This document shows positions 1 through 64,000 of a DNA stretch of 64,000 nt, one piece after another. This DNA comes from Hoplostethus atlanticus (Eukaryota > Chordata > Actinopteri > Trachichthyiformes > Trachichthyidae): NCBI GenBank assembly GCA_034670405.1, contig JAXDDX010000295.1, forward strand, positions 186,001-250,000, written 5' to 3'. The notes beneath the pieces were generated by a model. The model was not told the origin of the DNA, searched no databases, and was given only the letters and a program-made list of their open reading frames with translations. Position numbers and translations under genes: made by a program. Position 1 is the first letter of the stretch. The number at the start of each line of letters is the position of its first letter.

Positions 1-1187
1 CAGATTAATTAGTAGGGAATATAACAGATCTCTCAAAATAAAACCACATGGCATGATTTTTTGTCCCTGCTAGGGTTGGGTGATTGGACAATTACATCAG
101 GGATCTGAGATATAATTAATCTTTTTTTGCCTATTTAAATCCCCTTGATCATTTAAAATGTAACCTTCCGCAAGACACTCTGGGTGTCCTGCAGTGCTTG
201 ACATGCATAGACAGCTGCCTTGACAAAACTACATTCCATCTTGTCTGGAAAACCCTAAATAAATCCAAAAATCCATTATTTAATGCATTTATTAGGTGCT
301 CAGGATGGAACAACTGGAGCTGGACTCTGCTGGCAGAGTCTGTGAGGATGTTCTCACAGAATTAGCCCCAATGATACGCCATATGGCATTGAGACTGCAC
401 ATGCAAGAATTGGCATATTTATTGTTGCTCTATGCCACTCCAAATGTATTCAGTAAATCAATCATTTTAGTCTAACTCTTGTCAGACTGAGATAAGGACT
501 AGATTCAATTGTACGTTATGTTTATTTGTGTTATACATCAATCTGTCTGTATTCACTGTTAAACAAACAAACATGAAAAAACAAAAGAAAAGTGGGTATG
601 TGAAAACTGGGCTAGTGAGGTTTTAGCTGGGCTAGTGAAGTTTTCAATCTATGAGCCCGGCTGATTAGCGCCTAAAATCCTTAAATTCCATCCCTGCTTG
701 CACATTAAAAAGAAAGGCAGATAGAAAAGATTAAGTGCATGTTGTTTATTTAGGTTAGTCAGCTACTACCACCTGGGCTAACATTTCTTGCAGGAAACGT
801 TGACACTGAAATGGGGAAGCACACTCAGGGACAAAATCTATGCTCAAGTTGATTTTAAATTGGATACTTTTGTTGTAAAGTATGTAAAAATTTTAGAACA
901 ATCCCTCGCACATTTCAAGGCTACATTTCTTGATATTTGTCCTTGTATGGCTTGGCAATGTGATTTTTTTTTTTTTAAACCAGGGAAGTCGAGCACAAAT
1001 TCTTATGTACAATGGCGGCCTGGCATGTGGCAAAATGCCTGCTGATGGGGGAATTGCCGGAAATAAAATAATATAAAATAAAGTAAAGTAATAACAATGA
1101 CGATCCATTCAGGATATTTCACATGAAATGAGAAAATAAAAAATAATCTTGAGAAAATAAAAAATAATCTTGGATATTATTATCTAC
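1..1187. other. Left-edge non-coding stretch, probably HGH1-like intron
   Basis: I see no coding exon here. Position 1187 downwards is the intron that follows the HGH1-like exon on the minus strand, beginning with the donor gtagat. The stretch is AT-rich with a T run at 964-975 and a duplicated 22-bp AT-rich unit near 1130-1172. Any further exons of that gene must lie to the left of the window or be too short to recognise. Confidence 0.4.
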
Positions 1188-1297
1188 CTGTCTGCAGATA
1201 GGCCCAGAATGTACTCAGTAGCTTGACCTTTGACGTCAGGTCGTGTGTCAGGGGTCAAGAAGGAGAGCAGCTCCACGGCCTCAGAGTCACTCAGCAT
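1188..1297 (-). CDS. hgh1: HGH1-like protein, first coding exon only (partial)
   Basis: On the minus strand an ATG at 1297-1295 opens 36 codons plus 2 nt ending at a good donor (AG|gtagat at 1188/1187). The peptide reads MLSDSEAVELLSFL, then TPDTRPDVKGQATEYILGLS. This resembles the N-terminal helix-repeat segment of HGH1 (FAM203/BRP16), whose human form has the pattern LLPFL..GARADLQAAAVRHVLALTG. HGH1 is an armadillo-like chaperone adaptor for eEF2 folding. A possible 3' splice site (ttaagcag) lies at 1311-1312, so the exon may begin at 1310 with a non-coding exon further upstream. The rest of the gene is outside the window. The identification rests on one 37-residue exon and could be another ARM-repeat protein. 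Confidence 0.55.
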
Positions 1298-1366
1298 CTT
1301 GTAACCATGCCTGCTTAACATGGGAAACAACGGTGAAACATCATACAATAACATCCACACAAGGTT

Positions 1367-1547
1367 GAACAATTACCTCAAGCTAAATAAATAAAAGGTT
1401 AAAATAACAACAATAAAAGATGATCACACTGCCGGCAACACGAGTCCCCAGAAGTCCATTCATATCCTATCGATGTGAGCGACCAGGAAAACTTTATGTG
1501 TGGACAGTCAACAGGCTTGTTGGCCAAGATGGCCATGGCTGAACTTG
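1367..1547. repeat. Inverted repeat, left copy (181 bp)
   Basis: This segment is the reverse complement of 5016-5196 over all 181 bases with two mismatches and no gaps, by hand alignment. It sits immediately upstream of the HGH1-like exon on the minus strand. It contains CCAAGATGGCC, which fits a YY1-type core; the other copy differs at one base of that motif. Confidence 0.9.
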
Positions 1548-2919
1548 TCACGGCCATCGGCCGCCACTAGTCAATCAGTTTCCCTACCGATGTGATTTTG
1601 TTTCATTAACAATAGTTCAGCCTGGCAAGTGCGAAATGGATGAGAAGTTGAATGCACCCAGTTCCTTCCTAGTTCTCTCCAACTTTTATGTGAAAGACTA
1701 GGAATAAACATCTAAAAAAAATGTATTATTTGCCTGTTCAAAATTCTGTAGCCGCACAAGACTACTACAATATACAATCAGACATCTAGCACGGCCCATC
1801 AGTCAGAATAGCAACCCATCAACCAAGTTGTTAATGGTGTGAATGCAAAGGAGTAAAAGTAGATCCTTTGAAAATGACGACGAAAAAGACGAAGGCTGAA
1901 CACTAGTCTACAGTCTTACTGTTATTTTACAAGGGATGATCTGATAGTAACAGACATCACAGTATTTAGTACCAATGTTGGCGATGTAGTGCCACTGTCT
2001 GATGCTCAATACATATTATGATATGACATTGACACATATGACAATGTCGGCGTCTGATGTGTGTTGATGGCACAAAAGGACATTATCCCTCACCACCACA
2101 GAGCATTCTCTGAAGAACAATGTGGATGTAAAGTCCACCCAAATTTAAAACAAACTGAAAAGAATAGCAAAAGTAACTCTCATATTATTGGCAAAATTAA
2201 TAAAAATAATTGTTATTATGGTCTTTTAGCTAAATACAGGCTCAGGACCTTGCCATTGAAAGAGGCCATCATAGAAGAACGTGGCAGGCCAGAGAAAAAA
2301 GACTCTCTCATTGCCAATCAGGACAGACAGAAACAGAGTTGTGAAAACTCAGAGACTTGGAACAACCAAACATAACCATGGCTTGCTGTATTAGTCCCTG
2401 TAGCACACACCAAAAAGACCCTAGAAGGGCAGTACATCACACAGATAAGGACATATTTATTTTGTCTCAGTCATAAATATGCTCACACTAGACGATTAGG
2501 CAAAGAGATTATCCTGTATCCTCCTGAAGTGTCACTGACGTCATACGTCCAACGTGAATCATTATGTATCAATGCAATACACATAATACCACGGTTACTG
2601 ATAACGCACCCTAACCGATATAAATTCCATATACCACGGTCTGTCGTGGGTTTATGCTTAAACATGTTACTTGATATAAGGAAACTACACATGGTAAATT
2701 ACAGTTAAGCTAACTTCAACACTCTTTTAGCAATACACCGGTTTTAACTATCTCTGTAGGTTAGCTTAAATACCCGTGGTAGTAAAGTTTGTCATTTAAC
2801 ATTATATCTTCATAGATCTCCTATTAATACTAAAAAAAGGAGAAAGCAACGTTTACCAAGGCTATATCCAAGGGACTCTCTTCTTTTTTACTGTTTACTC
2901 TGGCATGGAAGAACATGTG
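1548..2919. other. Intergenic spacer between the HGH1-like gene and tctn1
   Basis: No exon is recognised. The open stretch at 2061-2375 is AT-rich with no family resemblance. A TGACGTCA palindrome (CRE-type) lies near 2535 and an AT-rich tract with several ATACCACGG words follows at 2590-2640. No transposon ends were found. Confidence 0.35.
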
Positions 2920-3060
2920 CCAACTAGCTCGCATGCGCCGGTGGGTCTTCTTCTTAAATTTTAACTGGGGTTGGCAACCAGCATCAAGCGTATTACCGCC
3001 ACCTTCTGTTCCGGAGTGTGGACCAGATTGCCTACGTTCTAAACATCAATCCTGTTTCTT
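2920..3060 (-). repeat. Short dispersed repeat, minus orientation
   Basis: Read on the minus strand this block (AAGGTGGCGGTAAT ... GGTTGCCAAC ... AAGAAGAAG) resembles the plus-strand block at 5262-5392 (GGTGGCAGTAGT ... TTGGATGCAA ... AAGAAGAAG). The same word order is common in fish genomes near LINE 5' ends. The two copies face each other, as does the larger inverted repeat nearby. Confidence 0.45.
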
Positions 3061-4419
3061 TGATTAAAAATTGAATTGCTCCTTTTCATTCCAATAAGAC
3101 TTGAGTTGGAAGAAGAAATTATATAATCTTCCTGACAACCAATCGTTGGTGTAAGCTTTCACTCAATAATGTATTCAGTGAGGTATTAACTCCGAGTCTA
3201 GTTTATTATTATTAGTTTAGTTCATTTATAGTCCTATCCATACACCCCTACTCCTCACCCTGACTGATGCTGAAGCCTCATTTGTACAAATCCACAGCAC
3301 TCAAATAGTGATTACAAAAACTTTATTTTGCTCATAAAAACAACTCTGCAAAATGTACAATGTTTTTCTATGGCCATAATTATTCTAATAATTTTGATAA
3401 AGTTCCCTTCTGTATTTAAATAGAGAAATGCCATTTTTGGACCACATAGGCTGCATATATAAAAACATTATGCAGATCATTACTGCTGCACTCGATCTAT
3501 CTCAAAATACTATTTCTACTACTAATTATACTGCTACTTACTATGATACTCCACTTAATATGATGTACACTGTAAGAACACCATATTGACTGGGTACATT
3601 TTAAAGTCACAAATTAGAAATTGGTTAAACTTAGAGTTTAGTTGAGTTTAGAAGAAGATTTGGAGAATACACATATACTATTGCGGGACCCCCAGCTGAT
3701 GTAGCAAGAAAGTACTTCCTAGTTTTCTTTATTCATATTTCTTCATTTCATAGTTTATTTGTCATATGCATGTGGGGGTGTGTGGTTGAGGTGTGGGCTG
3801 GATGCAGGAGAGAATTGAGCAGGAGTGTGGCCTGAGGCCAATTAAGGCTGATTGGTCAATTGCAGCCGGGAACCATTTTAACTGTTTGTGTTTCAGTCAA
3901 GAGAGAGAAGGTGAAAGGAGCAGAGACAGGACTGCACCTGCAGCAGGAAGGAACCACCCATGAACTGGATCAAATGACAAACATACTTACTGAAGCACAG
4001 GAACACACTGTTACTTTCATCACCACCAAACTACCACAACAACAGCTTCCACCTCAAATCCTCACCTGATAAGAAGAAAATGGCAATTCAGATGACAGTT
4101 CATGAAATACAGATCCCCTTCCACCAAAACGAAGATCAACTGGCTACAGAATGGAAAAGAAAATGACAACTTACCCTGTACAACCACAAAAAAATTGCAC
4201 TCACACATTTTATATACACAACTGGACAGAGACTAAACAAACCCTTGCACATTCTGGCAAAAACTAGAGCACATCAAGGGAGCACAGAACAACATCATTC
4301 CCACACTCCTATTCCAAGGTCACTTTATTAATGACTATCAAGACAAAGCCAACATCTACAGAAAACATCTACAACAAGTACATGCTTGCCCCATGTACCC
4401 CAGCTTTGACTCCCAGTTA

Positions 4420-5001
4420 TAGTAGTACAAAAATTGCAGTGAAATGCGGTATTCAAGACACATCACTTTCCTTCCATTCAACACGCACCAACAGTATTGA
4501 GTGCAGAATCGATTTTAACATTCTTTTAATTACTTATGAGGCACTACTCGGGCTGGCCCCACTTTATATCTCAGAACTACTGTGTCCCTGTTCATAAGTT
4601 AGATCTTCTGAAAGGACTTGCCAGGGTTTTATTTAGATTTTCTAATTAGTTCCATTCTACAGCATGGGGAGGGACTGGTAATTGCGATCACCTGGTTAAG
4701 AGCACAGGTGGAGAAAAATCCTGGCAGGATTCTGAACCCGGAATTTTACACCTCTGCCTAAAACCAGGCTGAAAACAAAGGGAGACCGAGCTTTTGCAGT
4801 CATTGCCCCCACCGTCTCCCATTACTCATTAAAAATACAGAGTCAGTCACTGGTTTTAAGAAGCTTTTAAAAATTCACTTTTATTTTGTAACATGTCTTT
4901 GTCTCTGTGCTGTTTTTCATTAATATTTTTTTTCTTTTTAATTATTTGTATTTCTATTTTATACATGTCACGTGTTCAATAAAGTTTACTTACTTACTAA
5001 C
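4420..5001 (+). mobile_element. LINE ORF2 C-terminal fragment with 3' tail
   Basis: Codons near 4500-4590 read RIDFNILLITYEALLGLAP followed by LYISELL, the signature near the C terminus of fish LINE reverse-transcriptase proteins. Further on, FKKLLKIHFYF-like codons and a terminal AATAAAGTTTACTTACTTACT tail end the element near 5001. The frame is broken, so this is a dead 3' fragment. The right copy of the 181-bp inverted repeat begins 15 bp later. Confidence 0.7.
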
Positions 5002-5015
5002 CACGTCGCTCTTTG

Positions 5016-5196
5016 CAAGTTCAGCCATGGCCATCTCGGCCAACAAGCCTGTTGACTGTCCACACATAAAGTTTTCCTGGTCGCTCACATCGATAGGATA
5101 TGAATGGACTTCTGGGGACTCGTGTTGCCGGTAGTGTGATCATCTTTTATTGTTGTTATTTTAACCTTTTATTTATTTAGCTTGAGGTAATTGTTC
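5016..5196. repeat. Inverted repeat, right copy (181 bp)
   Basis: Reverse complement of 1367-1547 with two mismatches. It lies about 210 bp upstream of the tctn1 start codon, in mirror image to the copy upstream of the HGH1-like exon. A 35-codon open frame from 5028 carries one amino-acid difference and a different last codon relative to the other copy, so coding constraint is not evident. Confidence 0.9.
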
Positions 5197-5350
5197 CATC
5201 CCCATAATAGCGATCGATCACATATCAAGCGCAAGCACAGGTCAGTTCAGTTCAGTTCACTCAAGCATTATAGGTGGCAGTAGTGCACATCAAAGTTGGA
5301 TGCAATCCCTGTTGAAGGAAACGAAGAAGAAGATGCAGCACCAGAAAAAC

Positions 5351-5392
5351 AGCAGAAGAAGAAGAAGAAGAAGAAGAAGAAGAAGAAGAAGA
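5351..5392 (+). repeat. (AGA)n microsatellite in the tctn1 leader
   Basis: About 14 AGA/GAA units end 17 bp before the tctn1 ATG, so the 5' untranslated region or promoter-proximal DNA is purine-rich and likely length-variable. Confidence 0.9.
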
Positions 5393-5408
5393 GGTGGGGG
5401 GAAAGCTG

Positions 5409-17295
<11,887 letters not shown>

Positions 17296-17419
17296 TGGAC
17301 TTGTAAGGAAGCTCAATGCAGCACACTGTCGGGAATTGTGCTCACACATGTTCCTGTGGTTATTGTATATAGTGTTAATAATGTTTGTAAGGACAAAAGA
17401 ATATTTATAGACTATTTTT

Positions 17420-17564
17420 AATAAAAGGAAATTCATTATTTTTAGACTGTACATTTAAAGGTCATTCAGGCAACATGAAAATAATTTCATTTTATGTACA
17501 ACACAGTCAAAGGAATATAGAATTGAACATTTTGAAATGTCATTATGAGCAAATGAGGTTTAAT
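17420..17564. terminator. Convergent polyadenylation signals between tctn1 and hvcn1
   Basis: AATAAA at 17420-17425 on the plus strand is 125 bp after the tctn1 stop. ATTAAA on the minus strand (17559-17564) is about 335 bp after the hvcn1 stop. The two stop codons are only about 600 bp apart, so the 3' untranslated regions nearly touch. Confidence 0.6.
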
Positions 17565-17898
17565 ACCTTACAGAAGGCCATGGCCTATACTTAATGGAAC
17601 TCATCAACCAAATAAAGAAGACATCGGAATGTTTGAAATTAATGATATATGCAGACCATTAATCTGTTTCCAACACTTTGAAAAACATTCAAATGTTTTT
17701 TCATTATTTTGCTATAGGCCATGGATTAATCATAGAAAGGTTATGTAATGATTTGGAGAAAAAAAGTAGGAACCCTGAAAATGGAAATGCATAGTTATAT
17801 CATTGGAAAATTATACCAGTGGTGTATACAAGCTACATAATCTTACTGTGCATAATACATAGCATAGTGAACATTAGCTCCACAACTTTGAACTTCCA

Positions 17899-20800
17899 CT
17901 AAAAGTCTATGGCATTCTGTTGCAGAAGGGCTCGAAGTTTGCTGTTCTCTTGTTCCTAGGAGAGAGAGAGAGCAAGAGAGATTGAGTCAGTAGGAGTAAA
18001 TCGGCATCTCTTAAAATACTTATGGACAGGAAAGAGCGACCTCCTCCCTTTCAGGGCACACATTCAGTTGCAGTGTTAGAAACTGACAGATTTTTGAGAG
18101 TTTTTATAGAAATACTTGGGCCCAGATTCATTCATTCGCATGAATTTCTTAGCGATTATGATAAACTCTGCAACCCTTAGCTCAAGCAATAGACCCTCCA
18201 AAAAATGCAGATTGCCCTCGCAACACAATCTTAGTGAATCTGGACCTTGGTTTGCATTGTTGATTTGATAAATAAAGAAGTTGTAAGGAAGCACCAGCTT
18301 ATCAGTGCGCTCTTGTAGCTCGGTGACTGTTTGGGTGAGGTGGTCGTAGCTCTCCTTCAGCTTGTGGATTTTCTGGTCAGCACGGGCCTTCACCGACACC
18401 AGGATACCTAGGACACATTCAAACACTGAGATGCCTCCACACATAGGGACTAGAAGCCGATGTGACCTATTCTTTTTGGGAAGCACATCTCCAATGCAAA
18501 TCGGAGGCCAAACTTTCTTCCTTCTACCTCTCTCATTAGCTCTTATTCCACTTTTCTCTTACATGATGGTTCTATGGTCACAGGAATATTGTAAGTACAC
18601 CAACACCTTTTTGAAGTTTATTCTACTGTTGATTAAAATATAGATGGACTCCATGTTTGTCCACCAATACAGTTTGCCGTCCATGATCATAGCATGCTTT
18701 CTGTATTGTTTTTACGAAGTTCGTCTGCTTATTAACAGTCAGTCAATCTAACAGTCATTAAAAGGAAAATTCAACCCAAAATGTACTTAAAGGGTACTTT
18801 GACATAGTGAATGGCATTCATTCTTCTTGAGACTAAACTGGGGACATTGACCCATATGGCCTGCATTACTTACACCGAACTACAGACTTGATACACAGAA
18901 TTATATGTCTGGCACTAGATTTTGCCCCCCACCATTGCCTCTTTGAATTGCCTCGCCCAAGGTTTCTTCCGGTGTTCCTTATCTTAATAGAGCGTTTTAG
19001 GCTGTTAGTGTGGGGGGCAAGTTAAGATATTTTAGGCAGATTACGTCGTCCTCTCTTTATGTCCTCTTCAACCTGTAACCATTTTCATGTAATATCGGAA
19101 TTGTCATAATTTTACTGAAAACTGATTGTTATAAATATGATTTTCAGCTTGTCGTAGTTAGGCCTGTAAAGTCCTTTGAGGCTTGTTTGTGATAAAGGGC
19201 TATACAAATAAACTTGACTTAACTAATGGATAATGCTGGACCAAAATTCAAAATGTCAATGTATTTAAAAACAATACATTTCAGCATCTATAAACTATCA
19301 AAAAAAATTGTATAGATGAAAGATCACTTTTTGAACCACTGAAACATTCAACACAAACTAACTGAAATCAGCAGTCCTATTCTAATGGTACTTAAGGAAT
19401 ATGGCCCTTGATCATTTTGTTGTTTTTTGACATTATGAACTATGTCTGCTATGTAAATCTGTTTATTTTGTATAGCTTTAATTGATGAATTGTTTTGTTT
19501 TGAAGACTGCTGCTGGTAGCCCAAATGGCCACAAGATGTCACTGTTATTCATTTGTATTTACTTTCATCTTGAGTCCTAATGTGACTTTGTTTAATGTGA
19601 TGTGTTCCTTTTACTTTAAATTTTCCAACATTTCTCTTCTGCTTCCCTGTGTGCTTATTAATGGTCATGGAAGCAGATTCACCAATATGTTCTGTGTAAC
19701 CTATGGGCTGCTAGAATGACGCACATTTGTAGTGGCAGTCCATATTATTTTAAAGACAAAATCACCATGTACCCACCATTAATAATTCTGGCCACCCTCC
19801 AGAGTCGCAGCAGAATGAGGAAGCCCATACCATCAAAGGAATCCTCATGGGCGATGAAGACGATGTCCAGGACAAAGGACACCACCACCACTAACCCGTC
19901 AAACACCTCAAACTTATGCTGGAAGAACTCTAGGCGGTAGGCATAAAGCTTACCACCCAGCTCCACCATGAAAAACGTGAGAAGTGCCAGGCTCAGGTAG
20001 TGGAACACCTGGAAAAGGATTTATGTGAGAGATCTACAAGAAGCAGTGTAGGCTTTTTTTGGTCAACCTGAGATGCATTTGACAATCAATACTTGTTTTG
20101 ATCAGGTGCAGTTATTTACATTGAGTGTTATATTATATGAAAATCTGTTTTTACAGAGCATTTGATAAAATAGTCTGGTGTACAGTGAAATGGACAGAAG
20201 TCCTGGTCTCACCTCTGGAGCAACATGGCCATGTTCCAATTTGATGATTGACAGATCAATTAGCAGTTCAATCAGAACAAAGATGGCATCCAAGATTACC
20301 AAACACACCACCAACACCTGAAAGTGAAGTCACAATCAGATAATTCATCTCTTGGTACAGCCTACTGGCTGGGTAATCTGCCATAAACTGAGTTAAATCA
20401 CCATGAATCTGGCACTACAAATTCAGAATTATACCACCAAAAACTTTACTACTGTGAGGGCTTAAAAGTATGTCATAAGATTTCTTTGCATTCTATACTT
20501 TTACCATTAAGCAAAAAAAATTAAATGGCAATATATCTAGGGCAGGTGAAATGGCCTGTGGAGAGAATTGAAGATTGCAGTTCACCAACACTCCCTATCC
20601 AATCTGACAGAGTTTGAGAGGATCTGCAAAGAAGAATGGGAGAAACTGCCAAAATCCTGCAAAGGCACCTCTACAAGGTACTGAATTAAATGGTCTGAAC
20701 CTTTTGTAAATTAGATATTTTAGGTTTTCTATTTATTCATAAATTTGCAAAGATTTCTAAACACATTTTCGCTTTGTCATTATGGGATATTGTGTGTAGA

Positions 20801-22372
20801 TTGATGGCAAAAAAATGTTTTAATCCATTTTAAATTCAGTCTATAACAAAGTGCGGAAAAAGTCAAGGGGTCTGAATACTTTCCGTATACTGTGGTATCA
20901 CATAATTTCTGTGGTATCACATAGTAGCTTATATAGTTCTAAAATAACTACAGTAAAACAATAAAAGAGTAAAGAACTCAAAGGTGAGATAGGACATCTG
21001 TTTGGCCTAAGACTGACCCAAGAACAGGAGATAATAAAACAATTAAAGGGTCACTCTCCATGTCCCATGGAAGCAGGTGGTTTTATGTGGAGCCATCCAG
21101 AAATGTAATTGACTTATCAAAAAGTTTGCATTGTGCCAGTGGCCCAGACACTTCCTTTTTCCTTTGTATGGTACAGATAACATGGACAGGAATAGATTGG
21201 CAAATGACGTGGAGGGGGAATAATTACAGTTACGTACTTTTGGCTATATAACAAAAACTGGGTGAAAACAAGTGTTGCACTAGGTAGACCTGCTGTGCAT
21301 TGTCGTAGCACTACAGTGTATAATATATGCAGTAGCTCACTTGCTGGCTGTGTAGTGTAGAGCAGAAACTACCAGGGGTCAGCAGTACATGAGACCCAAG
21401 CAATCACAAACAGCCACTAGTGGCTCTGTTATGCTGTGGGGGGCATTTTCCTGGCATGCTTTGGGTCCACTTGTCCCCTTAGAGGGAAGGGTCACTGCAA
21501 ATCAATACAAAGTTATTCTGAATGATCACCTTTGTGCTATGATGAAACATTTCTATCCTGATGGGAGTGGCCTCTTCCAGGATGACCATGCCCCCATCCA
21601 CAGGGCACGAGGGGTAACTGAATGGTTTGATGGGTATGACAATGGTGTGAATCGTGAATCATATGCTATGGTCTTCGCAGTCACCAGATCTCAACCCAAC
21701 TGAACACCTATGGGAGATTTTGGACAGCACTCTCCACCACCATCATCAAAACACCAAATGAGGGAATATCTTTTGGAAGAATGGTGTTCCATCCCTCCAG
21801 TAGAGTTGCAGAAACTTGGAGAATTTATGCCAAGGCACATTGAAGCTCCGGTCTCTTTTAAAAATTAAAAAGGTGGCCATGGCCATGATTATTGGCACCC
21901 TTTAGAACAATTTAAATACATTTTGTTGGAGGAAATAGATTCTCATTTGCAGTCTGTTCTGCTTCCCTGGTTATTTGTGTAAATGGTGAAGAGAAAAGAG
22001 CTGTCTGAGGATGTCAGAAAAACTCAGGCTTAATAGATAAAACATCTATTCTCTCAACTTTAGCTATTATAGGCTTGAATCATGACATAACTGCTTGGGG
22101 CTATACTATTTTGTACTTGCTTTTTTTTAATGTAAATATTGGTTGTACCTCCACTAACAAAAGGCTGATGAAGTGATTACTATAATGTTGTGAATTACCT
22201 GAAATCGGTCAGAAATGTAAAGCCTTTGAAGGGAATCCCTGAAGGTCAGGTTTGTTGGAAACTGGCCAGTGGCTGGACCCAGTTCCTCACTGGCCTCATG
22301 GAGCTCTTCATCTTCCCACTTCGTTGGCTGTCCATCACCCACAGTGGTGAAATACCTCAGGTACCGAGCCAT
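17899..22372 (-). CDS. hvcn1: Voltage-gated proton channel Hv1, complete, 5 coding exons
   Basis: Minus-strand exons: 22372-22199, 20317-20213, 20008-19777, 18407-18295, 17955-17899 (681 nt, 226 aa; human 273). Hv1 is a pore-less four-helix voltage-sensor dimer that extrudes protons, supporting phagocyte NADPH oxidase and sperm pH. S1 (about 59-79) keeps the selectivity aspartate D68 and acidic E75/D79. S2 (about 94-115) keeps E109 and K113. S3 keeps D130. S4 has [10 protein letters not shown] with R161, R164, R167. Residues 171-226 form a leucine-rich coiled coil ending [12 protein letters not shown]. Zinc-site H96 (human H140) is kept, but the position of human H193 is D149. A 3' splice site 11 bp before the ATG (exon begins 22383) implies an upstream non-coding exon that I cannot place. 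The coiled-coil exon donor (CTG|gtgctt) is weak. The shorter N-terminal region is typical of fish. Confidence 0.92.
18830..19215 (+). mobile_element. LINE 3' end in hvcn1 intron
   Basis: CTTTGAGGCTTGTTTGTGAT followed by AAAGGGCTATACAAATAAAC and TTGACTT is a standard non-LTR 3' tail; the preceding 300 bp fits its untranslated region. It is antisense to hvcn1. Confidence 0.65.
20545..20890 (+). mobile_element. Tc1-like transposon 3' end in hvcn1 intron 1
   Basis: GAGTTTGAGAGGATCTGCAA then GAAGAATGGGAGAAACTGCC is the transposase 3' end. It is followed by GCTTTGTCATTATGGGATAT and CAAGGGGTCTGAATACTTTC at the right terminus. The 5' part is missing. Confidence 0.8.
21380..22010 (+). mobile_element. 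Tc1/mariner transposase relics in hvcn1 intron 1
   Basis: Codons from 21420 read [20 protein letters not shown], then [20 protein letters not shown], the middle and second catalytic Asp region of a fish Tc1/mariner transposase; a frameshift follows before the [12 protein letters not shown] box near 21690. From about 21870 the terminus of a different Tc1 family starts (CATGATTATTGGCACCCTTT), also present at 36.5 and 53.0 kb. Both are dead fragments on the strand opposite to hvcn1. Confidence 0.8.
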
Positions 22373-22383
22373 GAAACAAGACT

Positions 22384-23265
22384 CTAGAAAAGTGGTGGGC
22401 CACGTCCCACCTTCCCCTTTAGCTTACCTGAAAGAGAAGAAGAGAATATTGCATTGGAATTCAATGGTGTCTCAAACGCTTTACAGCTAGAGGACACAGG
22501 TGTTTCCTTAAACAACTTCATAGAGTATAATACGTTTTAAGCAGTGCATCAATATTATACAGGGAAAACTTCAGGTTGGCTGTGCCCCTTAAAATGACAG
22601 ATTCCCTCTGAAAATAAAGCAAAATATGATAAATGGAATTTCAGGCCAATAAAAGCATTAAAAAAAATATAGCCTCAATTGGTAATTCTGGGGTTCAAGC
22701 CCAAATGTTTAATTTTTGTAGCATATGAGCAACAACTTGTTTAATTTCAAAAAGTAATTTTGAATGACTTAGCCATAAAATCTATTAGTTCTCTGCTGAC
22801 CACAGTATGGGGATATAACAATTTTCCCTTATTATTTAGTCAAATGCCACTACATTTTCCCTGGGAAAATTATCCCGTGCAATAAAAGTCTCCTATCAGG
22901 GGTTAAGAACTTTATGGAAATGTTCAAAGACTAGGTTTTGACCCTCACACCAAGTTTCATAAAGATACCGTATCCATTAACTGACCTTGTGAGGGTTATG
23001 ACCTATTGAAATCATCTATATATTAACATTACTGTGATTTGCATGAAATGCTGACATATGTACTCGATGTTTTGTAGTGATTTGCCTGCCCATTCAACTG
23101 TTACTGACGCCTAGTGTTGAGACCCAACACAACCTCTTATTTATTTTCCATCAATACACTACACTTTATTATAGCACCCCAATTGGCAAGTTGAAACATT
23201 TGCACACCACGTATACCAAGTTTCATAGGGATTATGCATACCCACCTTGAGTTCTATGTAATTTT
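22384..23265. other. Non-coding upstream region of hvcn1
   Basis: Probably the first hvcn1 intron or upstream DNA. I see no exon. The 22870-23265 part contains sequence of the CACCAAGTTTCATAAAGAT type that belongs to a dispersed fish repeat and leads into the duplicated block. Confidence 0.4.
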
Positions 23266-23940
23266 GTGATAGACCAGATGCATAAGCCTCTAGGCCACAC
23301 CCACACATGCCAAACATAACGAAACTTTAGAATACTTGGGTCTAAAGCACGTGTACCAAATTTCGTGAAATTCGGTGAATAAAATTATACAATTTGTGTT
23401 AATATAGTTTTGTGATGATTGGACAAATAGTCAATGAGTCATTTTGTATTAGGCCACGCCTCTTTTCCAAATTAATCAGTTAATGGCGCCCAAGTTGTTT
23501 ATCAGATCAGGCCTAATTATATTGTGTTACTTTAACTACGTCCCCTTTGGCTCTGCACCAAATTTGGTGTTGAAAGGTCAAAAATTGAAGCCTTGAAAAA
23601 AATCTTTCAAAAACAATTGCAAAACATTAAAAAAATATTGCAGAATTGGGTGGTCTTTCAAGCAAATTTGTAGGACAGATGTACATGTGTACCAAGCTTT
23701 TTGAGAATCGGACTTACAGTGTAGGAGTTATGGCCTTTCAAATTTGGATTTTTAGTGACCGGCTGACTGGGGTCATATTACTTGGGAAACATTTGCACAC
23801 CAATATCTATCACTCTGTCAAAGTTGTCTCCATCATGTACCGTGTCAAAGCAATTTGAGGAACGGCAAAAAAGAAGAAAAAAAAAAAACAGCACAAAAAT
23901 TTGGCTTGAACCTCTAATTGGCAGTGAACTTGATTTAAAA
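23266..23940 (+). repeat. Segmental duplication, copy A (left half)
   Basis: Matches 26846-27520 in order and orientation with scattered changes, for example CACACATGCC, TACTTGGGTCTAAAGCA, ATCAGATCAGGCCT, TGACTGGGGTCATATT, CAATATCTATCA and CTTGATTTAAA. No coding potential is recognised. Confidence 0.85.
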
Positions 23941-25690
23941 GGTCCCATATTATGGAAAACGGTTTATTCCTGGCGCTTATACATGTTCCACAGGAAATTA
24001 CTTCCCTAAGCAGCTGAGAAAATTTGAAATCTGGAAGTCAACCTGTTTTTCTGTATTTTCCTTTTTCCCAAAACGGTGCCAAAGATAGGAGAAAAACAGC
24101 CCGTTTCAGAAAATGGTTCCTTTGGACGTCATAAGGTGCAAATCCAGACCCTCTCAGAGCATGCCCACGCCCAGTTGAACAACCAATCCCATTTACGTCG
24201 TCGCAAAATGCAGCTCACGGCAGTGCCGCAAGCCGTTGTTTATGGTGCATTCCATTGTACTCGGAAATCGATAATTCAGAGTCGGTATTCCTAACTTCCA
24301 ATCTAAATCGTGCATCTGCTCGGGAAAACATAATCGCCCGCAGCAAACTCATGTTTGTATGGTAAGTCTCAGAATGTTACAAGCATCTAAACTCAACATC
24401 AACTACTACAGCGCCATTAGTGAAGAGAATCGGCGCATATCACATTCGGACGCCGTTTTTTCCGAGTACACAGGAATGCAGCATTACTTTGCGACGACTG
24501 AAGCTAAAACAACATATCAGGAGATATATCAACTCTCCAGTTATTATTTTGTAGGATGCAGGCAGCAACATAGATCCCTGCACAGTCTCCCAACACGCGA
24601 AAATGCCAGGACAGAGTGGATTAATTTTATTTTTAACGGCAACGGCTACAGTTTTTTTCTGTGTGATGATCAGTCCTCAGACTGCTTGAGCAACTGCAGG
24701 ATTAGCATCTAAATTGAAGCTTAAAGATGGAGCAATTCATAAGGTACGTGACCCATCTGCAAAATTGGAATCTCTAAGTGTCACCATGTTTTGATTTAAT
24801 TTACCAAATTAGTCTGGTTAGTATATTCACTGCTGGTTAGCTAACGAGCTAGCGGGGCTAGCCACGGGCTTGTTGGGCGTGGAAGAAGTAAGAAAACTAA
24901 AGCTGGAGTCATTAAAAGTAAAGTAAAGTAAAAGTAAAGTTATTGGTTGGAGTCAGGACTCATCTTAAAGTTATTTGTTGGGACCAGTGTCTGTTTTATA
25001 AGTCTGTCGAACGTGTCAGGCTTGGTAAACTTTAGCCACCAGTAGTACAATCGTGTTTGGTTGTTTGGCTGCGCTGTTTGGATGCAAATAGATTGCATCC
25101 AATAATATATTGGTTAACTGGCTCAACAAAATTGTCAATCCTAGCTTGTCTGCAAGTTGTATTCAATAAGCTTATGGACATGAGCCATAAATAGACCGGC
25201 TACAGCAGAGAGTGTCGCTCACACATCCACATACACAAACACAAGGCACGAAAGTACAATATTACACAGAATTGTTATCATTGAGAAACTAAGTGGAACC
25301 GCCTCAGCTGCCTCTTCCCATTCTGGGTCAGACTCCGGCTCAAACATGTACTCAGTGTCTCAGTGTTGGTTCTGGAGCGGCCACCATGGTTAGCATGAGC
25401 GCTCTGCTCTCCGCCTCCGCCAGGCGATCGCGTGTAGGTTGTATGTAATGAGCACTGCTCTGATTGGCCGCCTCACGCCTCACTCACGGCGTGAGGCGGC
25501 CAATTACATACAACCTACACGCCCTCAAAACAGCCTGTTCTTTACAATGGAGAAAATGAGAGACTGAAACACACACCACAGAAGCTGGTTTTAGGATTTT
25601 TTTTAATATAGACTTCACAAACGTCTTGTAAAGACCCCCAGGAACAGTTTAAATAGCCCAAAATGAGTACAATACCCCCCCTTTAAGCTA
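23938..25690 (+). mobile_element. TTAA-flanked insertion (Kolobok/piggyBac-like) splitting copy A
   Basis: Copy B reads straight through from its equivalent of 23940 to its equivalent of 25690, so these about 1.75 kb are an insertion. The ends TTAAAAGGTCCCATATTATG and CCCCCCCTTTAA are weakly inverted and bounded by TTAA. A frame at 24359-24712 includes HSLPTRENARTEWINFIFNG, which resembles a THAP-type DNA-binding segment; Kolobok transposons use TTAA targets and can carry THAP domains. The class assignment is an inference. A 93-bp hairpin lies near the right end. Confidence 0.6.
25430..25522. repeat. Large imperfect palindrome (hairpin)
   Basis: Outer arms 25430-25449 and 25503-25522 are exact reverse complements (20 bp). 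Inner arms 25464-25479 and 25488-25503 are also exact (16 bp), with an 8-nt loop and a 14-nt bulge on the left side only. Confidence 0.95.
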
Positions 25691-26235
25691 AAGAGACAAA
25701 TTCTTTCTTCTTCTTGTGAACTTAATTATTGTACATTGCACAAATGGCACAGCAAATACGATCACATTTCACCAGCTGTTTTAAACATCATTTGTTCGAC
25801 TCTCATTCACCTCTCATTTATAGTTATTCTATATTAATCTCCTAACAGAACATCTGTTATCTAACCTTTAAAATTTTGAACTTTGAAACTTACTTGGTAA
25901 CGTACTTGTACTCGTAGCCCTGTTTGCTCCGTTTCATTTAGCTCTGCGATTCACAATGAATGTGGCATCTTAGCATCTCTATGCCAATTTCTCCACATTG
26001 TACAATTTCAGTTTACTTCTCACTTTGAGGCTTGCAACATCATGTTAAGAAACCAATGCTGTGTTAGGCCTTCTCTGTTTAGGGTCAGAGTCCCCAACCA
26101 CTACCTGTTCGAGGAAAAATAGAGATCCTAAACTGGTGGTCAAATGCCATTCCTCTTTCTACACAGTTTTCATTTGCAAACTGTTGAAGTGTTTACTCAT
26201 TACTTCATAGAGGTAGAAGTAATATGTGTTATTTA
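25690..26235 (+). repeat. Segmental duplication, copy A (right half)
   Basis: Continues copy A after the insertion and matches 27521-28130, sharing TTCTTGTGAAC, AATTATTGTACA, CATTTGTTCGACT, and AGGAAAAATAGAGATCC near the right end. Confidence 0.85.
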
Positions 26236-26689
26236 TCTAATAGCTCTTGCTAGCCTATAGATAAACTATTCAAACATTATCAAATGTTTGGCTCATTTAC
26301 CCAACCTTACAGTCAGTGTATGGTAGTCATGGGTGATACCAAAATTTTGTATTCGATACCGATATTTTATGTAACACTTTTACCAATACTGAGAATTTCT
26401 TAAATGAGAATATGATTTTTTTTTAAATGGTAATGATAGTAATTGCTTTTTAAAGGATTATTATTAATTGGTAAGGGTCAGTCTATATTTGTATTTAGGC
26501 TTTACAGTAGTCTATTACTGCATTAACAAAGGGCTGTACGTTTCATATCAGTGATAAATGGCTTGGTCAAACAACTTGACTAAAACGTCTTAAACATTAG
26601 TCTGAATAACGGGGCTACCTGGATATGTTTTGCCTCTATGAAAACTCTCCTGCACCGTCTCCTGTCTGACCCTGGGTGGTAGGAAAACA

Positions 26690-26840
26690 CTAAACAAAAG
26701 TGATATTCATGGGAGGATACCAAGGAAGAAACCACTGCTTGCCACAAAAAAACATTGTTGCCTGTCTCAAGTTATGCCAAAGACCATCTGGCTGTTCCAC
26801 AAAGCTACTGGAACAATGTTCTGTGGACAGATGAGACAAC
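26690..26840 (+). mobile_element. Tc1-like transposase fragment
   Basis: ATTCATGGGAGGATACCAAG followed by GAAGAAACCACTGCTTGCCA, then TTCTGTGGACAGATGAGAC, match the middle of a Tc1 transposase gene. The fragment abuts copy B of the segmental duplication. Confidence 0.7.
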
Positions 26841-26845
26841 AATTT

Positions 26846-28150
26846 GTGATAGGCCACATGTATAAGGCCCTAGGCCATGCCCACACATGCCTATCATAAC
26901 CAAACTTTAGATTATGACTAATACTTGGGTCTAAAGCATGTGCACCAAATTTTGGAAAATTCTGTGAATAAAATGATAAAATAGACACTTTTTGTATATG
27001 GGCAAATTTTAAAATACCAACTGATTGGACAAATAGTCAATGAGTTTGTTTTTGAGTTCCTTAGCTGTATATCAGATCAGGCCTGATTATATTGTGTTAC
27101 TGAAACTATTAACCATTTGGCTATGTACCAAATTTGGTGTTGAAAAGTCAAAAGTTGAAGCCTTAAAAAATCTTTGGAAAAAGATTTAGCAAAACATCTA
27201 ATATTGCAGACTCGGGTGGTCCTTCAGGCAGATTTGTAGAGCAACAACAGGTGGACATGTGTACCAGGTCTTTTGAGAATCGGATTTATGGTGTAGGAGA
27301 TATGGCCTTTCAAAATTTTAAATTTGGATCTTTAATCATAGTGCCACCATCTGGCTGACTGGGGTCATATTTGTTTGGGAACACCAATATCTATCATTCT
27401 GCCAAGTTTCATGTCTCTATCATGTACCATCTCATATCAATTTGAAAAGAAAAAGAGGAAGAAAAAAACAGCACAAAAAAATAGGCTTGAACCTTTAACA
27501 GGCAGTTAACTTGATTTAAAATAAATAGACAAAGTTCTTGTGAACTGAATTATTGTACACTCGACAAATACACTGCAAATACCATCACAGTTCAGCAGCT
27601 GGGTTGTTTTAAACGATCTCTTACATCATTTGTTCGACTGTCATTCATCTCATTCATAATTATTCCATATTAATCGTATAACAGAAAATCTGACATTACA
27701 TATAATCTTCAAAATTCTGAAAATGGCTTCCAATATACGCAACAACTATAGGTTTGGGATGATGACTGCACCTTACAAACTTGGTCACATACTTGCAGCA
27801 CTGTTTACTGCATTTCATTATGCTCTGCAATTCAGAGATGCATGTCAGCATCTCTACGCAGATTCCTCCACATGTTGTACAATCTAAGTTTACTTCCCCT
27901 TTTTGGGAAAATTTATTTTGCAACTGCATGTTAAGAAACCAATCCAACAGACATATGATGACAAAAGGAAGCTGTGTTACACCTCCCCGTATAGGGCCAA
28001 CTACATGTTCAAGGAAAAATAGAGATCCCAAATTGATTGATTCACCACCATCATCATCATCATCATTTCACATCCCCTAGTGAAAATGATTAAACGCCAT
28101 TCCTCTCTTTGCACAGTTAAATGTTGTCATAGATGCACATCCCACAATAT
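26846..28150 (+). repeat. Segmental duplication, copy B (uninterrupted)
   Basis: The complete form of the duplicated unit, about 1.3 kb, tandem with copy A and without the TTAA insertion. A minus-strand open frame of 111 codons at 27696-28031 is rich in Cys and Met, but its equivalent in copy A has stops, so I do not call it a gene. Confidence 0.8.
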
Positions 28151-30985
28151 GCTCTGATGTATTTACAATGTAAACCTAGACTAATTCAAACATGTGTCAT
28201 GCTGAGACAGTCATTCAACTGTTTGTAGGGCACTCTATTTGAACAAGGTATAACCTAACCTAGCGATACGTTCTCGTATGGAGAACTCTATTCAATAGTA
28301 TGGCAATTGAATGATGCCTTTGCTTATCGCCAAAGTTGCAAAACTGGTCGAAGATCATTTAAGAGTAAGAATTTACTGGTACTCGGCATAGATCAAATCC
28401 ACCAAGCCTAATTTTAAACTAAATCTATAGAATTTATAGAATGTGTTCACCCTGGTTGCTGCCGGTGTATAGGAGCTGCTGCCTAGGAGCTGCTTGGTGT
28501 ATAGGATATATGCCGAATTGAATCGTGCATGCTAACTTAATGTTTCGGGGCTTAAGTCATGTTCTACAAAGTCTGGATGGTGGGCCGTTAAGCAAGAAAA
28601 CATTTAACTGACAGATTTTTGGTGAAGTTTGGCATGACAATCTGTCCGCACAGTTATTAAACCTGGGTATAGTTTAACCCGTAAACTTAAAAAAAAAAAC
28701 GTTTCCCCAACAGTTCTAGAGAAATGAATGCGACAGAGACGGGATATGTTGTAGTACATAAGTACTTGTTTTATAGTCGCAGTGCTGTTTAGGAATAGCC
28801 TCGTAACGTGGACAACGCAGTGCGAACTCGTGATTAAACACACTCCTTGCCTACAAAGCATTTTTTTCTCAGACTATCTGGTTTTAGATTATAAACACCA
28901 GCAACCAGCAACTATAAAACAGTCAGAAGAGAAGATTCTTCAGCTCATTTGTGTCCATGGGATTAACTAACAGATGTAGCGGCTCACCTTTTATTTCTCC
29001 TCTTTTGCCTTTAGGCTCCTTGATAACACACCACTCTTCCCAGGGATTTTTTTAAAGCTAGTTTACTTCAACCCGAAAAACTCCGCCTCTTCTGCCTGCA
29101 AACGTAGCCCCGATGCGTTCAGGACTCTCTTCTGTGGAGAGAACGTCCCGCTAATTTCCGTTTTAAAAATCGGACAAGATAATGCTGCTTTGTTCATCGG
29201 CAAACGCACCTTGTAGAACATGACGTAAGACGGTTAATGAATGATTAGCCTCCGTGTTTCAATTCGGCATGCACCCAATTCAATAAACAATAAACAAATT
29301 TAACTTTTCCACTACTCTTCCACCAGGATACACCGTAGCGGGCGGAACCGAGCAGAGCAACCAGTTCTTGATGTAGTGATTTTATTGGAATAAGTGCTAC
29401 TGAGTGTGATTGTGCGCATGTCGAATTGAAGAGCTGACTCCTACAATTTCAGTAAAGTTCTTGAGGCATCATTGTTGAAGTACGTTTGCCAATGAGCAAG
29501 GCAACAGTAAACTTGTAGGTTTTTCCAATGGAGTTTGGCATGAAAAGAGAACGGAATGTATAGGTGCTACACCTTAATCAGCATTTAGTTTATCACACAA
29601 TGCCTGGTCCTTTCTGTAAAAGAAGAAGAGATAATTTTTATGACATTTTGTTAAGTTTATTTGACAAAATTAAAATACATGGATCAAATTCCATGAAATT
29701 CCATGTCAATGTTCTATCAACCACAGCAAAATGATGACAAGGAAAGAAAAAAGAGGCACTGTACATACAGGCCTATTACAAAACACAACAACAACAACAC
29801 CTATTAGATTACATCAATGCACATAGCAGGACATCTAATTTATTTATACTGTTGCTGCACAAAGATGTGTTTCAAGTGAGCTTGTCTTTCATTCTCCCGG
29901 TCTATATGCTCCTGTCCACTCATGCTGGTCATGTCTGTCTGTGTGAGTGAGAGTGTGTGAATGAGCCTGTCTGTGTGTGTTTCCTATCTGTTTCCAGGCT
30001 GTGGCTGGTCAGTGTTGACATCCTCATGATCCTCCACTCTTATGGTGATGCTGACTGAGCTGCTTTTGACGTCCCACACCAGATCTAGAGGTTTAACCCA
30101 AGTGTCCTTATTGTGTTTTTCTGTATACTTTATGTTCCATTTTGCTTGCCCAACCTTGGCACTTATTGCACACCTGACAGTCCTAGTAGTGGACAGGTGA
30201 AGATGCTGCCTGCCCGTTGTGTTCCAGTATATGCATGTGGATGTGCTTGCCCCAGGGCCCCCAGGTGAGTTACTCTGGCCATGGTCTCAGGCAGTGGAAG
30301 GAACAAGCAGGTGGTTATGGATGAGAAGAAAGCACAATAACTGGGAAGTACGCTAAGGTAAATGCAACTTTGTTGTATTTTGTTGACCACCCCAATCAAA
30401 ACCAGCACAAAAAACAGCCCAATACCAGAACTCAAAATAAGTTGATGGCAAACCTTTTAAAATCCAACAGCATTACTACTATTGTGAAATGTATTGCAAA
30501 ATCGCAAATTTGTAGAATAATATTATAAAATCGTGCCCATGTCCATCAAATAGACATTAAAAATACATAGGCCTATTTCAAGTTATTATTATTACAAGTT
30601 ATTATTTATTATTATTATTATTATTTATTTTGAGTAGTTTATGTTGTATGATATATTATCATAAATAAAATATAGCTCTGTGAAAATACAGTTGAATTCA
30701 CTCAATGCATTCTGGCATTCTGCTAACACTGAAGCCTGATATACCTATGGCCTAACTAAGTGTAATCACTGGTGCCATCCTATGATGACATAAATTACAC
30801 AACACATTGAAGATATTGTTTTGTGTTACTAGATACAAGCACAACCCACTGGCAGATGTATTATATCTATCGTAGTCCCTTTTCCATCATCACACATACC
30901 AGTTATTTCCAGTTCTTTCTCATCTATTATTTGTTATTTCTTCAGAAACCACGGCGTCAATGATCATACCATGTTCAAAGTTGCT
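28151..30985. other. Intergenic stretch, no gene recognised
   Basis: I see no exon with family resemblance. It contains (AAC)n at about 29785-29800, a (TTA)n tract at about 30585-30630 and scattered AT-rich sequence. CpG-containing DNA at 29040-29350 could be a promoter, possibly for an upstream exon of hvcn1, but nothing in the sequence proves it. Confidence 0.4.
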
Positions 30986-30999
30986 TAAATCACGCATTC

Positions 31000-31160
31000 T
31001 TAGGCCGAATCCCAATTCTCATTTTCACCCCTACGGCTTCGGCTTGGCCCTTCGCCTTGGCCCTCGGAACAGAGTCACAAGGGGTAGGGGTAGAAATCTC
31101 TCCCTAAGAATTGGGACAACCCTTCAAGACCCTGATACGTCATCGATGACGTTTACTACA
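31000..31160. repeat. Imperfect inverted repeat with a CRE-like palindrome (MITE-like)
   Basis: CCCAATTCT ... ACCCCTA on the left pairs with AGGGGT ... AGAATTGGG on the right (about 31013-31116), suggesting a decayed MITE. Just after, ACGTCATCGATGACGT (31137-31152) is a perfect 16-bp palindrome containing two TGACG half sites. Confidence 0.5.
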
Positions 31161-31731
31161 GACGGGACGAGTTTGTTAACGGAGATTACTATGGCAATAA
31201 TGGTATTATCACAGTGACATTTGCCGTTCATCTGATGGAGATAGAAAAGCATGGACGCTCGCGATTCGTTCACAATTTATACGTTTCACGCTACTAATCG
31301 ATCAAACAAGTCATCAAATAAAAAAGACCACTGCTTCATTACCAGACCACTTCATGACAGAATAGCGTTAGCGGTGCTCTGTAGGCTAGCAAGCCGTGCT
31401 CCTAACGTTACCCTGCCAGTCTGCACTGATATTAGAGGAGCCGTAACAAGTGCAGCAACTTAGTTATACTTCGGCGAACTTTAGTTATATTTCGGCGTCA
31501 TATGCCATCAAAGGGGGGAAATGCGACATGGAAATATGTCAAAATGCGGGACTGTCATGCACAAATCAGCCTAAAAACAATGTTGTAACTAGCGAGGTAG
31601 ACATCGGCATACTAGCGATTTTTTGTTATGCTTGTTATAAAGAAAATGTCTATAATACATTGAAACGACATTAAACTAAGATAATACCACGGTTAGAATA
31701 TTTTTAAAATCTTTATTTGATCTCCATTCAG

Positions 31732-34700
31732 GAATGCCAGAAACTTTGACAGAGTTACACAATACAATTCGCCAAGCATTTGGAGTTGAAAGAGACTTTC
31801 GTATTCAGTTCAGGGATCCTGACTTCAATAATGAATTCATGAACGTTACATCAGTACAAGACCTACAGGACAAAAGTACAGTCAAGTTGGTGTACGTGTT
31901 AAATAATGTGGGTGTGAGTCCATCTTCTTCAATGCAGAATGCTCTCAGCACTTCCTGGTCATCTGGAGCACGAGTAAGCAGCCCAACATCTCCCAGTGTG
32001 TCCTCATTGTCCTCAACAGACTCGGATAACACCATCATTCTGTCACATTCAGACACCGAACTGAGAGCATGTGCATGGCCACGTGAATTCCTTATTCCTC
32101 GCTTTCCATACGATGTTGAAGTGCAGCTTCAACATGGAAATGAGAGCTTCAGAGAAACAGGCACTCCACTGAAGGTTACTCCAGGGCTGAAGTCTGACAT
32201 CTTGGAGAAGCTAGCCGAGGACATCTTCCAGTATACGGCATATCCACAAAATTACCAAATAGATGAGGTAGCAGGGGCACTCATCAGAAAATGTCCCTGT
32301 TTGAAAGAACCATCTGCCACTGGTTACTAATGGCTGGATGATTAGCCTAAAATATAAAATGGCTAATTACAGGACAAAAATGAGAAACATTGGCTGTCCA
32401 GAAGTGACTGTAAATTCTTTGAAAAACAAATCTAGTGATGACTGCCTCCCAGCCAAAAATGTAAAGAAACCTAAAAAGGCTGAAGTCAACTATTGTCCTT
32501 CAAACCCTGCTGGCGAAACAGATGAAGAGACTTGTGAGAAAATGTGAGACTTGAACTGTTGAATGATGTCAGACAAAGAAACAGTGCACCGTGTGTGAGA
32601 GAGAAGATGTCAAAAACATTCTCCTACAGACGAAAAGAGGTGGTGCAGGGAAATCCAACTGCCGGAGAATTTAAAGCCAGGTGGCCTGCACTTTTCCATA
32701 TTGATCAGGTAAGCACATACTTGCTTTTTTCGCAGTGTGGCTCTTCTCATACAATCTTGGTGTGTAACTACTGAAACCTAAATAGTGATAAGGTGACAAT
32801 GAATTTGAAATAATTTTGGCCACTTGAGGGCCGAAAAAGTTGATATGGTGAATGCGTTACTAGCCGTTTAAGTATTTAATGTACCCTTCTAGCTGATACA
32901 GAGCAGCATTAGCATTCATTTAGAGTGGTGTTTGTTGTCCACCTGATGAATGTAAGTCCAATATTCACTCTCCTTTTAGCTCTTTTTTTGGTCTCTACCA
33001 ACTTCTGAGAAAATATCTGGCTCTTTAGGCACTCGATGTTCTGCTTTTGTCAGCTTGTCTGATGAAAACTCCTGCTGCTGGAATTGGAGTTTTCACATTC
33101 CATCTAGACATTTGACCCATTGTAAACTTTAAATAACCATACAGCCTACAGGTCTAGTTTTGATTTCTTGCCATTACCTTAGATTAATAGAAATACTTTG
33201 GCTAGAATACACAGTACACCAATACACATGCTATCAAAGACGGTCTTGGTTAATGAAGAGGTAAAAATTAGAATATATCCTTTATTGATACAGTAGCTAC
33301 AAAATATTACATCAATGGCTGAACACTGCTCTTTGTTTGTCTGTTGTTTTTATTTTGTGTATAACAGATAAATGCTGAATTCCAGCGCATAACAACAGTC
33401 CCACTTGAAACAACCTTCATGGCTCAGTTGGACAGCCATTTACCCCAGCTGACATCTGTTTTCCAGAAGAAGGGAGGTGTTTCTGGCCAGAAACTAGCCA
33501 AACATTGTGCGATCTTGCAAGAGGTAAATATGTGTTTACCCTTGTACTGTCATATTGTAATTGTCATATACACAACTTTATGAAATGTACCTGTCTAGTA
33601 CCATATAGAGACCCATTTCTACCTCAATAACAGCCTGGGTTATTTGCAAGGTGCAAGATAGATTTCTAAGGAAATTGGATGATGTCTTAATGAGGCAATA
33701 GTGGCATACAGGTTAGAGAAGCAGGCTTGTGACTGGAAAGGTGCCAATTCAATCCCCAGGTGGGGAAAGAGCAGCACCTGCCTTGAGCAAGGCACTTAAT
33801 CCTCAGTGGCCAGCTGATCAGACTGTGGTTATACTAGCACTAGGTTGTACTAGGTTGTTCCAGGTGTGAACTGTGAAGAAGAGAGCATTGCTCAGTGAAA
33901 CTTCCCTGGATAAGTAGAAGTTGAAATAGTGCTATCCCCCTACACAAAATTAATCACAATTTACTAACATTCTGTATTTAAAGAGGGCAGTCAATTTACC
34001 GTATGTGTAATGAAGTCATTGTATACATTTTTTTTAGGTTACCACAGGTTGGAAATATTCTATAATTTCTTGACATTTTTTTGTAATTATGATGTATTTA
34101 GGAATATTTTAATCATTTTAATTCTTTTACACAGGCTACAACTGATGTCAACCTTAAAAGGGCAGCAGTCCTCAAGGCACTTTGCATCTATTTTGGTGAG
34201 GATGATGGACATCTCATTCGGGAGTATATGGTAAGTCATTGTAATTACATTTGCCAGTCACATGCACTGTCTTTTATTTTAGAAAATATTTTAAGATTCT
34301 ACTGTCACTCGCCCACTAGTGATTACAAGGTAGAGAAAATGGCTTTCACAAATGGGATTTAGAGGGACACTCGCCAAGAACGAAAACAAACCCAAACAAA
34401 TAACTTAAAACTTAAATCTGTCACATCACTACTGTGCTAATGTACAGTATGAAAGGATCATTCTTTTTTATTATGTTTTAGCCCATTGATGACAAATGCA
34501 ATAACATTACTGCTGATCAATTTCAGAAAATGTATTTTTACCTTATAAGGAGCCATAAGGTTGAGAACATTCATGGCTTTGTCAAGCTTTGTGGTGAGGA
34601 AATGAAATCCAGAAGAGTAAAACAACATGGTTGTTGGCTTTGTATGGTGATTCTCATTAATAGGCTAAAACATTTAAAACCATCAATTTGGTTCTTTAAA

Positions 34701-35359
34701 CGATAAGGCTGGCTTTATTCATTATTTTTTTTGTTGTCCAATGAAAAGACCAAAACCAATAATCTGTTAGTCCATCTCTCAATCCTTTCTGACTTCTGGC
34801 ACTCAGCCCCAAACTCATTGATTCTTACTGAAGACGTAAATCTTTAAAAAACACATCACAAATATATAGTTTAATTCAGGAAAATATACAATATGACCAG
34901 ACTTATCTTTAGTGATTAATAGGTATGTGAGCAAAATTAACTTTTTTTTTTCATATAGTAAAGTATATGTCATTTAAAATGAAATATATTGCATAAATAC
35001 ATGTTTTGTTTTTTCCCCTATTTTCTTCAAATACACAGGACATCAAAGGAGATGACATCCTGAGAGACCTGCAGAAATCCACCATGGGCATATATGTCAT
35101 CAACAAGGAGTGTGAAGAAACTGGACATTATGATGACATTGGAATTTATGTTGAAGGAGTAATCATTCTGGACAACATTGGATCTGTAGCCCAAGCTTGT
35201 GCAATGATGCTGGGAGTCATCTATCAACTGAACATGGCTTACCCCAAAGAGCTGAGATACTACTATGAATTCATTCAGAAAGTGCTCCTGCAAATGAATG
35301 GTGGAAGGCTTTCCCCCAAAGTTCTTGGACTAAAGAACAAAATCAGTGCTGGACTGTAA
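31732..35359 (+). pseudogene. PB1-domain, SAMD3-like multicopy fish gene, broken
   Basis: Four exon-like blocks with good splice sites: 31732-32708, 33368-33523, 34135-34230, 35039-35359. The first begins mid-PB1 domain (GMPETLTELHNTIRQAFGV ... FRIQFRDPDF), so an upstream exon with the domain's first strand is needed and I cannot find it. Frame is lost near 32330 (GY then NGWMISLKYKM in another frame) and again near 32543. Later parts (ARWPALFHIDQINAEFQRI, LDSHLPQLTSVFQKK, ALCIYFGEDDGHLI, VILDNIGSVAQACAMMLGVI) match the SAMD3-like proteins found in many copies in fish, function unknown. Downstream splice sites and reading frame are intact, so decay is recent, or the two shifts are assembly errors. 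Confidence 0.75.
33690..33905 (+). mobile_element. tRNA-derived SINE in the pseudogene's second intron
   Basis: GGTTAGAGAAGCAGGCTTGT and the B-box-like CAATTCAATCCCCAGG are followed by CCTTGAGCAAGGCACTTAAT, the layout of a fish tRNA-derived SINE. Confidence 0.65.
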
Positions 35360-35594
35360 TATTTCTTCAGCTGCTCCTGGGAACCCTGTTAATCTGCATT
35401 GTTCTGGTTTGGGGGTGATGGAGAACATTTACTATGTGGAATATTCACTTGATAGGAATATTGCATTCCTGGACATAGGTGCTTGTTTGAAAATGAGTAT
35501 TGTATTCACTCAATGAAAGTGTTTGCAGCATCAGGTCCTCAGTGTTTGCTGTCTTCCAGTTATTGTGTTTTATATTAGTAACGGTACTCCATTA

Positions 35595-35658
35595 TTTTTA
35601 TATATATATATATATATATTTATTTTTTTTTTTTTTTATTTTTTTTATTTTTTTTTAC
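35595..35658 (+). repeat. (TA)n and poly-T low-complexity tract
   Basis: A run of TA units changes into T-rich sequence in the 3' region of the pseudogene. Confidence 0.9.
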
Positions 35659-35929
35659 TGGATGGTACTGGTACATTTTGTTACATGTCAAGCAACTCAA
35701 GGAGGTGTTACCACTGAGCTTTTTTCAGTGAGTATTTTGTGTTAATATTTGCTTAGTAGAATCTGAGCATCAGATTTTATTTTTCTCTAATTGATGTTTT
35801 TTATTTTAAGGAAGCTTTTGTATAAATAAGCTAAGGTTTACTAATAAGTGGCATAATAAAGTAAGTAAACAGTTCAATTGATCTGAATGTACAAATAAAA
35901 AAGGTTTAAAGGTTACATAATTCATTTTA

Positions 35930-36150
35930 GTATAATGAACATGGGTTTAGTTGGAATTTCTTAGGAAATTAGAGTATGGTCTACTCATAATAGTTGAGCG
36001 AAAGTTACAAATATAATTAATCTGAAATTACTAAAAAAGAATAAGTACACTCAACTTAAAAAATATATCTAGATTAGATGAATTTATTTTGTGCAACCAC
36101 TTACCTAAATAAAATTAAGTAAATTCAACATATCATTTTTTTCAGTGTAG
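35930..36150 (-). mobile_element. Possible MITE (CACTGAAAAAA end)
   Basis: The right end reads TTTTTTCAGTGTAG; together with AAGTACACTCAACTTAAAAA and TTTTGTGCAACCACTTAC this recalls a common fish non-autonomous element. The left end is not clear. Confidence 0.4.
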
Positions 36151-36469
36151 AAATTATGTCTATATCTCGTGTCTTATATCTTAATCACTATGTCCCAACC
36201 TTTCTGAGTAATATGATTGTGTTGTACCCATCTCTAGTGCTAGTATGAGGTGATCCTAACTGTTGCATTACTGTGAGCCCATACTGACCGCCGACCCCAT
36301 GAGAGATTCAAGAAACCTTCCGTACATATTGTTTAGTCTAGGTTGTAAATAACCTTGTAGATGTTTTAGAAACTACCCCCCCTCTACCATGGCTCAAACA
36401 ATGCAACAGCTGTATTGTTTTTGATCATTTTAAATACTCATGAATTTTCATTTACTTTTCATACTCCAG

Positions 36470-36760
36470 ATACAGTTATAGCCACGATTAGTGGCACCCT
36501 TGCATTTTATGCAGATAATGTACAACATATTCTGAAATAATTTGAAATTGAAACAACTTTTGGCCGTCACACATTCATAAATAAATTTTTCAATTTCCAA
36601 AAAAACAACACAAAAAAAACCTTACAATTGAAAAAAGGAAATTTTTGGGATATTAATTCCAAAATCTCAATCTTGCTTTTATATCCGAGCAGCAAAAATA
36701 TATATTTTTTAAAACAATGCAGTGTTACACAGGCTACTGTCTTCTTTTTGTCCACTCATT
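36470..36760 (+). mobile_element. Tc1-like terminal fragment
   Basis: CAGTTATAGCCACGATTAGT then GGCACCCTTGCATTTTATGC and AACATATTCTGAAATAATTT match the terminus of the element at 51991-53231 read on the minus strand. Only the end of the element is present. Confidence 0.75.
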
Positions 36761-36969
36761 TTGTCTGGCTGGTGTGTTGTTGAGGTGCTTTCCTACTAGA
36801 TTGCAGGTGTGCCCTATCACATGGATTACAGCCTCACTTAATGACTGATTCATCTTTCGTTGCGTTTGATGTCTGGCACACAAACTAAAGCAACGGCATG
36901 CACATAACATGCACACAGTCTTGCACATGCATGCCCTTAATCAAGCACCAGGGTGTGTGCGCACACTGA

Positions 36970-37000
36970 CACGCGCACGCACACGCACACACACACACAC
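36970..37000 (+). repeat. (CA)n-rich microsatellite
   Basis: Alternating CACACG and CA units. Confidence 0.9.
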
Positions 37001-37309
37001 TATTAATCCACAACAAACAAACTTCTACCTCAATCAAAGAGGTGACAGGCTTCCTTGGTGCTCCACCCATCAGGAACAGAGGAAGACGGAGATTAGGATG
37101 GAGGTGGTGGGAAAACACGGATTTGGGCATCAAAAGAGGACTTTTTTCACTTCTCCTTTAACCCATGAATCACTATTACAAAATATTTTTTCATAGCCTC
37201 CCTAGAACAGCACTAAAAACAAATGGCATGAGAGTTCTGTTCGCATCTTCATCTAAATCTTCATGTGAAAGTTTCACACTATCTATTAAGATGATATAGC
37301 ATTGTGATT

Positions 37310-37612
37310 TCTGACTGTATAGTATTGTATATTTAGACTGTACAGTGTTATAATTTCTACTGCATACTGTAGTCTAAAATATTTACTGTATTATATTTCT
37401 CTACTGTATTGTAAGCTTTACAATACAGTGGAGAACGCCACTGTTACAGAGGGTGAATGAGTCTTCAGTGAAATACCTGTGCACATATAATCCTTTCACT
37501 CCTATATTAAAATTGATATTATATATACATATTATTCATTTCTATTGTATAATATAATTTCTAGTGTAGAGTATTATATATTTCTACTGTATAGTATTAT
37601 CATTTCGTCTGT
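37310..37612 (+). repeat. Degenerate AT-rich tandem repeat, left part
   Basis: Repeated variants of TTTCTACTGTATAGTATTAT. The same unit resumes at 39985-40345; TTCTACTGTATAGTATTATC occurs in both parts. Confidence 0.75.
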
Positions 37613-37639
37613 ACTGTCTGTTTGTCATGGGGAAATTGG

Positions 37640-38350
37640 GTTTCCACCCTGTAGCCAGGATGGGTTGCTCGGGGAGAGTAAGGTGTTAATGGACCTCTCT
37701 ATATATACAGAGTGATTCTGTATGTCCAAGCTCGAAGGCCGAAAAACCACGCTCCATAAAATCACAGATGATGAGCAGCTCATCAGCTCCCTTGTGGCGG
37801 TGGTGTTTGGTGTGGTTGGTGAGCTGGATACCATCGTTCCCTGGCCTGGTCCGGGTGTTGCAAACTTGCAAAGCCCAAGTCCTTGTCCTGTTCTACACTG
37901 CTTGTCCCAGTGCCATGAGCTACTTTGGGGTAGAAACCGGACTGGAAGGTGGTCCCCCCTGTCTCCCTCCACCAGATGATCCACGGCTTTGGATCTACAT
38001 CAGCCCACAGCCGTATCCCATTGAACTTCTAGCGCACCTCCACCGCATTGGTCGCTGGATCCAGAATGTGCTCCACCGGGCCCCAGAAGCCCTCCTCTAG
38101 ACCGTACCAGGGTTGATTCTCTTCTCCACCTCAAAGGGCCTGATGTACCAAGACGCAAGCTTCTGGGTCTCCACCCTGAGCGGCAGGTCCCGGGCAGAAA
38201 GCCAAACCTTGTCTCCAGGCTGGTAGGGCACCGTGGGTCTCCTCTTACGGTTGGCAAGTCTGCCAGGACCTGGCCCGCAGCAGTGCTGCTCAGGCACGTC
38301 TCCAGGTGTGGCGGCAGCTGCGGATGTATCCATACTTCCTAAAAGGCTTC
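37640..38350 (-). mobile_element. Ty3/gypsy retrotransposon fragment (integrase C terminus)
   Basis: On the minus strand 38097-38357 reads [20 protein letters not shown] then [20 protein letters not shown], the C-terminal integrase region of fish Ty3/gypsy elements. The downstream frame is interrupted, and no long terminal repeat was identified with confidence. Confidence 0.8.
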
Positions 38351-38359
38351 TGGTCACTA

Positions 38360-39390
38360 ACTGTTTGCCTACTACTTTTACTCTAATTCAGTAAATTGGA
38401 ACACACACACAAGGTTATATTTAGATATTAGTTTGATATTTATTTTATGATAAATAGAATTGTTTGATTGTTTTCTTTGTGATTGTCACAGTACAGAGTG
38501 AGCGAGAGCTAGACAAGGCAGAAGAGAGAGAGAGAGGGAGAGTATTGACGGAGAAGAGAGAGACAGTAATTTGTATGACTGAAAGATAATATGTTTAAAG
38601 AAAATGTAAGATTATAGACAAATTATAGAGGAAACAGACAAGACAGAAAACAGAATTAATTAATTAAGAAAATCACAGAAACAAGAAACACACCCTCACC
38701 TCAGGTCCTAAAATCGCCCCTGCTAAGTAGGCATGAGACATTGATGCTAGCTATCCTTAGCTTAGCATAAACAGAAGTACAGTATTTATACAAGATTTGT
38801 CAAGTGTTTGAAAAAAGTTCTTAAAAATTATAACTGACCAGGTGAGAATGTGCGTACCTATACACATCTTTCACATCATGTGGTATTGCGAGTTGGCAAA
38901 AAAAGGATAATGTCAAAGTGTGAATTTGGGTAACATTTTTTTCTTTCACTACATTGTGTTAGGATGTAATCTAAAGTTTAAAAAAGTTGTGAGTGGTTGT
39001 AACAACCCTTTTTTTGTCAAGCCTTAATTTTGTTCTATCTTGAGTAAATAAGTTTGTCACGATACATTATTATAATAATAATCTTTATTTATATTATTAT
39101 GTATTATTGTGAAGTAAGAATAGCCTACACCTTCACGTGTGACCAATTAATAGGTTGATAAAACTTCACTATATAAAGGCTGTAGCTGTGCACAATGGCT
39201 CGCACGGGCACTGGATTCTCTCTCCCGAATCTCATACTGTTCGCTGGAGGCACCAGTGTCTTCATTGTCAAAATCTGTTAATAAAAATATTCTACATTGT
39301 AATAAAACACAAACAAGTCTGTTTTTTTGCAAGTCAATAAGCTCCAAACTGTTCTATCTGGGCAGGCCATGTGGTCATCAAGCAGAAAGA
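38360..39390. other. Repeat-rich non-coding stretch
   Basis: Holds a (GA)-rich tract (38500-38570). A promoter/terminator-like block lies at 39170-39310 (TATAAAGG at about 39171, TAATAAAAA at about 39285) that could be part of a long terminal repeat of the neighbouring gypsy-type element. No gene is recognised. Confidence 0.35.
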
Positions 39391-39391
39391 G

Positions 39392-39552
39392 CGCTGGGGT
39401 CCCCACTCCTCCTCCACTGGGGTCCCCTTTCCTTCTCCAGTGGGGTCCCCGCTCCTCCTCCACTGGGGTCCCCTCTCCTTCTCCAGTGGGGTCCCCGCTC
39501 CTCCTCCACTGGGGTCCCCTCTCCTTCTCCAGTGGGGTCCCCGCTCCTCCTC
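39392..39552 (+). repeat. 23-bp GC-rich minisatellite, 7 units
   Basis: Seven consecutive 23-bp units of the form CactGGGGTCCCC.CTCCTTCTC, with alternating CACTGG/CAGTGG and CTCCTC/CTTCTC variants that make a 46-bp higher-order repeat. All six frames stay open through it only because the unit lacks stops. Confidence 0.95.
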
Positions 39553-39984
39553 CAGTGGCCCGCACACTAGCGCTGTGCACAGTAATGCGCTTCTTGGGCC
39601 TCAAACTTGAAATCACCCACCTTGTCGGGTCCGGGGCTCAGAACTAACAACGTTTACTGTTGCAGTTTCCTTTTTCCATTCAATATGTTTAACTTGTTTT
39701 TAATGCCAGCGCTAAGGCCTCCAAATAATAGGCATTTTCTATTTCTCCAACCATTACTTCAACTTCACAGAAATTGTACGTCTTCTTCATCACACTCTTC
39801 ACCAATTGCGTCTGCCATTTCTTCTCAAAACTAAAAGAACCATGGCCCTTTATATGCAAACCAGGCTAATTGGGCGTGTGTTGGAAGACATTTATAGTAA
39901 ATGGAGTAATTGTAAATAGAAGAAGCATGAAATGAAAGTGTGGGGAAAATCCCCCTTCTAAAACTAGTGTGATTAGAGAGTACA

Positions 39985-40345
39985 TGTATGATATTCTATT
40001 TCTACTGTATAGAATTGCATATTTTTGCTGTTTAGTATTGTATACTTCTTCTGTATAGCATTAGCATTTCTACTGTATAGTAAAATACAGTAGAATATGT
40101 GCAATATTCTATATTTTCACTTACAGTATAATATATTTCCATGTAAAATATTATATATTTCTGCTGTAAAGTTTTATAAATTTCTGCTGTACATGATAAT
40201 TTCTACTGTATAGTATTATCATTTCTAACCTATGATATTCTATATTTCTATGTAGTATTATATATTTTTACTGTATAATGTATATTTTTACTGTATAGTG
40301 TATATTTTTTTCTCAACATTTAACTGTATAGTATTCTCTTTTATA
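39985..40345 (+). repeat. Degenerate AT-rich tandem repeat, right part
   Basis: Same ATTTCTACTGTATAGTAT-type unit as at 37310-37612, with many variants. Confidence 0.75.
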
Positions 40346-40436
40346 TATTTTTGCTATGCAGTATTATCCAGCAGTGTGTCGGAGACCAATTTGATACTTT
40401 GGTGTCTCACAGGGTTGCCATCGGATGTTTGTGCAC

Positions 40437-41131
40437 GTGTGTGTGTGTGTGTGTGTATGTGTGTCATCGCTTCCTCAAAAACACACACCTGGCTCTTCCT
40501 TCAAGCCAGACCCAAACATCTGCACAGGAAGACAGCGAAGAAAGAGACATCATGTGCACATGCGAGTGCGTGTACACACACACACACACACGCACACACA
40601 CTATCAAAACCAATGTCAATAATACTATAAACTGTGATGAATAGGGTAGATCAGTGTACCTAGCCTTTTTTGAAGATAGACATACAGTAGGATGTGTGCC
40701 AGTGATAAGAAGACAAAGGTCTGATGTTGTATTTGCTTTGCTTAATTCTATCCAGTGTTAACATGTGCACGCATGTTGTGTGTGTGTGTGTGTGTGTGGC
40801 GGGGGGGCATATTCTTGAGCTGTCAACACCCTCTTTCTCACACCACCAAATGCGAGTGAAGCCTCAACAGCCCTCGTCATTCCACACTACAGAGAGATTT
40901 ACAGAGGGAATATAATTCAGATAGTGTACTGTATTGTACAGTACTGTAACATGGCTAAAATATAAGTACAAATAAACTGTTTCAACAAAAAATAGTGGTG
41001 ACAGAAACAGACAAACAAAGTGATATAAATGCATACAGATGGAAAACGGGAGCAACGGGACAGTTTCAATATTTTAGACTGGAAAGAGTGTATGCATGTG
41101 TGTGTGTGTGTGTGCGCGTGCGTGCGTGTGT
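40437..41131 (+). repeat. Cluster of GT/CA microsatellites
   Basis: (GT)n at 40437-40464, (CA)n at 40573-40601, (GT)n at 40777-40798 and (GT/GC)n at 41095-41131. No gene is seen between them. Confidence 0.9.
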
Positions 41132-42118
41132 GCAGCTCTGATCTTGTTCCCCCTGATGAGTGGAACCTTGTTTTCACATCCAGTGGTGTTGATAGAAGTC
41201 CTTGCGTCAACTGCACCCTTCAAAGTTTTTTTTAACCAAAACAGATGAGCTCTTCTTGCTTGGCTTTTGAAGCCAGTGTGACACATTTCTTACAGTCTGA
41301 GGACGTTTAATTGCTATTTTTGTTGAGTGCACATGTGGGTGACAGATCCTCAAAAGTCCAGCATGTTGCTTTTGGTCTGATTCTTGCTTCTGTCTCTAAA
41401 ACATATTTGTCTTTGAATTATGGTAAAAGGAGCTTGGAGGTTTTTTTTTTGTTGTTGGAGGCAATAAACTGTTGTTAGCATACATTGAGCCCATTAAAGT
41501 TTTATAGAGAGAAGAAAATAATAAGTCCAGCAAATAGTCAGTGGTCACTGTATTATGTACATTATTTACACCTTATGTACACCACCTATGCAGATGATCA
41601 GTCACTGTTCCAGTGAATGTTAGAATGAACAAGATGCTGATTTAAGCCACTTTGACAAGATGTGTCATCCCTCCAAGTTCAAAAATCGCACCAGGGGTCT
41701 CTGCGGTATCACGTTTGCATTTAAAATTTTGACCTTTAATTATAGTGTCCCCCATTAGGCCAACCAGTGTAATTCAAGTTTTGTCAAAATCAGACCAGCG
41801 GTGGTGTCTGAGATATCATGTTGGATGGATGGATGGACAGACACAGCCAGATCAATAGTCTATAATGTACTGTGCAGCTTCAGCTGATTCTGTTGCACTA
41901 ACAGAAAGTGTGAAAAAGGGTAAATGGTAATATTTGTGCAAGATGGCATTCAGTAGCTTAAAAGTGTTTTTTACTTGAGTGTCAGAATGTCAATGTACTA
42001 GAGGGTCTTGGGTATGGGCGTGGGGCTGAGCGGAAGCTTAAAGGGGATCAGTGTTGGACTGGAGATGATTGATGTTTGTCTCCCCTCTGATGTGTGTGTG
42101 TATGTATTAAGTTTATCA

Positions 42119-42122
42119 GTGT

Positions 42123-42176
<54 letters not shown>
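42119..42176 (+). repeat. (GT)n microsatellite
   Basis: About 28 GT units with one TA interruption. The flanks 41150-43250 hold nothing I recognise except CACCAGGGGTCTCTGCGGTA-type dispersed repeat near 41690-41840. Confidence 0.95.
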
Positions 42177-42177
<1 letters not shown>

Positions 42178-43259
42178 TGAGAGACCTGGCTCCAACTGGA
42201 TTTTCTTTGGTATTATGTATGCTAGTTTTCAAATAAGTCCACACATCCAGACAGTGACGTGGTAGACTCTGACCTCCAGTCAGTGATGAGGAAAACAATC
42301 ACAAAAAAAGTGAAATGAATAATATTTTCAGAAAAACATTGATTTATGATTTGTTTTTCATTTAAAAGACCATATTCTCATAGAACTTCTATTTGTTTGA
42401 TACTACTCAATAGTGATACTCTACAGAGAAAAGCTAAGGTTACAGGTAAAATCCAAAGACATGGTAGCTAAACAATCAAGAATATGTGTATAGGTTGTGT
42501 GATGATAGGCTGAGAGAGGAAGGGTGTGTGTCCCTGAGAGTAGGAGACACTTTTCATCTGGAAGTACAGGATTAGGAAGAGGAAACAGCAAACAGTCATT
42601 GTACAATGCAGCTCTTTGTTGCTCAAGACCTTGCTATTAAAATTAAACTAACATCAGAAGACCTGCAGACTCACTGATGATACCCTCTTTAAATCACAGT
42701 GGTTGAAATTTTTTTTTTTTAAATGAAAACATTGACACTGTCTTATTGTAACTAAATGTGCGACTATTGCTCTAAACCATCACAATGTCATAGTCTGGAA
42801 AGGTTACAAATGAACAATATGAACACAAAGCTTAAATGTCTTTCATGTTCTTACATTACTTATCAAGAATGAGCTCTTTCATAATCATTGCCTCATAAGA
42901 TATTTTACCATTCCCTTCCTCCATGAGGCACTGAGAGAGAATGCAGTGTATTCATGTGATGTTCTCTCGTTGCCTAAATGCTGCTGTTGACATGCTATCT
43001 GTCAACTGGGAGGCGGGGCATCCACAAGTAGTAGGCAAGACCTCACATCTTCATCCTACATGTTTCTTCAGTATCTATACACACTGTCTTACAACAAACC
43101 AAACCACCCTGAGAAGGATTCCCCAACCTTTTGAACCCAGGGAGAGTGCAGTCAGGCTGGGTCTGGATTTCCTGCCTGAGCCACTGGAAGACCTTCAGGT
43201 TCGGAAGGTAAGGAATGGGAAGAGTGTATGGGATGTTAATTTACTTAGGCATGCTGTAT

Positions 43260-44600
43260 TACATTATTGTTATTATTAGTGGTTCTAGCCCATAGGGCAG
43301 AACTATTGTTTTTGTGCTGTTTTATTAGTTGATCTAGCCCATAGGGCAGAACCACTATTGTTTTTGCTTCGGTTTATTATTATTGTCAGTCTTCTGCCAG
43401 TTTTCAAATTGCTGTGAGATGCTACATGCTAGAGACTTTAAATTTGGCACAATGATTGGAAATGGTGTACAAATGCTTGTCAAACTAAAGTTTTCAAAAT
43501 CGCCCAGAAAGTGGCGCTATAGACCATCTAGAAAAATATTTTGCTGTATAATCTGAAAAAGGCATTTTCACTGTTTCACCTATCACCACCAAACTTGGTA
43601 CACAGCCAAAGCTTGGTCAAGACAGGTCAGCAAGCATGTGTACAATGGTATTTTCAAAAAAACATATCAGGAGCCATATAACTGTATCTCTGAAATTGGT
43701 TGGCAAAATTGCAGGAAATTTGGTACACATGTTCTAGGACACGTGTCAAACTCAATCAGGCCCGCAGCACATTTCTATCCGGCCTGAGCAAATAATTATT
43801 TTTTTCTATTAATATTGTCCTGTTTTCATATCACCCGCAATGCGCTGCACTACAATGTTGTTACTTACTAAATCCCTGTCCACAACCAAATACTATGTTT
43901 CAAGGCATACAATTCAAGTCAACACACAGCCAAATACAACCTGATATGAATATTTGTATTTCCTCTATGCTAAATGATAAAAATACGTTGTTGTTTTGTT
44001 CACTTGGTTGCAAGATCCTTCAATCACGTTTTGTTTTGTTGTTGTTTGGGTTTTGAAATATTTTGCCATATTTTGGTCAAACAATGGTCAGTTCAGGTCA
44101 TAGCATGTTATCTAAAAATGAAATAAAAAATATAGGCCTTGTCTGTCCCGTTAATCCATTGTGATTGAGTTTGACACCCCTGTTCTAGGACCATGAACTA
44201 GTCAGAATGGTCATCATTAGTCAAAGTGGGCGTGACCTATGACATAATTATCATAAAGTTGCTTATAAATCAAAGCATATTTGAAAAAATCTGTCATTTC
44301 AAATTTTCAAAGGCCGTATCTCACACAAAGTATTTCCAATTGATAAAAAACTTGATAAACTGATCCAGCTATCCTTGCTCTACAGATTTGCCTCTTTGAT
44401 TACTGAACTCCACCATAATGAAGTCCCCCAATTTTGAATTATCTGAAAAACATGTTTTCCCTTATTCAGTTCAGTATTCAGTTCCTATTGCCACCAAACA
44501 TGGTATATAGCCAAAGGGCCTTGAGATACACTTGGTTACTATTTTCCAGCAAAATTGGATAAACTATATATAAACTACTATAATCGGGCAAAAAAGGCCA
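43260..44600 (+). repeat. Dispersed fish repeat with a duplicated start, interrupted by a hAT MITE
   Basis: The word TCTAGCCCATAGGGCAGAAC occurs twice about 52 bp apart (43285-43306 and 43333-43354). It is followed by phrases such as CACCAAACTTGGTACACAGC typical of a large non-coding repeat family, also seen at 22.9-23.9 and 26.8-27.4 kb. Confidence 0.6.
43740..44182 (+). mobile_element. hAT-type MITE with 8-bp target duplication
   Basis: Ends are CACGTGTCAAACTCAATC and, inverted, GATTGAGTTTGACACCCCTG. The 8 bp on both sides are identical (TTCTAGGA at 43732-43739 and 44183-44190). The 443-bp element has no transposase. An 8-bp duplication is the hAT hallmark. Confidence 0.9.
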
Positions 44601-45880
44601 ATCGAATTGGTCACGACGACAATACAACAGTATCATTCAGTGGATACCAGCTTTGAAAACATTGGACTAAACCTGGTTTGTGTTCGGAATGGGATACTAA
44701 CCAGTCCCAACAGGGTCGAGTTTTTTTCTGATTATTGCGGCCCAAAATTATTGAATTTGCAGCGGCTTTTATCAAAAAATGCAATGCAATTTGCAATATT
44801 TTTCATGTTATCTTGTGGTAAAACTGCAGGAATGGATGAAAATTCAAGCCCCCCATCCCCCAAAGGCATTTTAAACTGCCCACTCTGTTTATTAAAATAT
44901 ATATATTTTTAAATAGTAGTAATCATTCCAGCAGCACACTGGTCATTGCCATTAATACCTTCTGGGGCCGCTGGCTGTAAGCTTGTTTTACTAAACATGA
45001 TATATATATGTCTAGTGCAATTATTATTTTTTATTATTTTTTTAATCCTTGTTATCTCTGCTCCACCTTTTCTTTTTCTATCTCAAAGTGCAAAAAAATC
45101 TCAGGATAACAAGAAAACAAATGGTGCAAGTTGCATATTTAATGAAAAAAGCACAACCTCCCAAACATGTAGGAGTGTTAAATTTGCAAGCATTGTGCCA
45201 CTTTGACCGTTTTATGCGGAAATATTGCGGGTATTGGACAAAATTGCAATTAGTTCAACTTGCGTTAATTCTCATGATCGCAACATCCGGGAGGGACTGA
45301 CTAACATGCTACATACTACAAACTCATTAGTATGTACTGCATACTACATACAGTATATTCAGAATCAGTATATTATTATCAGTGGATCATTTATGCTGAA
45401 GTATACTCAAGCAGTACATCGTATGACAATATGACAAGTCAATATAAGTCAATATAAGTCAGTCAATACTATTACTAGCGCAGTCGTCGTTTCTCCAGCC
45501 GTCATTACGGTATTACAATGATTTACGGCTAAGGAGGTTACATAACGAGGATCAGGACTGGTAGACAGGGTGTAGGATTACTGCACTCGATAAAAAGGGT
45601 CGTAATACAACATGAAAATGGATATCAACCGGCAATAAATTACAAGAAGAAGTAGGTTATGGCGATACATTTTGGGGCATCTTGGTGCATTGAGCAACAT
45701 CGGTCGCATACTCTTACCAATGTAGTATACATCCGGGTATTTCTCTCGTACATAAAATCAGCATACTACAATCACATGAAACACCCTACATACTTATTTC
45801 ACGTCACAAATAGTACGTTAAGTGTGGATGGTACCTGATTTCAAATAGATCCTTCTGGACTGGACTAGTTCTCTAGTCCA
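44600..45880. other. Intergenic stretch, no gene recognised
   Basis: Contains repeated TACTACATAC / GTATACT-type words (45300-45430, 45715-45810). I find no exon and no clear transposon ends. Confidence 0.35.
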
Positions 45881-47690
45881 TTCTGGACTAGTTCCCTGCT
45901 GGATGAGTTGCTCATATCCCTGACTCGAACCCTAGCATTGATGGCTTCCAGAATGTACGGGCGGACAGAGACACCAGAGCGAGTAGTAAGCGTAAAGGAG
46001 GGGGGCCTGCTGTTCTCGTTAACAACAGATGGTGTCATCCTGGACATATCACTGTTAAGGAATGTTTCTGTAGCCCGGACATTGAACTGTTAGCTGTTAG
46101 CCAGCGTCCGGCCCGGACAGCTCAGTCAGTAGAGCATGAGACTCTCAGTCTCAGGGTTGGATCCCCACATAGTGTCAACTATCACAGGCGCCATTGTTGT
46201 CACTGTTTACATTCCTCCATCCGCAGCACGTCCGTGATGTCATCCACTCAGTGACTGCCAGGCGCCAGACACAACACCCCAGCACCTTCATAGCAATCTC
46301 TTCATAGCGATGCCTCCCTCTCTTCTACACTGCCCACCTTTAAACAGTTTGCCAAGTGCCCTACCAGGGAAAATAAGACTTTGTACTTGCTGTATGCTAA
46401 TGTCAAGGATGCAGCTCCACTGCACTCACAACCTTCGGCAGATCTGACCACAACCTGGTCCACCTCTCACCCCTCTACAAGCCTGTTGTCCAGCGGCAGC
46501 CTGTGACCACCAGGACGCTGAGAAGATGGTCACCGGACACTAATGACGCCTTACAGGATTGTTTTAAGGAAAAAGAAAGGGATGTGTTCTGTGAGTCGCA
46601 TGGGGAGGACATTGACAGACTCACTGACTGCATAACGGACTAGATCCATTTTTGTGTGGATAACAGTGTTCCCAGTAGGAAGGTATGCTGTTTTCCAAAC
46701 AACAACCCTGGATCACCAGCGACCTGAAGGTCCTACTGAACGAGAAAAAGAGGGCCTTCAGAGAGGGAGACAGGGACAAGATCAGATGTGTCCAGAAGGA
46801 ACTGAAGGTGAGGATTAAGGAGGGGAAGAGAGCGGACAAGGCAAAGATAGAGGACTGGGTGAGAGACGTGTGGATCGGTAAGAGGAACATCACCGGCAGT
46901 GGGGTGCCCACTATTGCAGAGTCGTCTGAGTACTTCTGCAGATGGCATGTTTCAGAGTTGTACCTGAAGTCAGAGGTGTAGAGGGTGAACAGGAAGGGGG
47001 ACAGGACAGTTCCCAGGGGAGGACAAGAGGAGGAGTACAGAGGCCTGGTGGAGGACTTTGTGGTGTGAGCAGAACCAGCTACAGCTCAATGGCACCAAAA
47101 CAAAGGAGATGGCGTTGGACTTCAGGAGCACTAGGGCCCTGCCGATCCCAGTCTCCATCCAGGGGATGGATGTGGAGACGGTCAGGTTCTACAAGTACCT
47201 GGGAGTTCACCTGGACAACAAGCTGGAATCGGCACCACTGAGGCCCTGTACAAGAATTGCCAGAGCCCACTCTACTACTTGCTCTCTACTTCCTGAGGAG
47301 GCTCAGGTCCTTCTTTTTTGTGGTGGTGTGCTGGGGCGCTAACACCAGGGCCAGGGATGCCAACAGACTAAACAAACTGATCAGGTAATCATGGAAAATG
47401 TCTCCCACCCCCTCCATGCCATGGTTATGAAGCAGTGGCTCTTATCCAGCCATAGACTGATCCCACCACTGGGCGACAGAGAGCGCTACAGGAAGTCTTT
47501 CCTGCTTTCCTCTACAGCTCAACTGAGGACAGTTTTGCCCCTCACCGGTTATCATCTATCACCTATCACCCATTCCCTTTCACACGCATTCATTGCCCTG
47601 CACTTTATTCATTCTCATTCCCTTACACATTCATTAATTGCCATTCATTAACTCTGTACTGTATATATGTACCATCCATTCATTCACAAG
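45880..47690 (+). mobile_element. L2-like LINE relic with internal deletions
   Basis: Broken frames give the endonuclease end (YANVKDA, SDHNLVHLS, about 46400-46500). Next come PWITSDLKVLLNEKKRAFRE (46706 on) and MREVW/GMKSITG-like codons. After a large deletion of the catalytic core come CEQNQLQLNGTKTKEMALDF and RFYKYLGVHLDNKL (47060-47220). The FADD-type polymerase motif is missing. The element ends near 47690. Confidence 0.85.
46113..46190 (+). mobile_element. tRNA-Lys-like SINE head in the LINE relic
   Basis: GCCCGGACAGCTCAGTCAGT then AGAGCATGAGACTCTCAGTC carries a clear A box and the start of a degraded B box. The body matches the SINE at 8525-8645 (CCCCACATAGTGT.AACTATCAC). Not an intact tRNA gene, because the acceptor stem cannot close and the B box is altered. 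Confidence 0.7.
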
Positions 47691-47935
47691 CTATTCTTCT
47701 CAGGTGATGAATTACTGGTGTTGTTTTGATTTCTGTGAGTATGTGCATGCACTAATAATAAAGTAATATTACTTATATTCTAGTACTGTACTGAGGTCAG
47801 ACCCATAGACAAATACAATGTGTCATGAGTTCCTCTCAGGGGGTTTAGGCTGGCATTTAGCCCACTTCATGAAATTCTATACTTGGCTTAAATTGGGGAA
47901 TTCCTCTTCTTGAAGGAGGAGGAGAGACAGATTAA

Positions 47936-48533
47936 TACCCCTTTCACATACAAATCCCAGAATTTACAGGGGTTATTGAACACAGGTCATACCCGTGTTG
48001 GACCCATTCGGATCAAACTCCTGTCCTGGGAATAACCCAGGTCGTCGCCATTCGGACCAGACCGCACAAAACCCGTGTCACCATATTTACATCTGTATAC
48101 GTCACTGCCTTGCAGGGCCAAACAAGTAACTGTGTGATATTGCTGCATTGCCTGTGTGATATTGTCGTATTATATTATCTACACTGTAGATAATTGAATC
48201 TTTTACCGTCTCGGTAATTTGTCACTTCATTTCTGGACGGATGGACAGAAGCTCTCTGATTTCAGAATGTTTCCAATTCTCCATTGTTATTCGTTCTATT
48301 GGTTCGTTATTGAAACGGTCCTTGCTGTGAACTGTGTGTGCCTCTGATACTAACCAATGAGGTTTTGCGGAACCCCTGGTGGCCCCGTTCACACCACCCG
48401 GCAGCCGAGTCCAACCCGGGAGTAACCAGGGTCAAGAGCAGGGTCCCAGACCCGGGTCTAATAACCCGGGTTGACCCATTCCGGAGCCTGACCCGGGAAT
48501 ATCCCAGGTCGTTGCTCCGGTGTGAAAGGGGTA
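47936..48533. mobile_element. PIF/Harbinger-type MITE
   Basis: Terminal inverted repeats TACCCCTTTCACA and TGTGAAAGGGGTA are flanked by TAA on both sides (47933-47935 and 48534-48536), a 3-bp duplication typical of PIF/Harbinger. The 598-bp interior is full of ACCCGGG/CCCGGGT words and has no coding frame. Confidence 0.85.
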
Positions 48534-48736
48534 TAAAACATAATTAATTAATTTTTAAAAACTTTTTGAGTTTAATAACACATCCTCTGCTGGTGGACGT
48601 GTCTCTCTCTTATGATACTTCATAAGAGGGAGAGATGGAACAAGTAGAGGTGATCTGAAATTAACCCAATAGTGCTGCGATGGTGTGCTGTAAAGAGCAC
48701 TGGAATTGCAGGTGGAATATAATCAGACTCACCATA

Positions 48737-49323
48737 CACTATATGACCAAAAGTCAATGGACCCCCCTACTAATTATTGAGTTCAGGTGTTTCAGCCACC
48801 CTGTTTTTCAAGATTTGGGCTTGGCCCCTTAGTCAGTGAAGGGTTCCAGTGAAGGGTAATCTTAATGCTACAGGATACGAAGACATTTTAGCCAATTGGG
48901 CGCTTCCAACTTTGTGGCAACAGTTTGGGGAAGGCCCTTTGCTGTTCCAGCACGACTGTGCCCCTGTGCACAAAGCGAGGTTCATGGTTAGACGAGTTTG
49001 GTGTGGAGGAACTCGATTGGCCTGCACAGAGCCCTGACCTCAACCCCATTGAACACCTTTGGGAGGAATTAGAACGCCGATTGCGAGCCAGGCCTTCTTG
49101 TCCAACATCACTGCCTGACCTCACAAACGCTCTTTTGGCTGAATGGGCACAAATTCCCAGACACACTCCAAAAGCTTGTGGAAAGCCTTCCCAGAAGAGT
49201 GGCGGCTGTTATAGCCTCAAAGGGGAGGTCCAATCCATAATGCCCATGGTTTTAGAATGGGATGTTCAGCAAGCTCATATAGGTGTGATGGTCAGGTGTC
49301 CACTGACTTCTGGCCATATAGCG
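48737..49323 (+). mobile_element. Internally deleted Tc1/mariner element
   Basis: CACTATATGACCAAAAGTCA and the inverted right end CGCTATATGGCCAGAAGTCA form terminal repeats flanked by TA. Inside, codons give PLLFQHDCAPVHKAR and, after a frameshift-like break, PAQSPDLNPIEHLWEELERR, with the second Asp and last acidic residue regions of the transposase. The N-terminal half is missing. Confidence 0.9.
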
Positions 49324-49721
49324 TAGTTGCTACACAGTTACTGTGTTGGATACAATCCATAATCAGCCAGGAAATTAAGAATTTCTACATCAAGGCATGT
49401 CTCTTTATTTCTTACCTCTGTGTAGATGTTTGTTGAAACTTAGAGCTCTTCACAGCCGTCAAAGAGTTGCGTCATTTGTTGAAACTTTCTCATCTTTCAT
49501 GACAATTCAGAGATATTCTGTATGGAATTAAGCACACTCCATTATCAAAGCTCTTACATTTTATCTTGTCTCATGCTTCCACAGATCACCAAGAGGACAC
49601 TGGATGTTTGATGATGAAACTTCACCTCGTTCTTCTGTCATCCTAGAGTATTCCACAAGGGTGGATTGTCCTGGTTTTGAATACATCAGAAGTTAGGAAA
49701 GATTTTGCCAATTCCTATACA

Positions 49722-50354
49722 ATGAGTGCAACCATCTCCCATTCATTTGCAGACCAGCGTCCTGCCTATTTTAGCCATACCAGTGGTCTGACGTGCAGCC
49801 TGTCTCCTTCTAGTGCTTCTATTGGTCACACAGAGGACCATATTCACTGTCACCACCAACAGTCAGGATCAGACTCTCTGGCTAACACAGTGCCCTTCAT
49901 CCTCTACCCTTCCAGCATGGACCCAGCTAGCCTCAGCCTCTACAAAGGCTCGTTCAGGGGCCACAGCCCCGGCCTCCTCCCCTATCTGACCCCTTTCCAC
50001 CATGGACATTTTGGTGTCTATGAGTGTCCTTTTGAGCCGGCGTTCATCCAGAAGCGCAATGAGCGGGAGCGTCAGAGAGTGAAGTGCGTGAACCAGGGCT
50101 ACGCCAAGCTGAGGGACCACCTGCCAGGGCGAACTGGTGACAAGCGCCTCAGCAAAGTGGAAACACTAAGAGCTGCTATTCGTTACATTAAGTATTTGCA
50201 GAGTTTGGTTGAGGGGAAAGGGCAGGCAAGCCACACCCTCAGAGCTGCCACTCATAAATTGGAGGACGCAGGGCACAGTGGTGGAGAGTCACCCAGTTCC
50301 TCCTCCTCTCCAGGTCCAGACTGTGGTGGAGAGTCTGAGGGCTTTGGATGTTAG
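49722..50354 (+). CDS. ascl5: Achaete-scute family bHLH transcription factor 5
   Basis: A single-exon frame of 210 aa from the ATG at 49722; the frame is open further upstream, but no ATG occurs there. A 3' splice site at 49584 suggests an upstream untranslated exon. Residues about 108-165 form a basic helix-loop-helix: QKRNERERQRVKCVNQGYAK, then LRDHLPGRTGDKRLSKVETL and RAAIRYIKYLQSLVE. ERERQRV is the basic region that contacts E-box DNA with an E-protein partner. QKRNERERQRVKCVN and RAAIRYIKYLQ fit ASCL5 better than ASCL4 (RAAIDYIKHLQ) or ASCL1. The next gene, cacna1s, is the neighbour of ASCL5 in human 1q32. A Gln stands where mammals have Glu in VNEGYA. The Ser/Gly/Glu-rich tail is variable. 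ASCL5 acts in tooth and craniofacial epithelium in mammals; its fish role is inferred. Confidence 0.85.
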   Translation: MSATISHSFADQRPAYFSHTSGLTCSLSPSSASIGHTEDHIHCHHQQSGSDSLANTVPFILYPSSMDPASLSLYKGSFRGHSPGLLPYLTPFHHGHFGVYECPFEPAFIQKRNERERQRVKCVNQGYAKLRDHLPGRTGDKRLSKVETLRAAIRYIKYLQSLVEGKGQASHTLRAATHKLEDAGHSGGESPSSSSSPGPDCGGESEGFGC

Positions 50355-51990
50355 GAGGGAATGGTGGGTGGGGTAGTTTGATGGAATAAAAGTAGAGTCC
50401 ACACACGTAAAGCTGCTCCCAAGGATTATATATCAATTTAGCTAAAACAGCTTGAAACCGTCACCTGTCTAGGTTTCTATTCTTTCTACACTTTAGGAGC
50501 AACGTTCAGTGTATGGACTCTACTTTTATTCAGTGTAATGTATTGTGTCCTGTTTAAGACTGGGATGTGATGTGTATGTTTTTACTCTACTGGGATAGTT
50601 TGGTGGGCATATTTCTGATGACAAACAAAAATGTATGAGGGAGCAAAATATGTAGAAGAAGAACAGTTTTGAAAAGTGTTTGCATAGTATGAAATTCAAA
50701 TCTGTGTGGTTACCACTGTGTTGACATTGTGTCACTGTAAGTTACAAAATGTATACATTTAAAATCCATATCTGTTCGGTATAATTTGGTTTTCATTCTT
50801 GAACTCTATTTTCATTTCTATATGTCTATTTTAGAAAGAAATGTGTTCATTCATTATTCAGCATTTGAAAATGTGCCACAAGAGGGATAATAATAATATC
50901 CACTATAGCATCCATAATCACCATGAAACCAGAAATTATTTTGTAAGAGCACATGTCACATTTTTCACACGTTGAATGTTCTATGATAGAAACTTTTATT
51001 GGCTTTTTGAATTATTGATAAAAATTCTGGTTACGACAGCAGATATCTCGGGAAAGAAAATAGACAGATTTTTTTTATTGTGCTTTGTTTTTCAAAGGGT
51101 GGTTGCTGAATGACTGATAATACAAACAGATTATGTGAGGGCCTTTTAGTTGCTTGTTTGTTTTCCTTGTGCTTGGGATCTAGGCGGTTCTAGGTTCAGA
51201 AAACATCTGGGGAACATCCCAGAATATCCAGAGTTTTTCACAGACCTTTGTAGGGGGTTTTAAAGGTTTTAAATTTCAACATCTACAAACCCATATTTCC
51301 AAGCATTTGGAGATGAATATAGACAGCCCATATCACCTACAATTTCTGTATCAACAAATACAACTTAACCAATGAAAATATCATCTGGGGGGTGGAAACA
51401 GAACGCATGCTAGTTAGTTGCTGTTGTTGCACCAGTCTCTTTATCTCTACCTGATAATCTTTCTTCCTGTGTGTCCTGGTGTCTCTTCCATCTTCTCCTC
51501 TCTTCTGACTGTATTGTCAACCACTAACATTAAAAAGGTAAAGAGGAAATAGTAAACATTACTCTCTCATTTTTTCTTAATGATGTCTTAATGTATTAGT
51601 AAGCAAATACCCAAACAAAAACTCAAAACTGGCAGAAACTTCTTACCATTGAAAATAAAAGTTTGCAACAGACTCGGTCCTCAAACAGTTGTGGAGATAT
51701 GACATGATAGAAATGTCACATCTCCACAATTGTTTCTCCATGCCTTGCTATCTTGAGAGGGGAAATAGCCAAATAGCTCCAACTTCAAAAAGTGTCTATT
51801 TGTGTGTATATTTGTAGAAAGAAAGAAATAGTGAAAATGAACAACCTGCCCTTTTCATAAAATAAATGAATGAAAATAGGCAACATTATTTAGTTGTGCA
51901 TTCTAATGCATTCACTTTATCTGTAATGTGGATAAACCATTTGTATTTTGTATCTGTGGCTTTTAGAGCCAAAACAAGCTATGTTTCACA
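50355..51990. other. ascl5 3' region and spacer
   Basis: Probable 3' untranslated region; AATAAA at about 50384 is only 30 bp after the stop, so the true end may be further on. No exon or transposon end is recognised in the rest, which is AT-rich. Confidence 0.4.
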
Positions 51991-53231
<1,241 letters not shown>

Positions 53232-53794
53232 TATGTAGCTATGAATCAATCACTGACATTTCTCAGCATCTACTACCATAATATGATTGTAACTGAACCA
53301 GGGCTGGACTGGGACAATAATTCAGGCGGGGAATTTGCTGACCTCCTCCTTCTGACTGACCCTTGCTTATGAACGTACCTGTAATTTTACAACATATTTG
53401 CTGCATCTTCCTTCAAGAGCCTTCCTCTTCTTTATCCCCTTTTTTGTTTTTACACAGACATCATACCTGCACATTGTCAACAGGTATGCATGGCATCATG
53501 ACATGGCACTGATTGATTAAGGAAGCAAAACAAACAAATTGTGTCTGCTAATTGGCTATACATTGTTTGCTGATGCTGTGGGGCCAATCACTTCTCACGA
53601 GAAGCAAAGGATCTGGTTGCTCTGTGTTGCTCCTAAGTAAATTATATATTGCATTTTACGTTTTAATCACTGGCTAGTGAGCCATGACTGTGAGCCAAAC
53701 CAAGAAGGCGTACCACCGGGAGTTCTCCCAACCAACATCTGGACCTATGACAGAAAGTACAACAGCTAATAAAAAGGTCAGTATGGACACATAT

Positions 53795-54700
53795 CATGGG
53801 TGCAGAAAATAACAGAAACACCACATGAATACACAGGCCAGGCATATTCACTTAAATGCCTATTAGCAGTATGTGTCAACTTTAAAACAGGGCTGACAAT
53901 CATCACTTTTGTATGGGTTTTCAAAGCAACATGAGACATGAGAGTACCACAGAGGACCAATAGTTGATGCCCGAATTGCTGGGACATCAGACACAAAAAT
54001 TGTAAAAATGGGGGGAGTACATGGGGGGAGTAGTCTTGAAATCATGACAACATATGCCAAACAGACAAACTGCATTGGCAAAGAGAGACAATGGTGGCAA
54101 GTGGAAGCTTAGGGCAGTTGTTAAACACCACAAAACTTCAGACAGGTCTGCCATTCAGAAAGCACTTCAAAGGCCAACAGATGCATAAACTGGTGTAAGG
54201 TGCACAAAACCAGGAGACTTGAGCAATGGAAAAGATTTAATATTGTCTAATGCATTGTGTTTGAACATTTTTCCTCCATCTAGAGGGTTTAAGTTTGGAG
54301 AAAGCCAAAGGATGCATTCAACCCACAACTGTTGTGGATCTGTACTAGTATAGCAGCACCATCTCTGGGAGTCATTAGGTCTGATAGTTGCTCTGTAACG
54401 GCCAAAGCATATGATGCCTGTTACAGGATAGGGTGCAAACACTGTTCCCTCATGATGTTCCCATATTCCAAGATGAAAACGCCCCCCTACACCCTGCTGG
54501 TTTTATGAACAGCAGGATGACAAACTCCTTTTATGGCCTACCCAATCAGCCCGTCATCTGAATCTTCATCCCTCAAACAACCGGAGGCTTTCTTTTTTTT
54601 AAGAAATACCCAATAACTGACTACACACAGTCCAGGATGCAGTATGACACCAGGACAGGGAGGACTGACGCTGTTCTGAAGGCACACACTGACCCTACTC
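53795..54700 (+). mobile_element. Decayed Tc1-like transposon, plus strand
   Basis: Broken frames recall Tc1 transposase: around 54200 GCACAAAACCAGGAGACTTG then AGCAATGGAAAAGATTTAAT resembles the RWCKAHKTWT.EQWK region, and around 54465 CAAGATGAAAACGCCCC resembles the QDENAP catalytic Asp. No clear ends are seen. Confidence 0.5.
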
Positions 54701-54870
54701 CTTAATAAATACTTGCTCTGTTTTCTGTTATTTTCCCACCCCCTGTTCTTCCTCTAGGGTTGGGGTTAGTGTGTGACACCCTCACCTCTAAACATTCCGC
54801 TGATCCCAGACTATATCTGTGCCCATGTTCCCTTTTGTCACCCCACCCCATTGCAGCCACGCTCATTGTC

Positions 54871-55221
54871 TATATTTATTCTCTTGACTAACCAGCTGTT
54901 CAGTAAACCAATACCTTACAAGTGGAGGGGACAGTTGTCACTCCAGAGAGAGAGAAGGGTATAGCGAGTGAGCAAGCGAGAGAGCGAGAGAGAGAGAGAG
55001 AGCTCAGTCAGACCATCAGTAAGAGACTAAGTAAGTGAGAGAGAAGACAGGGAGACAAATGGAGGACAAGAGTGGTTACCACTGAGTAGGCCAACCCAGA
55101 CTTCGAAAAGGACTGTACTACCACATTTTGATCTTCGGACAGGATTTTTGGAATACTCCTACTGCTTCTACTGCTCAAGTCACCATCTAAGTAACTTAAA
55201 AATACTCCCATTCAAGCTACA
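54871..55221 (+). promoter_or_regulatory. Candidate cacna1s promoter and 5' leader
   Basis: CTATATTTATT (about 54870-54880) is TATA-like and one base off a MEF2 site. A CAGCTG E-box follows at 54893-54898, as expected near muscle genes. A (GA)n tract at 54968-55001 lies in the leader. The start codon context is ACAATGG. No transcription start can be proved from sequence alone. Confidence 0.4.
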
Positions 55222-58200
55222 ATGGCAGACAGCAACAATCCGCCAATGTCATCCTACATTATGGATGAGGAAACGCTGAAGAGGAAGCAAAAGGAGAAGC
55301 TGAAGAAACTAATGGCCACAGGGGGCAACCCTCGGCCAGCACGCTCCCTCTTCTTCTTGACACTAAAGAACCCCTTCCGCAAGGCCTGCATCAACATTGT
55401 GGAGTGGAAGTATCCTTCTAAGGTCAGGGGTCACTGGGCAGAGGCATGGTTGGATCAAACAAATAAGCTAACACTTTATGTCATGGGGCCATAGTTGTTT
55501 TAAGTAGTCAACAAATACTCTTTTATAGTGAATAAATAATGGCAGCAGAGCAGGCAGATATCACAGTTGTACAATGACAACATATTGATATTTTCAATTA
55601 CTCTTCATCATTGTGTTGGGTTTCTGAATAAGATTGTGAGTGTAAATCAATGAAAAAATCAACTGCAACCAAGAATTGTTTACAACACAAAAGAGAAAGT
55701 TTGACTCCATTTAGATACCTGAGTAAATTAGCTTAGCTTTCACATCTATCCTGTTTTGGTAAGGAATAATGACTTTGGCTGCAGTAAGAGCAAACAGTAA
55801 CATCTTCCTAATCCTCTGGATGTGGTGATGGATGATCACAGAGCTGTAAAATAGTTGGTTGAGACAGCTTGATAATATTCCTGGAGATGGACAGCTGTCT
55901 TCCCAGATCACTAGCTAAAAACAGACTTGAAAAGCTAGGAAGAATGCTGCCTCACAACTTGAAAGTTTGAGTCTCAAAGTTGCATTCGTAAAGCAATTAT
56001 CAATTGACCGCTTACAATGGATTTGCCCCTAAATTGATTTAGTACGTTATCATTTGCCGATTTGTACCTTTTGACCTACGAGAATACAATAAATAGGTTG
56101 ACATTATCCAATTACATCTGCTCCACTATTTGGACCTTAAATTTAGTGGTCCTGTTTCAGACACCATTGAAATAGACCCTGTCATGCCATAACAAATCCA
56201 TTGTTGACAGTGGAGATGTCCCTGCTAGCATTCATGTAGTATACAGCAAGGAAATATAATTAACAGAAAAATTAATAGATGTTTTCAAACTCTGAGCATT
56301 GGGATTGATAAAAAAAAAAACTTTGGTTGCTGGTTAATGCCAGATGGTCTTATGACATGTAACAAGTCTAGCTAGCATATTAGCTGTTTGAAGGTACGGT
56401 TCTCTCTTTGTTAGGTAACAGCTGCTGATAAAACATTGTGATTAGTGTGCTGGTATGCACACAATAACTTTTTTTCACCACCAACGCACAGGAGATAAAA
56501 TAACTTGCAGATGTAAAAGTATCTCTTTATAGAATATCACGGTTTAGATAGTCCTTTAATGGTACATCAAACAGAAACCATGCCATGTCTCTGGCTAGCT
56601 TGATCTGTATTAATTGAACACGAACCAAACATAGTCACACGCTGTACACTGAAAATGCTTTTTATATCTATTTGCACTAAATTTATCTCAGTTGAAAATA
56701 AGAATCACAACTACTGCATTAATAGATAGTGTACCAAATGATTGGTGTTGAAAGGTATGGCCGCTGTACACATTATTTGTGGGTTTCATCCCATCCCATT
56801 CAAACACTATAACAATTGTTATGACAGCAACCTTACTGGGTGCTGCAATTACTATAGAACTGCAGTTAGAAGAAGACAGCTCCAACACCACAAACATGCA
56901 CGCACCTACACACAAACGCAAAAACACTCACATGCTCACACACATCCACACATCAACAACCACCTAGTAACAGCTTAGCAACCACTAGTAATCACTTAGC
57001 AACTATCTTGTATAGCAACCACTTGTAATCATCTATCAACCACCTAGTAACAGTGTAGCAACCACTAGTAATCACCTAGCAACAACCTAGAAACAATTAC
57101 TTATTACCTAGCAACCACATAGTACACCCTAGTGCCAAGTAATTTTAGCACAATGTTGAAGCTCTTCCTGCAATAACAGGCAAGACCAAATCTCTCTTCT
57201 TTTTCATTAAAGAAGAAGTAAGGTATAGTAATAATAATACATTAATTTTACTTACATTAATACCAATACATTGAGGGTAGACTTTGGTCTGCATTTTTTT
57301 TCCAGCTGCGCTTCACAATAACATTTGCCTTACTAGGAATTAGCAGCAGAGTGGGACATCATAAGGGACACACAAGATATTTGAGTCAACCAGGCATTGG
57401 TACAATAGTGACTCTGCAGCTAATTAAACTGCTAATTACCTTTACCTTTACCTTTATTACCTTTAATTACCTTCATTACCTAGGGCTCTGATCATTTTTC
57501 AAATTTTACATATGCAAAGAGAAAATATGAGTTTTTTTTTATATTTCTCATGTTCTATTTAGCCTTGCATGGGCTACTGCAATTACTGATATTCTCAATT
57601 AAAGTCACAAGGAAATGGCATTTCGATGGTGTCTTGCTTCCATAATACAACATATTTCTGATTGAATATAGGATGTTGGGCAGGAAATAACATTAGTTAA
57701 AAAGTAAAAAAAATGCTTCAACTGTCACAAATTGTTCTTCAAAATGAGTAAATAAAAGTTGTGAATGTGCAGGTTTTAGGCTAAACAATCTGCGATGGTA
57801 TTATTGGTTGGAATAATTTTATATTTTACAATCATTTTTCCATACATTTTTCTTTATGTATGCCTACTAGTATACCATGAAATAACCACTAAAGATACAC
57901 TGTCCTCCAGGAAGTAAAAGTAAAGGGATTTTGATATAAAAATAAGAGAAAGTAAATATTTTATGTTTTGTTTGTTTATGATATGGAAAACTAGCTAACA
58001 AAGTGAAAAAGTAATTTCTGATTATTATTACACCATAAAAATAAGGCCAAAAATACTGTCACCTTATACCACTAAAGGCCCTAGCATACCTATTATGGTA
58101 GAGGTGACAGGATCCATGGCAGCAAGCAAGCTTCCTATAATTCACTTTCAGACCTTTTGAAATCATCATCCTACTGGCCATCTTCGCCAACTGTGTGGCC

Positions 58201-58745
58201 CTGGCCGTGTACTTGCCCATGCCGGAGGAAGACAGCAACAACACCAACAGTAACTTGGTGAGTCAGCATTCTGACTGTGTGTGTGTGTGTGCATGTACAT
58301 GCATGCATGTGTCTGTGTGTAAATGGACATTGTAAATGAAAACATACACTCATAGGCCGTGTTATAATGATGCTATAGCACAGATTCTAGTTCTTCCAAT
58401 CTCATCAGTAGTTCTTCCAACCTCAGTGTTTACTGAGGTTATACAAGCTGCTCATCAGTTTTGTAGACTGTACTCAGGAGGCCACAACCCAACAGGCCAC
58501 TTTGGTGCCACCACTCGTGGGCCTAGATAGTTGAAATCACTGTCACCAAATGCGGGGATGGATGGATGTCTCACTGGGGCTCTCACTTGGTTATGTATTG
58601 AAATTACTTCCATAGACCCACATGTCAGAACTGATTCTTGAGACTTTTCCATCCTGACAAAAATTATGGGGGCAACACTGAGTCTACAATTTTTTGGTAT
58701 GAAAATATACAAATCTAAAGATATTGATTATCGGCACAAAATATA

Positions 58746-58784
<39 letters not shown>

Positions 58785-59287
58785 CATCAGCTGCAGTAGC
58801 TAGCCAGGCACTGTACTCATAAATAGATCGTGTAGCATTCTACTGTACACTGATGGTCCCAAAGGGACCTATAAGGGCAATACAAAAATACAGTGACAGT
58901 CCAGTATATGGACCAAACCCCCTTCAAGGACCTCAAGGCTCCTCAAGGACCTGCAACATTTCTAGTCTTGAATAGAATTGTTATTTTATCAATGTTTTGG
59001 GAGACTCTAGTTAGTATTCACTTCTTTGAAAAGGTCTCACTCAAGCTAACATTAGACATATTAAACAGAACACAACCAACAATTGCAACATTTCAAGAAC
59101 ATATGAAAATGTATGAAGAAAATAGATTTAAAAAAATAAGTACCGTATGGGAATATGCTAAAGAATGAAGACCATACATAGGAAGAAAAACAATTCAACT
59201 GATCAAATATATACAATTTACAGCTGTAAATATGTGATCTCTTGATTCCAAAACTCACACCAGTCACGCACACACACGCGCACACAC

Positions 59288-59326
<39 letters not shown>

Positions 59327-59475
59327 TACAGACAGTCCTTGCATGATGTCCTTGAGCTCAGGTGATAGAGAGGGACAGCTGTCCACTCCGGCTGGCTGTG
59401 CAAATGGCTTATATTTAGTCCTCCCTTCAGTAAAACACACTAAAGCTGTTTGTGTGTGTGTGTGCGTGTGTGTGT

Positions 59476-59531
<56 letters not shown>

Positions 59532-62500
59532 GTGAGAGAGTATTCAGTGTTTCCATGAGAATTTGATTCTTGTCAGGGTGTTAAAACTTCTGAAACAGCA
59601 TCAGAATCAATTAAGGTTAAAGGCACAATAAATATGTAATCAATCAAACTGCATCACATTCACCATATCAGAGGTGGACGAAACTGACCGGGCCAGATCC
59701 CATTTTTAATGATTTTAAGTACAATATCAGACCCCAGATCAGTCTAACCTCGCTGAATTCTACTGTCAGTGTGGTGTGTAAATAAAGCAGACAAGTAGAG
59801 AAACCGCTGTCATGTTAGCTGCCCAGAGTTGTTCACTGCATGCCTCTGCTGAAATGAGAGAGGCCATAAAAAACATTCCAAAAGTGTGCGTGTGCGCGTG
59901 CGCGTGTGTGTGTCCGTGTGCGTGTGTGTGTGTGTGAAATAGATAGGGGTGATATGTGGCAGAAAATATGAATGCATTTGTAAATAACAGGAGCAAGAAG
60001 ATGGATGACTTGGCTAGAGGACTAACATAACTCAAGCCATGAAAGAAAATATAGTTATTGTACCAGTGGTGCTATTTTAATTTGAAATTTAACATTTTTT
60101 TAAAATCCCTCTAACACTCACGCTTTTTCACTCAAGAAATAATGCTTGCTTGAAGTACTAACATTTGTGAGTAACACAGATTAAAAAAAACAACTTTTAT
60201 TATCGTTGTCTTACAGGAAAGTCTGGAGTACATCTTCCTCATCATCTTCTCTGTAGAGTGTTTCCTGAAGATTGTAGCGTATGGCTTTCTTTTCCACGCA
60301 GACGCTTACCTAAGAAATTGTTGGAACATACTGGACTTTGTTTGTGTGTCTGTCGGGTAAGTTGTCATGCATGCTGTGGTGTGCCCAATGCAATTGGAAT
60401 TTCAAGATGCAGTCATCTCTGATGCTTTTATTTTGTATTCTGTGAAAATTGTGTTCTGTGGAATTAATTGGTTTGCACTATTTAACTTGATGAGTTATAG
60501 GAGAGCTTAATCAAAGGAATGTAACTAAGCAGATAATGATAATTCTGTAATCACTCTGTTGTGAATCAATTCTCTTGTACTCATACTACTTACTGTGTTG
60601 GCTTCACGTTTTGATATTGAATGTCTGTCTCTTCAGGCTGTTTACCGTGGTTGTGGATGCCATCAATCACATCAGTGGAGTTGAGGCTCCAGTGGGAGAT
60701 AAAGGTGGCGGAGGTTTTGACATGAAAGCCCTGCGAGCATTCAGAGTCCTGCGACCCCTCAGACTGGTCTCTGGAGTCCCCAGTAAGAAACTAGTTATCT
60801 GTGCTCCTTGATCTCCATTTCTGACACAATTGCAATTTGAGGGCCCACCCTACCCAAGATGATGATGAAGATTATTTCCTTTAAATAATTGTTTCCATAT
60901 AGCAATGCCATGCAGTAAAGGTTTAAACCAGTGGCCTCCAACAATGTGACATCCAGAGCCATATGTATACAGGTGTTCCCTCCAACCAAACACTACAGCA
61001 TCCCATTTCACTAATTAACATTACATTACATTACAGTCATTTAGCAGACGCTTTTATCCAAAGCGACTTACAATAAGTGCATTCAACATAGGTAGGCAAG
61101 AAAACTACTAGTCACCAGAAATCGTAAGTGCATTTCCTTCCTAAACAAGCAACTAAGAGCATAACTAGTGTTAAGGTAAGAGTGCAATAAGTTAGCAACC
61201 TACTATATCTTAAACAAATGAGACAAATGAGACAAATAAGAGAATCAAATAACAAGAGCTAAGACAAATAAGTGAACCAAATAAGCAAGAGCTAAGACAA
61301 ATAAGTGTATCAAATGAACAAGAGCCAATAAACAAGAGCTCAGACACATAATTGACGACAAATAGGCAAGGCTAAGAGGAAGAGTCAGGGTAGTGTTTCC
61401 TGAAGAGGTGGGTTTTCAGCCTGCGGCGAAAGATGGGCAGCGACTCTGCTGTCCTGACATCAGTGGGGAGTTCATTCCACCACTGCGGGGCCAGGACAGA
61501 GAAGAGCCGTGACCGTGTAGATCGGCCGCAGGGCCCTCTGAGCGACGGGACAACCAGTCGCCTCGAGGCAGCAGAGCGAAGTGGTCGGGCGGGGGTGTAA
61601 GGCTTGAATTAACACATCTTAACCCATAGTGGATGACCTCATCAGTTAAATTAGGAACCTTTGGAGATGGATAGAGATTTTTGTAAATGTGCTCTGGATG
61701 GCACATGATTGTTGAGCACTGGTTGAAAACCTGTTATCTCAGAGCGTATTTATGAGATTTATTTTGAGATGAATGTTGTTATTCCCCTCCAGGCCTGCAA
61801 GTGGTGATGAACTCCATCCTGAAGTCCATGCTGCCTCTGTTCCACATCACTCTACTGGTCTTCTTCATGGTTACCATCTACTCCATTATGGGTCTGGAGC
61901 TCTTCAAGTGCAAAATGCACAAGACCTGCTACTACAGAGGCACAAGTATGCAGCAACACATGGTCATGTGTGACACTTACGCTGCCAGGGTTACAGTGCA
62001 TTCACATCAAGCACCACCACTTTGCTTTGCACATCACTTCGCTATATCAAAAGTGTTCAGGGGTCAAGCTTCGGAGCAAATTCTCGGTTTGTTTAATGTT
62101 ATTCTTTTAATATTATTTTTATATTTTTGCATGGAAAAAGTAAATTATGCTTTACTCTAGTGAGCTAGCTAAGTGGTTACAACTATTTGGAAGTGATGGG
62201 ATAAGTAGTCTAGCAAGCTAAACATTGCTTGGTTAGCTTACCAGAGCTAAAGTTAGCAGATAAAATATTTTAGGCTAGCAGAGAATTTTAGGACTGCATT
62301 TTTGCCAAAATGTGATTGGTTCTCACTCCACAACCATCCTGTTAATTTATATAATATATATTTTTTAACTCTTCTCATTGCATTGCGGGCCTGGTTCGCA
62401 TTTATTTTAGAGCTAGTTAAGTAGTTACAACTATTTGGAAGTGATGGAATAAGTAGGCTAGCAAGCTAAACATTACTTGGTTAGCGTACCAGGGGTAGTG

Positions 62501-63763
62501 TACCTTGCTTTGTTTCCAGGGCTCTTAATGGACAAGCTGCTGAATGAAGAATGTTTGCAGTGAACAAGAATGAAAATCCGTTCAATGATAGGACAGTTTT
62601 AAATGAAGGAAAAATATAACTCTTGAAATAGAGAAATAGAACAACTGAACTCTTGACCCTATGCTGGGTCAGGTTTTCTTTTAGTTCTGGCAATCTTGCA
62701 GTCACAGGATGAAGTAGAAGTGGGGAGAAAAATGACACATTTGAGGAAACAATACAGTGCAGGTGTAAGGTCAGTCAGAAGAACATTAATAATACAAACA
62801 TCTTTATTGAGCCGCCTAATGTTGAGAGTGTGGACAGTGGTGATGTAGAGATGGATCAGAGAAACAGACAGTGTAGATGGCCTTGTAGTCCACAATGATG
62901 AAGGGTATCTGAGTGAGAAGTGTCTTTTAAATTAGATTTAATGAGTAAAATGTGCTGTCTCTCAAGGGTGGTTGGAGGTATGACCTTTGGTGCCTGTATG
63001 ACCCCAATGGGATGTGGAGAGCTGTGGGAACATAGAACCCTGGGAACACAGATACGCTCCGCTTACCAGAGCTAAAGTTAGCAGCTAAAATATTTTAGGC
63101 TACCAGAGAATTTTAAAACTGCATTTTTGCCAAAATGTGATTGGTTCTCACTCCACGACCATCGTGCTAATTTGCATAATATACATTTTGAACTCTTCTC
63201 ATTGCATCACAAGGCTGCCAGAGAATTTTAGAACTGCATTTCTGCCAAAATGTGATTTGTTCTCACTCCACGACCATTGTGCTCATTTGTATAATATTTT
63301 TTAACTTGCGTCTGGTGTGCAGCTGGGGTCAACTGTCACTGGGGCCACTCATACAAAACTGTACTGTATACACTCATGGAACTGTAAGGTGCTTTGAATA
63401 AAAGGCCTCCAATGACATATGATACACTACAATTATGCACATTAATAAGCACATGCATACAGGGACCTGTGCATCTGTGTGTATACTGTTTGTGTGCACA
63501 TGTATACATATGTATACACACACACCTAACCGTCTTTTTCACTCTGCTGGCCTCAAGACATCATTGCCACAGTGGAGAACGAGAAGCCGGCTCCATGTGC
63601 CCAAGCAGGAAACGGCCGGCGTTGTACCATCAACGGCACTGAATGTCGAGCTGGCTGGCCAGGCCCAAACCATGGCATCACTCACTTTGACAACCTGGGC
63701 TTCTCCATGCTAACTGTCTACCAGTGTATCACCACACAAGGCTGGACCGACGTCCTCTACTGG
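55222..63763 (+). CDS. cacna1s: Cav1.1 (L-type calcium channel alpha-1S), N-terminal six exons, partial
   Basis: Exons: 55222-55409, 58152-58257, 60217-60356, 60637-60782, 61793-61945, 63558-63763, all in phase, giving 313 aa; the gene continues past the window. Cav1.1 is the voltage sensor of the skeletal-muscle triad that gates RyR1. Seen: cytoplasmic N terminus ([14 protein letters not shown]), IS1 ([20 protein letters not shown], residues 64-83), IS2 ([20 protein letters not shown]), IS3 ([18 protein letters not shown]), IS4 ([19 protein letters not shown]) with regularly spaced Arg, IS5 ([20 protein letters not shown]), the disulphide-rich turret ([17 protein letters not shown]) and the pore loop [17 protein letters not shown]. 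Position 305, normally the repeat I filter Glu, is Gln (caa, 63737-63739). Ordinary Cav1.2/1.3 keep Glu. The match to alpha-1S is strongest at the N terminus, and ascl5 next door supports it. Teleosts have two paralogues; the Gln suggests cacna1sa. Confidence 0.93.
55410..58151 (+). other. U12-type GT-AG intron 1 of cacna1s
   Basis: The donor is AA|GTATCCTTCT, the U12 consensus. It joins AA|A to restore Lys before PFEIIIL. A loose branch-site candidate (TTCCTATAA at 58132-58140) lies 12 bases before the acceptor. The intron contains a TAGCAACCAC minisatellite (56940-57130) and a (TTTACC)n tract at about 57437-57470. Confidence 0.75.
56940..57130 (+). repeat. Degenerate minisatellite in cacna1s intron 1
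   Basis: Repeated variants of TAGCAACCACTAGTAATCAC. Confidence 0.8.
58746..58784 (+). repeat. (TCTA)n microsatellite
   Basis: Nine to ten TCTA units in cacna1s intron 2. Confidence 0.95.
59266..59530 (+). repeat. (CA)n, (GT)n and (GA)n microsatellites
   Basis: CA-rich tract at 59266-59323, GT tract at 59450-59475 and GA tract at about 59476-59530, all in cacna1s intron 2. Another GT/GC tract lies at 59885-59936. Confidence 0.9.
59560..59770 (+). repeat. Dispersed repeat, copy 2
   Basis: Shares ordered words with 8010-8240, including CAGAGGTGGACGAAACTGAC followed by CGGGCCAGATCCC. In cacna1s intron 2. Confidence 0.7.
61016..61640 (-). mobile_element. LINE 3' terminal fragment with open C-terminal frame
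   Basis: On the minus strand the codons read [20 protein letters not shown] ... [20 protein letters not shown], then [20 protein letters not shown] and a stop, the C-terminal end of a fish non-LTR ORF2. The 3' untranslated region ends in GTAAGTCGCTTTGGATAAAA, then GCGTCTGCTAAATGAC and TGTAATGTAATGTAA. The open frame and clean tail suggest a fairly young insertion into cacna1s intron 4, antisense to the gene. Confidence 0.85.
62160..63305 (+). repeat. Local repeats in cacna1s intron 5
   Basis: The unit TACCAGAGCTAAAGTTAGCA followed by AGAGAATTTTAGGACTGCAT and CCAAAATGTGATTGGTTCTC occurs at 62238-62345, again at 63063-63170 and partly at 63212-63300. A second unit (GGTTACAACTATTTGGAAGT ...) occurs at 62170-62240 and 62413-62490. 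Confidence 0.8.
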
Positions 63764-63834
63764 GTAAGGGATTAATTAGGAAGTAATTGCTGCTGTAGTG
63801 ATTGGTTGGAATGAAACCCTGTATGTGTGTGTGC

Positions 63835-63871
63835 ATGTATGTATGTATGTATGTATGTATGTATGTATGTA
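63835..63871 (+). repeat. (GTAT)n microsatellite
   Basis: Nine GTAT units in cacna1s intron 6, near the right edge. Confidence 0.95.
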
Positions 63872-64000
63872 TCTATGTACTGTATGTAAGTAATTAATAT
63901 CAAGCAGAGTGTTGCTGGAAAAGAGCATGGAGCTCGGTCATCTTTCTATTGAGTCTGGGAGCAGCTGCAGGAAAAAACAGTACATGTCGTGGTCATGATT

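What the first reader, a model, noticed from the sequence alone, without database searches (positions are those of the whole stretch)
63737..63739. Repeat I selectivity-filter Glu of Cav1.1 is Gln
The pore loop reads [13 protein letters not shown] where mammalian Cav1.1 has [13 protein letters not shown]; the changed residue is the repeat I member of the EEEE calcium filter. It is known that teleost skeletal-muscle Cav1.1 channels do not conduct calcium and act only as voltage sensors, with pore changes in each paralogue; from memory, the repeat I E-to-Q change belongs to the slow-muscle isoform (alpha-1S-a). The splice sites and frame around the codon are clean, so this looks like a fixed functional change.
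Basis: partly seen in the sequence, partly recalled or inferred. Interest (0 to 1): 0.8.

Follow-up and report, generated by a model that had tools for sequence, protein, structure and literature searches.

The report
Fish muscle calcium channel, altered filter
A fish skeletal-muscle calcium channel gene carries a change in its calcium filter that is already known from zebrafish slow muscle, where the channel senses voltage but does not pass calcium; its sister gene in the same fish unexpectedly lacks the published blocking changes.

Summary
Window 63737-63739 is CAA (Gln) in an intact exon of a skeletal-muscle L-type channel gene (CACNA1S/Cav1.1), aligned with Glu292, the repeat I member of the EEEE filter. 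Of 13 clear Cav1/Cav2 repeat I pore exons found in this fish genome, the other 12 have Glu, all GAG, so a one-base error is unlikely. Downstream of the window the gene keeps Glu in repeats II-IV (QEEE) and Asn617.

This is a known trait: eLife 2021 (PMC8184209) reports E-to-Q in repeat I for the zebrafish slow-muscle isoform, and E292Q abolished inward calcium current in a rabbit clone. The finding is another example of a known kind.

Unexpected is the second cacna1s gene (contig C27). It has EEEE, Asn617 and Asp296-to-Glu, so it carries neither published block of the fast-muscle isoform (N617D, or Thr617 with Lys296). Hox clusters suggest a clupeocephalan, probably a non-salmonid euteleost. 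By the published rules this gene should still conduct calcium, or be silenced another way. That is untested and rests on one unnamed assembly.

The parts
55222..55409 (+). cacna1s exon 1, coding part with the start codon
   Evidence: open frame and donor GT; query residues 17 on align to solved Cav1.1
58152..58257 (+). cacna1s exon 2
   Evidence: AG/GT borders, open frame; Cav1.1 match
60217..60356 (+). cacna1s exon 3
   Evidence: AG/GT borders, open frame; Cav1.1 match
60637..60782 (+). cacna1s exon 4, with the repeat I S4 voltage sensor ([18 protein letters not shown])
   Evidence: AG/GT borders, open frame; the quoted stretch is identical in the mammalian chain
61793..61945 (+). cacna1s exon 5 (repeat I S5 region)
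   Evidence: AG/GT borders, open frame; Cav1.1 match
63558..63763 (+). cacna1s exon 6, with the repeat I pore loop
   Evidence: AG/GT borders, open frame; phmmer best E 4.9e-28, Cav1.1
63737..63739 (+). codon CAA (Gln) at the repeat I filter position, Glu292 in mammals
63749..63751 (+). codon GAC (Asp) at position 296, kept

Best explanation
The window gene is a teleost cacna1s whose channel has a QEEE filter. By signature it is the counterpart of zebrafish slow-muscle alpha-1S-a. Gln at position 292 removes one of the four carboxylates that bind calcium in the pore, so calcium no longer passes. The voltage sensors and the II-III loop are kept, so the protein most likely still senses depolarisation and opens the ryanodine receptor by contact. 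Shown here: the Gln codon, the intact exons read, Glu in repeats II-IV, and kept S4 helices and II-III loop stretches. Inferred from published work on zebrafish and rabbit clones: loss of calcium current, the voltage-sensor role and slow-muscle use.
For: Codon and frame. Alignment to the filter Glu. Best solved match is Cav1.1 (1080.5 bits) over Cav1.3 (1040.5) and Cav1.2 (1032.5). Repeats II TGEDWN, III TFEGWP and IV TGEAWHE. 12 of 13 clear repeat I exons in the genome have Glu. S4 stretches of repeats I and II against the mammalian chain; S4 of all four repeats and II-III loop stretches against the fish paralogue. Literature: PMC8184209 section 12 states that the zebrafish slow-muscle isoform has E-to-Q in repeat I and that rabbit E292Q lost inward calcium current.
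Against: No expression or current data for this species. The same section cites only a twofold change in IC50 for the equivalent change in the cardiac channel, so complete silence is not guaranteed by the residue alone. The original 2010 PNAS paper was not held and not read.
Confidence: 0.86

Rival explanations
1. The QEEE channel is not silent but leaks: it lost calcium selectivity and passes monovalent ions in the working fibre.
For: PMC8184209 reports a slight outward Cs current for rabbit E292Q and expects that calcium block of monovalent flux is abolished.
Against: The published zebrafish slow-muscle channel is described as calcium non-conducting; no sequence feature seen here separates the two readings.
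Confidence: 0.2
2. The Gln codon is a sequencing or assembly error, or a rare allele.
For: One assembly only; no reads.
Against: CAA is two changes from the GAG used by the 12 other clear repeat I exons in this genome, and the same residue change is published for zebrafish.
Confidence: 0.03
3. The gene is decaying and the Gln is a neutral change in a pseudogene.
For: The filter is damaged.
Against: Open frames and splice sites in exons 1-6. Further exons into the C-terminal part align to the paralogue without stops in the aligned stretches. In repeats I-II, 440 of 606 residues are identical to the mammalian chain, the same count as for the sister gene, 440 of 603.
Confidence: 0.02
4. The gene is not the orthologue of zebrafish alpha-1S-a; the same change arose separately on the other duplicate.
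For: Only the signature residue links it to alpha-1S-a; I had no zebrafish sequence, and the two fish genes are equally far from the mammalian chain.
Against: One change at the same residue in one of two teleost duplicates is most simply explained by descent.
Confidence: 0.12

Closest known systems
Zebrafish slow-muscle DHPR alpha-1S-a (Schredelseker et al. 2010, as described in PMC8184209)
   Same: Gln in place of the repeat I filter Glu; one of two teleost cacna1s duplicates.
   Different: Another, unnamed fish; no current or expression measured here.
Zebrafish fast-muscle DHPR alpha-1S-b (N617D)
   Same: Same gene family, second duplicate.
   Different: The window gene keeps Asn617, and so does the second gene of this genome on C27, which is the unexpected part.
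Mammalian Cav1.1 (PDB 6jpa, 5gjv and others)
   Same: Same architecture, 440 of 606 residues identical in repeats I-II; Glu in repeats II-IV.
   Different: Mammals have EEEE and pass calcium.

Membership tests
Cav1.1 (CACNA1S) L-type channel alpha-1 subunit | closest solved relative is Cav1.1 rather than Cav1.2 or Cav1.3 | tested here: met
   1080.5 bits against 1032.5 and 1040.5, repeats I-II
Cav1.1 (CACNA1S) L-type channel alpha-1 subunit | four ion-transport repeats with S4 sensors and pore loops | tested here: met
   four pore loops read; S4 stretches of all four repeats in the aligned exons
Cav1.1 (CACNA1S) L-type channel alpha-1 subunit | skeletal-type II-III loop used for contact coupling | tested here: inconclusive
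   stretches DEFESNVNE, DPFPPADFPG and SPRPRPMADLQLKEEAVP shared by both fish genes; that this is the critical skeletal stretch is recalled, it was not aligned to a mammalian sequence here
Non-conducting teleost slow-muscle DHPR (alpha-1S-a type) | Gln at the repeat I filter position, other three Glu kept | tested here: met
   that the zebrafish isoform keeps the other three Glu is read from 'QEEE locus' in PMC8184209
Non-conducting teleost slow-muscle DHPR (alpha-1S-a type) | expressed in slow muscle | not testable with these tools
   no transcript data
Non-conducting teleost slow-muscle DHPR (alpha-1S-a type) | no inward calcium current | not testable with these tools
   needs electrophysiology
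Non-conducting teleost fast-muscle DHPR (alpha-1S-b type), considered for the C27 gene | Asp at 617, or Thr617 together with Lys296 | tested here: not met
   C27 gene has Asn617 (AAC) and Glu296 (GAA)

The most novel reading that the evidence does not exclude
This fish, probably a euteleost, silenced only one of its two muscle calcium channels. Its second cacna1s gene, presumably in the place of the fast-muscle isoform, has an intact EEEE filter, Asn617 and a conservative Asp-to-Glu change at 296, so fast muscle may still have, or have regained, a calcium current. This would break the published statement that all euteleosts have non-conducting muscle channels. If the second gene is silent instead, it is silenced by an undescribed route.
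Probability: 0.35. Interest if true: 0.6.

Novelty: new member of a known kind. Interest (0 to 1): 0.35.

Why it matters
The Gln is a natural copy of a laboratory mutation (E292Q) and adds a further fish to a trait that PMC8184209 describes for the zebrafish slow-muscle isoform. The more useful lead is the sister gene. A euteleost whose second muscle channel keeps a normal-looking filter would show whether loss of calcium current is really universal in teleost fast muscle, and whether the two duplicates lost it at different times.

Tried and rejected
Sequencing error was considered and judged unlikely: two changes from GAG, and the same residue change is published.

Hidden third cacna1s copy: the repeat I search found 13 clear Cav1/Cav2 exons, and only two of them (C295, C27) carry the Cav1.1-like THFDN..F.MLTVYQ stretch and the two highest identities to the mammalian Cav1.1 exon, 45 and 43 of 52 (the next is 41 of 52). 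A search with the repeat II pore exon did not complete, so a fragment that lacks repeat I is not excluded.

Species identification: I read 12S, COI and cytochrome b of the assembly's mitochondrial contig and searched papers for six strings from them: 0 papers. I could not name the fish. Placement rests on Hox clusters only. That search scored 150 of 168 candidates, so a missing hoxcb is not proven.

An automatic gene model for the downstream exons failed; exact borders beyond exon 6 were not set. Pfam on seven window ORFs gave one hit, a helix-loop-helix gene.

Papers not held, so not read: Schredelseker 2010 and Schrotter 2017. What I say of them comes from PMC8184209, PMC5589907 and recall.

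Full report
Observation. The window is bases 186001-250000 of contig C295 in a 632.8-Mb genome of 1161 contigs. Codon 63737-63739 is CAA. Six exons (55222-55409, 58152-58257, 60217-60356, 60637-60782, 61793-61945, 63558-63763) join with GT-AG borders into a 313-residue open frame, and the codon is number 305. The pore exon aligns with solved Cav1.1 (best chain E 4.9e-28; residues 264-300 in chains 6jpa and 5gjv, rabbit as I recall). At the position of the filter Glu the fish has Gln; the residue before it is Thr instead of Met.

Chance and error. I searched the whole genome with this pore exon: 20 matches listed, 13 at E <= 8.9e-11 and 7 at E >= 0.1. I read all 13 strong ones and none of the 7 weak ones. 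Twelve of 13 have Glu, each spelled GAG; the window gene alone has Gln, CAA. Two base changes separate the codons, so a single miscall is a poor explanation.

Rest of the gene. I fetched C295:250001-290000. Repeat II reads TGEDWNTVMY (Glu at C295:256615-256617, Asn617 at 256624-256626), repeat III TFEGWP (Glu at 264125-264127), repeat IV TGEAWHEVML (Glu at 271530-271532). The filter is QEEE. Position 296 is Asp. The S4 stretch of repeat I is identical to the mammalian chain and that of repeat II nearly so. S4 of repeats III and IV and the II-III loop stretches are present and agree with the fish paralogue. The best solved relative of repeats I-II is Cav1.1: 1080.5 bits, against 1040.5 for Cav1.3 and 1032.5 for Cav1.2.

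What is known. PMC8184209 section 12 (read in full; [quoted passage not shown] The fast-muscle isoform is blocked by N617D. From the order Lophiiformes on it is instead blocked by Lys296, with Thr at 617. PMC5589907 (passages) states that zebrafish and all other euteleosts express non-conducting channels.

The sister gene. A second cacna1s lies on C27 within 2080001-2100000. Its best solved relative is again Cav1.1: 1147.6 bits against 1091.2 for Cav1.2 and 1070.0 for Cav1.3, repeats I-II. In the region compared the two fish genes are 487 of 609 identical to each other, and 440 of 606 (window gene) and 440 of 603 (C27 gene) identical to the mammalian chain, as expected of teleost duplicates. 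Its pores read I TMEGWTEVLYW, II TGEDWNTIMY, III TFEGWPQ, IV TGEAWQEIML. So it has EEEE, Asn617 (C27:2089965-2089967) and Glu296 (2088060-2088062). It has neither published block. Glu296 is unlikely to be a block by itself: of the six exons that I read by motif as Cav2, two have Glu there, two Asp, one Thr and one Ala. None of the five other Cav1 exons has Glu there: all five have Asp, so the change is unusual within Cav1.

Which fish. A Hox9 homeodomain search listed 70 matches, with 150 of 168 candidates scored. I grouped 48 of the 70 by contig and order into seven clusters (C27, C30, C225, C61, C6, C16, C86); the other 22 lie scattered on other contigs and were not examined. I read homeobox exons of three of the seven contigs (C61, C86, and part of C30). 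C86 shows four genes, as PMC4166920 reports for clupeocephalan hoxbb. C61 shows group 11, 9 and 4 genes, which I read as hoxdb. I saw no hoxcb cluster. PMC4166920 (passages) says zebrafish and salmon lost hoxdb and percomorphs lost hoxcb. This points to a clupeocephalan that is neither zebrafish-like nor salmonid, probably a euteleost. The cluster names are my reading, Clupeiformes were not excluded, and the species is unknown.

Meaning. For the window gene the best reading is ordinary: a voltage sensor for muscle contraction that has lost its calcium conductance by a known change. For the sister gene, the published rules predict a conducting pore or an undescribed silencing. The 2010 paper that surveyed teleosts was not readable here, so such a case may already be in it. 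Paper searches that could have shown one: 15 of 20 listed; 17 of 17; 4 of 4; 10 of 14; 12 of 53. No listed title concerns a teleost with a conducting muscle channel. I opened only the papers named above plus PMC6328546, PMC9851209, PMC12604801 and PMC12021243 (passages).

Limits. One assembly, no reads, no transcripts, no currents. Exon borders beyond exon 6 were not set exactly. Part of the repeat III S6 exon of the C27 gene reads N.

Noticed in passing
L025-L026 = C27:2080001-2100000: Second cacna1s gene with EEEE, Asn617 and Glu296: neither published block of the teleost fast-muscle isoform is present.
   Followed up: partly
window 49647-50354 (+): Helix-loop-helix gene (Pfam HLH, 4.1e-19), achaete-scute-like as I recall the family, just upstream of cacna1s; recalled mammalian neighbour order is CACNA1S-ASCL5-TMEM9. 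A TMEM9-like reading frame lies before the C27 copy (L039 about 8841; identity recalled).
   Followed up: partly
L019 345-1536 (C140, Cav1-type channel, repeat I pore exon): A tandem array of a 76-base unit, 15.9 copies at 94% matches, overlaps the end of the pore exon, and many units carry copies of the coding end [12 protein letters not shown] followed by the same intron-side letters, so the true splice donor sits among near copies.
   Followed up: partly
C295:267486-267548 and C27:2096198-2096260: Both cacna1s genes have a peptide LASSGGLYCLHGC near the repeat IV S3-S4 linker that I recall as exon-29-like; in mammals loss of exon 29 gives a larger calcium current (PMC9851209, passages).
   Followed up: no
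window 9474-9806 (+), 21356-21703 (+), 48892-49326 (+), 52192-52527 (-): Reading frames that resemble Tc1-type transposase pieces (resemblance recalled, not searched).
   Followed up: no
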